Of a stretch of 64,000 nt of DNA, positions 1 through 64,000 are shown in pieces. The stretch spans positions 1,790,308-1,854,307 of the forward strand of contig CANKZG010000001.1 of NCBI GenBank assembly GCA_947488435.1, in the 5' to 3' direction. The notes beneath the pieces were generated by a model, which worked only from the letters and a program-made list of their open reading frames with translations, was not told the DNA's origin and made no database searches. The translations under genes and the position numbers were made by a program. Source of the DNA: an uncultured Flavobacteriaceae bacterium. GTDB taxonomy: Bacteria; Bacteroidota; Bacteroidia; Flavobacteriales; Flavobacteriaceae. Every line of letters begins with the position of its first letter. The stretch's first letter is position 1.

Positions 1-1092
1 AAAAAGAAAAATTATTTTGAGGACGAATTGGACGCATTATTATCCAGTACTTCGGACAAAACCCAAAGAATGCAAATTGTTTTAGACTTTGTAAAAGAAA
101 AAGTAAAATGGAACTCTTCTCGTGGAGTAAGTTGTGCGGAAGGAGTTAAGAAGGCCTTTAAGAATAAATCTGGGAATAGTGGAGATATGAACCTTATGTT
201 GGTTGCGATGTTAGAACATGCTGGTATTAAAGCCTATCCTGTAATAACAAGTACAAGAGATAACGGAATTCCTTTATTTCCAACACTTCAAGGGTTTAAT
301 TATGTAGTAGCCGCAGCTAAGATAAACGAGAACTATATCCTGTTAGATGCTACAGATCCCTATAGTATGCCTGATGTGCTTCCGGTACGAACGCTCAATT
401 GGTTCGGTAGGATGATATCCGAAAATGGAAACTCTACCTCTATAGACCTTATGCCAAAGCATAAAGCAGAAGAACTTACAATGATGAATGTGGTCATAAA
501 TACCGACGGATCTATCGATGGAAAACTTAGACAACGCTATACAAATCATTATGCGATGAACTTTCGGTCAAAGTATAACGAAACCACAGAGGATAGTTTT
601 TTAGAGACAATGGAAAAGGAAAATAGTGATATTGAAATATCGAACTATGTGCTTAAAGATAACGAGGATGTTTCCAAACCAATTACCCAATCGTATGAAC
701 TCTTTAAAGAAGATATGATCGATGTGATCGGTGATAAACTATACTTTAATCCACTATTTCATATGGCGAGTAGCGAGAACCCCTTTAAAATTGATAAACG
801 CGAATACCCTGTAGATTTTGGATACCCTTGGCAAGACAAATACATGATTACCATTAAAATTCCGGAGGGCTACAAGGTAGAGTCTTTACCTCAAAGTACG
901 TTGGTTTCTTTGCCTGAAAATATGGGTACCTTTAGATACCAAATTCAAGAAAATGCAGGTGCTATCACCGTAAATGCCTTAATTGCTATTAATACTGCTG
1001 TTATAGCATCTACTCATTATGATTTTCTCAAAGAATTTTACAGTCAAATGGTAGAAAAAGAAACAGAAAAAGTAGTTTTGTCTAAAATTTAG
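1..1092 (+). CDS. Transglutaminase-like (DUF3857-type) protein, C-terminal part
   Basis: The frame is open from base 1, so the gene begins upstream and only its last 363 codons are here. The first third resembles a transglutaminase-like core: a WNSSRG stretch, then KSGNSGDMNLMLVAML, then GFNYVVAAAKI and NYILLDATD. The Cys that normally opens the core helix is Ser in the GNSGD motif, and the catalytic His position after GFN is Tyr; only the Asp-type position (DATD) remains. The rest resembles the beta-rich C-terminal part of DUF3857/transglutaminase envelope proteins of Bacteroidota. The protein is probably exported, but its N-terminus is not visible. A non-catalytic binding role is inferred. 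It ends 4 nt before the MazG-like gene and probably shares its transcript. Confidence 0.75.
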   Translation, partial: KKKNYFEDELDALLSSTSDKTQRMQIVLDFVKEKVKWNSSRGVSCAEGVKKAFKNKSGNSGDMNLMLVAMLEHAGIKAYPVITSTRDNGIPLFPTLQGFNYVVAAAKINENYILLDATDPYSMPDVLPVRTLNWFGRMISENGNSTSIDLMPKHKAEELTMMNVVINTDGSIDGKLRQRYTNHYAMNFRSKYNETTEDSFLETMEKENSDIEISNYVLKDNEDVSKPITQSYELFKEDMIDVIGDKLYFNPLFHMASSENPFKIDKREYPVDFGYPWQDKYMITIKIPEGYKVESLPQSTLVSLPENMGTFRYQIQENAGAITVNALIAINTAVIASTHYDFLKEFYSQMVEKETEKVVLSKI

Positions 1093-1096
1093 ACTC

Positions 1097-1423
1097 ATGC
1101 ATATAAAGAATGCTCAAGACGCCGTGGACCAATGGATTAAGGATCATGGCGTTCGTTATTTTAACGAACTAACGAATATGGCGCAACTTACGGAGGAGGT
1201 AGGTGAAGTAGCTCGTATTATAGCAAGACGCTATGGAGAACAGAGTGAAAAAGAGTCTGATAAGGACAAGGATTTGGGAGAAGAATTAGCTGATGTCCTT
1301 TTTGTGGTGCTGTGTTTGGCAAATCAAACTGGAATTAATTTACAAGAATCGTTTGATGCAAAACTGGCCTTAAAAACAAAGCGGGATCACGATCGACATC
1401 AAAACAACGAAAAATTGAAATAG
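1097..1423 (+). CDS. MazG-like nucleotide pyrophosphohydrolase
   Basis: A small all-alpha protein of 108 residues. It carries the metal-binding signature of the MazG/dUTPase-like superfamily: LTEEVGEVARII (EExxE) followed by GEELADVLFVVLCLA (ExxD). Enzymes of this family cleave NTPs, often non-canonical or dNTP substrates, to NMP and pyrophosphate in the cytosol as housecleaning. The length suits the single-domain MazG-like group rather than the two-domain E. coli MazG. The start lies 4 nt after the upstream stop. The exact substrate cannot be told from sequence. Confidence 0.85.
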   Translation: MHIKNAQDAVDQWIKDHGVRYFNELTNMAQLTEEVGEVARIIARRYGEQSEKESDKDKDLGEELADVLFVVLCLANQTGINLQESFDAKLALKTKRDHDRHQNNEKLK

Positions 1424-1427
1424 TACG

Positions 1428-1435
1428 TATATTTG
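1428..1435 (+). promoter_or_regulatory. Candidate -7 element upstream of aroA
   Basis: TATATTTG matches the Bacteroidota primary-sigma -7 consensus TAnnTTTG. No convincing TTG box lies 17-23 bp upstream, so only half the promoter is supported. It sits just after the MazG-like stop and about 60 bp before the aroA start. Confidence 0.45.
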
Positions 1436-1496
1436 TAGCTTATCTTTTAGCAGAAAACGTACTACTCCAAATTTTTTTGGATAAAATTAATCCAAC

Positions 1497-2726
1497 TTGA
1501 AATTAAGAACAACTAGTCCTCCAACGCTTCAGTTACAAGCAGATATTAAAATTACAGGCTCTAAAAGTGAGTCAAATAGACTCCTGCTGTTACAAGCATT
1601 GTACCCGAATATTAAAATTAAAAACCTTTCTAATTCTGATGATGCCCAGGTAATGCAGAAGGGGTTAAATACTTCACAAGGTATTGTGGATATTCATCAT
1701 GCGGGCACAGCAATGCGATTTTTAACTGCATATTTTGCAAGTCAGGAAGGAAAAACAATAACGCTTACGGGTTCAAAGCGCATGACGGAACGACCCATCA
1801 AGGTTTTGGTAGATGCTCTACGTCAACTGGGAGCTGAGATTGATTATGTGCAAAATGAAGGATATCCGCCACTTCGCATAAAAGGACGCAAGTTGGTAAA
1901 AAAGCAGGTGAGTTTACCTGCAAATATTAGCAGTCAATATATCTCTGCGCTTTTGCTAATTGCACCGCATTTAGAGGAAGGACTCAGTTTAGAACTGGTA
2001 GGAGAAATAACATCGGTGCCCTATATTAAAATGACATTAGCGCTGTTGACGCAATTGGGTATTACCAATAGTTTTCTAGGGAATTCTATTCGAATAGAAC
2101 CAAAAACAAAGATTGCTACCCGAACGATGACCGTAGAATCTGATTGGAGTTCAGCTTCTTATTTTTATAGTATTACAGCATTGTGCAAAATCGGTACAAG
2201 CCTTAGAATTAGTGCATATAAAGCAGATAGTCTTCAAGGAGATAGTGTTTTAGTTAAAATATATGAAGCCTTTGGAGTTAAAACCACCTTTGAAGGAAAC
2301 ACGGTGCTTTTAGAAAAAGTTTCTGAGGCAGAACATGGAATTTCTATCGATCTTAGAAATGCGCCTGACATTGCGCAAACGATAGCAGTAAGTTGTTTTG
2401 GTTTAGGAATGTCATGTTATCTTTCAGGATTGCACACGCTTAAGATAAAAGAAACCGATCGTCTGGAAGCTTTGAAGGAAGAGCTTTCTAAATTAGGAGC
2501 TACCATTGCGGTAACAAATAGTACGCTAAAATTAGAAGCAACGGATACCATTAAAAAAGATATTACCATTGCCACGTATAACGATCACCGAATGGCAATG
2601 GCCTTTGCTCCGTTAGGGCTAAAAACATCCGTTATTATTGATGATGCCGAGGTGGTTAGCAAGTCTTATCCAGATTTTTGGAATGATCTAAAAAGTCTGG
2701 AATTTCATGTTGAAGAGCACTTCTAA
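1497..2726 (+). CDS. aroA: 3-phosphoshikimate 1-carboxyvinyltransferase (EPSP synthase)
   Basis: Transfers enolpyruvate from PEP to shikimate-3-phosphate, the sixth step of aromatic amino-acid synthesis. At 409 residues it is close to the usual ~430. Visible motifs are the N-terminal ITGSKSESNRLLLLQA loop that binds both substrates, HAGTAMRFLTAYF, a Thr-Glu-Arg-Pro motif (TERPIKVL), KETDRLEALKEEL and the C-terminal YNDHRMAMAFAPLGL. A TTG start is chosen because it gives the expected short N-terminus before the GSKS loop and no in-frame ATG is nearby. The start is immediately preceded by a potential hairpin (1477-1495). The gene is separate from other aromatic-pathway genes here. Confidence 0.95.
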   Translation: MKLRTTSPPTLQLQADIKITGSKSESNRLLLLQALYPNIKIKNLSNSDDAQVMQKGLNTSQGIVDIHHAGTAMRFLTAYFASQEGKTITLTGSKRMTERPIKVLVDALRQLGAEIDYVQNEGYPPLRIKGRKLVKKQVSLPANISSQYISALLLIAPHLEEGLSLELVGEITSVPYIKMTLALLTQLGITNSFLGNSIRIEPKTKIATRTMTVESDWSSASYFYSITALCKIGTSLRISAYKADSLQGDSVLVKIYEAFGVKTTFEGNTVLLEKVSEAEHGISIDLRNAPDIAQTIAVSCFGLGMSCYLSGLHTLKIKETDRLEALKEELSKLGATIAVTNSTLKLEATDTIKKDITIATYNDHRMAMAFAPLGLKTSVIIDDAEVVSKSYPDFWNDLKSLEFHVEEHF

Positions 2727-2746
2727 TTATTTAATGTGGCTTTTAC

Positions 2747-2778
2747 TTGACATCCCCTAGTTGAGGATCGTATATTTG
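2747..2778 (+). promoter_or_regulatory. Bacteroidota-type promoter of queA
   Basis: TTG at 2747-2749, a 21-bp spacer, then TATATTTG at 2771-2778, matching the TTG/TAnnTTTG consensus. The predicted start falls near 2782. A short stem (AGCC 2780-2783 with GGCT 2792-2795) would form at the extreme 5' end of the transcript. Confidence 0.7.
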
Positions 2779-2811
2779 CAGCCGCAAAAATGGCTAACAA
2801 AAACTATCTAA

Positions 2812-3861
2812 ATGAAATTATCACATTTTAATTTTGAACTTTCTAAGGACTTATTAGCAGAATATCCTGCAGAAAATAGAGATGAGTCTAAATTAATGGT
2901 TATCCATCGCGAAACTGGAAAAATAGAGCATAAAATGTTTAAGGACGTTATCAACTATTTTGACGAGAGCGATGTAATGGTATTGAACAATACCAAAGTA
3001 TTTCCTGCCAGATTATATGGAAATAAGGAAAAAACTGGTGCTAGGATAGAAGTGTTTTTGCTGCGAGAACTTAATGAAGAACAGCGACTTTGGGATGTTT
3101 TAGTAGACCCTGCCAGAAAAATTAGAATTGGAAATAAACTGTATTTTGGTGATGACGAAAATTTGGTGGCTGAAGTTATTGATAATACGACGTCTCGGGG
3201 AAGAACACTACGGTTCTTATACGATGGCTCCTATACCGATTTTAGAAGAAAACTAAGAGATTTAGGAGAAACTCCTTTACCTAAGTATATTAAGCGCGCT
3301 GTGGAACCTGAAGATGAAGATCGTTATCAAACAATATATGCAAAATATGAAGGTGCGGTGGCGGCTCCTACGGCTGGACTCCATTTTTCGAAGCATTTAT
3401 TAAAACGTTTAGAAATTAAAGGTGTTGATTTTGCCGAAGTAACGTTACATGTTGGTCTAGGAACGTTTAATCCAGTAGAGGTAGAAGATCTTTCCAAACA
3501 TAAAATGGATAGTGAAGAGTTGGTTATTGATGAAAAAGCAACAGAAATTGTAAACAATGCAAAAGCAAACAAACGTAAAATTTGTGCGGTAGGTACTACT
3601 GCAATGCGAGCTTTAGAAAGCGCTGTGTCTTCAGAAAGAACATTAAATACGTTTGACGGTTGGACTAATAAATTTATTTTTCCTCCTTATGACTTTAGTA
3701 TTGCCAATTGCATGATTACCAATTTCCATTTACCAAAATCTACATTGTTGATGATGGTTTCGGCATTTATTGGTCATGACTTGATGAAAAAGGCCTATAA
3801 AGAAGCGATTTTAGAACAATATAAGTTTTACTCTTACGGTGATGCTATGCTAATCATATAA
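2812..3861 (+). CDS. queA: S-adenosylmethionine:tRNA ribosyltransferase-isomerase
   Basis: Adds the ribosyl part of SAM to 7-aminomethyl-7-deazaguanine at position 34 of tRNAs for Asp, Asn, His and Tyr, giving epoxyqueuosine. The 349-residue length is typical. Supporting motifs are the N-terminal [36 protein letters not shown], the [20 protein letters not shown] stretch, [12 protein letters not shown] and the C-terminal [17 protein letters not shown]. It has its own promoter and is closed by a terminator, so it is probably monocistronic. No preQ1 aptamer was recognised in its short leader. Confidence 0.96.
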
Positions 3862-3880
3862 TTGTAATCAAATACCTTTT

Positions 3881-3932
3881 AGGTCCTGTCTTTCCTTGAA
3901 ATTGCTTCATAGGTTGGACAGGACTTTTTTTT
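3881..3932 (+). terminator. Rho-independent terminator after queA
   Basis: AGGTCCTGTC (3881-3890) pairs with GACAGGACTT (3917-3926, one G-U pair) around a 26-nt loop and runs into a T tract (3925-3932). It lies between queA and rlmN. Confidence 0.8.
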
Positions 3933-3956
3933 ACAGGAATAACTATCTTTAAACGC

Positions 3957-5003
3957 ATGGAAATAAAGAAGAAGGATGTACGGGCGTTAACCAAGGAGCA
4001 GCTTAGAGATTTTTTTAAGAAACAAGGCGATCAATCTTTTAGGGGAAACCAGGTGTATGAGTGGTTATGGCAAAAAGCTGCACATTCTTTTGATGCTATG
4101 ACTAACCTTTCCAAGAAGACCCGGGAAATGTTGGAAGCAAACTTTGTTATTAATCATATTCAAGTAGATCAATTACAACGTAGTACTGATGGAACTATTA
4201 AAAATGCGGTCAGATTGCATGATGGATTAATTGTAGAGTCTGTACTTATTCCTACCGATACTCGAACAACAGCCTGCGTTTCGAGTCAGGTTGGTTGCAG
4301 TTTGGACTGTAAGTTTTGTGCTACAGCACGATTAAAACGAATGCGTAACTTAAATCCTGATGAAATATACGATCAGGTGGTTGCTATAGATAATGAAAGT
4401 AGATTGTATTACGATCGCCCTTTAAGCAACATTGTATTTATGGGAATGGGTGAGCCCTTAATGAATTATAACAATGTACTCAAAGCCATCGAAAAAATAA
4501 CCGCGAAAGAGGGTTTAGGAATGTCACCAAAACGAATAACGGTTTCTACTTCTGGTGTCCCCAAAATCATTCGCAAAATGGCGGATGAAGGAGTAAAGTT
4601 TAAGTTAGCAGTTTCGTTGCATTCTGCTATCGATGAGGTACGGACAAATATTATGCCCTTTAATGCTACATTCACCCTTAAAGATTTAAGAGAATCACTT
4701 CAATATTGGTATCAAAAAACAAAAAGTAGAATTACCTATGAGTATGTGGTATGGGATGGAATTAATGATACTCAAAAAGACATTGATGCACTTATTAAAT
4801 TTTGCAAATTTGCACCGGCAAAAGTAAATCTGATCGAATACAACCCTATTGATGAAGGAGTATTCCAACAAGCTTCAGATACCGCAATTACAACTTATGT
4901 AAACAGCTTGCAAAAGCACGGTATTACGGTAACGGTGCGGAGATCAAGAGGTAAAGATATTGATGCCGCTTGTGGACAATTGGCTAATAAAAGCGGTGCT
5001 TAA
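3957..5003 (+). CDS. rlmN: Dual-specificity 23S rRNA A2503 / tRNA A37 C2-methyltransferase
   Basis: A radical-SAM enzyme that makes 2-methyladenosine in 23S rRNA at A2503 and in some tRNAs. The cluster-binding Cys motif is visible as GCSLDCKFCATA (C114, C118, C121), followed by VFMGMGEPLMNY, which is characteristic of RlmN/Cfr. The C-terminal catalytic Cys is C339 in DIDAACGQLANK. The N-terminal region (KEQLRDFFKKQGDQSFRGNQ) matches the RlmN accessory domain, which together with length 348 favours RlmN over Cfr. It starts 24 nt after the queA terminator. Confidence 0.96.
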   Translation: MEIKKKDVRALTKEQLRDFFKKQGDQSFRGNQVYEWLWQKAAHSFDAMTNLSKKTREMLEANFVINHIQVDQLQRSTDGTIKNAVRLHDGLIVESVLIPTDTRTTACVSSQVGCSLDCKFCATARLKRMRNLNPDEIYDQVVAIDNESRLYYDRPLSNIVFMGMGEPLMNYNNVLKAIEKITAKEGLGMSPKRITVSTSGVPKIIRKMADEGVKFKLAVSLHSAIDEVRTNIMPFNATFTLKDLRESLQYWYQKTKSRITYEYVVWDGINDTQKDIDALIKFCKFAPAKVNLIEYNPIDEGVFQQASDTAITTYVNSLQKHGITVTVRRSRGKDIDAACGQLANKSGA

Positions 5004-5129
5004 ATAAGTCGCTTAATCTACAATCATCGCGTTTTTAGGAACCTTCACCAAATTTCATACGTAAGCCATATTATTTTGATTAATTTTACGGAATCGAAAA
5101 ACGCAGCTGATTAATTTGTTGTATTACTG

Positions 5130-6107
5130 GTGAAAATAGTAGCAGAGATAAAAGAACCCATTGCAGAAGAAATGGAGCTTTTTGAAAAAAAGTTCCATGA
5201 CGCCATGCTTTCTAAAGTTGCGCTATTAAACAGAATTACTTTCTACATTGTAAATCGAAAAGGGAAGCAAATGCGACCCATGTTTATTTTCTTGGCCGCC
5301 AAAATTGTTACAAACGGTACGGTAAATGAACGCACTTATCGTGGGGCCTCCATGATCGAATTAATCCATACCGCTTCTTTGGTACATGACGATGTTGTGG
5401 ATGAAAGTTATAAACGACGTGGCTTTTTTTCAATTAATGCCTTATGGAAAAATAAGATTGCAGTTTTAGTTGGAGATTTTATGTTTTCGAAAAGTTTGCT
5501 ACTCTCTGTTGAATATGAAGACTATGACTTGCTGAATATCGTTTCATCAGCGATTAAAGAGATGAGTGAGGGAGAGTTAATGCAATTGGAAAAGGCGAGA
5601 CGACTGGATATTACGGAGGAAATCTATTACGACATTATCCGTCAAAAAACAGCAACACTGATTGCCGCATGTTGCGCTATTGGAGCTGGTTCGGTAGTTA
5701 AAGACACTGCGGAAGTTGAACGATTTCGAAAGTTTGGAGAACTTATAGGGATGGCATTTCAGATAAAAGATGATTTGTTTGATTATGGTGATGAAAAAAT
5801 AGGGAAACCTACTGGGATCGATATAAAAGAACAAAAGATGACCTTACCTCTTATTCATGTACTTAACAATTGTTCTTCATCCGATAAACGTTGGTTGATT
5901 AATTCGATAAAAAATCATAACCGGAATAAAAAACGTGTAAAAGAAGTAATCGCCTTTGTGAAAGATAATGAAGGCCTTTTATATGCAGAAGCAAAAATGC
6001 AGCAATATAAAAAGGAAGCGCTAGACTTGCTAAGACACTATCCGGATTCTATTTATAAAGATTCACTGATCTTAATGGTGAATTATGTAGTAAATCGAAA
6101 AAAGTAA
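5130..6107 (+). CDS. Polyprenyl (octaprenyl-type) diphosphate synthase
   Basis: A trans-isoprenyl diphosphate synthase of 325 residues that condenses IPP onto an allylic diphosphate. The first Asp-rich motif is DDVVDE (residues 87-92), preceded by KGKQMRPMFIFLAA and followed by RRG; the second is FQIKDDLFDYGDE, with GKPTGID after it. In flavobacteria such enzymes usually make the menaquinone side chain. The GTG start at 5130 gives the expected length. The product chain length cannot be set from the motifs alone, so ispB/hepT-type naming is withheld. Confidence 0.9.
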   Translation: MKIVAEIKEPIAEEMELFEKKFHDAMLSKVALLNRITFYIVNRKGKQMRPMFIFLAAKIVTNGTVNERTYRGASMIELIHTASLVHDDVVDESYKRRGFFSINALWKNKIAVLVGDFMFSKSLLLSVEYEDYDLLNIVSSAIKEMSEGELMQLEKARRLDITEEIYYDIIRQKTATLIAACCAIGAGSVVKDTAEVERFRKFGELIGMAFQIKDDLFDYGDEKIGKPTGIDIKEQKMTLPLIHVLNNCSSSDKRWLINSIKNHNRNKKRVKEVIAFVKDNEGLLYAEAKMQQYKKEALDLLRHYPDSIYKDSLILMVNYVVNRKK

Positions 6108-6216
6108 GTAACTGATAATCATAAACTTAAGATTATTTATCAAAAAAAACACCTACCCGAGACAACGTTTTTGGTATCTGAATCGTCTATCTTTATAGAG
6201 AACAATAACAAAACTT

Positions 6217-6774
6217 GTGAAAATCATTTCGATTTATACAAATCAAAAGCTGCTCATCAAAAAAGCTAAAACTGGGAATCGCGAAGCTCAGAAATGGCTT
6301 TATGATAAACATGCACCACGAATGTTAAGCGTTTGTAGGCAATACATTAAGGATGTGCATTTTGCAGAAGATGTAATGATTAAAGGTTTTTTGAAAGTGT
6401 TTTTGCATTTGCACACTTTTAAAAGTGAAGGAAGTTTTGAAGGTTGGATAAGACGAATAATGGTTCGAGAATGTATCACGGAATTACGAAAACAAAGGCG
6501 CATTGTTTTTGATGATACCATTTTTGAAACCTGTGAGATGTCACAAGTTTCGATGGATTCTGAACTGGATGTAGCCTATATACAAGTGCTAATAGACGAT
6601 TTGCCTGAAGGTTATAAGACTGTATTTGTTTTGTATGCAATTGAAGGTTATAAACATACGGAAATTGCCGAAATGTTGGAAATTTCGGTAAATACATCAA
6701 AATCACAACTCTTTAAAGCTCGGAGGATGTTGCAAGAAAAGTTGCGACAACAAGAAGCATCCGAACAAGCTTAG
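6217..6774 (+). CDS. ECF-type RNA polymerase sigma factor
   Basis: A 185-residue sigma-70 family protein with only regions 2 and 4. Region 2 spans about 30-95 (RMLSVCRQYIKDVHFAEDVM, then SFEGWIRRIMVRECITELRKQ). Region 4 is near the C-terminus, with the helix-turn-helix YKHTEIAEMLEISVNTSKSQ. The GTG start is chosen because it sits directly before a Lys-rich N-terminus of normal length. It is followed 7 nt later by a membrane protein gene, an arrangement common for sigma/anti-sigma pairs. The target regulon is unknown. Confidence 0.9.
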   Translation: MKIISIYTNQKLLIKKAKTGNREAQKWLYDKHAPRMLSVCRQYIKDVHFAEDVMIKGFLKVFLHLHTFKSEGSFEGWIRRIMVRECITELRKQRRIVFDDTIFETCEMSQVSMDSELDVAYIQVLIDDLPEGYKTVFVLYAIEGYKHTEIAEMLEISVNTSKSQLFKARRMLQEKLRQQEASEQA

Positions 6775-6781
6775 GGCGTAA

Positions 6782-7582
6782 ATGAAAATTAATAATATGG
6801 CACCGCTAAAATTTGAAGAGCATAGTAGACATAAATTAGATCAACGTAAAATTGATCCCTCTCCGGAGGGATGGGAGCGGTTAAGTGCGCAATTATCAGC
6901 AAACGAAAAATCAAAAAAAAGAGGTTTTGTTTGGTATGGTGTGGCGGCTGCTTTTATTGGGATACTTGTGTTGTCTATTCTTCAAACGAAACCTGAAGAA
7001 TGGCAGTTTGACGATCCAAATGCTAGTGTGGAAATACCTGTAAATACCGAAATTGAAAACCAGCAAAACTCAAAAACTTTACGTAATGATGTGCACATCG
7101 GAAATGAGGTTACCAATGCTAATGTAACACTTCAAGATACTGATACACCTAAGAGTGCAGTTGCAATAGAAACAATTGATGCTAAAGAGGAAGTTTTGGA
7201 TCATACGATGATTCAGGAAACACCAATACAAGCTGTGGTTGAGAACAATACAATGCTTGAAGATAAGATCATTGAAATTGAAATGACGAAACAAACGGAA
7301 AAGATCATTCAGGAAAAAATCACTGAAGTTCTCGCAGAGGTTAGCCTGTTAGAAGAAGGGAATGCATTAGCAACCGATATGGAAGTAGATTCGCTGTTGC
7401 GAAGTGCGCAACGTGAAATTTTAGCAAGTACAATCTTCAATGAAGATCAATCGGTAGATGCATCAGCACTTCTTTTAGAGGCAGAAAGAGAATTGGATCG
7501 TTCCTTTAGAGATCAAATTTTTGAAGCCCTTAAAAGCGGATATTTCAAAGCAAAGACTGCAGTGGCAAATCGAAATAATTAA
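6782..7582 (+). CDS. Single-pass membrane protein next to sigma factor, possible anti-sigma
   Basis: A 266-residue protein not recognised by family. A hydrophilic N-terminus (1-48, with RKIDPSPEGWERLSAQL) precedes Lys/Arg residues and one membrane helix at about 49-67, which suggests N-terminus inside. The remaining ~200 residues are rich in Glu, Thr and Ile and probably periplasmic, ending in a helical stretch with SLLRSAQREILA and SALLLEAERELDR. No HxxxCxxC zinc anti-sigma motif is present. Its place directly after an ECF sigma gene makes a regulatory, anti-sigma-like role a reasonable inference but not proven. A second start at residue 6 is possible. Confidence 0.6.
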   Translation: MKINNMAPLKFEEHSRHKLDQRKIDPSPEGWERLSAQLSANEKSKKRGFVWYGVAAAFIGILVLSILQTKPEEWQFDDPNASVEIPVNTEIENQQNSKTLRNDVHIGNEVTNANVTLQDTDTPKSAVAIETIDAKEEVLDHTMIQETPIQAVVENNTMLEDKIIEIEMTKQTEKIIQEKITEVLAEVSLLEEGNALATDMEVDSLLRSAQREILASTIFNEDQSVDASALLLEAERELDRSFRDQIFEALKSGYFKAKTAVANRNN

Positions 7583-7703
7583 GAAACACTTTTAGCAACC
7601 TTTAAACTAAAAAAAACACTCCTTTTAATGAAGAGGAGGAGGAAGGAGTTTATTCATCAATCATTAACCGCTATCACTACGATAGTACCAATCAAAGAAA
7701 AAT

Positions 7704-8774
7704 ATGAGAATTTTAAGTTATTATGTAATAGCCTTTTTGATGTTGTTAATTAGTCAGCACTTATGTGGGCAAGAAGCGTATACAAAGAAGATTGAAGCGC
7801 TTAAAGAACAAAAACAAAAGATTACCGTTCAGGAGAAAGACGCGTTAAAAGTGGAAATAGAAGACATTAATAAACGCCTAAAAAATAATGAAATCACTAA
7901 AGTTGAAGCACAGCAGTTAAAAGAAGCTGCTGCAAAAAAAAGAGCGCTTAATATCGAAAATAGAATTGCGATTGTGGATAACGAAATTGCCCTTTTAGAA
8001 CGGAACAATGGAAGAACATTAGCATTAGTGGAAAATGATTCGCTGGATGATGATAAGTGGTGGTGGGGGATTGATTTTAATGGGAAACCCAAAGTTTTCT
8101 TTAAGCGCAACGGTTGGGAAAGAAGAATTCGATACGATCGAAGAACATATTCTGAATTTGTAATCGCTGTAGGATTAAACAATGCAATTATTGAAGGAGA
8201 ACCTTTAGATGACTCTCCATATAGTATAGGAGGTAGTCGTTTTTTTGAATTTGGATGGGAATGGAGAACAAGGGTATTTAAGCATACCAATTTTATGCGT
8301 TTTCATTATGGTTTTTCCTTTCAATTCAATGGTTTAGTGCCAGCAGATAATCAAATATTTGTGATAGAAGGCGATCAGACAGTTCTTCAGGATTTTGAAT
8401 TCGATTTACGTAAATCTAAGTTGCGTGTTGATAATCTTGTATTTCCAGTTCATTTAGAGTTTGGACCTTCCAGAGTTCGGGAAACGGAACATAGCATTCG
8501 ATATTCTATACGCGATCAATTTCGTTTCGGCATAGGTGGATATGGAGGGTTTAATTTGGGAACTCGTCAAAAATTGAAATTTAGTCGAGATGGAGAACGC
8601 GTTAAGCAAAAAGAGAAACGAAGTTTTAATACAACCGATCTAATTTATGGATTAAGCGCATATATAGGCGTAGATGGCATATTGCTATATGCAAGGTATG
8701 ATTTAAACCCACTGTTTAGAAATGCTATTGTTGAACAACGAAATATTGCTTTGGGCCTTCGGTTTGATCTCTAA
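7704..8774 (+). CDS. Secreted coiled-coil and outer-membrane beta-barrel protein, unknown function
   Basis: The 356-residue product opens with a signal peptide (ILSYYVIAFLMLLISQHLCG, cleavage near residue 22). Residues ~25-110 form a charged, heptad-like coiled coil (KIEALKEQKQKITVQEKDAL and on). After a DDDKWWWGIDF motif, the remainder is made of alternating beta strands rich in aromatic and Arg residues and ends in ALGLRFDL, as in outer-membrane barrels. It follows the sigma factor and membrane protein by 121 nt and may be part of the same module or its target. Function is not recognised. Confidence 0.6.
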   Translation: MRILSYYVIAFLMLLISQHLCGQEAYTKKIEALKEQKQKITVQEKDALKVEIEDINKRLKNNEITKVEAQQLKEAAAKKRALNIENRIAIVDNEIALLERNNGRTLALVENDSLDDDKWWWGIDFNGKPKVFFKRNGWERRIRYDRRTYSEFVIAVGLNNAIIEGEPLDDSPYSIGGSRFFEFGWEWRTRVFKHTNFMRFHYGFSFQFNGLVPADNQIFVIEGDQTVLQDFEFDLRKSKLRVDNLVFPVHLEFGPSRVRETEHSIRYSIRDQFRFGIGGYGGFNLGTRQKLKFSRDGERVKQKEKRSFNTTDLIYGLSAYIGVDGILLYARYDLNPLFRNAIVEQRNIALGLRFDL

Positions 8775-8816
8775 ATAATTGAATGTTATAGGAGAACAAT
8801 AACCATAACCAACTCT

Positions 8817-8852
8817 AAAAAGCACCTACAAGAAATTGTTAGGTGCTTTTTT
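8817..8852 (+). terminator. Terminator after the sigma/membrane/barrel module
   Basis: AAAAAGCACCTA (8817-8828) pairs with TAGGTGCTTTTT (8840-8851) around an 11-nt loop, with flanking A and T tracts. It closes the 6217-8774 module before dnaG and could also work on the opposite strand. Confidence 0.85.
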
Positions 8853-8905
8853 GTTTGGAAGCATATTGTAAGGATATTATTAAGTGCATCAGTATACACT
8901 AACTA

Positions 8906-8933
8906 TTGTTAAAATGGATAATGCGTATATTTA
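8906..8933 (+). promoter_or_regulatory. Candidate promoter of dnaG
   Basis: TTG at 8906-8908, 17-bp spacer, TATATTTA at 8926-8933 (last base differs from TAnnTTTG). It lies ~58 bp upstream of the dnaG start and downstream of the terminator. Confidence 0.45.
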
Positions 8934-8991
8934 GATTTTACTTGGTATACAGACCTATTTTATTAACTTTAACCCCTTTCAAATTTAAATT

Positions 8992-10971
8992 TTGATACAT
9001 AAGTCAACCATAGATCGTGTTTATGAGACTGCCCGCTTAGAGGAGGTTATTGGAGACTTTGTTCAATTGAAGAAATCAGGAGCCAATTTTAAAGGGTTAA
9101 GTCCATTTTCAGATGAGCGAACACCAAGTTTTATGGTTTCTCCAGTAAAACAAATCTGGAAGGACTTTAGTAGCGGTAAAGGCGGAAATGTGGTTGCATT
9201 TCTAATGGAACACGAACATTTTTCCTATCCTGAGGCTATTAAGTATTTAGCCAAGAAATATAATATTGAAGTAGAGGAAACGGAGCAAACCGACGAGCAA
9301 AAAGAAGCTGCAAATGAGAGAGAAAGCATGTACCTTGTGTCAGAATACGCCCAGAAATACTTTGCTGATGTTTTGTGGAAGGAGGATTTAGGGAAAGCTA
9401 TTGGATTAAGTTATTTTAAAGAAAGAGGATTTACCGATGATACCATAAAGAAATTTGGATTAGGTTATGGACTCGATCAATGGGATGCATTTACAACTAC
9501 CGCATTAAAAAATGGATATCAATTAAAATACCTAGAAAAAACCGGCTTAACCATTGTTAAGGAAAATACAGGAGTTCCTGAAGGAAGCAAGAAATTTGAT
9601 CGTTTTAAGGGAAGAGTGCTTTTCCCCATCCACTCGATGAGCGGAAGAGTATTAGGATTTGGAGGTCGTATTCTTACAAATGATAAAAAGGCGGCAAAAT
9701 ATCTAAACTCTCCTGAGAGTGATATTTACCATAAAAGTAAGGTGCTCTATGGCATTTATTATGCAAAACAAGCCATTGCGAAAGAAGATAATTGCTATTT
9801 GGTTGAAGGATATACCGATGTCATACAATTCAATCAGCGCGGTATAGAAAATGTTGTAGCGTCAAGTGGAACAGCACTTACCCCGGATCAAATACGATTA
9901 ATTAATAGACTGACTACGAATATCACTGTTTTGTTTGATGGAGATGCGGCCGGACTTAGAGCTTCATTACGCGGTATCGATCTTATTTTAGAACAGGGTA
10001 TGAATGTGCGCGTATGTACCTTTCCAGAAGGAGAAGATCCAGATAGTTTTGCAAAAAACAATGCGTACGAAGATGTTATCGCCTACTTGCAAGAACATGC
10101 TAAGGATTTTATACAATTCAAAACATCTTTACTAGCAAAAGAAACAGCTAATGATCCTATTAAAAGGGCAGATACGGTTAGAGATATTGTAAATAGCATA
10201 GCTAAAATACCGGATCGTATCAAGCGTGAAATTTATATCCAGGAATGTGCCGGGATAATGAATATTTCTGAAGCGGTTTTGTTTAATACGTTGGCTCAGA
10301 TCACCAAAAAGGAGAAAGCGGACAGTGCTAAGGAAACAAGAAAAGAGCAGAAGGCCTTTGCGGTTGTTAAAAGTGAATTGCCACAGGTAAAAGTTGACGT
10401 GCAATACGAATTGGAGCGTAAAATTATAGAGATTTTACTGCTCTATGGTCCGGTAATGCAGGAGTTTGAAGATTTAATTTTAAAGGAAAATGAAGAAGGA
10501 GATTTGGTTTTAGAACCAGAACTTTTGGAGACCAAGGTGTATGAGAAAATATATCTCGATCTTCAGGAAGATGAAATAGAATTAACGCACGAGCAATTTA
10601 AAACGATATATTATCGTCTTATCGAAGCCTTAAATGAAACCGAGGATTTCTCGATCTCCAAATTCATTTCAGAACTCGATCAGCAACTAGCCAATGAGAT
10701 ATCCTCAATCCTAATGGAAGAGGAAAAATATACCTTGCACAATTGGGAGCGTAAAGACATTTTTCCAAAAGAGAAAAATAGTGGGGTAGCACAATTGGTT
10801 AGTGAAACAATTCTTACGTTGCGTTGTTTTTTAATTAAAAAAAGAATTCTTGTACTACAGGAAGATACGCAGGAACCAAGTTCAGAGAATGCAGAAACTT
10901 TGGAGGAAATTATGAATTACTTGCAATTGAATAAATTGTTGAGTAAGAAACTTAATCGGGTATTGTCTTAA
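8992..10971 (+). CDS. dnaG: DNA primase
   Basis: Makes RNA primers for replication and partners the DnaB helicase. The 659-residue protein has the N-terminal CHC2-type domain (about 1-100), the TOPRIM catalytic core (VEGYTDVIQFNQRGI, then VLFDGDAAGLRAS) and a helicase-binding C-terminal domain. The TTG start yields the usual MI-HKSTIDRVYETA beginning. The zinc site is odd: the four CHC2 ligand positions are S37, S40, D58 and S61 (in GLSPFSDERTPSF and KDFSSGKGGN) instead of Cys-His-Cys-Cys, although the surrounding residues are conserved. A strong terminator follows. Confidence 0.97.
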   Translation: MIHKSTIDRVYETARLEEVIGDFVQLKKSGANFKGLSPFSDERTPSFMVSPVKQIWKDFSSGKGGNVVAFLMEHEHFSYPEAIKYLAKKYNIEVEETEQTDEQKEAANERESMYLVSEYAQKYFADVLWKEDLGKAIGLSYFKERGFTDDTIKKFGLGYGLDQWDAFTTTALKNGYQLKYLEKTGLTIVKENTGVPEGSKKFDRFKGRVLFPIHSMSGRVLGFGGRILTNDKKAAKYLNSPESDIYHKSKVLYGIYYAKQAIAKEDNCYLVEGYTDVIQFNQRGIENVVASSGTALTPDQIRLINRLTTNITVLFDGDAAGLRASLRGIDLILEQGMNVRVCTFPEGEDPDSFAKNNAYEDVIAYLQEHAKDFIQFKTSLLAKETANDPIKRADTVRDIVNSIAKIPDRIKREIYIQECAGIMNISEAVLFNTLAQITKKEKADSAKETRKEQKAFAVVKSELPQVKVDVQYELERKIIEILLLYGPVMQEFEDLILKENEEGDLVLEPELLETKVYEKIYLDLQEDEIELTHEQFKTIYYRLIEALNETEDFSISKFISELDQQLANEISSILMEEEKYTLHNWERKDIFPKEKNSGVAQLVSETILTLRCFLIKKRILVLQEDTQEPSSENAETLEEIMNYLQLNKLLSKKLNRVLS

Positions 10972-10975
10972 AAAG

Positions 10976-11005
10976 AAAAAACCCTTGCTTTTTACAAGGG
11001 TTTTT
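10976..11005. terminator. Bidirectional terminator between dnaG and the response regulator
   Basis: A-rich arm plus CCCTTG (10976-10987) pairs with CAAGGGTTTTT (10995-11005) around a 7-nt loop. A and T tracts on both sides allow use by the two convergent genes. Confidence 0.85.
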
Positions 11006-11029
11006 ATAAAAATTTTGGTTGCTTTTATT

Positions 11030-11659
11030 CTAATATAACTCCAACGCCTTAGCTTGCTGTAATAGATCTACTAAATTATCTACATTTAGTTTACGCATTA
11101 ATCGCGCTTTATAAGTACTTACAGTTTTTTCATTAAGATTTAAGCCTATCGCTACATCTTTATTTCGTTTACCACTAGCCAACAGTTTTAAAACTTCTAC
11201 TTCTCTTGAGGAAAGTTTTCTGAAAAATCTTCTAGGTTTCTGTGTACCTTCATCAAAAGCTAAGCGTTGTGCAAGCTCATTAGTAATAAACATACTACCT
11301 TGACTTACCTTTTGAACTGCTGAAATAATATAATCAACTTCAGCGGTTTTAGATAGATATCCGTACGCTCCCGCTCTGATTGTACTTAATGCATAAACAT
11401 CTTCAGATTGTGCACTATAGATTAAAACTTTAACACCAGGAAAATCTTGTTTAATTTTTCGCAATGTGGCAATTCCATTGATTTCAGGAATGTCCATTTC
11501 TAAAATAAGAACATCAGGAGTAACATTTTCCAACGCAATAAAAAGCTGTGTTGTGGTAGCTACATCTGCAATTACTTCGAAATCTCTGGAAGTTTCCAAA
11601 ACGTGTTTAATGCCCACTCTGGCAATTGGATGATTGTCTGCTATAATTACTTTGATCAT
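11030..11659 (-). CDS. NarL/LuxR-type response regulator with altered phosphorylation site
   Basis: A 209-residue regulator: receiver domain (1-120) and LuxR-type helix-turn-helix (about 145-205, LSSREVEVLKLLASGKRNKD, then NEKTVSTYKARLMRKL). The receiver keeps the Lys after the fifth strand (YLSKTAE) and a Ser at the switch position (YSAQ). However, the phospho-acceptor is Glu (E54 in DVLILEMDIPEING), and the first acidic pair reads ADNHP instead of ADDHP. Phosphorylation-independent activity is therefore likely. No histidine kinase gene is adjacent. The target genes are unknown. Confidence 0.88.
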   Translation of the reverse strand: MIKVIIADNHPIARVGIKHVLETSRDFEVIADVATTTQLFIALENVTPDVLILEMDIPEINGIATLRKIKQDFPGVKVLIYSAQSEDVYALSTIRAGAYGYLSKTAEVDYIISAVQKVSQGSMFITNELAQRLAFDEGTQKPRRFFRKLSSREVEVLKLLASGKRNKDVAIGLNLNEKTVSTYKARLMRKLNVDNLVDLLQQAKALELY

Positions 11660-11829
11660 TTCGGTAGGGTTTTGTAACCTTTATCTTACACTATTTACTA
11701 TCAATAAATACTGACACGCAATGTAAGGTTAAATTATTAATTTTCTTACTCAAAGGTTAATTTTTTTTCCTTAATTATAAACTTTTTTAAGTTTTATTCG
11801 TTTTAAAACACTGATTTATAGATGAAATA

Positions 11830-12618
11830 CTATTTCAAACTATTAGGAATTTCACATACAGGTATGGGAAGCATTTTGTGTTTATTGGCCGAATTAAACT
11901 TTTTATAAATAAGAAAAACTTCCTTTTGTCTTCCAGAAAAATCTTCAGCGACACTTCCAGCATCATCCATTTGCATGGCCCATTCCAGTTCAGGATAAGA
12001 CGCTCCAATTTGATCTTCATCGGTACGATCATCGCCCCAAAGACCATCTGTTGGAGGTGCAACAATAATTTCGGTATTTATTCCTAAAACCTTCGCTATT
12101 TCATATACTTCTGTTTTCAAGAGGTCAGCAATAGGACTTAAATCTACCCCACCATCTCCATACTTAGTATAAAAGCCTACTCCAAAATCTTCGACTTTAT
12201 TTCCAGTACCTGCAACGAGGTAACCATTTAAGGCTGCAAAGTAATATAAGCTCGTCATCCGCAGTCGTGCTCTCGTATTCGCCAAGGACATGAATCTACT
12301 TTCTTCATTTTCTACAGCAGGGAGCGCTGCAATCAAACTATCAAAAACGGGAGTGAGATTTACCAATTCACGATGCACATTGTTGAAATTACCTTGCAAC
12401 CAGTTAATGTGATTAGCCGCTCTGCTTACTTGACTTTCTGCCTGATGGATAGGCATTTCTAAGCATAAGAGTTCTAGACCTGTTTTAGCACAAAGTGTTG
12501 AAGTGACGGCAGAGTCTATTCCACCTGAAACACCTATAACAAAACCTTTAATGCCTGCATTGGTAGCATAATCTTTTAGCCAGTCTACAATGTAATCAAT
12601 AACTTTATTCGTTTGCAT
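11830..12618 (-). CDS. nadE: NAD+ synthase, ammonia-dependent type
   Basis: Amidates deamido-NAD with ATP, the final step of NAD synthesis. The P-loop-like ATP-pyrophosphatase motif VSGGIDSAV lies near residue 30, and AGTGNKVEDFGVGFYTKYGD plus DLSPIADLLKTEVY are conserved NadE blocks. At 262 residues it lacks the nitrilase-type glutaminase domain of long NadE proteins, so ammonia is the expected nitrogen donor. It is divergent from gldB with 58 bp between starts. Confidence 0.95.
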   Translation of the reverse strand: MQTNKVIDYIVDWLKDYATNAGIKGFVIGVSGGIDSAVTSTLCAKTGLELLCLEMPIHQAESQVSRAANHINWLQGNFNNVHRELVNLTPVFDSLIAALPAVENEESRFMSLANTRARLRMTSLYYFAALNGYLVAGTGNKVEDFGVGFYTKYGDGGVDLSPIADLLKTEVYEIAKVLGINTEIIVAPPTDGLWGDDRTDEDQIGASYPELEWAMQMDDAGSVAEDFSGRQKEVFLIYKKFNSANKHKMLPIPVCEIPNSLK

Positions 12619-12647
12619 AGAAGTAGTAGTATTAGAATGAAAACAAT

Positions 12648-12655
12648 TAACTTTG
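12648..12655 (+). promoter_or_regulatory. -7 promoter element of gldB
   Basis: TAACTTTG exactly fits TAnnTTTG and stands 21 bp before the gldB TTG start. A matching TTG box at the proper spacing was not found, so this is a partial promoter call. Confidence 0.5.
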
Positions 12656-12676
12656 CATCGTAAAAATAAAGCGTAG

Positions 12677-13678
12677 TTGGTTAAAAATAAAACTTACCCG
12701 AAATTTCTTTCTTTTCAGCGCATACTTTTGATGTCTATTTTAGGCTTGCTAATGTGTATTAGTTGTGCTACCGAAGATAAAACGGCTGCGGCCATAGCTA
12801 AAATTAATGTAGATATTTCGGTTTCTAGATTTGATCAGGAGTTTGGTAATGCGGCATTAGATGGGATTCCCGCGTTGAAAAATAAATATCCTTACCTGTT
12901 TCCAGAACAATACCCCGATAGTATATGGGTGGCAAAATTGCAAGATACTATTCAGCAGGAATTGGTGGAAGAAGTAACAAAAGTGTTTCCTGATTTTAAA
13001 TCAGAAACGGAAGCTTTAGAAACATTGTTTAAGCATATCGTATATTATTTTCCAAATTATACACCACCAAAAGTGGTTACTTTAATTTCGGACAGAGACT
13101 ATATAAATAGAGTTGTATTAACAGATTCACTTTTATTATTAGGACTGGATAACTATTTGGGTACGGAGCATTATTTTTATTCAGACATCCAACGTTATAT
13201 TGCATTTGGTCTTGATAAGCGTTATATAGCACCAAATGTTGCGAGTGCTTTTGTAAAAGGAGTTGTTTCTCGCTCTAGAAATCGTTCTTTTTTAGATCGA
13301 ATGATTTATTATGGAAAAGAACTATATGTATTGGATAAGTTATTGCCAAGTTATGACGATGCCGATAAAATTGGTTATAGTCCAAAGAAATTGAATTGGG
13401 CTATTGAAAATGAAGAAGAGATTTGGCGAAATTTTATTGAAAACGAATTTTTATATAGTAACGATAATGGATTAGATGCACGTTTTTTAGACCCTGCACC
13501 TTTTTCAAAGTTTAGATTGGAATTGGATTCGGAATCTCCAGGTCGTGTTGGTCGATATATAGGATGGCAAATTGTAAGGGCTTTTGCAACTGAAAACCCC
13601 GAAATTCAGCTAAATCAGTTATTGAGAATGCCGGCGGAAGAGATATTTAAGGCATCGAATTATAAACCTCGAAAGTAA
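12677..13678 (+). CDS. gldB: Gliding motility lipoprotein GldB
   Basis: GldB is one of the lipoproteins essential for gliding and cell-surface transport in Bacteroidota. The 333-residue protein has a hydrophobic signal ending in a lipobox-like MCISC (C30 the likely lipidated Cys), then ISVSRFDQEF, LKNKYPYLFPEQYPDSIWV and DTIQQELVEEV, which are characteristic of GldB. A TTG start is used because the internal ATG at 12731 would leave too short a signal peptide. gldC follows with no gap, as in other gliding flavobacteria. Confidence 0.93.
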   Translation: MVKNKTYPKFLSFQRILLMSILGLLMCISCATEDKTAAAIAKINVDISVSRFDQEFGNAALDGIPALKNKYPYLFPEQYPDSIWVAKLQDTIQQELVEEVTKVFPDFKSETEALETLFKHIVYYFPNYTPPKVVTLISDRDYINRVVLTDSLLLLGLDNYLGTEHYFYSDIQRYIAFGLDKRYIAPNVASAFVKGVVSRSRNRSFLDRMIYYGKELYVLDKLLPSYDDADKIGYSPKKLNWAIENEEEIWRNFIENEFLYSNDNGLDARFLDPAPFSKFRLELDSESPGRVGRYIGWQIVRAFATENPEIQLNQLLRMPAEEIFKASNYKPRK

Positions 13679-14017
13679 ATGGCGACAACGCACACTTCAG
13701 AAATCACTTTAAAAGTTACCCTTGATGAGAATAGGGTGCCCGAAAAATTAAATTGGTCAGCTCAAGATGGAGGGATCAATAATGAAGCGGCAAAAGCCAT
13801 GCTATTGTCAGTTTGGGATAGTAAAAATCAAGAATCTTTAAAAATAGATTTATGGACAAAGGACATGCCTGTTGACGAGATGAAAGTGTTTTTTCATCAA
13901 ACCTTAGTAGCGCTGTCCAATACTTTTCTGAAAGCGACACAAGACGAAAAAATGACCGCTACAATGAAAGATTTTTGTGATTACTTTGCAGAAAAATTAG
14001 AGTTGAATAAGAAGTAG
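13679..14017 (+). CDS. gldC: Gliding motility protein GldC
   Basis: A 112-residue cytosolic protein with the GldC pattern: TSEITLKVTLDENRVPEKLN, WSAQDGGINNEAAKAMLLSV and LWTKDMPVDEMKVFFHQTL. GldC supports gliding, probably by stabilising other Gld proteins; its biochemical function is unclear. It starts on the base after the gldB stop and ends 3 nt from a convergent gene. Confidence 0.93.
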   Translation: MATTHTSEITLKVTLDENRVPEKLNWSAQDGGINNEAAKAMLLSVWDSKNQESLKIDLWTKDMPVDEMKVFFHQTLVALSNTFLKATQDEKMTATMKDFCDYFAEKLELNKK

Positions 14018-14020
14018 AAA

Positions 14021-14665
14021 TTACGGATTGATTTTATCCAATAATTGTTGAATTTGTTCTTCATGTTTATGTCCAAACCAGTGGGCTAGTATTTTCATTT
14101 GATCATTAAATACAATAAAGCTTGGGGTGCCATTCATTTGGTTGAGTGTAAATGTAAGCGATATATATTGCTGTTTTTTTAAAAAACCCAGGACGTTTTT
14201 ATAAATAAGATCTTTAGTTTCAATATCTGAGGCTACATACCTGGGATGATCCTTACAAATCAGTAGTGCACTTTCACTAAAATCAAAATCTTTATCGGCT
14301 GCTAAATCCATCGCTACAGGAAAATTTATAGGATTTGGATATTTATCATAACCCTGTTGCCGCATTGCTTTTAGGGTTTCACCAACAACTTCTTTCGTTT
14401 CAATCAGGCGCTTGGTATTTGCTTCAGTATTATACTCGAAATCTTCAAAAGCAGTAGAGAGACCCAAAAATTGAATGTTGGAATTTTTAGGATTTTCCAT
14501 CAATGCATTGCATATGGGGATGGCATGCAAAAAACATCCAGGGCAATTTACTTGAAATACCAGCAAAAAGTTAATTTTTTTTAGCCTGAAATCCCCTTGC
14601 AGGACGTTGTGATAATGTAGTTGAAACTGACTCATATATAAAGTCGAAATCTTATTATTAAGCAC
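14021..14665 (-). CDS. Thioredoxin-like (TlpA/redoxin) family protein
   Basis: A 214-residue protein with a thioredoxin-type active site, FQVNCPGCFLHAIPI, following a beta strand (INFLLVFQV), and a TPSFIVF segment equivalent to the cis-Pro loop (NGTPSF). A long insertion between these elements suits TlpA/AhpC-like proteins. No clear signal peptide is present, so it is probably cytosolic. The start may instead be the Met at residue 11 (14635), which gives a more usual N-terminus. Substrate is unknown. It lies 2 nt downstream of the metallo-beta-lactamase-like gene and likely shares its transcript. Confidence 0.7.
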   Translation of the reverse strand: MLNNKISTLYMSQFQLHYHNVLQGDFRLKKINFLLVFQVNCPGCFLHAIPICNALMENPKNSNIQFLGLSTAFEDFEYNTEANTKRLIETKEVVGETLKAMRQQGYDKYPNPINFPVAMDLAADKDFDFSESALLICKDHPRYVASDIETKDLIYKNVLGFLKKQQYISLTFTLNQMNGTPSFIVFNDQMKILAHWFGHKHEEQIQQLLDKINP

Positions 14666-14667
14666 CG

Positions 14668-15414
14668 CTATTTTTGTTGTTCAAATAAACGAGCAGTATA
14701 GGTTAATAATTCTTTGCCTCCATGCGATCCATGTCCTGGAACAACAACTCTTATCCGAGGAAAACTTGCTTTTATGTTTGCAATGGTAAGACTCCATTCA
14801 GCTACATTGGCATCGTTTAGATTTCCTTTTCCAGACCCGCTAGACTTCACCATACATCCGCCAAAGAGCACTTTATCTGTTGGAATATAACTGACGATAT
14901 TATCGGAAGTGTGAGCTTCCCCAAAATAACGATTAAACACTTTTACCCGGCCTACTTCAAGTCCCATTCGATCCGCAAAGCCGATTTGAGGTGCCTCTTT
15001 CCCGGCTTTATTAGCTAAAAGAATAGTTTTGTTGTAAGCAAAAGAAGGAATGTCAAGTTCGTGAAAAATGGATAGTGTTTTAAGGCAATCTTCATGGAAA
15101 TGGTTAACTACCACGCCTACAATCTTAGATTTTTTCTCTACCGTTATCCAATGAATTAGTTCTCTTGCAGCACTGCTATCTGCTGGGGTGTCAAATACTG
15201 CGGCCTCCTGGTTGTTCAAATAAATTAAGCCATTAGATGCAACTAAACCATATTCCGGAACATAAAGTTTGGAAATGTGAACAAAACTGTTATGTGCAAT
15301 TCTTTTAATTTTTAACGCTTCAGATTCGTGGACTATTTCTGCTTTTTGGGACCAGCCAAAACTGCTTATCGCAAAGCATAGGAAGAGTAATATTTTACTG
15401 AAAAATTTGACCAT
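14668..15414 (-). CDS. Subclass B1-like metallo-beta-lactamase fold hydrolase
   Basis: A 248-residue secreted protein with a signal peptide (MVKFFSKILLFLCFAISSFG). All six zinc ligands of subclass B1 enzymes are in place: H105, H107 and D109 in NHFHEDC, H168 in GEAHTSDN, C187 in FGGCMVKS and H228 in VPGHGSHGG. True B1 enzymes open beta-lactam rings in the periplasm. The usual GG after the DC motif is replaced (DCLKTL), so activity must be shown. An upstream in-frame Met at 15450 would put 12 residues before the signal peptide and is less likely. Nothing around it suggests a mobile element. Confidence 0.85.
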   Translation of the reverse strand: MVKFFSKILLFLCFAISSFGWSQKAEIVHESEALKIKRIAHNSFVHISKLYVPEYGLVASNGLIYLNNQEAAVFDTPADSSAARELIHWITVEKKSKIVGVVVNHFHEDCLKTLSIFHELDIPSFAYNKTILLANKAGKEAPQIGFADRMGLEVGRVKVFNRYFGEAHTSDNIVSYIPTDKVLFGGCMVKSSGSGKGNLNDANVAEWSLTIANIKASFPRIRVVVPGHGSHGGKELLTYTARLFEQQK

Positions 15415-15516
15415 TACGTGAATACTTGCTAACAATAGTGAAGGTAGCAATACCTTAACTTTTAAACAAAAAGAGAATGAAAAGAATTTACCGAAATAAC
15501 GGCTGATCCATAATCA

Positions 15517-16131
15517 CTAGCGATTTGCTTTAAAAAAATCGATATTAAGTCCGTCAATATAGGCTAAGACTTCGGTTCTCCCCATAAAATTAGAAGCAGA
15601 GGTGATAAAGTGAATAGGAGCTTCCAGCCATGCTCCTGCACGTAAGGTAGCAAGGTAATTATCTGCATGCTTGGATATTTGAGCTGGTTTTAATTTATCT
15701 GCTTTAGTGAAAATAATACAAAAAGGAACCCCATTTTCACCTAGCCATTCCATAAACTCAAGATCAATCTTTTGAGGTTCATGCCGAAGGTCTATCAGCA
15801 CAAAGGCACATATTAATTGCTGTCTTGTCCTAAAGTAAGAGGTAATATAGCGTTGAAAGGCTTTTTTGTCTTTTTTTGATGTTTTTGCATATCCATAACC
15901 TGGTAAGTCTACAAGAAACCAATTGTCGTTAATTCTAAAATGATTAATCAGTTGGGTTTTTCCAGGCTTACCAGAAGTTTTAGCCAGCGCCTTTTTTTGA
16001 GTAAGCATGTTAATCAAGGAAGATTTTCCAACATTAGAACGACCTATAAAAGCATATTCTGGAATAGGATCTTTAGGGCATTTTGTTACATCAGAATTAC
16101 TAATTACAAAATTTGCAGATTTAATATGCAT
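15517..16131 (-). CDS. engB: Ribosome biogenesis GTP-binding protein EngB/YsxC
   Basis: An essential GTPase of the TrmE-Era family needed for 50S assembly. At 204 residues it has typical G motifs: G1 GRSNVGKSSLIN, G2 around TSGKPGKTQ, G3 DLPGYGYAKTSK and G4 FTKADKL. The DLPGYGYA sequence separates EngB from Era and Der. It is followed downstream by the metallo-beta-lactamase-like gene after about 100 nt. Confidence 0.96.
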   Translation of the reverse strand: MHIKSANFVISNSDVTKCPKDPIPEYAFIGRSNVGKSSLINMLTQKKALAKTSGKPGKTQLINHFRINDNWFLVDLPGYGYAKTSKKDKKAFQRYITSYFRTRQQLICAFVLIDLRHEPQKIDLEFMEWLGENGVPFCIIFTKADKLKPAQISKHADNYLATLRAGAWLEAPIHFITSASNFMGRTEVLAYIDGLNIDFFKANR

Positions 16132-16178
16132 GCGATATAAATAGAATTAAGACAATATGAAAATAAGCTTCTTTGGTA

Positions 16179-16943
16179 CTAAAAATTGCGCTTACTCAAC
16201 CAAGCGTCTAAAAGTTTATTGAATGTTTCAGGGTGTTCCATCATGGGAGCATGACCGCACTTTTCTATCCAAAAAAGCTCGGAATCCGGAAGTAATTCAT
16301 GAAACTCTTCAGCCACATTGGGAGGGGTAACATTATCGTTCTTTCCCCAAATAATACAGGTTGGTGTTTGCATGTGAGGAAGATCCTTTGCCATATTATG
16401 GCGAATAGCACTTTTGGCAATTGCTAAAGTCTTTACCAATTTCATACGATCATTGACCGTGGCGAAAACCTCATCTACAATTTCTTTAGTGGCGACTTCG
16501 GGATCATAAAAAACGTCTTGAGCTTTCTTTTTAATAAATTCGTAATCTCCACGTTTCGGATAACCATCACCCATAGCACTTTCATAAAGTCCTGAACTAC
16601 CTGTAATTACCAATGCTTTTACCATTTTAGGATACAGTTTGGTGTGTAAAAGACCAATATGTCCACCTAAGGAATTCCCTAATAAGATAACATCTTTTAG
16701 ACCTTTAAATTCAATAAAACGTTCCAGAAAAACAGCGAAGCTCTTTACATTTGTTTTAATTAGCGGCATATCATAAATAGGAAGTTCGGGAACCAAAACT
16801 TTATACCCTTTTTCAGGAAAATGTTCCATTACTCCATGGAAATTACTCAATCCTCCCATGAGGCCATGCAGTATAATTATTGGAGTTCCTTCCCCAACCT
16901 CTATGTAACGATATTTTCCTTCTTTAATTAGTTGTTCTTCCAT
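16179..16943 (-). CDS. Alpha/beta hydrolase
   Basis: A 254-residue alpha/beta-hydrolase with nucleophile elbow GNSLGGH (Ser), oxyanion motif ILHGLMGG, acid Asp in WGKNDNVTPP and His in CGHAPMMEHPE. No signal peptide, so cytosolic. It resembles esterase or C-C hydrolase enzymes, but the substrate is not predictable. Divergent from the dcw cluster, with 268 bp between starts. Confidence 0.88.
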   Translation of the reverse strand: MEEQLIKEGKYRYIEVGEGTPIIILHGLMGGLSNFHGVMEHFPEKGYKVLVPELPIYDMPLIKTNVKSFAVFLERFIEFKGLKDVILLGNSLGGHIGLLHTKLYPKMVKALVITGSSGLYESAMGDGYPKRGDYEFIKKKAQDVFYDPEVATKEIVDEVFATVNDRMKLVKTLAIAKSAIRHNMAKDLPHMQTPTCIIWGKNDNVTPPNVAEEFHELLPDSELFWIEKCGHAPMMEHPETFNKLLDAWLSKRNF

Positions 16944-17137
16944 TTGAATACCTTGAGGTCTTCGATGGCAAATATAGACATTTCCATATAATAGCCATAC
17001 TTTTGTAAGAAACCATAATGTTATAGATTAACATCAGATTTGTCTAAAGAAAATTACTTTCCATACACCGAATAAGTCTTTATTTTTTTGCCCGTAACGG
17101 CTTGAAAATCTTCAAAATGCTAAAATTTATTAACAAA

Positions 17138-17162
17138 GTGGGTTTTTGTGGTAAATAGTGGT
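17138..17162 (+). promoter_or_regulatory. MraZ-type operator: three GTGGN boxes at 10-bp spacing
   Basis: GTGGG (17138), GTGGT (17148) and GTGGT (17158) repeat with exactly 10-bp periodicity, one helical turn. MraZ of other bacteria binds short G-rich repeats separated by 5-bp spacers in front of its own operon. The boxes overlap the region expected for the -33 element, which fits self-repression. Confidence 0.75.
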
Positions 17163-17173
17163 AATAATTTCTA

Positions 17174-17181
17174 TATATTTG
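17174..17181 (+). promoter_or_regulatory. -7 promoter element of the dcw operon
   Basis: TATATTTG fits TAnnTTTG and stands 30 bp upstream of the mraZ GTG. The nearest TTG (17146-17148) is 25 bp upstream, a little far, and overlaps the MraZ boxes. A 5-bp stem (GTTGT 17183-17187 with ACAAC 17194-17198) would fall near the mRNA 5' end. Confidence 0.6.
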
Positions 17182-17211
17182 AGTTGTATAAGAACAACCA
17201 ACCACTTTTAA

Positions 17212-17682
17212 GTGATCAATTTTATAGGAACATACGATTGTAAGGCCGATGCAAAAGGACGGGTAATGTTGCCTGTGTCCTTGAAAAATCAGATGACCCC
17301 TATCTTAAAAGAAGGTTTTGTAATAAAGCGTTCTGTTTTTCAACCTTGTTTGGAATTGTATCCTATGGAGGAATATAATGCGATGATGAAAAAGGTGAAT
17401 CTTAAAAACCGTTTCAAAAAGAAGAACAACGATTTCATTCGAAGGTTTACTGCAGGTGTTAAGATTATTGAAATTGATGCTACTGGTAGAATGTTGATTC
17501 CTAAAAACCTCGTTGCAATTGCAGGAATAACTAAAGAAGTGGTGCTGAGTTCAGCAATAAATATTATTGAGATCTGGGATAAAGAAAGTTATGAAAGCGT
17601 AATAGAAGAGACTACGGAGAATTTCGAAGCTCTTACGGAAGAGGTAATGGGAGAGGAAGATGACAGCGACGCCTTATCATAA
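17212..17682 (+). CDS. mraZ: Transcriptional regulator MraZ
   Basis: A 156-residue protein with two AbrB-like MraZ repeats: DAKGRVMLPVSLK near residue 12 and DATGRMLIPKNLV near residue 95. MraZ forms a ring-like oligomer and represses its own dcw promoter; the boxes at 17138-17162 are the likely site. The GTG start is supported by the conserved N-terminus INFIGTYDCKADAKGR. Its 3' end overlaps rsmH by 23 bp, indicating translational coupling. Confidence 0.96.
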   Translation: MINFIGTYDCKADAKGRVMLPVSLKNQMTPILKEGFVIKRSVFQPCLELYPMEEYNAMMKKVNLKNRFKKKNNDFIRRFTAGVKIIEIDATGRMLIPKNLVAIAGITKEVVLSSAINIIEIWDKESYESVIEETTENFEALTEEVMGEEDDSDALS

Positions 17683-18565
17683 TCCGGTGCTACTGGCAGA
17701 GTCAGTAGCAGGTTTAAATATTAAAGAAAATGGCATCTATGTAGATGTCACCTTTGGAGGAGGAGGACACTCTAAGGAGATATTAAGGCAATTAGGAGCA
17801 GAAGGAAAGTTGTTTGCATTTGATCAGGATGAAGATGCTATTGCTAATCGTATTGATGATACTAGATTTCAGTTGATTCAAGAGAATTTTAGGTATCTCA
17901 AACAGTTTTTAAAGTTCTATGGCATTCGGAAGGTTGATGGTGTTTTGGGAGATTTTGGTGTTTCATCACATCAATTTGATAAGGCAGAGCGTGGGTTTTC
18001 TACGCGATTTGAAGGGGATTTAGATATGCGGATGAGCAAAAGAAATAGTATTTCCGCATATGACGTGGTGAATACATATAGTTATGACGATTTGAGGAAG
18101 GTGCTTTTCACTTACGGAGATTTAAGAAATGCCAATCAAATGGCAAAAGTCCTATTGGCAAAGCGCGAAACGGAGCCCATAGCAACAACGGAGCAACTAA
18201 AAGATAGTTTAAAAAGTTTTTTACCTAAAGCTAAAGCACATAAAATACTAGCTCAAGTTTATCAGGCGATTCGTATTGAAGTAAATCAGGAGCTAGAGGT
18301 ATTGAAGGATTTTTTAATGCAGCTACCAGATATGATAGTACCTCAAGGGAGGATTAGTTTAATTAGTTATCATTCTTTAGAGGATAGATTGGTAAAAAGG
18401 TTTATACGAGCAGGACGATTTGAAGGAGAAGCAGAAAAAGATATTTATGGGCATAGTTCGGTGCCATTTAAAAAAATTGGAGGGCTTGTAATTCCTTCTG
18501 ATAAAGAAATAACTGCAAACAATCGAGCACGAAGTGCTAAGTTAAGAATTGCAGAACGCATATAG
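17660..18565 (+). CDS. rsmH: 16S rRNA (cytosine-1402-N4)-methyltransferase
   Basis: SAM-dependent enzyme methylating C1402 in the ribosomal P site. Typical blocks in the 301 residues: YHNPVLLAESV, VDVTFGGGGHSKEIL (SAM loop), GDFGVSSHQFDKAERGFS, AYDVVNTYS and ISYHSLEDRLVKRF. Second gene of the dcw operon, as in most bacteria. Confidence 0.97.
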   Translation: MTATPYHNPVLLAESVAGLNIKENGIYVDVTFGGGGHSKEILRQLGAEGKLFAFDQDEDAIANRIDDTRFQLIQENFRYLKQFLKFYGIRKVDGVLGDFGVSSHQFDKAERGFSTRFEGDLDMRMSKRNSISAYDVVNTYSYDDLRKVLFTYGDLRNANQMAKVLLAKRETEPIATTEQLKDSLKSFLPKAKAHKILAQVYQAIRIEVNQELEVLKDFLMQLPDMIVPQGRISLISYHSLEDRLVKRFIRAGRFEGEAEKDIYGHSSVPFKKIGGLVIPSDKEITANNRARSAKLRIAERI

Positions 18566-18589
18566 AACTTATAGCGGTAACATAAGATC

Positions 18590-18907
18590 ATGAGAAAAGG
18601 AGTTTTAGATATTTTAAAAGGAAAGTTTTTGGTGAGTGGAGACGCCCCCAAGAACTGGCTGTTTATTGTATTTGTTTCTTTTTTGGCAACTATCATGATT
18701 GCCAGTGCGCATAGCGCAGATGGAAAAGTTCATAAGGTTGCAGCTTTAAATGAGGAGGTACGGGAGTTGAGAAGTGAATTTGTAGATGTGCGTTCCGACG
18801 TGCAACGTTTAAAACTAGAGTCAAACATTGTTGAAGTGGCTGAAAATTTAGGATTATATCCATCAGAAACACCACCAAAGAAAATAAGAGTTAAGTCCGA
18901 AAAATAA
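18590..18907 (+). CDS. ftsL: FtsL-like cell division protein
   Basis: A 105-residue bitopic protein: short cytosolic part, one membrane helix at about 24-42 (WLFIVFVSFLATIMIASA), then a coiled coil (VHKVAALNEEVRELRSEFVD). Sequence identity to FtsL families is always low; the call rests on topology, size and position between rsmH and the PBP gene. FtsL acts with FtsB and FtsQ to activate septal wall synthesis. Stop and next start overlap as TAATG. Confidence 0.8.
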   Translation: MRKGVLDILKGKFLVSGDAPKNWLFIVFVSFLATIMIASAHSADGKVHKVAALNEEVRELRSEFVDVRSDVQRLKLESNIVEVAENLGLYPSETPPKKIRVKSEK

Positions 18908-20910
18908 TGCCAGTTACCGAAAAGAAAATATTAACCAGATTGTACGTAGTTGCTGGCTTGCTATGTTGCTTTGCAATAACGGTTTTGGTAAAATTAGTGG
19001 GGATACAAATAAATGGAGAGGAGTATCGAAAGCTAGCTTTGGATCGAACAGAAAAAATGTTTACCATAGCTCCAAAGCGGGGTAATTTATATTCTGATGA
19101 TGGAAGTCTTTTAGCTACCTCAGTTTCACGTTACAATATTCGGTTTGATGCAGTTACCGTTAGGGAGATCGATTTTAAGGAACAAATAAAACCTTTATCA
19201 GATTCTTTAGCAATAATGCTGGGTAAACCTTCAGATTATTACCGAAAGCTTTTGCGAAAAGCAAGGGAAAATAGAAATCGATATGTACTTATAGCTCGAA
19301 ATCTGGATTACTCTGATTATATGCGTATAAGAACCTTTCCTCTTTTTAGAAAAGGCCCTAATCGCGGAGGATTTATTGTGGAACAACGTACGGCTCGAGA
19401 ACACCCTTTGGGTAAAATAGCAGAACGAAGCGTGGGGTATGAGAGAGTTGATGATAACGGTTATTATACAAGAGTAGGATTGGAAGGTGCTTTTGGCGAA
19501 TATTTAAGAGGTATAGAAGGAAGACGGCTGAAACAAAAAATCGCAAAAGGACAATGGAAACCCATAGGATTAGATAACATTATAGAACCCCAAGATGGTT
19601 ATGATGTAATATCTACGATTGACATTAATATTCAAGACATTGCGCACCATGCACTTTTAAAACAATTGGAAACTTATAATGCGGACCATGGTTGCGTTAT
19701 AGTGATGGAGACCAAAACTGGAGAAGTTAAGGCTATTTCTAATCTAGGTCGTACTTCAGAAGGAAAATACTATGAACGCCTGAATTATGCGGTTGGCGAG
19801 TCGCAAGAACCAGGTTCTACTTTTAAATTAATGTCTCTTGTGGTTGCCTTAGAAGATAAGGTAATTGATACAAGTACAGTGATTGATACAGAAAAAGGCC
19901 GTTGGAAGCTTTATGACCGTACTGTTCGTGATTCCAAATGGGGAGGATATGGTAAAGTATCTGTGGCAGAAGCTTTTGAAGTTTCTTCCAATACTGCCTT
20001 TGCTAAAATTATTCATAACAATTACAAAGAGCATCCGGAAAAATATGTAAACAGGCTTATGAAAATGAATTTACACCGTGAGTTAAACCTTCCTATTAAA
20101 GGAGAAGGGAAACCGGTAATTCGATATCCAGGAGATAAAGGATGGTCAGGTGTTTCCCTCGCATGGATGTCTCACGGTTATGAAGTGGCAATTACCCCGC
20201 TTCAAACCTTGACCTTTTATAATGCAATTGCAAATGATGGCGAAATGGTACGCCCCCGATTGATAAAAGAAGTTCGTGAATGGAATAAAACAATTCAAAA
20301 ATTTGATAAGGAAGTCATTAACCCGGCGATATGTTCAAAGGAGACTATTGGTAAGGTGCAGCAATTGTTGCAAAATGTAGTTGAAAAGAAACATGGAACG
20401 GGTCATAAACTATATTCTGCTGATTTTTCAATGGCAGGTAAGACGGGTACAAGTCAAAAAAACTACGTTTATAAGGATGCTTCCAAATTGAAACATGTTT
20501 CTTCCTTTGCGGGCTATTTTCCGGCAGAGAACCCTAAATACTCTTGTATTGTGGTGATTCATGAACCAGAAGAAAAGATAGGGTATTATGGTGCAGATGT
20601 GGCAGGGCCAGTGTTTAAATCGGTCGCGCAAAAAATATTTACGACTTCGCCATTAATTGATCAAATAGATATTAATTCAGTACCCAATGAGGATTTAGAG
20701 AAGGCATACACTCAATTTTACGCACATGCGCAAAAGGCTTACGAAACCGTGCCTGATGTAAAGGGGATGAGCGGGATGGATGCGGTAGCGATTCTAGAAA
20801 ACCTTGGATTACAAGTAGAAATTAAAGGTAATGGAAAGGTGAAAAAACAATCGATAGCCAAAGGAACATCTTTGGCTAAAGTACAAACCATCATTTTAGA
20901 ACTTTCGTGA
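18907..20910 (+). CDS. ftsI: Septal peptidoglycan transpeptidase with PASTA domain (FtsI/PBP3-type)
   Basis: Class B penicillin-binding protein of 667 residues that cross-links septal peptidoglycan. One N-terminal membrane helix (about 10-30), a dimerisation region with RGNLYSDDGSLLATS, then the transpeptidase domain with SxxK in EPGSTFKLM, SxN in SSNTAF and KTG in AGKTGTSQ. A C-terminal PASTA domain (about 614-667, VPDVKGMSGMDAVAILENLG) is present, as in Spo/FtsI types of Gram-positives and in Bacteroidota. Overlaps murE by 4 bp (GTGA). Confidence 0.95.
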   Translation: MPVTEKKILTRLYVVAGLLCCFAITVLVKLVGIQINGEEYRKLALDRTEKMFTIAPKRGNLYSDDGSLLATSVSRYNIRFDAVTVREIDFKEQIKPLSDSLAIMLGKPSDYYRKLLRKARENRNRYVLIARNLDYSDYMRIRTFPLFRKGPNRGGFIVEQRTAREHPLGKIAERSVGYERVDDNGYYTRVGLEGAFGEYLRGIEGRRLKQKIAKGQWKPIGLDNIIEPQDGYDVISTIDINIQDIAHHALLKQLETYNADHGCVIVMETKTGEVKAISNLGRTSEGKYYERLNYAVGESQEPGSTFKLMSLVVALEDKVIDTSTVIDTEKGRWKLYDRTVRDSKWGGYGKVSVAEAFEVSSNTAFAKIIHNNYKEHPEKYVNRLMKMNLHRELNLPIKGEGKPVIRYPGDKGWSGVSLAWMSHGYEVAITPLQTLTFYNAIANDGEMVRPRLIKEVREWNKTIQKFDKEVINPAICSKETIGKVQQLLQNVVEKKHGTGHKLYSADFSMAGKTGTSQKNYVYKDASKLKHVSSFAGYFPAENPKYSCIVVIHEPEEKIGYYGADVAGPVFKSVAQKIFTTSPLIDQIDINSVPNEDLEKAYTQFYAHAQKAYETVPDVKGMSGMDAVAILENLGLQVEIKGNGKVKKQSIAKGTSLAKVQTIILELS

Positions 20911-22370
20911 AATTACTAAAAGACATATTATATGGAGTCAGGCTTTCTGCAGTTAGTGGAAGTACTTCTGTTATGGTGAATAGCATATGCTTTGATTCTA
21001 GAGCTGTTGCTATCGATGATGTGTTTGTTGCGATTCGGGGGACAGTAGTAGATGGGCACGATTATATCGATAAGGCTATATCTTCAGGAGCTAAAGCAAT
21101 TGTGTGCGAAGTGCTTCCTGACGTTTTAGTAAATGAGATTACCTATGTTGAAGTAAGTAATGGTCATACGGCATTAGCTATAATGGCAGCCAATTACCAC
21201 GATAATCCTTCTAAAAACCTAAAACTAATAGGTGTTACCGGTACTAATGGAAAAACTACGGTAAGTAGTTTGTTATATCAACTTTTTAGGAAAGCGGGGT
21301 ATAAAGTAGGTCTATTGTCTACTATAAAAATTATGGTAGATCGCACAGAATACCCTACAAGTCATACAACGCCTGATCCACTTAAAATCAATGAGCATTT
21401 AAAACTCATGAACGATGAAGGTGTAGAGTTTTGTTTTATGGAAGTGAGCTCTCATGGAATAGATCAGAAACGAACAGAAGGATTGGTTTTCGAAGGTGGA
21501 ATTTTTACAAACTTATCACACGACCATTTAGATTATCACAAGACTTTTGCAGCCTATAGAGATACGAAGAAAAGTTTTTTCGATCATTTACAAAAGCATG
21601 CATTTGCCATCACTAATATCGATGACAAAAATGGCCTTGTTATGGTGCAAAATACAAAAGCTCGTAAGTATACCTATGCACTAAAAAGTTATGCGGATTA
21701 CAGAGCACAAGTTTTAGAAGATCAATTTCATGGTCAATTACTAAAAATAGAAAATAATGAACTGTGGACACGCCTAATCGGGAATTTCAATGCTTATAAT
21801 ATGCTGGCAATATATGCTACAGCAGATTTACTTGGCCTTGATAAATTCGAGACGTTACGTCTGTTAAGTGAATTAGAAAACGTAGATGGAAGATTTCAAT
21901 ATTATATATCCAATGAAAAAATAACGGCAATTGTTGATTATGCCCATACACCGGACGCTTTAAAAAATGTGTTGAAAACAATCAACGCATTGAGGACTGG
22001 AAATGAAAGTGTCATCACCGTAGTGGGGTGTGGTGGTGACCGTGACAAGTCTAAGCGTTCGGTAATGGGTCATATCGCATCAGAGTTAAGCTCGAAAGCA
22101 ATTTTTACTTCTGATAATCCGAGATCAGAATCCCCAACAGTGATTATTGAGGAGATGGAAGCCGGTGTAGAACCACAAAATATTAAAAAAACGTTGGCAG
22201 TTGAAAATAGAAAACAGGCCATCAAAACTGCATGCCAACTCGCAACTACTAATGATATTATTCTAGTTGCAGGGAAAGGACATGAAACCTATCAGGAAAC
22301 CAATGGAAAACGGATTGATTTTGACGATTTTAAAATTGTAAAAGAATTATTAATCAGCATGGATAAATAA
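20907..22370 (+). CDS. murE: UDP-MurNAc-L-Ala-D-Glu:meso-diaminopimelate ligase
   Basis: Adds the third amino acid to the peptidoglycan stem peptide. The 487-residue Mur ligase has the ATP loop GVTGTNGKTTVSSL, the substrate motif SHTTPDPL and the SDNPRSESP block. DNPR is the signature for meso-DAP rather than lysine, which predicts an A1-gamma (DAP) wall. GTG start, translationally coupled to ftsI. Confidence 0.96.
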   Translation: MKLLKDILYGVRLSAVSGSTSVMVNSICFDSRAVAIDDVFVAIRGTVVDGHDYIDKAISSGAKAIVCEVLPDVLVNEITYVEVSNGHTALAIMAANYHDNPSKNLKLIGVTGTNGKTTVSSLLYQLFRKAGYKVGLLSTIKIMVDRTEYPTSHTTPDPLKINEHLKLMNDEGVEFCFMEVSSHGIDQKRTEGLVFEGGIFTNLSHDHLDYHKTFAAYRDTKKSFFDHLQKHAFAITNIDDKNGLVMVQNTKARKYTYALKSYADYRAQVLEDQFHGQLLKIENNELWTRLIGNFNAYNMLAIYATADLLGLDKFETLRLLSELENVDGRFQYYISNEKITAIVDYAHTPDALKNVLKTINALRTGNESVITVVGCGGDRDKSKRSVMGHIASELSSKAIFTSDNPRSESPTVIIEEMEAGVEPQNIKKTLAVENRKQAIKTACQLATTNDIILVAGKGHETYQETNGKRIDFDDFKIVKELLISMDK

Positions 22371-22397
22371 GAGTTTGTCTAAAAAGAAATAGAAACT

Positions 22398-23618
22398 ATG
22401 TTGTATTATTTATTTGAATATCTGGAAAAAAAATACCAACTCCCTGGAGCTGGGTTATTCCAGTTTCAAACATTTCGAGCAGGCATGGCGGTCTTATTTT
22501 CTTTAATTATTGCAACAGCATTTGGAAAGCGAATTATACTTTTTCTAAAACGTGCTCAGATTGGGGAAACCATTAGAGATCTAGGTCTTCAAGGACAAGA
22601 ACAAAAGGCTGGAACTCCAACAATGGGCGGCTTAATTATTATTATGGCTACCCTAATTCCCGTGGTGCTATTCGCTCGTTTCGATAATATCTATATCATC
22701 TTACTAATAGTGACCACAATTTGGATGGGTATTATAGGATTTATAGATGATTATATTAAGATTTTCAAAAAGGATAAGCAGGGGCTCAAAGGGAGGTTTA
22801 AAATTATGGGTCAAGTGGTATTAGGTCTTATCGTTGGAGCAACATTGTATTTTCATCCCGAGGTCACAATGAAAGAAAAAGATGGTACCCTTATAACACA
22901 AGAATTTACGGTAGAACAACGACAAGGAGAGGAAATTAAATCCACAAAAACGAATCTTCCTTTTTTTAAAGACAATGAACTAGACTATAGTGTTTTCATT
23001 TCTTGGATGGGGAATGGTGCTGAAAAGTACACCTGGCTAATTTTTATTCCGATAGTAATTATTATCGTTACGGCGGTTTCTAATGGCTCAAATTTAACGG
23101 ATGGTATTGATGGTTTGGCCGCAGGATCTTCCGCAATAATTGTGCTTACCCTCGGCATCTTTGCATGGGTTTCGGGGAATATCGTTTTTTCAAATTACCT
23201 AGATATCTTTTTTATACCACGAGCAGGAGAATTGGTCATTTTTATAGCAGCTTTTGTCGGTGCCTTAATTGGGTTTTTATGGTATAACACTTTTCCCGCT
23301 CAAGTGTTTATGGGCGATACCGGTAGTCTTACCATTGGGGGAGTTATTGCAGTAATAGCCATAATCGTACGAAAAGAATTGCTTATTCCACTATTGTGTG
23401 GGATTTTCTTTGCAGAGACCATTTCGGTAATGTTACAAGTGAGCTATTTCAAGTATACAAAGAAACGAAGCGGTGAAGGAAAGCGTATTTTTTTAATGGC
23501 GCCTTTGCATCATCATTATCAAAAAAAAGGATATCACGAAAGTAAAATAGTTACACGGTTTTGGATTATTGGGATTCTTTTAGCCATTGTGACTATTGTG
23601 ACTTTAAAAATACGCTAA
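22398..23618 (+). CDS. mraY: Phospho-MurNAc-pentapeptide transferase
   Basis: Integral membrane enzyme that loads MurNAc-pentapeptide onto undecaprenyl phosphate to make lipid I. Motifs: [56 protein letters not shown] and [12 protein letters not shown]. At 406 residues it is ~45 longer than E. coli MraY, through a hydrophilic insertion at about 155-200 that is usual in Bacteroidota. Starts 27 nt after murE. Confidence 0.97.
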
Positions 23619-24953
23619 ATGAAACGTTTGGCAATTTTAGGCGGAGGAGAAAGTGGTATTGGAGCCGCGATTTTAGGAAAACAAAAGGGGTACGAGGTTT
23701 TTGTATCCGATAGTGGAAAGATAAAAGAAAAGTACAAAAAAGTTCTTAGACATTTTGAGATTGAATGGGAAGAAGAGCAGCATACAGAACACCAATTGTT
23801 GAATGCGGATGTAGTGATGAAAAGTCCTGGTATTCCGGATACTATCGCGTTGGTAAAATTACTGGAGTCTAAAGCAATACCAGTTGTTTCAGAAATTGAA
23901 TTTGCCGCTAAATACACTGATGCTATAATTGTGGGGATCACTGGTAGTAATGGTAAAACAACAACAACAATGCTTACGCATCATATCCTCAACGAGGGCA
24001 AATTTAATGCGGGTATGGCTGGAAACATCGGAGATAGCTTTGCTAAAATGGTTGCTGAAAATAATTTCGATTATTATGTGTTGGAAATTAGCAGTTTTCA
24101 ATTGGATGGTATAGTTGATTTTAGACCGCATATTGCTGTAATTACCAATATTACACCGGATCATTTGGATCGATACGCTTATAAGTTTGAAAATTATATC
24201 GCATCCAAATTCCGAATAACAGAAAATCAAACCCAAAGCGATTATCTTATTTATGACGCAGATGATGAGGTGCTTACGTCATGGTTAAAAAACCACCCGA
24301 TTCAATCCAAATTGATGCCATTTTCTTTAAACGAAACCTTTGAAGAAGGTGCATATATAGAACAAGATAAAATTACAGTAAAGACAGAAACTACAAGTAT
24401 GACAATGAGAACAGATATGTTAACATTAGAAGGGCAACACAATCTTAAAAATACAATGGCCGCCACCACCGTGGCTAGATTGCTAGATATTCGAAAAGAT
24501 ACAATTCGCAATAGTGTTCAAAACTTTCAAGGAGCAGAGCATCGTCTGGAAAAGGTGCTGAAGATTCATCATGTAGAATATATAAATGACTCAAAGGCCA
24601 CCAATGTCAATGCTACTTATTACGCATTAGATAGTATTAAAACACCGATTGTGTGGATTGCGGGTGGAGTAGATAAAGGAAATGATTATAGTGCATTAAT
24701 GCCTTTTGTTAGAGAAAAAGTAAAAGCAATTATTTGTTTAGGACTTGATAACAAAAAACTTCTAGAAATGTTCGGAAATGTTGTTGAGCCCATGGTTGAA
24801 ACGTATGCTATGGATGAAGCGGTAAAAGTAGCTTACAAAATTGCAGAACGTGGAGACACTGTATTGCTATCCCCTGCCTGTGCCAGCTTTGATCTTTTTG
24901 ATAATTACGAAGATAGAGGAAGTCAATTTAAAAATGCCATAAAAACGTTATAA
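23619..24953 (+). CDS. murD: UDP-N-acetylmuramoyl-L-alanine:D-glutamate ligase
   Basis: Adds D-Glu to UDP-MurNAc-L-Ala in the cytosol. Features of the 444 residues: N-terminal Rossmann-like GGGESGIGAAILG, ATP loop GITGSNGKTTTTML, LEISSFQLDG, NITPDHLDRY, NDSKATNVNAT and SPACASFDLFDNYEDRGSQF. Begins on the base after the mraY stop. Confidence 0.97.
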   Translation: MKRLAILGGGESGIGAAILGKQKGYEVFVSDSGKIKEKYKKVLRHFEIEWEEEQHTEHQLLNADVVMKSPGIPDTIALVKLLESKAIPVVSEIEFAAKYTDAIIVGITGSNGKTTTTMLTHHILNEGKFNAGMAGNIGDSFAKMVAENNFDYYVLEISSFQLDGIVDFRPHIAVITNITPDHLDRYAYKFENYIASKFRITENQTQSDYLIYDADDEVLTSWLKNHPIQSKLMPFSLNETFEEGAYIEQDKITVKTETTSMTMRTDMLTLEGQHNLKNTMAATTVARLLDIRKDTIRNSVQNFQGAEHRLEKVLKIHHVEYINDSKATNVNATYYALDSIKTPIVWIAGGVDKGNDYSALMPFVREKVKAIICLGLDNKKLLEMFGNVVEPMVETYAMDEAVKVAYKIAERGDTVLLSPACASFDLFDNYEDRGSQFKNAIKTL

Positions 24954-24956
24954 ACA

Positions 24957-26153
24957 GTGCTTCGATTTTTTAGAAATATTAGTGGAGATAAGGCTATATG
25001 GGGGGTTGTAGCTCTGTTGGCTTTGTTTTCATTTTTACCAGTATATAGCGCCAGTAGTAACTTGGTTTATGTGGTGGGTAATGGCACTACTATTGGTCAT
25101 TTGATAAAACATGCCTTACTATTAATTCTTGGTTTTGGTATTATATACGGTATTCATAGTGTGCCTACTCATTTTTTTAAAGGTTTGTCAATTATTGCAA
25201 TGCCGGTAGTGCTTATATTATTAGTGTATACCCTAGCTCAGGGAGCTACAATTGACGGAGCAAATGCCAGTAGATGGATACGCCTGCCTTTTGTTGGGTT
25301 TACATTTCAAACGTCCAATTTAGCAGCGGTTGTTTTAATGATTTATGTGGCACGTTACCTGACTAAAATTAAGGATAAAACGATTCGCTTTAGTGAAAGT
25401 ATTTTACCACTGTGGCTACCTGTTTTTTTAATTCTCATATTGATTTTGCCGGCTAATTTTTCTACAGCGGCAATTCTGTTTTTTATGGTTTTGGTCTTGT
25501 GCTTTTTAGGAGGGTATCCCATCAAATATTTATTGGGTATTGTAGGATCAGGAATTTTAGCTTTAACGCTATTCATTTTGGTAGCGAAGGCTGCGCCCGA
25601 TTTGTTTTCAAACCGAGTTGATACTTGGGAAAATCGAATCACCAGTTTTTTAAATGGAGAAGATACGGAGGCAGATTATCAGATAGAAAAGGCAAAGATA
25701 GCAATCGCTACAGGAGGGTTAGTGGGTAATGGTGCTGGAAAAAGCGTTATGAAGAATTTTTTGCCGCAGAGCTCGTCAGATTTTATATATGCCATTATTA
25801 TAGAAGAATATGGACTTCTTGGTGGTTTCGTATTGATGTTTTTTTACCTCTTATTGTTGTTTCGTATTGTGGTAGTGGCTAATGGAAATGAAACGGTATT
25901 TGGCAAATTGGTTGTAGTTGGTGTAGGAATACCTATTGTTTTTCAAGCATTAATAAACATGGCGGTAGCGGTAGAATTATTTCCGGTGACAGGGCAAACC
26001 TTACCGTTAATAAGCAGTGGTGGTACCTCTACCTGGATGACATGCTTGGCAATTGGTGTAGTGCTTAGTGCCAGCAGAAAAGCAAATAAAGCGGAGGATA
26101 AAACGATGTTGGACGGTGAGAACCCTTTAGAAATTTTAAGTGGACAACTATAG
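24957..26153 (+). CDS. ftsW: Septal peptidoglycan polymerase / SEDS protein FtsW
   Basis: A 398-residue SEDS membrane protein with about 10 helices. Hallmarks: [20 protein letters not shown], the long loop with [20 protein letters not shown]-like sequence, [17 protein letters not shown] and [15 protein letters not shown] proteins polymerise glycan strands together with a class B PBP, here the FtsI-type protein in the same operon. GTG start 4 nt after murD; overlaps murG by 14 bp. Confidence 0.95.
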
Positions 26154-27234
26154 ATTTATATTATCTGGAGGGGGTACAGGAGGACATATTTACCCGGCAA
26201 TAGCAATAGCCAATGAATTAAAAAGAAGATATCCAAAAGCTGAGTTTTTATTTGTAGGCGCAAAGGATCGAATGGAAATGGAAAAAGTACCTCAAGCAGG
26301 GTACAACATACAAGGATTATGGATTAGTGGATTGCAACGAAAATTCACATTTAAAAATATGTTGTTTCCATTAAAATTAATAAGTAGTTTGATAAAGGCA
26401 GGAAACATTATTTCAAAATTTAAACCTCATGCGGTTATTGGTACTGGGGGGTTTGCTAGTGGTCCTTTGTTGTATAGAGCAGCTGGAAAAAATATCCCTG
26501 CATTAATTCAGGAACAAAATTCTTACGCCGGGATTACCAACAAATTGCTTGCCAAAAAAGTGGAGAAGATATGTGTCGCCTATACGAATATGGAACAATT
26601 TTTTCCTAAAGAAAAAATTGTTCTAACCGGAAACCCAGTGCGTCAGGATTTGGTGACGGTTAATCAAAATAAAATTAAGGAAGCTTCTTCTTTTTTTGAT
26701 CTTGATGAGAATAAAATGACCCTTTTAATTTTGGGGGGAAGTTTAGGTGCAAAACGCATAAATAAATTAATAGCCGATAAGTTAATTTTTTTCGAGCGTT
26801 TGGGTATTCAAGTACTTTGGCAGTGTGGCAAATTGTACGTTGATGAATACCAGAAATATAGCACGGATACAATAAAGGTACATGCTTATTTAGATCGCAT
26901 GGATTTGGCGTATACTGTAGCGGACTTTATTGTGTCAAGAGCAGGAGCAAGTTCAGTTTCAGAGCTTTGTTTAGTTGGAAAACCGGTAATTTTTATTCCG
27001 TCACCAAATGTAGCAGAGGATCATCAAACAAAGAATGGCGAAGCTTTGGTAAAACAGGATGCAGCATTAATGATTAAAGAGGCAGATATAGAACAGCAGT
27101 TTGAGTCGGTTTTTTCAGATTTGTTTTTATCAAAAGAAAAACAAGAAAGATTAGGAGAAACCATAAAGCAGATGGCAAAACCAAAAGCTACATCAACCAT
27201 TGTTGATGAGATAGAACATTTACTTAAAAATTAA
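26140..27234 (+). CDS. murG: UDP-GlcNAc:undecaprenyl-PP-MurNAc-pentapeptide GlcNAc transferase
   Basis: Makes lipid II on the inner face of the membrane. GT28 glycosyltransferase, 364 residues: N-terminal [62 protein letters not shown] and the UDP-binding [20 protein letters not shown] start inside the end of ftsW. Confidence 0.97.
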
Positions 27235-27261
27235 AGTTATACGGGAAGAACACCCCATTTT

Positions 27262-28614
27262 ATGAATTTGAAAGAAATAAATAGCGTGTATTTTATTGGT
27301 ATTGGAGGCATTGGAATGTCTGCATTAGCACGGTATTTCAAATTTGTACAAAAAAATGTAGCAGGGTATGATAAAACGGAAACACCATTAACGAAAACGC
27401 TAACAACGCTAAATATTGATATACACTATACAGATGATATCGCGGTGGTGCCAAGAGCGTTTCTAAACCCCAAAACTACCCTTGTAGTTTATACCCCTGC
27501 GGTATCCCAAGACCACGGAGAATTAACCTATTTTACGAAGCAAGGTTTCGAAGTAAAAAAACGATCCGAAGTTCTTGGAATTATTACCAATGACACTTTT
27601 TGCTTTGCAGTTGCTGGGACTCATGGTAAAACTACAACCAGCAGTATTTTAGCGCACTTGTTGAAGGAGACCAAAACACCGTTGATTGCTTTTTTGGGAG
27701 GAATATCGGAAGATTTTAATAGTAATTTTTTATTGGAAGGAACTGAATATTCTGTGGTTGAGGCAGATGAATTTGATAGATCCTTTTTACAACTATCACC
27801 CAATGTTGCCTGTGTCACTTCTATGGATGCAGATCACCTAGATATATATGGAGATCATTCGGCTTTAAAAACTTCATTTCAGGATTTTGTAGAAAGAATT
27901 GAGCCCGATGGAAAACTTTTTGTTCGCAATGGTCTTCCGCTTAAGGGGATTACATATGGAATAGCAGATGATGCTGATTACTGTATAGAAAACCTAAAAG
28001 TTAGTAACGGATCCTATGTTTTTGATATTCGCACCCCAAAAGGTTTATTTAAAAATGCGAAATTTCACAAGCCGGGAATACATAATCTCCTTAACGGTTT
28101 GGTAGCTTTTGCAATGGCGTTGGAAACGAAAGTTTCTGGTGAAGTTTTATTGGAAGCATTAGAAACATTTAAAGGAGTGCAACGTCGATTTTCGTATGTG
28201 TTAAAAAAGGAGAGCTTTATTTTTATTGATGATTACGCGCATCATCCAACCGAAATAGATGCAGTATTTGAGGCGGTATCTACAATGCATCCTGATAAAC
28301 GAACCTTAGCAGTTTTTCAACCACATTTATACTCTAGAACCAGGGACTTTGGCGAAGATTTTGCCAATAGCTTGTCAAAATTCGAAGGTCTACTGTTATT
28401 AGATATTTACCCTGCCCGAGAGACTCCATTACCAGGAATAGATTCGAAATGGTTATTGGATAAGGTTGCAAATTCAGACAAAAAGATAGTCAAAAAGTCA
28501 AATCTTATTGCAGAAATTAAAGCATGGAACCCTGAAGTTTTAATAACAATGGGAGCAGGTGACATTGGACAAGAAGTATCAAAAATTAAAAAAGAACTAG
28601 CCTATGAAAATTAA
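27262..28614 (+). CDS. murC: UDP-N-acetylmuramate:L-alanine ligase
   Basis: First Mur ligase, adding L-Ala to UDP-MurNAc. 450 residues with VYFIGIGGIGMSALARYF, ATP loop VAGTHGKTTTSSI, EADEFDRSFLQLSP, FIDDYAHHPTEIDA and FQPHLYSRTRDF. Overlaps ftsQ by 11 bp. The ddl gene that often follows murC in Proteobacteria is absent. Confidence 0.97.
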   Translation: MNLKEINSVYFIGIGGIGMSALARYFKFVQKNVAGYDKTETPLTKTLTTLNIDIHYTDDIAVVPRAFLNPKTTLVVYTPAVSQDHGELTYFTKQGFEVKKRSEVLGIITNDTFCFAVAGTHGKTTTSSILAHLLKETKTPLIAFLGGISEDFNSNFLLEGTEYSVVEADEFDRSFLQLSPNVACVTSMDADHLDIYGDHSALKTSFQDFVERIEPDGKLFVRNGLPLKGITYGIADDADYCIENLKVSNGSYVFDIRTPKGLFKNAKFHKPGIHNLLNGLVAFAMALETKVSGEVLLEALETFKGVQRRFSYVLKKESFIFIDDYAHHPTEIDAVFEAVSTMHPDKRTLAVFQPHLYSRTRDFGEDFANSLSKFEGLLLLDIYPARETPLPGIDSKWLLDKVANSDKKIVKKSNLIAEIKAWNPEVLITMGAGDIGQEVSKIKKELAYEN

Positions 28615-29323
28615 TTGGAAACCGTTTAAAATACTTAGCCTTCTAGTATTAATTGTAGGGTTATATGCATTTACAGGTAAGAAAAATAAACAAAGAAAAA
28701 TTACGAAAACTAAGATAGAATTTGTTGGAGAACAGAATCTATATGTAACCGAAAGCATGGTTAATAAATTGTTAATACAAAATTATGGAAGCTATACAAA
28801 CCTGCCTAAAGAAAATTTAGTTTTGAATACGGTAGAGCGTGCCATAGCTGCTCATGAGATGATAAAAAGTGCTCAGGTTTATCTTACTGTAAATGGGGAA
28901 CTTACATCGAAAATCGTACAGCGAAAACCAATAGGGAGAGTTGAAGGAGTCACGAAGTTTTACTTGGATGATGATGGTAAGCATATGCCATTGTCTAAAA
29001 ATCATTCGGCTAGAGTTCCTATTATAACAGGAGAAATTACAGATAAGCGATTAGCAGATGTGTTTGAAATATTGAAGTATACGAATACCGATGATTTTTT
29101 GAAAAAAAATATTATTGGAATTCACAATGATAAGTCGGGAAATTATGCTTTAAAATTTCGCATGGAAGATTTTCTTGTGGATTTAGGAGAAGCGGATAAA
29201 TTGGAAAACAAGTTCAATAATTTCAAAGCTTTTTATGGAAAAGCGCGAAAAGATGGAACATTGGGGAAATATAGTTCAGTAAGCTTAGAGTTTAGTAATA
29301 AAGTGGTGTGCACCAAAAAATAA
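28604..29323 (+). CDS. ftsQ: Cell division protein FtsQ
   Basis: A 239-residue bitopic divisome protein: short cytosolic N-terminus, one helix at about 9-25 (ILSLLVLIVGLYAFTG), a POTRA-like domain (KTKIEFVGEQNLYVTESMVN) and a C-terminal beta domain. Called from topology, the QRKPIGRVEG stretch after the POTRA domain, and position between murC and ftsA. Confidence 0.92.
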   Translation: MKINWKPFKILSLLVLIVGLYAFTGKKNKQRKITKTKIEFVGEQNLYVTESMVNKLLIQNYGSYTNLPKENLVLNTVERAIAAHEMIKSAQVYLTVNGELTSKIVQRKPIGRVEGVTKFYLDDDGKHMPLSKNHSARVPIITGEITDKRLADVFEILKYTNTDDFLKKNIIGIHNDKSGNYALKFRMEDFLVDLGEADKLENKFNNFKAFYGKARKDGTLGKYSSVSLEFSNKVVCTKK

Positions 29324-29326
29324 AGT

Positions 29327-30649
29327 ATGGAACAAGGTAATTATTCAATCGGATTAGATATTGGAACGACAAAGATTGTTGCCATTATCGGGAAGGAAAA
29401 CGAATATGGAAAAATAGAAGTGCTGGGTATCGGTAGATCTAAGAGCTTGGGAGTACACAGAGGTGTTGTGAATAACATAACTCAAACAATAGGTTCTATT
29501 CAACAGGCAATAGAGCAGGCTGAAGCAGATTCCGGACTAAAAATAGATGAAGTTGTTGTTGGTATAGCGGGGCAGCATATTCGCAGTTTACATCATAGCG
29601 ATTACATAACGAGGTCAGATTCTGAACAAGTTATTGATGAAGATGATTTAGACAAATTGTGCAATCAGGTTTATAAACTTGTGATGCTGCCGGGGGAAGA
29701 GATTATTCATGTATTGCCACAAGAATATAAGGTTGATGGTCAGGCAGAAATTAAAGAACCCATTGGGATGTATGGGGGGCGTTTAGAAGCTAATTTTCAT
29801 GTTGTAGTAGGACAGGTTTCGTCCATTAAAAATATCGGTAGATGCATTAAAAGTGCAGGCTTGGATTTAGGTAGTATTACACTAGAACCTTTAGCCTCTG
29901 CAAACGCAGTTTTAAGTCAAGAAGAAAAAGAAGCAGGAGTTGCTTTGATTGATATTGGAGGTGGTACGACAGATTTAGCGATTTTCAAAGATGGCATTAT
30001 TCGTCATACGGCAGTAATCCCATTCGGCGGAAATGTAATTACGGAAGACATCAAAGAAGGTTGCTCTATTATTGAGAAACAGGCTGAATTACTTAAAATG
30101 AAATTTGGATCCGCATGGCCGGGTGAAAATAAAGACAACGAAATTGTATCAATCCCTGGTTTAAGAGGAAGAGAACCTAAAGAAATTACGCTTAAAAATC
30201 TTTCTAAAATTATTCACGCTAGAGTGGTGGAAATAATAGAACAGGTTTATGTTGAGATTAAAAATTACGGACACGAAGAACAGAAAAAGAAATTGATAGC
30301 AGGAATTGTTCTTACCGGAGGTGGAAGTCAGCTAAAACACCTAAAACAATTGGTAGAGTATATTACCGGAATGGATACAAGAATAGGATTTCCAAATGAG
30401 CATCTGGCTGGCGACTCGGATACAGAAATCGCAAGCCCTTTATTTGCAACAGCGGTAGGATTGCTAATGAATGCTATTGAGAATAATGCAAAGCAAAAAC
30501 CAGATCTCCAGAGTACGGAATTTGAACCGGAACTGGTATATGCGGAGAGTGGAGAACCTATGCGAGGACAGGAGTCGAAAGGAGAACGTAAATCAATCTT
30601 TGAAAAATGGTCAGATAAGTTGAAAGACTTTTTGGACAACGCAGAATAA
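29327..30649 (+). CDS. ftsA: Cell division protein FtsA
   Basis: Actin-like protein that ties FtsZ filaments to the membrane. Of 440 residues, the ATPase motifs are SIGLDIGTTKIVAIIG near the N-terminus, DIGGGTTDLAIF and LTGGGSQLKHL. The last ~20 residues (SIFEKWSDKLKDFLDNAE) form an amphipathic helix suited to membrane targeting. 46 nt separate it from ftsZ. Confidence 0.97.
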   Translation: MEQGNYSIGLDIGTTKIVAIIGKENEYGKIEVLGIGRSKSLGVHRGVVNNITQTIGSIQQAIEQAEADSGLKIDEVVVGIAGQHIRSLHHSDYITRSDSEQVIDEDDLDKLCNQVYKLVMLPGEEIIHVLPQEYKVDGQAEIKEPIGMYGGRLEANFHVVVGQVSSIKNIGRCIKSAGLDLGSITLEPLASANAVLSQEEKEAGVALIDIGGGTTDLAIFKDGIIRHTAVIPFGGNVITEDIKEGCSIIEKQAELLKMKFGSAWPGENKDNEIVSIPGLRGREPKEITLKNLSKIIHARVVEIIEQVYVEIKNYGHEEQKKKLIAGIVLTGGGSQLKHLKQLVEYITGMDTRIGFPNEHLAGDSDTEIASPLFATAVGLLMNAIENNAKQKPDLQSTEFEPELVYAESGEPMRGQESKGERKSIFEKWSDKLKDFLDNAE

Positions 30650-30695
30650 TTAAAATACGAACAACAACAGATACTAATTAGTTAAAAAAATAAGG

Positions 30696-32630
30696 ATGAG
30701 TAAGGACACTGAATTTGAAGGTATAGATTTTGACTTACCAAAAAATCAAAGCAATGTGATAAAAGTCATTGGTGTTGGTGGTGGAGGCAGTAATGCTATC
30801 AATCACATGTTTTTAGCAGGCATCAATGGAGTTGATTTTGTTATATGTAATACCGATGCGCAGGCGCTTCAAAATAGCGCTGTTCCGAATAAAATACAAT
30901 TAGGAGTTTCACTTACTGAAGGATTAGGAGCTGGAGCAAATCCTGAGGTTGGGGAACAAGCTGCTATTGAGAGTGTTGAAGATATCAAAGGAATGTTGGA
31001 GCGTACGACCAAAATGGTGTTTATTACTGCTGGAATGGGTGGAGGTACTGGTACGGGAGCGGCACCAATGATTGCCAAACAAGCTAAAGAAATGGACATT
31101 CTTACGGTTGGAATAGTTACCATGCCATTTCAGTTTGAAGGTAAAATGCGTTGTGAGCAAGCTCATAAGGGAATAGAAAAACTTAGGAATAATGTAGACT
31201 CCTTAATTGTTATCAATAATAATAAACTGAGAGAAGTTTATGGTAATTTAGGATTTAAAGCAGGTTTCTCTAAGGCTGATGAAGTTTTGGCAACAGCTGC
31301 TAGAGGTATTGCGGAAGTAATTACACATCATTATACGCAAAACATTGATTTAAGAGATGCTAAAACCGTACTTTCTGATAGTGGAACGGCAATAATGGGG
31401 TCCGCTACTGCATCAGGTTCTTCGCGAGCTCAAGAAGCCATAATGAAAGCGTTGGATTCTCCATTATTAAATGATAACAAAATTAGCGGAGCAAAAAATG
31501 TGTTGTTGCTTATTGTATCTGGAGCACAAGAAATCACAATTGATGAAATAGGAGAGATTAACGATCATATTCAGGTTGAAGCTGGACATGGAGCTAATAT
31601 TATTATGGGTGTTGGAGAAGATGAATCTTTAGGAGATGCAATTGCCGTTACCGTAATCGCAACAGGATTTGATACAGACCAACAGGATACTATTGTAAAT
31701 ACGGAGACAAAAAAAATTGTTCATAAATTAGAAGAAGAAAGTGTTACTGCTAAAGTGCAACCTAGTCAACCAGCACCTGTAGTGCATAAGTTGGTGGAGG
31801 AAGAAGTCCTAGAAGAACCTGTTATTAAGCATAATCTTGTTTTAGAAGAAGAGCCTGAAGAGGAGTTAGAATTGATTCCTACCACCAGTTATATCCGGAA
31901 TTTTAATGTGTTCTATGAGGAGGTAATTGCGGAAAATGTGGAAGATGATTTTATCATTATTGATGCTAAACAGACGTTAAACGATATTGAAGTTGTAGAC
32001 CCAGAAGTTGTTAGTAATAAGGAGGAAGAGGAAGACCAGTTTAGTTTTAGTTTTGACTTACCGATTGTGACGGCTGATAAAGAAGAAGAAAAGCCGAATG
32101 TAGTTACCTTTAATTTGGACGATGAAGTTAAAGAGATTGATGTTAATGATCATATAGAAGTTATTCCAGTCTTAGAATATAATAAGGAAGGAGAAACAAG
32201 ATATAGTCTTGATGATTATATGGAGTTAGAAAATAAATTGACAGGAGCTAAATCAAAAGCAGAAAAATTCGAACCCAAAATTGTGGAAGATGAATTGGTT
32301 TTTGAAAAAATCACAGTAAACCCTAAAGAAACGGAAGCGGGAGAAGAAGACAGTAAGTCTCTAGATCCAATGGATACTCCAATTGCCGAATTACTTAAGG
32401 AGCGTGCAGATGAACGCAGAAAAAACCTAAAAGATTTCAATTATAAATTTAAAAATAGCGTAAATCGTATTGACGAAATAGAGAAGGAACCGGCATATAA
32501 ACGTAAAGGCGTAGATCTTAATGATAATCCTAGAGACAATCAAGTTTCACGGACAAGTTTAAGTGAGGATAGTAATGATGAAATCCAACTGCGATCTAAC
32601 AATTCTTTCTTGCACGATAATGTAGATTAG
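30696..32630 (+). CDS. ftsZ: Cell division GTPase FtsZ with long acidic linker
   Basis: Tubulin homologue forming the division ring. The GTPase core (about 15-330) has VGGGGSNAINH, the GGGTGTGAAP G-box at 115-124 and the synergy-loop region NIDLRDAKTVL. The protein is 644 residues against ~390 in E. coli: residues ~330-620 are a Glu/Asp-rich, probably disordered linker, and the end (EIQLRSNNSFLHDNVD) is a candidate partner-binding tail. Last gene of the dcw operon, followed by a terminator. Confidence 0.97.
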   Translation: MSKDTEFEGIDFDLPKNQSNVIKVIGVGGGGSNAINHMFLAGINGVDFVICNTDAQALQNSAVPNKIQLGVSLTEGLGAGANPEVGEQAAIESVEDIKGMLERTTKMVFITAGMGGGTGTGAAPMIAKQAKEMDILTVGIVTMPFQFEGKMRCEQAHKGIEKLRNNVDSLIVINNNKLREVYGNLGFKAGFSKADEVLATAARGIAEVITHHYTQNIDLRDAKTVLSDSGTAIMGSATASGSSRAQEAIMKALDSPLLNDNKISGAKNVLLLIVSGAQEITIDEIGEINDHIQVEAGHGANIIMGVGEDESLGDAIAVTVIATGFDTDQQDTIVNTETKKIVHKLEEESVTAKVQPSQPAPVVHKLVEEEVLEEPVIKHNLVLEEEPEEELELIPTTSYIRNFNVFYEEVIAENVEDDFIIIDAKQTLNDIEVVDPEVVSNKEEEEDQFSFSFDLPIVTADKEEEKPNVVTFNLDDEVKEIDVNDHIEVIPVLEYNKEGETRYSLDDYMELENKLTGAKSKAEKFEPKIVEDELVFEKITVNPKETEAGEEDSKSLDPMDTPIAELLKERADERRKNLKDFNYKFKNSVNRIDEIEKEPAYKRKGVDLNDNPRDNQVSRTSLSEDSNDEIQLRSNNSFLHDNVD

Positions 32631-32662
32631 CCCCTATTGGATTAGTCACCCTAAACAGTGTT

Positions 32663-32699
32663 AAACCCGAAAATACCCTACATTTTCGGGTTTATTTTT
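32663..32699 (+). terminator. Terminator after ftsZ
   Basis: AAACCCGAAAAT (32663-32674) pairs perfectly with ATTTTCGGGTTT (32682-32693) around a 7-nt loop, followed by a T-rich run. It ends the dcw operon. Confidence 0.9.
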
Positions 32700-32728
32700 T
32701 ATCTTCGCTATCCTAAAATTTAGAAAAA

Positions 32729-33178
32729 ATGGGTTTACAACAACAAGTAATGGATCAGATGAAAGTAGCAATGAAAGCTAAAGATACTGTTGCTTTGGAA
32801 TCTTTAAGAGCAATTAAATCAGCGTTGCTTCTAGCGCAAACTGAAGGAGGAGCCGGAGGTGAACTTTCTGAGGAAGCCGAAATAAAATTAGTGCAGAAAC
32901 TGGTGAAGCAGCGTAGGGATAGCGCAGCTATATATAAGGAGCAAGGGCGTGAAGACTTGGCTGCTCCAGAACTTGCTCAAGTAGCAGTCATCGAACAATT
33001 TTTACCAGAGCAGTTGACGACGGAGGAAATTGAGAAGGTAGTCATACAAACCATAGATGCTGTAGGTGCTTCCGGAATGAAAGATATGGGAAAAGTAATG
33101 GGGATTGTTTCTAAAGAGCTTGCCGGTCAGGCTGATGGGAAGACAATTTCCAGTTTGGTTCGTGCTAAATTGGCTTAG
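32729..33178 (+). CDS. GatB/YqeY domain protein
   Basis: A 149-residue protein matching the stand-alone YqeY family: QQQVMDQMKVAMKAKDTVAL, LRAIKSALLLAQ, KQRRDSAAIYKEQGREDLA and IEQFLPEQLTTEEI. The fold equals the tail domain of GatB that contacts tRNA, but the role of the free protein is not settled. TATCTTCG at 32700-32707, just after the ftsZ terminator, may be its -7 element. A tRNA gene follows by 88 nt. Confidence 0.9.
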   Translation: MGLQQQVMDQMKVAMKAKDTVALESLRAIKSALLLAQTEGGAGGELSEEAEIKLVQKLVKQRRDSAAIYKEQGREDLAAPELAQVAVIEQFLPEQLTTEEIEKVVIQTIDAVGASGMKDMGKVMGIVSKELAGQADGKTISSLVRAKLA

Positions 33179-33222
33179 CAACTTTAAATTCTTTAAAATA
33201 ATTTCATTTAGCTGTTATTTTC

Positions 33223-33255
33223 TTGGGATATAAAATTTCTTTTTGCGTAAATTGC
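33223..33255 (+). promoter_or_regulatory. Candidate promoter of tRNA-Arg
   Basis: TTG at 33223-33225, 22-bp spacer, TAAATTGC at 33248-33255, a partial match to TAnnTTTG. It ends 11 bp before the mature tRNA. Confidence 0.5.
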
Positions 33256-33266
33256 GCTCCCAAAAT

Positions 33267-33340
33267 GGCTCCGTGGCGCAACTGAATAGCGCATCAGATT
33301 TCGGCTCTGAGGGTTGGGGGTTTGAATCCCTCCGGGGTCA
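33267..33340 (+). tRNA. tRNA-Arg (anticodon UCG)
   Basis: A 74-nt cloverleaf can be drawn. The acceptor stem GGCTCCG pairs with CGGGGTC (two G-U), the D stem is GCGC/GCGC, and the anticodon stem is TCAGA/TCTGA with loop TTTCGGC. The anticodon is TCG at 33301-33303, reading CGA (and possibly other CGN) codons. The T arm is GGGGG-TTTGAAT-CCCTC, and A73 is the discriminator. CCA is not encoded. The D loop lacks the usual GG pair. Confidence 0.93.
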
Positions 33341-33349
33341 CGAATAAAT

Positions 33350-33403
33350 AAAAAACTCGAATGCAAATCAAGCTTGCTTGAATTTGTAATTTCGAGTTTT
33401 TTA
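33350..33403 (+). terminator. Terminator after tRNA-Arg
   Basis: A-rich arm with ACTCGAA (33350-33361) pairs with TTCGAGTTTTTT (33391-33402). An inner stem (CAAAT-CAAGC with GCTTGAATTTG, about 33364-33386) extends it. A T-rich tail follows. Confidence 0.85.
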
Positions 33404-33506
33404 TTTTCAAAGCGGAGCTTTGTAGGGAAGAGCGGTAGCTAATCCTTGGTTTTTTAAGGTTATATTCTTAAGTATAATTTATTATTATCGTATCACATTA
33501 TGTGAA

Positions 33507-33535
33507 TTGACATTACTTTGGTAGTTTTATGTTTT
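33507..33535 (+). promoter_or_regulatory. Candidate promoter of the sulfotransferase gene
   Basis: TTG 33507-33509, 18-bp spacer, TATGTTTT 33528-33535 (last base differs from consensus). Predicted start of transcription would be within a few bases of the start codon, so the mRNA would be almost leaderless. Confidence 0.45.
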
Positions 33536-33545
33536 AAAGTATGCC

Positions 33546-34517
33546 TTGGACAATGTGCTTATTCATATAGGTTATCATAAAACAGGAACTACCTGGTTGC
33601 AAAACGAGGTGTTTATTTCTGAAAGTGACGTATTTCAACCATTATCCAAAAATAATAGTGGGCATAGCACGTTGGCGGGACATTTTATTTATAGTGAGGA
33701 TGGCTATTTGTTGAATTCGTTTGATGATAATGAAGAGGTAATTAAAAAGCATCTGAAAAGCTTAAAAGAGTCGTTTAACTATGACTCTACTATGAATAAA
33801 ATTTTGGTGATGTCCAATGAACGATTGTCTGGTAATCCTAACAGTGCGGGTTTTGATTCATCAATTGTTGCAAAAAGGATCAAAAAAATTTTTCCTAAGG
33901 GAAAAATTTTAATTGTAATACGTGAACAATCCTCTTGGTTGTTTTCTAATTATTTTGAATACCTATCTAATGGGGGTAATCATAATATTGAGAAGTATTT
34001 GAGTCTTAAATATGACGGAAAAAGACCGGGTTTCTCTCCCAACAATATTTGTTATCATCTATTAATAAAAGAATATCGAAAGAAATTTGGAGATGAAAAT
34101 GTGCTTGTTCTTCCGTATGAGTATTTCAAAAAAGATAAAATATGCTTTTTTGAAACGCTAAGTGATTTTCTGGGTAGAACAGTTATAATACCTTCTAAAA
34201 ATTTTAAGAATAAGTGGAATGTTAAAAGCGATTATTATGTAAACTATAAACTTCGTTTTCTTAATATTTTCATTCATGCTTCTTCCTTAAATAATCATTC
34301 ACGCTTGCGAACAAAATTAACAAGAATATTGGCAATTTTGATAAAGAAAACGATGATCAATTTTATTCCTGAATATTTAGAAAAATCTTTTCAATCATCT
34401 TTGAAGGCGAAAATTCAACTTTGGTGTTTAGGAAAATTTGAGGATTCAAATAAAATCACAAGCGATTTAATTGGTATGAATTTAGAAGATTTTGGATATT
34501 TAAATACTAAAGAATAA
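33546..34517 (+). CDS. PAPS-dependent sulfotransferase family protein
   Basis: A 323-residue cytosolic protein with the 5'-phosphosulfate-binding loop GYHKTGTTWLQ at residues 9-19 and a 3'-phosphate-binding motif IVIREQSSWLFSNYFEYL (R126 and S134 in the R-x7-S pattern). Such enzymes transfer sulfate from PAPS to carbohydrates or lipids; acceptor unknown. The start is TTG at 33546, or GTG at 33555, because the loop must be close to the N-terminus. It is more AT-rich than its neighbours and sits alone between a tRNA gene and the ribosomal operon, where it looks inserted. Confidence 0.85.
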   Translation: MDNVLIHIGYHKTGTTWLQNEVFISESDVFQPLSKNNSGHSTLAGHFIYSEDGYLLNSFDDNEEVIKKHLKSLKESFNYDSTMNKILVMSNERLSGNPNSAGFDSSIVAKRIKKIFPKGKILIVIREQSSWLFSNYFEYLSNGGNHNIEKYLSLKYDGKRPGFSPNNICYHLLIKEYRKKFGDENVLVLPYEYFKKDKICFFETLSDFLGRTVIIPSKNFKNKWNVKSDYYVNYKLRFLNIFIHASSLNNHSRLRTKLTRILAILIKKTMINFIPEYLEKSFQSSLKAKIQLWCLGKFEDSNKITSDLIGMNLEDFGYLNTKE

Positions 34518-34725
34518 GCAAGGTAAATTTCTGGGAAAGGAAAGTGGTCTTATTGTAGTTTTGCTTAAAAATGAATCAGACCTTCGATTAGAATCATTAA
34601 TTATACATGAGTATTGAATATTTAGCTTTAATGTTTTTTTTGCTGTGTTTTTTATACATCTGCTTGATTTAAATGAATGGATAAAAAAGTTTTTTAAAAA
34701 AAGAAGCAAAATTAATACTCGAACA
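34518..34725. other. AT-rich stretch without a recognisable gene
   Basis: About 200 bp of very AT-rich DNA between the sulfotransferase stop and the rpsL promoter. No coding sequence with recognisable features, RNA or repeat was seen. Confidence 0.5.
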
Positions 34726-34756
34726 TTTGAATAGGTAAAAAATATTTCTACCTTTG
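34726..34756 (+). promoter_or_regulatory. Main promoter of the ribosomal protein operon
   Basis: TTTG at 34726-34729, exactly 19 bp, then TACCTTTG at 34749-34756: a full match to the Bacteroidota primary-sigma consensus. It lies 44 bp before rpsL and probably drives much of the following ribosomal cluster. Confidence 0.88.
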
Positions 34757-34759
34757 CAG

Positions 34760-34780
34760 CCCTCAAAAAGAGGGTTTTTT
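34760..34780 (+). promoter_or_regulatory. 5'-end hairpin in the rpsL leader
   Basis: CCCTC (34760-34764), loop AAAAA, GAGGG (34770-34774), then TTTTTT. The element looks like a small terminator but begins right at the predicted transcription start, so it would be the 5' end of the mRNA. Either an mRNA-stabilising cap structure or a very early attenuator. Confidence 0.6.
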
Positions 34781-34800
34781 AATTTGAAAGCGTATAATAT

Positions 34801-35175
34801 ATGCCAACTATTTCACAATTAGTACGAAAAGGAAGAGTCACAATTACTAAGAAGAGTAAATCGGCTGCTTTGGATTCGTGTCCTCAAAGAAGAGGGGTTT
34901 GTACACGTGTTTACACGACTACACCAAAGAAACCTAACTCAGCTATGCGAAAGGTAGCGAGGGTAAGGTTAACCAATGGTAAAGAAGTGAATGCATACAT
35001 CCCTGGAGAAGGACACAATTTACAGGAGCACTCGATAGTATTAGTAAGAGGTGGAAGAGTAAAGGATTTGCCAGGTGTTAGATATCATATCGTTAGAGGT
35101 GCCTTGGATACCGCAGGTGTTGCAGGGAGAACGCAACGAAGATCTAAATACGGAGCAAAACAACCTAAAAAGTAA
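34801..35175 (+). CDS. rpsL: 30S ribosomal protein S12
   Basis: 124 residues with the decoding-site loop [20 protein letters not shown] and [13 protein letters not shown], both diagnostic of S12. The Lys of TPKKPNS is where streptomycin-resistance changes usually occur; here it is wild-type. First gene of the str operon. Confidence 0.98.
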
Positions 35176-35196
35176 GCACACTTTTAAAGCGAAGAG

Positions 35197-35673
35197 ATGA
35201 GAAAAAGACAGGCAAAGAAGAGACCAATTTTACCAGATCCTAGATTTAGCGATCAGTTGGTAACCCGTTTCGTCAATATGATGATGTGGGATGGTAAAAA
35301 ATCCGTAGCCTTTAAAGTATTTTATGATGCCATTGACATTGTAGAAGAAAAGAAAACGGATGAAGAAAAGACCGCATTAGAATTATGGAAAGATGCGTTG
35401 TCTAACGTTATGCCACACGTAGAGGTGAGAAGTAGAAGGGTTGGAGGGGCTACTTTCCAAATCCCAATGCAAATACGACCAGATCGTAAAATATCCACAG
35501 CAATGAAATGGTTGATTTCTTTCGCTAGAAAGCGAAACGAGAAATCTATGCCTCAGAAATTAGCCGCAGAGATTTTGGCAGCAGCCAAAGAAGAAGGTGC
35601 AGCTGTTAAGAAAAGAGTGGATACGCACAAAATGGCTGAAGCAAATAAAGCATTCTCTCACTTTAGATTTTAA
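35197..35673 (+). CDS. rpsG: 30S ribosomal protein S7
   Basis: 158 residues, primary binder of the 16S 3' major domain. Diagnostic segments: [39 protein letters not shown] and [15 protein letters not shown]. It lies 21 nt after rpsL. Confidence 0.98.
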
Positions 35674-35682
35674 TTATCAGAA

Positions 35683-37809
35683 ATGGCAAGAGATTTAAAA
35701 TTTACTAGAAACATTGGTATTGCAGCACATATCGATGCTGGAAAAACTACAACTACTGAACGTATTTTATTTTATACGGGTGTAAGTCATAAAATAGGTG
35801 AGGTGCACGATGGTGCAGCTACTATGGATTGGATGGAGCAGGAACAAGAGCGTGGAATTACAATTACTTCTGCGGCGACTACTTGTACTTGGGAATTTCC
35901 AATTGAAAACGGAAAACCAACAGATACCACTAAAGGGTATCATTTTAATATAATAGATACTCCGGGTCACGTTGATTTTACGGTAGAAGTAAATCGTTCG
36001 TTACGTGTATTGGATGGTCTTGTTTTCTTGTTTAGTGCAGTTGACGGTGTAGAACCTCAATCGGAAACTAACTGGAGATTGGCAGACAATTACAAGGTGC
36101 CACGTATTGGTTTTGTGAACAAAATGGATCGTCAAGGTTCTAATTTTTTAAATGTTTGCAAACAAGTTAAAGAAATGTTGGGGTCTAATGCAGTGCCTAT
36201 TGTATTACCTATAGGAGAAGAAGCAGACTTTAAAGGGATCGTAGACTTAGCAAAAAACAGAGCTATTGTATGGCATGAGGATAACTTTGGGTCAACTTTT
36301 GATGTTGTAGATATCCCTGCAGACATGGCAGATGAAGTAAAAGAATATAGAGCTGCTTTAATAGAAGCTGTTGCAGAGTACGATGAAGAGTTGATGGAAA
36401 AATTCTTCGAAGATGAAGATTCTATTACAGAAGAAGAAGTGCACGCTGCGTTAAGAGCTGCGGTTATGGATAGAGCAATCATTCCAATGATATGTGGTTC
36501 CTCATTTAAAAACAAAGGGGTTCAGTTTTTATTGGATGCAGTTTGTAGATATTTACCATCACCAATAGATAAAGATGCTATTGTGGGTACAGATCCTAAT
36601 ACGGATTTAGAGATTTCTCGTAAACCGGATGTTAAAGAGCCATTCTCGGCTTTAGCATTTAAAATTGCCACAGATCCTTTTGTTGGGCGTTTGGCATTCT
36701 TTAGAACATATTCTGGTCGCTTAGATGCGGGATCATATATCTTAAATAATCGTTCTGGTAAAAAAGAGCGTATTTCAAGAATCTATCAGATGCATTCCAA
36801 TAAACAAAATGCTATCGATTATATCGAAGCAGGAGATATTGGAGCGGCAGTTGGATTTAAAGATATTAAAACAGGAGACACCATGTCTTCAGAAAAGCAT
36901 CCTATTGTTTTAGAAAGTATGAATTTTCCCGATCCTGTGATTGGTATAGCAGTTGAGCCTAAAACTAAGGCTGATGTTGATAAATTGGGAATGTCTTTGG
37001 CTAAATTGGCGGAAGAAGATCCAACCTTTCAGGTAAAAACAGATGAAGCTTCTGGTCAGACAATTATCTCTGGAATGGGAGAGTTGCACTTAGATATTAT
37101 TGTAGATCGATTACGACGAGAGTTTAAGGTTGAAGTAAATCAAGGGCAACCACAAGTGGAGTATAAAGAAGCGATTACTGCTTCTGCAGATCACAGAGAG
37201 GTATATAAAAAGCAAAGTGGTGGTCGTGGTAAATTTGCAGATATTGTATTTACTATAGAGCCAGCCGAAGAAGGAAAGAGCGGGTTAGAGTTTGTTTCAG
37301 TAATTAAGGGTGGTAACGTTCCTAAAGAATTTATTCCATCCATCGAAAAAGGCTTTAAAATGGCAATGCAAAGTGGTCCTTTAGCCGGATACGAAATGGA
37401 TTCGATGAAAGTAACACTTAAGGATGGGTCTTATCACGATGTGGATTCTGATCAATTGTCTTTTGAGCTTGCTGCAAAACTTGGATATAAGGCTGCTGCA
37501 AAAGCAGCAAGAGCTGTAATCATGGAACCAATTATGAAGTTGGAGGTTATCACGCCAGAAGAAAACATGGGTGATATTGTTGGTGACCTTAACAGAAGAA
37601 GAGGACAGGTTAATGATATGGGAGATAGAGCGGGAGCTAAGGTTGTAAAAGCTAATGTTCCACTTTCGGAGATGTTTGGTTATGTAACTTCGCTGAGAAC
37701 ATTGTCTTCCGGTAGAGCTACATCAACTATGGAATTTTCGCACTATGCAGAAACTCCTTCAAATATTTCAGAAGAAGTAATCAAAGCTGCTAAAGGTGTA
37801 ACTGCTTAA
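35683..37809 (+). CDS. fusA: Elongation factor G
   Basis: Translocase GTPase of 708 residues with [20 protein letters not shown] (G1), the [11 protein letters not shown] switch I region, [12 protein letters not shown] (G3) and [10 protein letters not shown] (G4), followed by domains II-V including [18 protein letters not shown]. The only EF-G in the window; position in the str operon marks it as the main translocase. Confidence 0.98.
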
Positions 37810-37820
37810 ATTAAAGGAAA

Positions 37821-38126
37821 ATGAGTCAAAAAATTAGAATAAAACTAAAATCGTACGATCATAATTTAGTAGATAAGTCTGCAGAGAAGATCGTAAAAAC
37901 GGTAAAGACTACCGGAGCAGTAGTTACAGGTCCTATTCCTTTACCAACGCACAAGAAGATTTTTACGGTTTTACGTTCACCTCACGTGAATAAGAAATCA
38001 AGAGAGCAATTTCAATTGAGTTCGTACAAGAGACTTTTGGATATTTATAGCTCGTCTTCAAAAACTATCGATGCATTAATGAAGCTGGAATTGCCAAGTG
38101 GTGTTGAAGTAGAGATTAAGGTATAA
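37821..38126 (+). CDS. rpsJ: 30S ribosomal protein S10
   Basis: 101 residues: [40 protein letters not shown] and [11 protein letters not shown] are typical of S10 (NusE). It ends the str-like block; a 184-nt structured gap separates it from rplC. Confidence 0.98.
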
Positions 38127-38310
38127 GTAATTCACTTAAGTTGAATTAATGGCGAAAGCACTATTCTTCTTAAGTATATGAAAAGGAGTTCCTTTTCAAA
38201 AACATGTCCGGAGCTGTAAGCAAAGGAAAAACGGGAAAAAATAATATCAATTCAGGTTTGATGTATTTTGACCCTGAATTTTTTTTAGAATAATAATTAA
38301 TAATTTATAT
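38127..38310 (+). promoter_or_regulatory. Structured leader between rpsJ and rplC
   Basis: The longest gap in the ribosomal operon. It holds ACTTAAG (38134-38140) paired with CTTAAGT (38169-38175), enclosing a possible 10-codon reading frame MAKALFFLSI (38149-38181). A second stem follows, GAAAAGG (38180-38186) with CCTTTTC (38191-38197), then the terminator-like hairpin at 38249-38286. The layout suggests attenuation of the rplC-onward block, possibly by a ribosomal protein. Confidence 0.55.
38249..38286 (+). terminator. Terminator-like hairpin just before rplC
   Basis: AATTCAGG (38249-38256) pairs with CCTGAATT (38273-38280) around a 16-nt loop and is followed by six T. It ends 24 nt upstream of rplC, so it must be partial or regulated if the operon is continuous. 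Confidence 0.65.
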
Positions 38311-38928
38311 ATGTCTGGGTTAATAGGAAAAAAAGTTGGCATGACCAGTATCTTCGACGAGAATGGAAAGAACATTCCATGTACCGTTATAGAAGCTGGC
38401 CCATGTGTAGTTACCCAAGTCAGAACCTTAGAGGTTGACGGGTATAATGCTCTTCAGCTTGGTTTCGATGACAAGGCAGAAAAACGTGCAAGCAAGGCTG
38501 AATTAGGTCATGTAAAAAAAGCAGGTACTTCTCCTAAGAAAAGAGTCATTGAATTCCGAGATTTTGAAGGAGAACATAAATTAGGTGACACCGTAGGTGT
38601 TGACCTTTTTGTAGAGGGTGAATTTGTCGACGTGGCAGGAACATCTAAAGGAAAAGGATTTCAAGGTGTTGTAAAAAGACACGGATTTGCAGGGGTTGGT
38701 CAGGCTACGCATGGTCAGCATAACAGGTTAAGAGCGCCAGGTTCTATTGGAGCTGCTTCATATCCTGCCAGAGTTTTCAAAGGAATGAAAATGGCTGGAC
38801 GCATGGGAGGTGAACGTGTAACTGTTCAAAATCTAAGAGTTTTAAAGATAGTTCCCGAAAAGAACCTTATTGTTGTTAAGGGGTGTGTTCCGGGTCATAA
38901 AAATGCTTACGTAACGATTGAGAAATAA
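38311..38928 (+). CDS. rplC: 50S ribosomal protein L3
   Basis: 205 residues, an early 50S assembly protein. Diagnostic: [20 protein letters not shown] and the central [22 protein letters not shown]. It shares one base with rplD (ATAATG overlap), implying coupling. Confidence 0.98.
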
Positions 38929-39557
38929 TGAAGGTAGCAGTTTTAGATATTAAAGGAAAAGAAACAGGTAGAAAGGCAGACCTTTCTGATGCTGTTTTTG
39001 GGATAGAGCCAAATGAGCATGCTATCTATTTGGATGTTAAACAATATTTAGCACATCAAAGACAAGGTACGCACAAGGCTAAAGAAAGAGCTGAAATAGC
39101 TGGTAGTACTAGAAAGATAAAGAAACAGAAAGGTACAGGTACAGCACGTGCTGGTAGTATTAAATCTCCAGTTTTTCGTGGTGGAGGTAGAATTTTTGGT
39201 CCTAGACCAAGAAATTATACCCTCAAAATGAATAAAAACGTAAAACGTTTAGCACGTAAATCTGCATTCAGTATCAAGTCTAAAGAGAAGGCCATAATTG
39301 TTTTGGAAGACTTTAGTTTTGAAGCACCAAAAACAAAAGATTTTATAGCCGTTTTAAAGTCTTTAGGGTTAGAAAACAAAAAATCTTTAATTGTGTTGGG
39401 CGATTCAAATAATAATGTATATTTGTCGTCACGCAATTTAGAGCGTTCTGAAGTTGTAACTAACTCAGAATTAAGTACATACAAAATATTAAATGCAAAT
39501 AATATTGTGCTTTTAGAAGGTTCATTAGAAGGAATAGAAGCGAACTTAAATAAATAG
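38928..39557 (+). CDS. rplD: 50S ribosomal protein L4
   Basis: 209 residues with the exit-tunnel loop region [20 protein letters not shown] and [20 protein letters not shown]. In E. coli L4 also represses the S10 operon; the structured gap before rplC is a possible target here. Confidence 0.97.
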
Positions 39558-39562
39558 ATATC

Positions 39563-39853
39563 ATGAGTGTGTTGATTAAACCCATCATAACGGAGAAAAT
39601 GACAGCAGATAGCGAATTGTATAATCGCTATGGGTTTGTTGTGGATACTGCAGCGAATAAGCTTCAAATTAAAGAAGCTGTTGAAGCTACCTATGGGGTA
39701 TCTGTTTCTAAAGTTCGAACTATGAATTACGGACCTAAGCGTAAGACCCGTTTTACTAAAACAGGTATTCAACGCGGACAGACCAATGTGTATAAGAAGG
39801 CAATCGTAGATATTGCTGAAGGAGATAGTATTGATTTTTACAGTAATCTATAA
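39563..39853 (+). CDS. rplW: 50S ribosomal protein L23
   Basis: 96 residues: LIKPIITEKMTADSELYNRY and YGVSVSKVRTMNYGPKRKTR. L23 sits at the tunnel exit and docks trigger factor and SRP. Spacing of 5 nt from rplD. Confidence 0.97.
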   Translation: MSVLIKPIITEKMTADSELYNRYGFVVDTAANKLQIKEAVEATYGVSVSKVRTMNYGPKRKTRFTKTGIQRGQTNVYKKAIVDIAEGDSIDFYSNL

Positions 39854-39862
39854 AGACAAGAA

Positions 39863-40687
39863 ATGTCAGTTAGAAAATTAAAACCAATCACTCCAGGACA
39901 GCGTTTTAGAGTAGTAAACGGATTTGACGCGATTACTACTGATAAGCCGGAGAAGAGTTTACTCGCTCCGTTAAAAAAGTCCGGAGGTAGAAACAGTCAA
40001 GGAAAAATGACTATACGCCATAGAGGTGGAGGTCACAAGAGAAGGTATCGTATTATTGATTTTAAAAGAGATAAGCAGGATGTTACGGCTACTGTAAACT
40101 CCATACAATACGATCCAAACAGAACAGCTTTTATCGCGCTTGTAGAGTACAAGGATGGTGAAAAAAGATATATCATAGCTCAAAATGGTCTACAAGTAGG
40201 TCAGGAAGTAGCTTCTGGTAAAAATGCAAATCCCGAAATTGGAAATGCATTGCCGCTAAATAATATTCCTTTAGGTACGATTATTTCGTGTATAGAATTA
40301 CGACCTGGTCAGGGAGCCGTTATGGCACGTAGCGCCGGTACTTTTGCACAGTTAATGGCGAGAGATGGCAAGTTTGCTACCGTAAAATTACCTTCTGGAG
40401 AAACCCGATTGGTATTGTCAAATTGCTTGGCAACAATTGGAGCAGTTTCTAATTCAGATCACCAGCTTCTTGTTTCCGGAAAAGCAGGTCGAAGTAGATG
40501 GTTAGGTAGAAGACCTCGAACAAGACCAGTAGCGATGAACCCAGTAGATCACCCAATGGGAGGTGGTGAAGGAAGAGCTTCTGGAGGTCATCCAAGATCT
40601 AAGAATGGTATTCCTGCAAAAGGTTTCAGAACGCGTTCTAAAACCAAGAATACAAACAGATATATTATAGAACGTAGAAAGAAATAA
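39863..40687 (+). CDS. rplB: 50S ribosomal protein L2
   Basis: 274 residues near the peptidyl-transferase centre. Diagnostic: [37 protein letters not shown] and the C-terminal [20 protein letters not shown] loop containing the conserved His. Confidence 0.98.
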
Positions 40688-40699
40688 AAGAAAAAAGAA

Positions 40700-40978
40700 A
40701 TGGCACGTTCACTTAAAAAAGGACCTTTTGTTCACCATAGTTTAGAGAAGAAAGTTCAAGTAAATGTTGAATCTGGTAAGAAATCAGTGATTAAGACATG
40801 GTCTAGAGCTTCAATGATAACACCGGAGTTTGTTGGACAAACTATTGCGGTACATAATGGAAGACAATTCGTTCCTGTATATGTTACAGAGAATATGGTA
40901 GGTCACAAACTGGGAGAATTTTCACCAACGCGTTCCTTTAGAGGTCATGCAGGTGCAAAAAATAAAGGAAAGAAGTAA
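40700..40978 (+). CDS. rpsS: 30S ribosomal protein S19
   Basis: 92 residues: [39 protein letters not shown] and [15 protein letters not shown]. Normal length and order (after rplB). Confidence 0.98.
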
Positions 40979-40981
40979 GCT

Positions 40982-41389
40982 ATGGGAGTTCGAAAAAAAC
41001 AAATGGCCGAAAGAATTAAGGCAGAAAAAAAGCAAATAGCTTTTGCTAAATTAAATAACTGTCCTACTTCACCTAGAAAGATGCGCATTGTTGCTGATTT
41101 GGTAAGAGGTGTTGAAGTAGAGCGCGCTTTGGCAATATTGAAATTTAATCAGAAAGAAGCTTCTCGAAGATTAGAAAAATTATTATTGTCTGCTATTGCA
41201 AATTGGCAAGCTAAAAATGAGGATGCAAGTGTTGAAGATGCAGCGCTTTTTGTAAAAGAGATTCGAGTGGATAGTGGAAGCATGCTTAAGCGTTTAAGAC
41301 CAGCTCCGCAAGGAAGAGCACATAGAATTAGAAAACGTTCTAACCATGTTACTATGGTTTTGGGCGCTAACAATAATACAGAAAGCTAG
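40982..41389 (+). CDS. rplV: 50S ribosomal protein L22
   Basis: 135 residues with [20 protein letters not shown], the tunnel beta-hairpin [20 protein letters not shown] and a ~20-residue N-terminal extension rich in Lys relative to E. coli L22. Confidence 0.97.
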
Positions 41390-41390
41390 A

Positions 41391-42110
41391 ATGGGACAGA
41401 AAACAAATCCAATCGGAAATCGTCTAGGAATTATCAGAGGATGGGAATCTAACTGGTACGGAGGAAATGATTATGGAGATAAACTAGCCGAAGACGATAA
41501 AATTAGAAAGTATATTCATGCTCGCTTGTCAAAAGCTAGTGTGTCTAGGGTAATAATTGAAAGAACCCTTAAACTTATTACGGTAACCGTAACCACGGCT
41601 AGACCAGGTATTATTATTGGTAAAGGAGGTCAGGAAGTAGATAAGTTAAAAGAGGAGCTTAAGAAGATTACAGATAAAGAAGTTCAGATCAATATTTTTG
41701 AAATTAAAAGACCGGAAGTAGATGCTAATTTGGTTGCAGCAAGTGTTGCAAGACAAATTGAAAGCAGAATTTCATACCGTCGTGCTATTAAAATGGCTAT
41801 TGCGGCTGCTATGCGAATGAATGCGGAAGGGATTAAAATACAAATTTCAGGACGTTTAAATGGTGCTGAAATGGCGCGTTCAGAATCGTATAAGGATGGT
41901 CGTATTCCATTATCTACGTTTAGAGCCGATATTGATTATGCTTTACATGAAGCTCATACTACCTATGGAAGATTAGGTATTAAAGTATGGATCATGAAAG
42001 GAGAAGTTTATGGTAAAAGAGAACTTTCTCCATTAGTGGGCATGTCTAAAGGTCAAAGTAAAGGTGGTAAGCAAGACGGTGGAAAGAAACCACAACGTCG
42101 TAGAAAGTAA
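41391..42110 (+). CDS. rpsC: 30S ribosomal protein S3
   Basis: 239 residues from the ATG at 41391, chosen because [20 protein letters not shown] is the universal S3 N-terminus; an earlier in-frame ATG at 41346 lies within rplV and is rejected. KH domain [20 protein letters not shown] and [13 protein letters not shown]-like region are present. Mediates mRNA entry. Confidence 0.97.
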
Positions 42111-42130
42111 TTTTGTAAAGAAGTAAAAAG

Positions 42131-42550
42131 ATGTTACAGCCAAAAAGAACCAAGTTTCGTAAAATGCAGAAAGGGCGTATGAAAGGACTTTCCGCAAGGG
42201 GTCATCAACTTTCAAACGGTATGTTCGGTATTAAATCCTTGGATTCACATTTTATAACCTCCCGTCAGATTGAAGCTGCACGTATTGCTGCAACGCGATA
42301 TATGAAAAGGGAAGGACAATTATGGATTAAAATATTTCCAGATAAACCTATTACAAAGAAACCATTAGAAGTACGTATGGGTAAAGGTAAAGGTGCTCCG
42401 GAATATTTTGTAGCCGTTGTTAAGCCAGGTAGAGTAATGTTTGAGATTGGTGGAGTGAGTAAGGATATAGCTCAGGAAGCGTTGCGTTTAGCAGCTCAGA
42501 AGTTACCGGTGAAAACGAAGTTTATTGTTGCAAGAGATTATTCAGCTTAA
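42131..42550 (+). CDS. rplP: 50S ribosomal protein L16
   Basis: 139 residues: [39 protein letters not shown] and [20 protein letters not shown]. Contacts the A-site tRNA elbow; ends 19 nt before rpmC. Confidence 0.98.
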
Positions 42551-42569
42551 TTTAATAGCAATTGAACAG

Positions 42570-42764
42570 ATGAAACAGTCAGAGATAAAAGAACTTTCAG
42601 TTGAGGAATTAAAAGAAAAACTAGCTGAATTTAAAAAACAGCAAGCCGATTTAAAAATGGCACACTCCGTTACGGCTTTAGAAAATCCGCTTCAAATCAG
42701 AAAGGTTAGAAGAGCTGCGGCAAGATTGGCGACAGAGTTAACAAATAGGGAAAACCAACAATAG
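42570..42764 (+). CDS. rpmC: 50S ribosomal protein L29
   Basis: 64 residues from the ATG at 42570 ([20 protein letters not shown]), the normal L29 beginning; an upstream ATG at 42525 overlaps rplP and would add 15 unrelated residues. [15 protein letters not shown] is the conserved C-terminal helix. Confidence 0.95.
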
Positions 42765-42774
42765 GTTCTGTTTT

Positions 42775-43032
42775 ATGGAAAGTAGAAATTTAAGAAAAGA
42801 AAGAATTGGTGTTGTTACTAGTAACAAGATGCAAAAATCCATCGTGGTTGCAGAGGTAAAACGTGTGAAACACCCTATGTACGGTAAATTCGTATTAAAG
42901 ACAAAAAAATATGTTGCTCATGATGAAAAGAATGATTGCAATATAGGAGATACCGTAAAGATTATGGAAACTCGCCCGTTGAGTAGAACCAAATCCTGGA
43001 GGTTAGTTGAAATCATTGAAAGAGCTAAATAA
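42775..43032 (+). CDS. rpsQ: 30S ribosomal protein S17
   Basis: 85 residues: [40 protein letters not shown] and [22 protein letters not shown]-fold primary binder of 16S rRNA. Confidence 0.98.
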
Positions 43033-43034
43033 TT

Positions 43035-43403
43035 ATGTTACAGCAAGAATCAAGGCTAAAAGTAGCTGATAATACAGGAGCAAAAGAAGTTTTAACCATC
43101 AGAGTTTTGGGTGGTACAAAAAGAAGATATGCTTCTGTGGGAGATAAAATTGTGGTTACCGTTAAAGAGGCAGCTCCAAATGGTGCAATCAAAAAAGGAT
43201 CCGTATCAACAGCAGTTGTTGTTCGAACACTTAAGGAAGTAAGAAGACCAGACGGTTCTTATATTCGTTTTGATGATAATGCATGTGTTTTATTGAACCC
43301 AACAGGTGAAATGAGAGGAACACGTGTTTTTGGACCAGTTGCTAGGGAATTACGTGATAAGCAATTTATGAAGATCATATCATTGGCTCCTGAGGTGCTT
43401 TAA
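43035..43403 (+). CDS. rplN: 50S ribosomal protein L14
   Basis: 122 residues: [39 protein letters not shown] and [20 protein letters not shown]. Starts 2 nt after rpsQ. Confidence 0.98.
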
Positions 43404-43419
43404 ATAGATAATTGGTAAG

Positions 43420-43734
43420 ATGATGAAATTAAAAATAAAAACAGGAGATACCGTAAAGATTATTGCCGGTGACCATAAAGGTACAGAAGGTAAGATATTG
43501 CGTGTAGATCGTGAGAAGAATAAGGCAATTGTTGAAGGTGCTAATCTAGTGTCTAAACATGAAAAGCCAAGTGCAACAAATCCACAAGGAGGAATTGTGA
43601 AAAAAGAAGCTCCGATTCATATTTCTAATCTATCCCTTATAGATGCTAAGTCTGGTGAAACTACTAGAGTAGGATATGAGGTAAGAGACGGGAAAAAAGT
43701 GAGGTTTTCTAAAAAATCTAATGAAGTAATTTAA
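43420..43734 (+). CDS. rplX: 50S ribosomal protein L24
   Basis: 104 residues with the KOW motif [20 protein letters not shown] and [21 protein letters not shown]. Two ATG codons in a row allow a start one codon later. Confidence 0.97.
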
Positions 43735-43736
43735 TT

Positions 43737-44288
43737 ATGGCTTACGTACCAAGATTAAAAGAAGAATATAAAGCGCGTATCGTAAAAGCGCTTACAGAAG
43801 AGTTTGGGTATAAAAATGTAATGCAAGTACCTAAGCTTAAGAAAATAGTGGTAAGTAGAGGTGTAGGTGCTGCCGTTGCCGATAAAAAACTTATTGATCA
43901 CGCTGTTGATGAATTGGGTCGTATTACTGGGCAAAAGGCTATAGCTACCATTTCTAAAAAAGATGTCGCTGCGTTTAAGCTTCGTAAAGGAATGCCAATT
44001 GGGGCTAAAGTTACTTTACGAGGAGAAAGAATGTATGAGTTTTTAGATCGATTAATTACATCTGCACTTCCACGAGTGAGAGACTTTCAAGGTATCCGTG
44101 CAACTGGTTTTGATGGTAGAGGTAATTATAATTTGGGTATTACAGAGCAAATTATTTTTCCTGAAATTAATATCGATAAGATTAATCGTATCAATGGAAT
44201 GGATATTACTTTTGTAACCTCTGCGGAAACAGATAAGGAAGCAAAATCATTATTAACTGAAATGGGACTACCTTTTAAAAAGAATTAG
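43737..44288 (+). CDS. rplE: 50S ribosomal protein L5
   Basis: 183 residues: [40 protein letters not shown] and [20 protein letters not shown]. Binds 5S rRNA; starts 2 nt after rplX. Confidence 0.98.
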
Positions 44289-44289
44289 T

Positions 44290-44559
44290 ATGGCTAAAGA
44301 ATCAATGAAAGCCCGTGAGGTGAAAAGAGCAAAAACGGTAGCAAAATATGCTGCAAAACGTAAGGCTTTAAAGGAGGCGGGTGATTATGAAGCATTGCAA
44401 AAGTTGCCTAAAAATGCTTCTCCAGTGCGTATGCACAATCGCTGTAAACTTACAGGGAGACCAAAAGGGTATATGAGAACATTTGGTATCTCAAGGGTAA
44501 TGTTTAGAGAAATGGCCAATAAAGGATTAATTCCAGGGGTTAAAAAAGCAAGTTGGTAA
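44290..44559 (+). CDS. rpsN: 30S ribosomal protein S14, zinc-free type
   Basis: 89 residues, the longer C-minus form: no paired CxxC motifs and a single Cys in [19 protein letters not shown]. Ends in the conserved IPGVKKASW. Short zinc-binding S14 forms (61 residues) differ in length. Confidence 0.97.
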
Positions 44560-44579
44560 ACTTTTAAAAGGTAAAGAAA

Positions 44580-44978
44580 ATGTTCACAGATCCCATCGCA
44601 GATTATTTGACAAGAATTAGAAATGCCAGTAGTGCTGGTCATAGAGTTGTAGAGATTCCATCTTCTAACTTGAAAAAGGAAATGACTAAAATTTTATTCG
44701 ATCAAGGATATATTTTAAGTTATAAGTTCGAAGAAGATAAAGTTCAAGGTAGTATCAAAATTGCTTTGAAATACGATCGAATGACCAAAGAACCGGTAAT
44801 TAGAAAGATACAGAGAATTAGTAAACCAGGACTTCGTAAATACACGAATTCATCGGAGCTCCCAAGAGTATTAAACGGATTGGGAATTGCAATTGTTTCA
44901 ACATCTCACGGTGTGATGACAAGTAAGCAGGCGAAGACAGAAAACGTTGGTGGTGAAGTATTGTGTTACGTTTATTAA
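44580..44978 (+). CDS. rpsH: 30S ribosomal protein S8
   Basis: 132 residues: MFTDPIADYLTRIRNASSAG, ISKPGLRKYTNSSELPRVLN and GIAIVSTSHGVMTSKQAK. In E. coli S8 regulates the spc operon. Confidence 0.98.
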   Translation: MFTDPIADYLTRIRNASSAGHRVVEIPSSNLKKEMTKILFDQGYILSYKFEEDKVQGSIKIALKYDRMTKEPVIRKIQRISKPGLRKYTNSSELPRVLNGLGIAIVSTSHGVMTSKQAKTENVGGEVLCYVY

Positions 44979-44999
44979 TAGAAATAAAGAGTTAAAGCA

Positions 45000-45542
45000 A
45001 TGTCTAGAATAGGTAATAATCCGATAGCAATTTCAGAAGGCGTAAGCGTTGAGGTTAAAGATAATTTAATCACTGCAAAAGGTAAGCTGGGAGAGCTTAC
45101 CCAAGAGTTTTCTGCCGTTGAGATTAAGGTAGAAGATGGACAGGTTTGGGTTAAAAGACCATCAGATTCCAAGGAGCATAAAGCGAAACACGGTCTATAT
45201 AGATCATTGATAAATAATATGATCGAAGGTGTTTCTAAAGGATGGACCAAAGAGTTGGAATTGGTAGGGGTAGGTTATAGAGCTTCTAATCAAGGTCAAA
45301 AATTAGAATTGGCATTGGGTTTTTCACATAACATTGTTTTTGAAGTTGCTCCAGAAGTTAAGGTAGAAACTACTTCAGAAAAAGGAAAAAACCCTATTGT
45401 GAAGTTAACTTCACATGACAAACAACTAGTTGGACATATTGCAGCCAAAATACGTTCTTTTAGAAAACCTGAACCTTACAAAGGAAAAGGTATCAAGTTT
45501 GTAGGAGAGCAATTAAGAAGAAAAGCAGGTAAATCAGCATAA
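45000..45542 (+). CDS. rplF: 50S ribosomal protein L6
   Basis: 180 residues, two alpha/beta repeats: [38 protein letters not shown], and C-terminal [20 protein letters not shown], the L6 signature. Confidence 0.98.
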
Positions 45543-45553
45543 TAAGTAGTATC

Positions 45554-45910
45554 ATGGGATTATCTAAGACGGAGAGAAGATTAAGAATTAGAAGAAGAAT
45601 ACGGAAAGTTTCTCTAGGAACGGCGGCAAAACCAAGGTTGTCAGTTTTTAGAAGTAACAAAGAAATATATGCCCAAGTAATTGATGATAGCAATGGTGTA
45701 ACATTAGTTGCTGCGTCATCTAGGGATAAAGAATTTGCTTCGACCAAAGGCACAAAATCAGAGTTAGCTGTTCTTGTAGGGAAAGCTGTAGCAGATAAAG
45801 CTATGAAGGCAGGTATAACGAATGTAGCTTTTGATCGTGGGGGAAATCTATATCACGGAAGAGTAAAATCATTAGCGGAAGGCGCAAGAGAAGCAGGACT
45901 TAAATTCTAA
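45554..45910 (+). CDS. rplR: 50S ribosomal protein L18
   Basis: 118 residues: [40 protein letters not shown] and [20 protein letters not shown]. Carries 5S rRNA with L5. Confidence 0.98.
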
Positions 45911-45919
45911 AAATATTTT

Positions 45920-46444
45920 ATGTACCAGAAATATAAAAATGTTGAAACGGTAAAACCGGGAGGGCTGGAATTAAAAGATCGCTTAGTAGGCGTTCAAAGA
46001 GTTACCAAGGTTACCAAAGGAGGTAGAGCTTTCGGTTTTTCTGCCATAGTAGTTGTAGGTGATGAAAATGGGGTTGTAGGACATGGTCTTGGAAAATCAA
46101 AAGAAGTAGCTACTGCTATTGCTAAAGCTATAGAAGATGCGAAAAAGAATTTAATTCGTATTCCATTGACTAAAGGAACACTTCCACATGAGCAAAAAGG
46201 AAAATACGGCGGAGCTCGTGTATATATACAACCTGCATCTCATGGTACAGGAGTAATTGCTGGAGGAGCTGTACGATCTGTTTTGGAAGCAGTAGGAGTA
46301 CAAGATGTACTATCTAAATCTCAAGGTTCTTCTAACCCTCACAATGTAGTAAAAGCAACTTTTGATGCATTATTACAATTAAGAGGTGCTGGAACTGTTG
46401 CAAAACAAAGAGGAATCTCTTTAGAAAAAGTTTTTAAAGGATAA
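45920..46444 (+). CDS. rpsE: 30S ribosomal protein S5
   Basis: 174 residues with the double-stranded RNA-binding N-terminal domain ([20 protein letters not shown]) and [20 protein letters not shown]. Helps in decoding accuracy and mRNA unwinding with S3 and S4. Confidence 0.98.
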
Positions 46445-46456
46445 AGCAGAAAAGAG

Positions 46457-46636
46457 ATGGCAAAGATTAAGGTAAAACAAGTAAAAAGTAGCATTAAAAG
46501 AACTCAAAATCAAAAGAGAACTTTAGAAGCTCTTGGATTGCGAAGAATAGGTCAGGTTGTTGAGCATGATGATACACCAAATATTCTTGGTATGATAGAT
46601 AAAGTTAAACATTTAGTTTCTACTGTAGAAGCTTAA
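46457..46636 (+). CDS. rpmD: 50S ribosomal protein L30
   Basis: A 59-residue gene between rpsE and rplO: MAKIKVKQVKSSIKRTQNQK, then LEALGLRRIGQVVEHDDTP and MIDKVKHLVSTVEA. This is the usual short bacterial L30. The ATG lies 12 nt after the rpsE stop. Confidence 0.95.
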   Translation: MAKIKVKQVKSSIKRTQNQKRTLEALGLRRIGQVVEHDDTPNILGMIDKVKHLVSTVEA

Positions 46637-46652
46637 TATAAGAAACAGGATA

Positions 46653-47105
46653 ATGAATTTAAGTAATCTAAAACCAGCAGGAGGGTCTGTTCAAAGAGCA
46701 GGAAAAACTGTAGGTAGAGGTCAAGGATCTGGAAAAGGCGGTACAGCTACAAGAGGTCATAAAGGAGCTAAATCAAGATCAGGTTATTCTAAGAAAATCG
46801 GTTTTGAGGGAGGTCAAATGCCTTTACAAAGACGTGTTCCTAAATTTGGTTTTAAAAATATTAACCGAAAAGAATATACTGGAATTAATATTGGGAAACT
46901 TCAGGAGTTAGTAGACAACGGAACTATAAAAGATGTAGTAACTTTGGAAATTCTTGTGGCTAACCGATTGGCTGGTAAAAATGATTTGGTAAAGATTTTG
47001 GGAGATGGAGAATTAAAGGCATCTCTTAAAATATCAGTACATAAATTTACAGCTACTGCGAAAGCAGCTATTGAAGCAGCAGGGGGAGAAGCAATAAATT
47101 TATAA
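46653..47105 (+). CDS. rplO: 50S ribosomal protein L15
   Basis: 150 residues: MNLSNLKPAGGSVQRAGKTV, GRGQGSGKGGTATRGHKGAK and FEGGQMPLQRRVPKFGFKN. Late-assembly 50S protein; secY follows by 16 nt as in many bacteria. Confidence 0.98.
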   Translation: MNLSNLKPAGGSVQRAGKTVGRGQGSGKGGTATRGHKGAKSRSGYSKKIGFEGGQMPLQRRVPKFGFKNINRKEYTGINIGKLQELVDNGTIKDVVTLEILVANRLAGKNDLVKILGDGELKASLKISVHKFTATAKAAIEAAGGEAINL

Positions 47106-47121
47106 GCAACCATTTGATACT

Positions 47122-48465
47122 ATGAAGAAGTTTTTTGAGATAATCACTAATATTTGGAAGATAGAGGAACTAAGAGGTAGAATCATGATAACCTTAGGGT
47201 TGTTATTGGTATATCGCTTTGGAGCACAAATTGCCCTTCCGGGTATAGATACCTCAAGATTAGCAGATTTAACGGCAGGTGCCAATGAAGGTATTCTGGG
47301 TATTCTTAATGCATTTACAGGAGGAGCTTTTGCAAAAGCTTCGGTATTTGCTTTAGGAATTATGCCATATATCTCCGCTTCGATTGTAGTACAGTTAATG
47401 GGAATCGCTATTCCGTATCTTCAGAAGTTACAGAAGGAAGGGGAAAGCGGAAGAAAAACAATCAACCAAATTACACGATGGTTGACCATTGGTATTTGTG
47501 TGGTTCAGGCTCCAGCATATTTATATGGATTAGAGGCCTTAGGTGTTCCTGCGGATGCCTTTGTTTTAGGTAAAGGATTGGATTTTATTGTTCCTGCGGT
47601 AATTATACTAGTAGCTGGATGTATTTTTGCAATGTGGTTAGGTGAAAAAATTACGGATAAAGGTATTGGTAATGGTATTTCATTACTGATTATGATTGGT
47701 ATTATCGCTACTTTGCCACAATCTTTTGTTCAAGAATTCATTTCAAGAACAACCAATAACACAGGTGGATTAATGTTTATTTTAATCGAAGTTATTTTAT
47801 GGTTCTTGGTTATTCTGGCAAGTGTTTTATTGGTTATGGCTACGCGTCAAATTCCAGTGCAATATGCAAGAAGAACAGCATCTGGGGGATATGAAAAAAA
47901 CATCATGGGATCTCGTCAGTATATTCCTTTGAAATTAAATGCTTCTGGAGTAATGCCAATTATCTTTGCTCAAGCAATAATGTTTGCCCCAGGATTAATA
48001 GGAAGCACATTTAAGGAAACAGGCTGGGGAGCGTGGATGCAAGTACAGTTTCAAGATCCATTCGGGTTAGCGTATAATATTTTATTTGCTTTCTTAATTA
48101 TAATCTTTACCTATTTCTATACGGCAATAACGGTTCCAACGAATAAAATGGCTGATGACTTAAAACGTAGCGGAGGGTTTATTCCTGGAATTAGACCAGG
48201 TAAAGAGACTGGGGATTTTCTGGATAAAATCATGTCTTTAATTACCTTGCCAGGATCTGTATTTCTTGCATTATTAGCAGTTTTACCTGCAGTGGTAGTA
48301 AAGTTGTTGGATGTTCAGGGAGGTTGGGCGTTGTTTTATGGAGGAACATCACTATTAATTATGGTAGGTGTGGCTATCGATACAGTACAACAGGTTAATT
48401 CGTATTTGTTAAATAGACATTATGACGGATTAATGAAAACAGGTAAAAATAGAAAAGTAGCATAA
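47122..48465 (+). CDS. secY: Protein translocase subunit SecY
   Basis: 447-residue, ten-helix channel of the Sec translocon. Signatures: [20 protein letters not shown], the plug region, [20 protein letters not shown] and [10 protein letters not shown], and the cytosolic loop [19 protein letters not shown]. No adk or map gene lies between secY and infA. Confidence 0.98.
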
Positions 48466-48467
48466 TT

Positions 48468-48683
48468 ATGGCTAAACAGGCAGCAATAGAGCAAGACGGA
48501 ACCATAATTGAAGCATTGTCAAATGCTATGTTCCGGGTAGAACTGGAAAACGGTCATGTGGTTACGGCACATATCTCAGGAAAGATGCGTATGCATTATA
48601 TAAAGTTACTTCCAGGAGATAAGGTAAAATTAGAAATGAGTCCTTATGATTTGAGTAAGGCACGAATTACATATAGATATTAA
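48468..48683 (+). CDS. infA: Translation initiation factor IF-1
   Basis: 71-residue OB-fold protein: [40 protein letters not shown] and [20 protein letters not shown]. Binds the 30S A site during initiation. Starts 2 nt after secY. Confidence 0.98.
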
Positions 48684-48713
48684 AAGTTAGTTACAGGATA
48701 AAAATACAGACTT

Positions 48714-48830
48714 GTGAAAGTAAGAGCATCAGTAAAAAAGAGAAGTGCCGAGTGCAAAATTGTGCGTAGAAAAGGCAGGTTGTACGTAATTAATAAAAAG
48801 AATCCTAGATTTAAACAAAGACAAGGGTAA
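48714..48830 (+). CDS. rpmJ: 50S ribosomal protein L36, zinc-free type
   Basis: A 38-residue gene with GTG start: [20 protein letters not shown], ending NPRFKQRQG. The zinc ligands of C-plus L36 (Cys, Cys, Cys, His) are Ser, Cys, Asn, Phe here, so it is a C-minus form. Located between infA and rpsM, its standard place. Confidence 0.95.
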
Positions 48831-48832
48831 TT

Positions 48833-49207
48833 ATGGCAAGAATCGCAGGTGTAGATATACCTAAACAAAAAAGGGGAGCAATTGCCCTAACCTATATTTA
48901 TGGGATTGGTCAAAGCAGAGCTAAGGAAATTTTAGCTTCAGCTAAAGTTAGTGAAGATACAAAGGTATCTGACTGGAACGATGAGGAAATTGGACGAATT
49001 CGTGATGCAGTTTCTTCGTATACAATTGAAGGAGAATTACGTTCTGAGACGCAATTAAACATTAAACGTTTAATGGATATCGGATGTTATCGTGGTATCC
49101 GTCATAGATCTGGATTGCCATTAAGAGGTCAACGTACCAAAAACAATTCCAGAACACGTAAAGGAAAAAGAAAAACCGTTGCTAACAAGAAAAAGGCAAC
49201 TAAATAA
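48833..49207 (+). CDS. rpsM: 30S ribosomal protein S13
   Basis: 124 residues: [34 protein letters not shown] and the C-terminal [21 protein letters not shown]. Contacts P-site tRNA and L5. Confidence 0.98.
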
Positions 49208-49304
49208 TAATAGTTAGTACGACGTAGATAGCGCAGTTTGGTATAAAGTATACCACTTAAAATGTGCTGATTACTACTATTAATTACTCATTACTTAAAA
49301 AGGT
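49208..49304 (+). promoter_or_regulatory. Structured gap between rpsM and rpsK
   Basis: Nested stems: AGCGCA (49230-49235) with TGTGCT (49263-49268, one G-U pair) enclosing TGGTATA (49239-49245) with TATACCA (49249-49255). This forms a long hairpin 37 nt upstream of rpsK. Without a T tract, it is not a terminator; it may be a processing or regulatory element. Confidence 0.45.
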
Positions 49305-49697
49305 ATGGCAAAGACAAGTACAAAGACAGCAAAGAAACGCAAGGTTATTGTGGAGTCTGTTGGTGAAGCGCACGTAACAGCATCTTTCAATAATATTATC
49401 ATTTCTTTGACCAATAAAAAGGGAGACGTAATTTCTTGGTCTTCTGCAGGTAAAATGGGCTTTAGAGGTTCTAAAAAGAACACTCCATATGCAGCTCAGG
49501 TTGCTTCTGAAGATTGTGCAAGAGTAGCACATGAAGCGGGTCTAAGAAAAGTGAAAGTTTACGTAAAAGGACCAGGTAATGGTAGAGAGTCAGCAATTCG
49601 CTCTATTCACAACGCAGGTATAGAAGTTACCGAAATTGTGGATGTAACTCCGTTACCACACAATGGTTGTAGACCTCCAAAAAGAAGAAGAGTATAA
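49305..49697 (+). CDS. rpsK: 30S ribosomal protein S11
   Basis: 130 residues: [40 protein letters not shown] and [18 protein letters not shown], the invariant C-terminus. It lines the mRNA exit channel. Confidence 0.98.
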
Positions 49698-49800
49698 TTT
49701 TATTAATCAATAGTCCGCTAGAGCGGATGTAACGGAAGTGTAATTTCGATTATCGAAGGATAAGCCTTAATTCATAATCACACTTCTTTATTCAAAACAA
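49698..49800 (+). promoter_or_regulatory. Structured leader before rpsD
   Basis: Three helices can be drawn: TCCGC/GCGGA (49714-49718 with 49723-49727), GAAGTGT/ACACTTC (49735-49741 with 49780-49786) and, inside the latter, TTCGA/TCGAA (49745-49749 with 49753-49757). It directly precedes the S4 gene. In E. coli S4 binds a folded leader in the alpha operon; an analogous S4 site is a plausible inference here. Confidence 0.5.
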
Positions 49801-50406
49801 ATGGCAAGATATACAGGACCTAAAACTAAAATCGCCCGTAAATTCGGTGAAGCGATTTTTGGAGATGACAAATCTTTTGATAAAAGAAGTTACCCTCCAG
49901 GACAACACGGACAAAACAGACGCCGTGGAAAAAAATCAGAATATGCTATCCAGTTAATGGAAAAGCAAAAAGCAAAATACATTTATGGGATTTTAGAACG
50001 TCAGTTCCGAAATTTATTCGCTAAAGCTAATAGTAGCAAAGGCGTTACCGGTGAAGTATTATTGCAATTATGTGAATCTCGATTGGATAATGTAGTATAC
50101 CGTTTAGGAGCTTCAAATTCAAGAAGAGGTGCACGTCAATTAGTATCGCACAGACATATTACTGTAAATGGAGAGGTAGTTAATATTCCTTCATACACAT
50201 TAAAAGCTGGTGATGTAATTGGAATTAGAGAAAAATCAAAATCACTTGTAGTTATTAACGATGCATTGGCATCAAACAGTAGTGTATACGAGTGGTTAAC
50301 CTGGAATACCGAAAAGAAAGAAGGAACATTTGTAAGCGTTCCTGAGCGTATTCAGATTCCTGAGAATATCAAAGAACAATTAATCGTCGAGTTATACTCT
50401 AAATAA
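49801..50406 (+). CDS. rpsD: 30S ribosomal protein S4
   Basis: 201 residues: [40 protein letters not shown] and the S4 RNA-binding domain [20 protein letters not shown]. No Cys cluster in the N-terminal region. Primary 16S binder and a possible autoregulator. Confidence 0.98.
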
Positions 50407-50421
50407 ACAACACAGATTCGT

Positions 50422-51414
50422 ATGGCATTATTTAATTTTCAGAAGCCGGATAAAGTAATAATGATTGATTCTTCAGACTTTGAAGGGAAATTTGAATTTC
50501 GACCTTTAGAGCCTGGTTACGGATTAACCGTTGGAAATGCATTACGTAGAGTATTGCTTTCTGCTTTGGAAGGTTTTGCAATCACTTCGGTGAGAATAGA
50601 TAAAGTAGAACATGAATTTTCCGTTATTCCTGGTGTTGTAGAGGATGTAACTGAAATTATTTTGAATTTAAAACAAGTTCGTTTTAAAAGACAAATTGAG
50701 GATGTCGATAATGAAGCTGTTTCTATTTCTGTAAGTGGAAAAGAACAGTTGACGGCAGGAGATTTTCAGAAATTTATTTCTGGCTTTCAGGTTTTAAACC
50801 CTGATTTAGTGATCTGTAATATGGATCCTAAAGTGAGCATTAATATGGAATTGATTATTGAAAAAGGAAGAGGATATGTTCCTGCTGAAGAAAATAAAAA
50901 GTCGGGAGTTCCTTTAGGGACGATAGCAGTTGATTCTATCTTTACGCCTATCAAAAATGTAAAATATAGCATCGAGAACTTTAGGGTTGAGCAAAAAACG
51001 GATTATGAAAAATTGGTTTTTGAAATCGTTTCTGACGGTTCTATTCACCCAAAAGATGCGTTAACGGAAGCTGCAAAAGTTTTGATACACCACTTCATGT
51101 TGTTTTCTGATGAGCGAATTACGTTGGAAGCTGATGAGATTGCTCAAACAGAGACTTATGACGAAGAATCATTACACATGCGTCAGTTATTGAAAACTAA
51201 ATTGGTTGATATGGACCTTTCTGTAAGAGCATTAAATTGTTTAAAAGCAGCAGAGGTAGATACCTTAGGTGATTTAGTTTCTTTCAACAAAAATGACCTG
51301 ATGAAGTTTAGAAACTTTGGAAAAAAATCCCTGACAGAGTTAGAAGAGTTAGTGATTAATAAAGGCTTAAGTTTTGGAATGGATCTTTCTAAATATAAAT
51401 TAGATAAGGATTAA
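50422..51414 (+). CDS. rpoA: RNA polymerase alpha subunit
   Basis: 330 residues. The N-terminal dimerisation domain has [20 protein letters not shown] and [20 protein letters not shown]; the C-terminal DNA-binding domain has [20 protein letters not shown] and [18 protein letters not shown]. Follows rpsD by 15 nt. Confidence 0.98.
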
Positions 51415-51478
51415 GTTAGAATTTCACTTTATAGTAAGGGAGGTTATTCCCATCCGTAAGGAAATATAGAATAGAACA

Positions 51479-51979
51479 ATGAGACACGGTAAAAAAGTTA
51501 ATCATCTAGGGAGAAAAGCAGCACATAGAAAGGCGATGCTTGCAAATATGGCATGTTCCCTAATTGAGCATAAACGTATAAATACAACGGTTGCCAAAGC
51601 CAAGGCGTTAAAGCAATTTGTTGAGCCTTTAATTACAAAATCAAAGGCTGAAAATAATCAGACTGAAGAAAAAGGAAGTCATAATAGACGTATCGTTTTC
51701 AAACACCTTCGCGATAAATATGCAGTAACTGAACTTTTTAGTGCAGTAGCTGATAAGGTGGGCGAAAGAGCTGGAGGATATACCCGAATTATTAAATTAG
51801 GAAATCGTCTAGGTGATAATGCGGATATGGCAATGATCGAATTGGTAGATTTCAATGAAATTTACAATGCAGGAAAGTCAAGTGCTAAGAAATCTACAAG
51901 AAGAAGTAGAAGAGGTAAAAAATCAACTGCAGCACCAGTTGCAGTCACCGAAACACAGACAGATGATTCGGAAGAATAA
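51479..51979 (+). CDS. rplQ: 50S ribosomal protein L17
   Basis: 166 residues; core of ~125 with [40 protein letters not shown] and [21 protein letters not shown] ~40-residue tail, first basic ([12 protein letters not shown]) and then acidic, extends beyond the E. coli protein. Last gene of the ribosomal cluster. Confidence 0.97.
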
Positions 51980-52006
51980 AAATGTTATTAAATAATAATA
52001 ATTGAG

Positions 52007-52038
52007 AAAGGATAGGCTTAACAGTCTATCCTTTTTTT
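52007..52038 (+). terminator. Terminator of the ribosomal operon
   Basis: AAAGGATAG (52007-52015) pairs perfectly with CTATCCTTT (52026-52034) around a 10-nt loop, ending in a T tract. Confidence 0.9.
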
Positions 52039-52076
52039 ATGTTATTTTGTGAAATTAAAATTCATTCAAAGCGCAC

Positions 52077-53204
52077 ATGAAGTATCAAACTAAAAAGAAA
52101 GCACTACTGTTATTGGCAGACGGTACCATATTTTATGGAAAGGCCGTTGGAGAAAAAGAAGGAACGGCCTATGGAGAGGTTTGTTTTAATACTGGTATGA
52201 CCGGGTACCAAGAAATATTTACAGATCCTTCTTATTTTGGTCAGTTAATGGTGACTACAAATGCTCATATTGGAAATTATGGGGCAAATGAAAATGAAGT
52301 AGAATCTGATTCCGTTAAAATTGCGGGATTAATATGTAAGAACTTTAGCTACAATTATTCTCGAGAAGATGCTCACCTGAGTTTGGAAGATTTCCTAAAT
52401 CGGAATAATTTATTTGCAATATCAGATGTGGATACTAGGGCATTGGTAAGTTATATTAGAGATAATGGAGCTATGAATGCGGTAATCTCAACAGAAGTTG
52501 ATCAATTAGAACGCCTAAAAGCAGACTTAAAAAAGGTGCCAAGTATGGTTGGTTTAGAATTGTCATCGAAGGTTTCAACGAAGGAACCGTATTTCTATGG
52601 TGAAGAAAATGCCAAATATAAAATTGCCGCTATTGACATTGGGATTAAAAAGAACATCCTTAGAAATTTGGCGAAAAGAGATGCTTTTATTAAAGTTTTT
52701 CCATACAACACAACTTTTGAGGAAATGCGTGCATGGAACCCCGATGGATATTTTATCTCTAACGGACCTGGAGACCCCGAACCTCTAGTTGATGCAATTA
52801 AAACGGCCAAAGAAATTATTGACAGTGATAATTGCCTCTTTGGAATTTGTTTAGGTCATCAGGTTATTGCGCTTGCTAATGGTATATCTACTTATAAAAT
52901 GCACAATGGGCATCGCGGTATAAATCACCCCGTAAAAAACCTAATTACAGGGAAAGGAGAAATTACTTCTCAAAATCATGGATTCGCTATTAGTCGCGAC
53001 GATACGGAGGCAAATACGGATTTAGAAATTACGCATGAACATCTTAATGATAATACGGTTGCAGGTATTCGAATGAAGAATAAAAGTGTTTTTTCTGTAC
53101 AATACCATCCAGAAGCAAGTCCAGGACCACATGATGCATCTTATCTTTTTGATGAATTCTTTGAAATGATACGTGCAAAAACAAATAAAAGTATCGAAGT
53201 TTAA
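52077..53204 (+). CDS. carA: Carbamoyl-phosphate synthase small (glutaminase) subunit
   Basis: Supplies ammonia from glutamine for carbamoyl phosphate, the precursor of pyrimidines and arginine. 375 residues: N-terminal CarA domain (GTAYGEVCFNTGMTGYQEIF) and class I glutaminase with FGICLGHQVIALA (nucleophile Cys), and YHPEASPGPHDASYLF (His, Glu). carB is not in the window. Confidence 0.97.
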   Translation: MKYQTKKKALLLLADGTIFYGKAVGEKEGTAYGEVCFNTGMTGYQEIFTDPSYFGQLMVTTNAHIGNYGANENEVESDSVKIAGLICKNFSYNYSREDAHLSLEDFLNRNNLFAISDVDTRALVSYIRDNGAMNAVISTEVDQLERLKADLKKVPSMVGLELSSKVSTKEPYFYGEENAKYKIAAIDIGIKKNILRNLAKRDAFIKVFPYNTTFEEMRAWNPDGYFISNGPGDPEPLVDAIKTAKEIIDSDNCLFGICLGHQVIALANGISTYKMHNGHRGINHPVKNLITGKGEITSQNHGFAISRDDTEANTDLEITHEHLNDNTVAGIRMKNKSVFSVQYHPEASPGPHDASYLFDEFFEMIRAKTNKSIEV

Positions 53205-53265
53205 ATAAACGTTATATTCATAACAATAGGGGTCTAGTAATCAAGCTTATGCAAATGCGCTTTTG

Positions 53266-53273
53266 TATATTTG
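53266..53273 (+). promoter_or_regulatory. -7 element of eno
   Basis: TATATTTG matches TAnnTTTG and lies 40 bp before the eno ATG. No clear TTG box at the expected distance, so the upstream half is uncertain. Confidence 0.5.
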
Positions 53274-53295
53274 CCCACTTAATGAAAAACCATAA

Positions 53296-54603
<1,308 letters not shown>

Positions 54604-54625
54604 CAAAGCGCAAATGTAAACAACG

Positions 54626-54666
54626 ACCTTTTTTCTCAATTATCTTTTGAGAGAAAAGGTTTTTTT
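54626..54666 (+). terminator. Terminator after eno
   Basis: ACCTTTTTTCTCAA (54626-54639) pairs with TTGAGAGAAAAGGT (54647-54660) with one non-Watson-Crick pair, and is followed by T residues. Confidence 0.85.
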
Positions 54667-54733
54667 GTTTTAATTATAAAGTTTTTTAATGCATAAGAAG
54701 TATATTGTAACAATAATTATCGCATAAATTACT

Positions 54734-56275
54734 ATGAACAATTTTCTTTTTGTTGCCGCAGAAAATGATGCTTTGGCAAATTGCAAGGCGGGAGGTATGG
54801 GAGATGTAGTCCGGGATGTACCTCGCCATATAGCGGAAAGAGGTGACAAAGTACATGTAGTAGTTCCTTCATATTCTAGGTTGCACCATAATGGGTCTTT
54901 TCGAACCCGGTTAAATTTTATGCTCCGAGGAATTCGGTATACTGCCGAGCTGTATGAGGTTATTCCTAAAAAGGAATTTAATAATATTCACCATTATGTC
55001 ATACATCACCCGGAAATTGAAGCTGGAGATATTGCTCATATTTATCACAACGATCCCACAGAACCTTTTTATACCGATGCGATAAAATACTTTATTTTCT
55101 GCACTGCGGTAGCGGAAGGTATTAAAAAAGGTGCTTTTGGGAAATTAGATATTGTTCACCTGCACGATTGGCATACGAGTCTGTTGTTATTGCTGCGGCA
55201 TTATGATGCTACCTATAAATCTCTTAAGCAGACACGTTTTGTATATAGTATACATAACCTTGCCATTCAGGGGATACGACCCTTTGAAGGCAATTATTCG
55301 TCGGTTAGAAATTGGTTTCCTGAGCTCGCCTTAGATTATGATAAATTAAAAGATTACCGCTATCAAGATTGTATAAACCTTATGGCTGTAGGGATTCGAT
55401 TTGCAGATGCAGTACATACGGTTTCACCCTCGTATAAAGAAGATGTGCTGCTTCCGAGTACACCTCCTGAATTTATTGGAGGAGAAGGCTTGGAAAAAGA
55501 CCTAATCGCAGCAGATAATGAAGGACGTTTACACGGTATTCTTAACGGCTGTAACTATAAAAACATTAGGGTTGCTGAAAAAAACGTACTTTATAAAAAT
55601 ACGCTTACCGCAATTTTTAAATGGCTACAGGAAGAATCAAAGAAATATAAATCAGATTTTTTAGCTCATACTGGAGAAAAAATACTTCCTTTTTTGGACA
55701 ATCCCCCAGCATTCGTTTGCTCTAGTGTTGCAAGATTGACGGTTCAAAAATTCTATTTCTTCAAGCGATCACCTGATGCTTTGATTGCAATTTTAAAGGA
55801 GTTAGAAGCCGTTAATGGAATTCTAATGATTTTGGGTACAGGAGCGCCTGAATACGAAGAGTTATTCCGAAAAGTCAGTTATGAACATCATAACTTTATT
55901 TTTATTAATGGGCAATCCGAGGATGTTATCGATTCAATTTATTTAGAATCAGATTTGTACTTTATGCCCAGTTTGTTTGAACCATGTGGAATAAGTCAAA
56001 TGTTAGCCATGAGAAATGGTCACCCCTGTCTTGTGCACCATACTGGGGGACTTAAAGATACCGTCGAACATCTTAAAACGGGCTTTGGATTTGATGGAGA
56101 TACGTACGATGAGAAAATTAAAAATATGATTAGTGGATTAAAGGAAGCGTTAGATATCTATTCAAACGATAAAAAGACCTGGAAAACACTACAACAGAAT
56201 GCGAAAAAGGTAAGATTTACCTGGAAAAAATTCGTAGATGAGTATTATACAGCAATGTACGCATTACATAATTGA
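54734..56275 (+). CDS. Glycogen/starch synthase-like GT5 glycosyltransferase
   Basis: 513 residues. The N-terminal GT5 domain has the nucleotide-sugar loop as CKAGGMGDVVRDVPRHIA (a K-x-G-G variant), then HLHDWHTSLLLL and VYSIHNLAIQGI. The C-terminal half has the acceptor/donor block ESDLYFMPSLFEPCGISQM and HHTGGLKDTVEHL. It would elongate alpha-1,4-glucan from ADP- or UDP-glucose. No glgB, glgC or glgP neighbours are present, so it is a stand-alone gene; glgA naming is probable but sugar donor is unproven. Confidence 0.88.
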   Translation: MNNFLFVAAENDALANCKAGGMGDVVRDVPRHIAERGDKVHVVVPSYSRLHHNGSFRTRLNFMLRGIRYTAELYEVIPKKEFNNIHHYVIHHPEIEAGDIAHIYHNDPTEPFYTDAIKYFIFCTAVAEGIKKGAFGKLDIVHLHDWHTSLLLLLRHYDATYKSLKQTRFVYSIHNLAIQGIRPFEGNYSSVRNWFPELALDYDKLKDYRYQDCINLMAVGIRFADAVHTVSPSYKEDVLLPSTPPEFIGGEGLEKDLIAADNEGRLHGILNGCNYKNIRVAEKNVLYKNTLTAIFKWLQEESKKYKSDFLAHTGEKILPFLDNPPAFVCSSVARLTVQKFYFFKRSPDALIAILKELEAVNGILMILGTGAPEYEELFRKVSYEHHNFIFINGQSEDVIDSIYLESDLYFMPSLFEPCGISQMLAMRNGHPCLVHHTGGLKDTVEHLKTGFGFDGDTYDEKIKNMISGLKEALDIYSNDKKTWKTLQQNAKKVRFTWKKFVDEYYTAMYALHN

Positions 56276-56407
56276 TGTTAGGAATCATAAAAAAAAGATA
56301 CTAATGTCGTGTACGATACAATTTCTTGATAAAGCAACGCCTGAAGTTGTTAATATGTCTCGATTTCGTTAAATTTATGATTCAATAAACCTTATTAAAA
56401 TAAACAA

Positions 56408-57691
56408 ATGTCAAATAAAGCTACGCTAGAATACGAAGGGGAAAAATATGAGTTTCCTGTAATTAAAGGAACAGAAGATGAATTAGCTATAGATATAAAA
56501 GCATTGCGCGGTGCCACGGGAATGACCACTATAGATCCTGGTTATAAAAATACGGGAGCTTGTGAAAGCGCCATTACTTTTTTAGATGGAGAAAAAGGAA
56601 TATTACGCTATCGCGGATATGCTATTGAAGATTTGGCAGAAAAAGCAGACTTCTTAGAAGTTGCCTACCTCTTAATTTTTGGGGAACTACCAAATCAAGA
56701 GCAATTAAAGGCGTTTCATATTGATATTAAAAACGAATCTCATGTAGATGAGGAGATGAAGAAAATTTTGGATGGTTTTCCAAAATCTGCACATCCAATG
56801 GGTGTTTTATCTTCATTGACCAGTGCATTAATTGCTTTTAATCCAGTATCTGTTAACGTTACCTCAAAAGATGAAATGTATGGAGCTATTGTAAGATTGC
56901 TTGCAAAATTCCCGGTCTTAGTAGCGTGGACACTTCGTAAAAAGAAAGGTTTACCCCTAGATTATGGGGATGATACTTTGGGTTATGTTGAGAACATTCA
57001 TAAAATGATGTTCAAGAAACCAAGCCAAGAGTATTCTAAGGATAAAGTAATTATTGATGCCTTAGATCAATTATTGATTTTACACGCGGATCACGAACAA
57101 AATTGTTCTACTTCTACGGTGCGAATTGTGGGATCCTCACATGCAGGTTTATTTGCTTCGATATCTGCAGGTATTTCGGCACTTTGGGGACCGTTACACG
57201 GAGGGGCAAATCAGGCTGTATTGGAAATGCTAGAGGCTATAGAAAAAGATGGAGGTGATACCAAAAAATATATGGCTAAAGCCAAAGATAAAAGCGACCC
57301 TTTTAGACTAATGGGTTTTGGACATAGAGTCTATAAAAATTTCGATCCTAGAGCAAAAATAATTAAGAAAGCTGCAGATGAAGTTCTGGGGAATTTAGGA
57401 ATCAATGATCCAATTCTGGAGATTGCAAAAGGGTTGGAACAGGAAGCTTTGAAAGACCCTTATTTTGTAGATCGTAAATTGTATCCTAATGTAGATTTCT
57501 ACTCAGGAATAATCTATAGAGCACTAGGAATTCCTACAGAAATGTTTACGGTAATGTTTGCTTTGGGAAGATTACCAGGTTGGATAGCACAATGGAGAGA
57601 AATGCGATTACGTAACGAACCTATCGGAAGACCAAGACAAGTTTATATTGGAGAGAATGGTAGAGCTTTTAAAGCAGTAAGTAAACGATAA
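56408..57691 (+). CDS. gltA: Citrate synthase
   Basis: Condenses oxaloacetate and acetyl-CoA at the entry of the TCA cycle. 427 residues, the hexameric type-II length. Catalytic segments: ILHADHEQNCSTSTVRIVGS, GPLHGGANQAVLEML, GFGHRVYKNFDPRA (active His) and VDFYSGIIYRALGIP (active Asp). It has its own terminator. Confidence 0.97.
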   Translation: MSNKATLEYEGEKYEFPVIKGTEDELAIDIKALRGATGMTTIDPGYKNTGACESAITFLDGEKGILRYRGYAIEDLAEKADFLEVAYLLIFGELPNQEQLKAFHIDIKNESHVDEEMKKILDGFPKSAHPMGVLSSLTSALIAFNPVSVNVTSKDEMYGAIVRLLAKFPVLVAWTLRKKKGLPLDYGDDTLGYVENIHKMMFKKPSQEYSKDKVIIDALDQLLILHADHEQNCSTSTVRIVGSSHAGLFASISAGISALWGPLHGGANQAVLEMLEAIEKDGGDTKKYMAKAKDKSDPFRLMGFGHRVYKNFDPRAKIIKKAADEVLGNLGINDPILEIAKGLEQEALKDPYFVDRKLYPNVDFYSGIIYRALGIPTEMFTVMFALGRLPGWIAQWREMRLRNEPIGRPRQVYIGENGRAFKAVSKR

Positions 57692-57716
57692 TTTAAAAAG
57701 AAATAAATATAAAGGG

Positions 57717-57752
57717 ATACCTCTTAAACTTAAAGTTAGGAGGTATTTTTTT
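57717..57752 (+). terminator. Terminator after gltA
   Basis: ATACCTC (57717-57723) pairs with GAGGTAT (57740-57746) and is followed by a run of T. Confidence 0.8.
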
Positions 57753-57791
57753 GCATTTATAAGTTACCCTATATTAGCCAAAAAATAAGGA

Positions 57792-58706
57792 ATGCTTCAA
57801 CTTAATATCGAAAATGAAACGGCGCCACTCAAAGCGGTACTTCTGGGAACGGCAAAAAGTTCTGGTCCAACCCCTAAACCGGAGGAAGCCTATGATCCAA
57901 AATCTTTGGAGCATATTTTAGCTGGTACATATCCTGAAGAACCAGCTATGATTGCAGAAATGGAGGCCTTTGCAAAGGTTTTTGAAAAGTATAAGATCAA
58001 GGTATATCGACCTAAAGTACTGCAAGATTGTAATCAGATTTTTTCGAGAGATATCTCTTTTGTGATAGAAGACAAGCTCATTAAGGCAAATATACTTCCC
58101 GATAGAGAAAAGGAATTTGAAGCCATTGATCATCTATTAAATGAAATTGATCCTAAAAAAATTCTAACTCCCCCTGAAGATGTTCATGTTGAAGGCGGTG
58201 ATGTAATGCCTTGGAATGATTATATCTTTATTGGTACCTATACGAAATCGGATTATCCAGATTACATTACGGCACGAACCAATAAAGCTGCGGTAACCTA
58301 TATTACAGCTATGTTTCCAAATAAGATTGTTAAATCATTTGAACTTCGAAAATCGAATACCAATGCAAAAGAAAATGCATTGCATTTGGATTGCTGTTTT
58401 CAGCCTGTTGGACTTGATAAAGCCATTTTACATAAAAATGGCTTTTTGGTGGAAGAGGAATACCAGTGGTTAGTAGATTTTTTTGGAAAGCGTAATATTT
58501 TTGAAATTACAAAAGAGGAAATGTATGCTATGAATAGCAATATTTTTTCAATAAGCCCCAATGTCGTTGTTTCCGAAAAGAGATTTGATCGCCTAAACAC
58601 TTGGTTGCGAGAAAAAGGATTCGTTGTAGAAGAAGTACCTTACAGTGAAATTGCCAAACAAGAGGGGTTATTGCGTTGCAGTACAATGCCACTAATTCGA
58701 AGCTAA
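57792..58706 (+). CDS. Dimethylarginine dimethylaminohydrolase/amidinotransferase family protein
   Basis: A 304-residue guanidino-group-modifying-enzyme homologue. Visible landmarks are QIFSRDISFVIEDKLIKANI, HVEGGDVMPWNDYIFIGTY (acidic site), ALHLDCCFQPVG (catalytic His) and the C-terminal LLRCSTMPLIRS (nucleophilic Cys). The set of His, acid and Cys supports a hydrolase or amidinotransferase acting on arginine-like substrates. It is the first of a run (57792-60465) with a second member of the superfamily. Substrate not known; it may not be DDAH itself. Confidence 0.82.
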   Translation: MLQLNIENETAPLKAVLLGTAKSSGPTPKPEEAYDPKSLEHILAGTYPEEPAMIAEMEAFAKVFEKYKIKVYRPKVLQDCNQIFSRDISFVIEDKLIKANILPDREKEFEAIDHLLNEIDPKKILTPPEDVHVEGGDVMPWNDYIFIGTYTKSDYPDYITARTNKAAVTYITAMFPNKIVKSFELRKSNTNAKENALHLDCCFQPVGLDKAILHKNGFLVEEEYQWLVDFFGKRNIFEITKEEMYAMNSNIFSISPNVVVSEKRFDRLNTWLREKGFVVEEVPYSEIAKQEGLLRCSTMPLIRS

Positions 58707-58718
58707 TTTAAAATAGAA

Positions 58719-59006
58719 ATGATACTTCGCATATTTACTATTGAGATAGTACCAGAATTTCGAGAGGAATTTGAAGCAAAATACAAAGTTGTTTCACTTA
58801 ATTTGGTGAAATCTAATGATGGATTTATTAGTGCAGAGATTGGTCGAAACATCAATGATAATACTTATGTCATGGTTTCTAAATGGGAAAATTTGACAGC
58901 TATAAAGAAGTTCGCAGGAGCGTCATGGAATAAAGCCGTAATTCCTGAAGAAATGGAAAAATATGCGGTTTCCTATGACATAAAACACTATCATAAAGAG
59001 TTTTGA
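58719..59006 (+). CDS. Antibiotic biosynthesis monooxygenase (ABM)-fold protein
   Basis: 95 residues in the dimeric ferredoxin-like ABM pattern: ILRIFTIEIVPEFREEFEAK, LNLVKSNDGFISAEIGRN, TYVMVSKWENLTAIKKFA and a C-terminal YDIKHY. Such proteins include small oxygenases and heme-degrading enzymes, but many are of unknown role and no catalytic residues can be assigned. 12 nt after the DDAH-like gene, probably co-transcribed. Confidence 0.75.
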   Translation: MILRIFTIEIVPEFREEFEAKYKVVSLNLVKSNDGFISAEIGRNINDNTYVMVSKWENLTAIKKFAGASWNKAVIPEEMEKYAVSYDIKHYHKEF

Positions 59007-59107
59007 TTTAGCCCAAAAGTTTTATTAAATTTTGCATTTGTTGCTCTTTTTGGTGCTGTTATTTAGTGAAGAATTGATTACATTTATCGTCAATTTTAAG
59101 ACTAAAA

Positions 59108-60052
59108 ATGCAACAGATAACCAACACCATTTTAATGGTTCGCCCTGCTACTTTCAGAGCTAACGAAGAAACTGCAGTTAATAATTATTATCAGAAAACA
59201 CCAGAAAACACATCAGAAGATACCTTATTGTTTAAGGCAAGAAATGAGTTTGATGCTTTTGTAACAGTACTGAGAAATAAGGGAATAGAGGTTGTAGTAG
59301 TTGAAGGTGATGCAAGTGTGGATACTCCAGATGCACATTTTCCAAATAATTGGATTTCTTTCCATCAAGATGGTAGGGTTGCGGTATATCCGATGTTTGC
59401 AAAAAACAGACGTCTGGAACGACGGGATGATGTTTTGGATATTCTTGAGCAAAATGGATTTTTAATTACAGAAACCATAGACTATTCCAGTGCTGAGGAA
59501 GAAGGGTATTTTTTGGAGGGTACAGGAAGTATTATTATGGATCGAATCAATAAAAAAGCCTATTGTGCACTTTCTCCAAGGGCCGATGAAGAATTGTTTA
59601 TTGAATTTTGTGAAGATTTTGATTATGCTCCTGTAATATTCACGGCGCTTCAAAATGTTGGAGACCAAAGACTCCCTATTTATCATACTAATGTTATGAT
59701 GTGTTTGGGCGAAAATTTTGCTGTCATCTGCTTAGAGAGTATCGATGATAAAAAGGAGCAAAAAAATGTGGTTAAGCATTTAAAGGAAGATGCTAAGGAA
59801 GTTATTGCGATTACGGAAAAGCAAATGCAAAGCTTTGCAGGAAATATGTTGCAGGTAATCGGAAGTGAAGGACAAAAATTCTTGATCATGAGCTCCGCGG
59901 CATTTCGTTCGTTAACACCCGGGCAAATACAAACTATTGAAAAGTATTGCGAAATAGTGCATAGCTCTTTAGAAATGATTGAAACTTGTGGTGGTGGCAG
60001 TGCGCGCTGCATGATGGCTGAGGTATTTTTACCTAGAGCAATATCCAATTAA
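59108..60052 (+). CDS. CtlX-type citrulline/arginine hydrolase-like protein
   Basis: 314 residues resembling the CtlX branch of the arginine deiminase superfamily: MVRPATFRANEETAVNNYY, the NNWISFHQDG acidic site, FLEGTGSIIMDR, LPIYHTNVMMCLGENFAVI (catalytic His) and GGGSARCMMAEVF (catalytic Cys). CtlX proteins are linked to citrulline utilisation in other bacteria. Together with the DDAH-like gene and an ACT-domain gene it forms a small amino-acid cluster. Substrate unproven. Confidence 0.85.
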   Translation: MQQITNTILMVRPATFRANEETAVNNYYQKTPENTSEDTLLFKARNEFDAFVTVLRNKGIEVVVVEGDASVDTPDAHFPNNWISFHQDGRVAVYPMFAKNRRLERRDDVLDILEQNGFLITETIDYSSAEEEGYFLEGTGSIIMDRINKKAYCALSPRADEELFIEFCEDFDYAPVIFTALQNVGDQRLPIYHTNVMMCLGENFAVICLESIDDKKEQKNVVKHLKEDAKEVIAITEKQMQSFAGNMLQVIGSEGQKFLIMSSAAFRSLTPGQIQTIEKYCEIVHSSLEMIETCGGGSARCMMAEVFLPRAISN

Positions 60053-60060
60053 TTCATATA

Positions 60061-60465
60061 ATGAAAGGAGAAAAGGATTTAGAAGTACTCGTTCGGTGTT
60101 TAGAGCCTGTGTTAAATGCCGGAACTTTTGTGTTTTGTACTACAAAAACGTCAAATATTGTTCCTTTCGATCAGATTGTTGCTTCGATCAGGGAAACCGA
60201 AGGAACAACCTTAATTCTAGATCAGAGGGTTGCAGATAACTACAATTTAAAGTACCATTATAAAGCGGCGTGGATAACACTTAAAGTTCATTCTTCTCTG
60301 GATGCAATTGGTTTAACTGCATTATTTTCAGACTGCATGGCAAAACATGCTATTTCGTGTAATGTTGTAGCTGGTTATTATCACGATCATATCTTTGTTG
60401 CAGAAAAAGAAGCCTTGAAAGCAATAGAAGTTTTAAAAGAATTTTCAAAGAATTATAGTAGTTAA
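60061..60465 (+). CDS. ACT-domain amino-acid-binding protein
   Basis: 134 residues with the double-ACT pattern of small stand-alone regulators: GTFVFCTTKTSNIVPFDQIV, REVEGTTLILD-like strand (ETEGTTLILDQRVADNY), AAWITLKVHSSLDAIGLTAL and ISCNVVAGYYHDHIFV. ACT domains bind amino acids and control linked enzymes. It begins 8 nt after the CtlX-like gene, so it may sense arginine, citrulline or a related ligand. Ends 18 nt from a convergent transporter gene. Confidence 0.8.
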   Translation: MKGEKDLEVLVRCLEPVLNAGTFVFCTTKTSNIVPFDQIVASIRETEGTTLILDQRVADNYNLKYHYKAAWITLKVHSSLDAIGLTALFSDCMAKHAISCNVVAGYYHDHIFVAEKEALKAIEVLKEFSKNYSS

Positions 60466-60483
60466 ATGACTAAAACTTCGCGG

Positions 60484-61968
60484 TTATTTCTTTTTTTTTA
60501 GTTCCCAAAAGAAAATGAGCGTCATTACAACCATAAAAAAGGCGAAGGGGAGAGAGGTGATAATTAACAAGATCTGAACTGCTTCCAATACATTTACGTT
60601 CGATCGTGCGTTTCCTAAAAGAGTTAAAGCGATGGTGGCTAGAAGTACCACAACAGACCATAGTAAACGGTGTTTTTTATGTGGTATTTTTTTTCCCCTA
60701 TCTGTAAACATACTTAAAACAAAAACTGCGGAATCTACTGAAGTGACTAAAAAACTAATAAGTAAAAATAGCGTCACAAAATTTAAAAAAGTTGCAAATG
60801 GATAGTTTTCAAAGAAAACAAAAATTGAAGAAAATACATTTCCAAATTCATTCTGATAACTTCCCCAATTTTCAATAATTACGAACGCTGAATTCCCAAA
60901 TACGGAAAACCAAAAAAAGGTTCCCAACGAAGGAATTAACAATACCCCTAGCAACAATTGACGTAATGTCCTACCTCTAGAAATTCGAGCAATAAAAATT
61001 CCTGTAAAAGGAGCCCATGCTAGCCAAAAGGCCCAGTAATAAAAGGTCCAATCCGTTAAAAAAGTAATGCCGGGATTATAAGAGCCATAGGCAAGGCTCA
61101 TAGGGATAAAATCCACTAAATAGGCAAAGAGTGCTTTTACAAAAGTATTTAGAATACCTCCGATATCACTGGTAATGAATACGAATAATAACAGTAGAAG
61201 TGTTATTAGAATATTGAATTTTGAAATCAATTTAATGCCTTTATTAACCCCTTTCCAAACCGAAATAAAAGCTAAACTAGATATTAATACGGCAAGTAAA
61301 ATTGTGGTAGTAACCCCAAAAGCTCCTTCAAAAATATGGTTCAACCCTCCATTGATTTGGGCAGTTCCTAAACCTACTGCAGCGATTAATCCAAAAACGG
61401 TAGTAATTATAGTCGTACTATCGATTCCCGTATGTACATGTTTATTCGGGATAATACTGCTAATGGTTGCGCTAACACTCACTTTTTTATTTTGAACAAA
61501 TAAGGCATAACCTACAACCATAGCAAAAATTCCATAAAATGCCCAAGCCGTAAAACCCCATTGGTAGAAGGTAAATTCTAAGGCTAAAACTTCAGGAGTA
61601 TGATGTGAGTTGTAAGGAGGGTTTTGTTGCATAAAAACAGGTTCTTGCACAGCTCGCAGTAAGATTCCGGCTCCCATTCCAGCACTGTATAGCATTGCAA
61701 TCCATGCCCATAAGGAATGCTCCGGGCGATCCTCATTTTTTCCCAATCGACGTTTGCCTAGCGGAGAAAATGCAATTCCCAATAATAGCAGTACGCAAGC
61801 CAAGCCTAAATACAAGTAAAAGAACCCAAAGTGATTTCTTACCCAAATTGAAATTTTTTCAATTATGGTATAGGTAGCCGCAGTATCCAGAATAACTACC
61901 ATTGTAAAAAGTAGCAACACGGATAGGGAAATAGATAGTAGTGGATTTTTTCGAAACTTAGCAATCAA
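60484..61968 (-). CDS. BCCT family transporter (betaine/carnitine/choline type)
   Basis: A 494-residue membrane protein with about 12 helices. The BCCT signature is clear: DWTFYYWAFWLAWAPFTGIF and IARISRGRTLRQ, with SAGMGAGILLRAVQEP in the early part and SVDSAVFVLSMFTDRG near the end. Members import quaternary ammonium compounds such as glycine betaine, usually with sodium or protons, for osmoprotection. The substrate is not predictable from these motifs. Convergent with the citrulline-like cluster. Confidence 0.93.
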   Translation of the reverse strand: MIAKFRKNPLLSISLSVLLLFTMVVILDTAATYTIIEKISIWVRNHFGFFYLYLGLACVLLLLGIAFSPLGKRRLGKNEDRPEHSLWAWIAMLYSAGMGAGILLRAVQEPVFMQQNPPYNSHHTPEVLALEFTFYQWGFTAWAFYGIFAMVVGYALFVQNKKVSVSATISSIIPNKHVHTGIDSTTIITTVFGLIAAVGLGTAQINGGLNHIFEGAFGVTTTILLAVLISSLAFISVWKGVNKGIKLISKFNILITLLLLLFVFITSDIGGILNTFVKALFAYLVDFIPMSLAYGSYNPGITFLTDWTFYYWAFWLAWAPFTGIFIARISRGRTLRQLLLGVLLIPSLGTFFWFSVFGNSAFVIIENWGSYQNEFGNVFSSIFVFFENYPFATFLNFVTLFLLISFLVTSVDSAVFVLSMFTDRGKKIPHKKHRLLWSVVVLLATIALTLLGNARSNVNVLEAVQILLIITSLPFAFFMVVMTLIFFWELKKKK

Positions 61969-62028
61969 GGCTCATGTAACTTAAGATTCAAATAAAGCAA
62001 GGGTAAGGTATGAATTTCAAAATTAAGA

Positions 62029-62454
62029 TTATAAATCTTCAATAGATGTAGGTGTATTATCGGCTTTATAATCTAACAATTTTTTAAAAAATTTCTGAAT
62101 AGCTTTGGTGTCTGCTCGAACCTTGATATAATAATGATCCTTAAAAATTGAATAAATTCCAATATCACCTTTGTAAATAGTGAGTTTATAAAAAGGAATC
62201 ACTAAAGCATAAGTTTCCAATAAGGATCTAAAACGTAGAATAATACCCTTTGGACGTAGTTCTATATTACACGAATTGGTCGCATTATCTAAAATCAATA
62301 AGTTCTGTATTTCAACACTGGTAGCGGTAACAAACAATTTAGGAGAGCCAATGCCACCTAAAGCAAAACGTTCCTTAAGCGTAAAGGGTTTGCCTACTTC
62401 TTCGTTTATTTTTTGACTAAGTTTTTTATTTGTATAAGAGACATTTACGAGCAT
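62029..62454 (-). CDS. Conserved hypothetical protein
   Basis: 141 residues of no family I recognise. No signal peptide or membrane helix. Mixed alpha/beta, with beta strands (ATSVEIQNLLILD, GIILRFRSL, ALVIPFYKLTIYKGD) and a C-terminal helix KAIQKFFKKLLDYK, reminiscent of PH-like folds, but this is only a guess. Lies ~60 nt upstream of, and on the same strand as, the BCCT gene. Confidence 0.55.
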   Translation of the reverse strand: MLVNVSYTNKKLSQKINEEVGKPFTLKERFALGGIGSPKLFVTATSVEIQNLLILDNATNSCNIELRPKGIILRFRSLLETYALVIPFYKLTIYKGDIGIYSIFKDHYYIKVRADTKAIQKFFKKLLDYKADNTPTSIEDL

Positions 62455-62730
62455 AGAAATCCAACTATTTTGACCAATTTTCTCATTTACATTTGAGCAT
62501 TATAAATTTACAAATTCCTTAGGGTTTATAGGCAAACAACTCTTGATATACATCATTTTTCTGAAGGATGTTTGTGTTTTATAGTCAATCTTAGCGGCTA
62601 CGTTTTATCAAACCCTTGAATTCTTTTTCCGCGAGTTATCTAACTGCTAGTTGTAATTCTATGGCTTGTTAGGAAATTCTGTCGTATGAGTTATATAGGT
62701 TATCGTTAGGTGTTATTTAACATTTTAAGA
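62455..62730. other. Non-coding gap with no clear content
   Basis: 276 bp of AT-rich DNA. Short repeats (for example GAGTTAT twice) and a small AACT/AGTT stem near 62640 are visible, but no gene, terminator or promoter of good quality. Confidence 0.4.
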
Positions 62731-63642
62731 TCATTCAAAGAAAGACAGGATGGAAGTAAGCCATGTTTCGGGAGAACCAATTTGACAAAAGTGTCCAACG
62801 TCTTCCATAATGGTTAGTTTGGCCTTAGGGCAGATCTTTTTTTTAAGACGATATGCCATTTCGACGCTAGCTACCTTATCTTTATTTCCCCAACAAATAT
62901 GAATAGGAACTTTCGTGTTTTTTAGGGCAGGTAACCAACGTTCCGACTCATATTTTTTTCTATCAAGAATGTATTTAATGGTAAGGTATGTAATAGCCCT
63001 ACCCTCATTTTGAATGTTCATTTCCCATAGCCTTGAGATTTCCATTTCGCTTAAGGTACTGTTGCCGTGTGCGCTCTTTATTTGATGTTTAAAAAGCCAC
63101 TTGTTGGAAAGTATTGACAGAAACTTGCCAAAACTGGTCAATAAAAGTTTTTGCATTATTCTTAATTCCGCCAACTCAAGGATTACACTTCCATTGGTTA
63201 GTGTATAACTTTTAAATCCAATCGTAAACCAATTCGGAATCGATTTTTCTACCTCTCTAGCAATCAATTCCGTAGCTACGCTATCTCCCATATCGTGAGC
63301 TAATAAATGTCCTCCAGTTATTCCAAAATATTTCCAAACTTCAAGTGCAACGTCCGCTTGTTTCAATAAAGAGTAAGAATATCCGGTTTTAGGCTTATCA
63401 CTTAACCCATAACCGGGAAAGTCAAACAGAATTATTCTTTCAAAACGCTCTAACAACCCGCTTGCCACTAAATGATATGAAAATGAGCTTTCAGGAAATC
63501 CATGTAATAAGAGTAAGGTGGCATGAGGTAATGCGGATGAATTTCCTATTTCTTGAGTAAAGACCTTAATTCCACCAGCTTTTGTCGCATTTATATACAC
63601 CCCATTTGTCTTCCATTGTTTTATTGCTGGATCTTTAATCAT
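62731..63642 (-). CDS. Alpha/beta hydrolase with Asp nucleophile (MEST/epoxide-hydrolase-like)
   Basis: 303 residues. HGFPESSFSYH is the oxyanion-hole motif; the nucleophile elbow reads AHDMGDSVA, with Asp as the nucleophile, as in epoxide hydrolases, haloalkane dehalogenases and the MEST group. Acid Asp is in WGNKDKVASVEM and His in DVGHFCQIGSPETW. No signal peptide. The substrate is unknown. Downstream of an NTF2-like gene on the same strand. Confidence 0.85.
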   Translation of the reverse strand: MIKDPAIKQWKTNGVYINATKAGGIKVFTQEIGNSSALPHATLLLLHGFPESSFSYHLVASGLLERFERIILFDFPGYGLSDKPKTGYSYSLLKQADVALEVWKYFGITGGHLLAHDMGDSVATELIAREVEKSIPNWFTIGFKSYTLTNGSVILELAELRIMQKLLLTSFGKFLSILSNKWLFKHQIKSAHGNSTLSEMEISRLWEMNIQNEGRAITYLTIKYILDRKKYESERWLPALKNTKVPIHICWGNKDKVASVEMAYRLKKKICPKAKLTIMEDVGHFCQIGSPETWLTSILSFFE

Positions 63643-63687
63643 TTCGTTTTTTAGTTAAGTAGAACAGGACTACCAAGCTATTATGGT

Positions 63688-64000
63688 TTACTTAAACTTT
63701 TTTGGTATTGGATTGTCAGTTCTTTCACTATCAAACATCCATGAAAGAATCCACCATCTATTTCCATCATTGTATAATTGAATACTGTTTATCCCTCTGT
63801 CTGTAACAGGTCCATTTTTTTCTTCTGTTGTTTCATAGGTAGACCAAACGTGAGTGATATTCCCAAATGTTTGTGTTTCTCTTTTGATCTCATACTCCCA
63901 AAATCCAATTTTTGGTACCCCAAAACTTTTATGATAATCAGACAAATGCTGTGATATGATATAGGGTTTATTGCTTTTATCTTTTCCAGTAACTGATATT
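63688..64000 (-). CDS. SnoaL/NTF2-like domain protein, 5' end beyond the window
   Basis: The frame stays open through base 64000, so about 104 C-terminal codons are visible. The segment has the NTF2-like pattern: EIKRETQTFGNITHVWSTYE strand pair, then GINSIQLYNDGNRWWILSWM. This fold serves small enzymes or ligand-binding modules. A TTG within the frame at 63945 is probably not the true start because coding-like sequence (VTGKDKSNKPYIISQH) continues upstream. Confidence 0.65.
   Translation of the reverse strand, partial: ISVTGKDKSNKPYIISQHLSDYHKSFGVPKIGFWEYEIKRETQTFGNITHVWSTYETTEEKNGPVTDRGINSIQLYNDGNRWWILSWMFDSERTDNPIPKKFK

Follow-up and report, generated by a model that had tools for sequence, protein, structure and literature searches.

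The window, a stretch of 64,000 nucleotides from the genome of an uncultured Flavobacteriaceae bacterium, carries a dnaG gene (8992..10971; this and all features below lie on the forward, +, strand) that encodes a DNA primase of 659 amino acids with a TTG start and was identified with TIGR01391 and Pfam domain profiles. The whole-protein TIGR01391 score is 421.7 bits against a cut-off of 283.6, and the Pfam domains follow in their usual order: Zn_ribbon_DnaG, DNAG_N, a Toprim-type domain and DnaB_bind. The N-terminal domain (PF01807, residues 3-97; 8998..9282) is zinc-ribbon-like in its profile score (96.5 bits, cut-off 24.9) and in its predicted fold, and its zinc ligands are absent. The catalytic core (DNAG_N, Toprim and DnaB_bind, residues 138-427; 9403..10272) is defined by Pfam profiles, with PF08275, PF13155 and PF13662 all scoring over their cut-offs. 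An A+T-rich leader precedes the TTG start at 8992. PF01807 has one match in the window genome, the window DnaG itself, and no second, zinc-binding copy was found beside the zinc-less one. A single match was also found in 13 of 15 other genomes with a zinc-less DnaG, so that the zinc-less form has no spare paralog there, and for the window genome we reject the possibility that it is itself a spare copy.

In an alignment to the DnaG structures PDB 1D0Q and 2AU3, with no gaps in this stretch, the Cys, His, Cys and Cys positions are occupied by Ser37 (position 1, codon AGT, 9100..9102), Ser40 (position 2, which is a free position, codon TCA, 9109..9111), Asp58 (position 3, codon GAC, 9163..9165) and Ser61 (position 4, codon AGC, 9172..9174). 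This confirms in full what the sequence-only reading had noticed, namely that all four ligands are missing, that their spacing (3, 18, 3) is intact and that the TPSF (44-47) and KGGN (63-66) motifs are retained. Three further residues will matter below: Met48 (9133..9135) and Ser60 (9169..9171), which comparison of 425 DnaGs marks as a hydrophobic position of zinc-less forms and as a glycine in zinc forms, respectively, and Lys57 (9160..9162), which aligns with a lysine of A. aeolicus and a histidine of B. stearothermophilus. The Cys-His-Cys-Cys set of the CHC2 zinc finger (PF01807) is lacking, and the domain is a member of PF01807 by descent and predicted fold and not a zinc finger by its ligands. 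A sequencing error at the four codons is ruled out, since ligand-free DnaGs make up 135 of the 425 aligned rows and come from separate assemblies.

The earlier suggestion of a family-wide trait agrees with every member read, the ligands being absent from all 7 genomes of the same GTDB family, and aligning DnaG across relatives, as had been proposed, carries it well beyond. Group rates were taken from evenly drawn samples, with one DnaG counted per genome. In the same order, 60 genomes were drawn and 51 read, 4 of the other 9 giving no match; 37 of the 51 DnaGs lack the ligands, and these are spread over 12 of 15 families, of which f101 has both states. In the same class, 139 genomes were drawn and 128 read, with no match in 3 of the remaining 11; here 27 of the 128 DnaGs lack the ligands, from 14 of 61 families, and both states occur in five of these 14. 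The trait also reaches other phyla; the names Chlorobia, Verrucomicrobia, Alphaproteobacteria and Bacillota are used here as sample labels taken from the named central genome. Ligand-free DnaGs account for 30/30 read in Chlorobia (the class of Chlorobiaceae; 30 of 31 drawn, one with no match), 26/30 in the order of Hyphomonas (30 of 31), 4/30 in the family of Corynebacterium (30 of 31), 9/29 genomes in the verrucomicrobial class of Puniceicoccaceae (29 of 29, in 30 rows that include the paralog L363) and 9/67 in Alphaproteobacteria (67 of 67, made up of 7/65 plus two already known, G374 and G417). No ligand-free DnaG was found among 35 Bacillota read (the 30 best and 5 lowest of 98 genomes).

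A pattern scan of named genomes, restricted to G+C-rich wobble positions so as to skip most A+T-rich Flavobacteria, returned 66 stretches, of which 62, read in frame, are DnaG N-termini without ligands (L219 among them is cut at its start). The sources include Corynebacterium, Dietzia, Hyphomonas, Mucilaginibacter, Puniceicoccaceae and Opitutaceae as well as Chlorobiaceae. One stretch (L260, Blautia) was rejected as a chance match. L264 and L266 (Oscillospiraceae) and L273 (Verrucomicrobia) are CHC2-like genes without ligands (SKDS, SKDS and SRDT); they look like primase-like genes other than the typical chromosomal DnaG, possibly from mobile elements. Several other single observations were made along the way. 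Two phage primases, from Flavobacterium phage laban6-1 (L520) and Cellulophaga phage Ingeline_1 (L521), lack the ligands (SVDS and SVCS) and have a serine before position 4; both phages have Flavobacteriia-type hosts. A match was present in 181 phage records, of which these 2 were read, over 120 codons from base 301. Methylobacterium bullatum (L523, NZ_LR743510.1), a named alphaproteobacterial zinc-less case, has S-N-C-S at the ligand positions of a DnaG N-terminus in a record labelled plasmid. In Corynebacterium wankanglinii (L208), a short fragment at G371:C1:1799301-1799426 matches residues 1-40 of the DnaG query with 98% identity; its frame of 61 codons lies some 1.6 kb away from the complete dnaG. 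The DnaG N-terminus of Acidobacteria bacterium Ga0077551 (L243) is nearly identical to the Hyphomonas type, so this contig may be mis-binned. Finally, the dnaG of one CHCC genome (L151, G249:C1:956100-958000) consists of two overlapping frames, a frameshift in either the gene or the assembly.

The ligands are lost together, and what replaces them is regular. The 425 aligned DnaGs are a non-random set, which includes best-scoring matches leaning to CHCC, 35 Bacillota and one paralog (L363) and leaves out the named loci from the pattern scan; within it, 290 have lost no ligand, 79 have lost three and 56 all four, and none has lost one or two; the passage from one state to the other may therefore be rapid, or the intermediates may be of low fitness. 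Among the 135 zinc-less DnaGs, position 1 is nearly fixed (S 134, T 1), position 2 varies freely (T65 S28 K14 N11 V8 A4 H3 G1 Q1), position 3 is one of two residues (C76 D59) and position 4 is nearly always a hydroxyl residue (S95 T39 A1). Residue 60, between ligands 3 and 4, is glycine in 286/290 zinc forms and serine (131) or alanine (4) in the zinc-less ones, and residue 48 is hydrophobic in 116/135 zinc-less versus 34/290 zinc forms. The pattern S37 / any residue at 40 / C or D at 58 / S or A at 60 / S or T at 61 recurs across several phyla.

The coupling of residue 60 to the zinc state also holds between independent lineages. Over 15 independent, well-supported pairs, residue 60 changes on average with the zinc state in 15.0 and against it in 0.0 (median p 6.1e-5), and a hydrophobic residue 48 goes with the zinc-less state in 8.9 of the same pairs versus 0.1 against (p 0.004). 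These two rank first and second among 787 tests over residues 3-430, and of the 15 tests with a median p below 0.13, 14 fall within residues 20-72 and the remaining one at residue 418. With Bonferroni correction over the 787 tests, residue 60 survives narrowly (0.048) and residue 48 fails. Residues 20 (p 0.013) and 71 (p 0.039) reach no more than nominal significance, and coupling at residues 29, 34, 36, 51, 54 and 56 was rejected, as they differ in raw counts but have a median p above 0.05 in the independent pairs.

How often the zinc was lost was addressed with a tree of the DnaG core (residues 112-430, with the N-terminal domain excluded). At least 15 state changes are needed if the tree is reduced to branches with support of at least 95; the number is 27 with a threshold of 90 and 38 if the whole FastTree is used, which has 420 rows, five of the 425 having been dropped because their core is too short. 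For 112 chosen Bacteroidia rows, a quick IQ-TREE search gives a tree with 19 changes, and a single zinc-less clade in Bacteroidia is rejected on the core tree (AU p 5.8e-9, 33 chosen rows), both Bacteroidia tests being quick searches under one model with hand-chosen rows. That the zinc-less state is ancestral is not favored, given CHCC in 35/35 Bacillota read and in the structures 1D0Q and 2AU3, the tree being unrooted. Compared between phyla, the rest of the zinc-less domain resembles its own group's zinc forms more than the zinc-less domains of other groups in 104/105 rows (Bacteroidia 59/59, Corynebacterium family 4/4, Alphaproteobacteria 33/33, Verrucomicrobia 8/9); Chlorobia, where no zinc form was sampled, stand outside this comparison. 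This argues against transfer between phyla, and loss in place is the most likely course, judged from sequence relationships, at least in Bacteroidota, the Corynebacterium family, Alphaproteobacteria and Verrucomicrobia. Several phyla thus appear to have lost the primase zinc separately and to have ended with nearly the same substitute residues.

Within Bacteroidia, true losses could instead be few, and much of the spread could come from a zinc-less 5′ portion of dnaG that moved by horizontal transfer or recombination. In the six families with both states, compared with the ligand columns and residues 48 and 60 excluded, 9/9 zinc-less domains are nearer to a zinc-less domain of another family than to a zinc form of their own, as such transfer would have it. 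This comparison, however, pits many foreign rows against few own-family rows, convergent compensation would give the same result, and in two rows the excess is small (f66 L042, 0.73 vs 0.76; f101 L195, 0.72 vs 0.73). We regard predominant transfer as a possible but rather doubtful account of the spread. Since convergent compensation and exchange of the 5′ end of dnaG fit alike in Bacteroidia, we claim no exact number of losses.

The ligand-free domain appears to be folded and maintained. In an AlphaFold2 model of residues 1-435, made with the window sequence and 28 named-locus sequences, the mean pLDDT is 92; of the first nine blocks of ten residues, the first scores 85 and the other eight 91-94. 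The model's N-terminal domain superimposes on that of zinc-bound 1D0Q at 1.0 Å over 92 columns (Foldseek) and at 1.5 Å over 99 residues with Z 17.1 (VIA-align), and the model matches DnaG core structures with Z 32-37; AlphaFold2 places no metals and tends to impose a family fold, and the model of the window DnaG is metal-free. Furthermore, with ligand columns and residues 48 and 60 excluded, mean identities in the domain and in the core are 0.82/0.78, 0.76/0.63 and 0.67/0.55 in three zinc-less clades, and 0.76/0.76 and 0.70/0.68 in two zinc clades. The earlier proposal that the domain keeps its fold is thus supported by the predicted structure, 1.0-1.5 Å from 1D0Q, together with a domain more conserved than the core in the three zinc-less clades. 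The accompanying proposal that contact with the template is kept agrees with the conserved residues of the domain, and the contact itself may persist.

A domain that has lost its ligands might also be a decaying relic, in a primase that runs mainly on its catalytic core. The higher conservation of the domain than of the core in three zinc-less clades is the reverse of decay, and seven residues (G30, P38, E42, P45, S46, V49 and G65) are invariant in 135/135 zinc-less DnaGs. In family f106 of the same order, where genomes are 0.3-0.6 Mb, the domain persists without ligands in 5/5 read. The loss of the ligands is the point in favor of the relic reading, which is hardly credible.

We consider it probable that in this genome's only DnaG the template-reading zinc-ribbon domain has been demetallated and yet kept folded. 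Ser/Thr hydroxyls, with Asp or Cys at 58, would cap the two knuckle turns, and hydrogen bonds among these side chains, and from them to backbone amides, would stand in for the zinc-sulfur bonds. The gap would presumably be filled, and the packing completed, by Ser60 and the hydrophobic residue 48. The domain could then still offer TPSF, Lys57 and KGGN to both the template and the RNA polymerase domain, and priming would continue without zinc. Hydroxyls are poor zinc ligands. The only nearly fixed side chains at the four ligand positions are the hydroxyls at 37 and 61, and we judge it very improbable that the ligand-free site still holds a metal, whether a different one or one bound through other ligands such as Asp58, hydroxyls or His40 where present. 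Asp does occupy position 3 in 59/135 and His40 is kept in 3/135, as a metal site might require, but Asp58 is missing from 76/135, and 13/135 have V, A or G at position 40. Counting against a zinc-free reading in general, the zinc ribbon of zinc-binding primases is stated to be essential for function, in the accessible part of a study of the C. difficile enzyme (PMC5204125).

The same part of that study reports that a lysine, not a histidine, beside the zinc ligands of the C. difficile primase favors CCC over CTA (PMC5204125), and Lys57 is taken to be this Lys/His position tied to trinucleotide choice. Residue 57 does not simply track the zinc state; it follows ancestry in two groups and varies in two. 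In the Bacteroidota locus set it is K in 58/58 other zinc-less and 124/146 zinc DnaGs, and in the Corynebacterium family it is H in 4/4 zinc-less and 26/26 zinc DnaGs. The Hyphomonas order has H 15, K 7 and F 4 among zinc-less forms and H 4 among zinc forms, and Verrucomicrobia have K 6, Y 2 and H 1 among zinc-less and H 11, K 9 and R 1 among zinc forms. Zinc may then be a replaceable staple, with site choice seated in a surface common to both forms.

A further possibility is that these lineages shed zinc generally, DnaG being one of many such proteins. PriA, a zinc protein that also serves primosome assembly and the sole protein compared, has its zinc ribbon (PF18319) in 21/26 genomes with a zinc-less DnaG, including the window genome, where the ribbon cysteines are in place, and this speaks against a general shedding. 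The 5/26 genomes in which PF18319 was not found, and in which zinc may be spared more widely, are two each from the Corynebacterium family and the Hyphomonas order and one from f106. For the first two groups (G371, G389, G374 and G422) that amounts to 2/2 and 2/2 genomes, in line with zinc economy; PF18319 likewise had no match in the control genomes Caulobacter vibrioides and Corynebacterium glutamicum. Zinc-free ribosomal proteins are known, as far as the available part of one source goes (PMC3087516), which also agrees with zinc economy, an explanation that we nevertheless judge improbable for the zinc-less DnaGs.

We tentatively put forward a broader idea, in which the template-reading domain of DnaG is a two-state fold, either zinc-held (CHCC with Gly60) or hydroxyl-held (S-x-[C/D]-[S/T] with Ser60). 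Bacteria would have flipped from the first state to the second at least a dozen times through the same co-dependent substitutions, which would imply that zinc was never needed for priming chemistry or for site choice and was only an interchangeable staple. If so, the flip may shield priming from a shortage of zinc or from the oxidation of thiols. Families f3, f8, f50, f66, f73 and f101 contain both zinc-less and zinc-bearing DnaGs and offer natural test pairs. Zinc-less DnaG would also bound the reach of antibacterials that eject the primase zinc, which should spare the window's family, Chlorobia and Corynebacterium.

In the accessible portion of a review, the primase zinc ligands are described as highly conserved (PMC6163395). 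We found no description of a zinc-less DnaG in the open PMC literature, among the matches listed and at the level of titles and abstract openings; this is weak evidence of absence, as subscription papers and preprints were outside its scope. Zinc-free forms are already known for ribosomal proteins and glutamyl-tRNA synthetase, and zinc-less DnaG is surprising in its breadth and regularity.

In the U-box, salt bridges and hydrogen bonds replace zinc. This zinc-less treble-clef has likewise lost its chelating residues within a zinc-finger fold group, according to the part of the source available (PMC4999995), and differs from the DnaG domain in belonging to a different fold group. The putative zinc domain (pZBD) of glutamyl-tRNA synthetase is likewise kept without its zinc motif in many bacteria, and a zinc-free GluRS domain works in an E. 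coli chimera; the enzyme is unrelated, however, no fixed signature of replacement residues is described in the accessible part of that paper, and some bacteria have deleted the domain (PMC4381286). The C-minus ribosomal proteins, such as S4, also offer a core information-processing protein with zinc and zinc-free forms across phyla, and in the part of the source available both S4 forms occur in 26/660 genomes and the zinc-free S4 gene has spread by transfer (PMC3087516). Zinc-less DnaG is unlike S4 in having a single PF01807 match in 13/15 genomes checked. The closest comparison is with the DnaGs of B. stearothermophilus (1D0Q) and A. aeolicus (2AU3), with which the window DnaG shares domain order, ligand spacing, predicted fold and the TPSF and GG motifs, and from which it differs in having zero of the four ligands, Ser60 in place of Gly and a hydrophobic residue 48.
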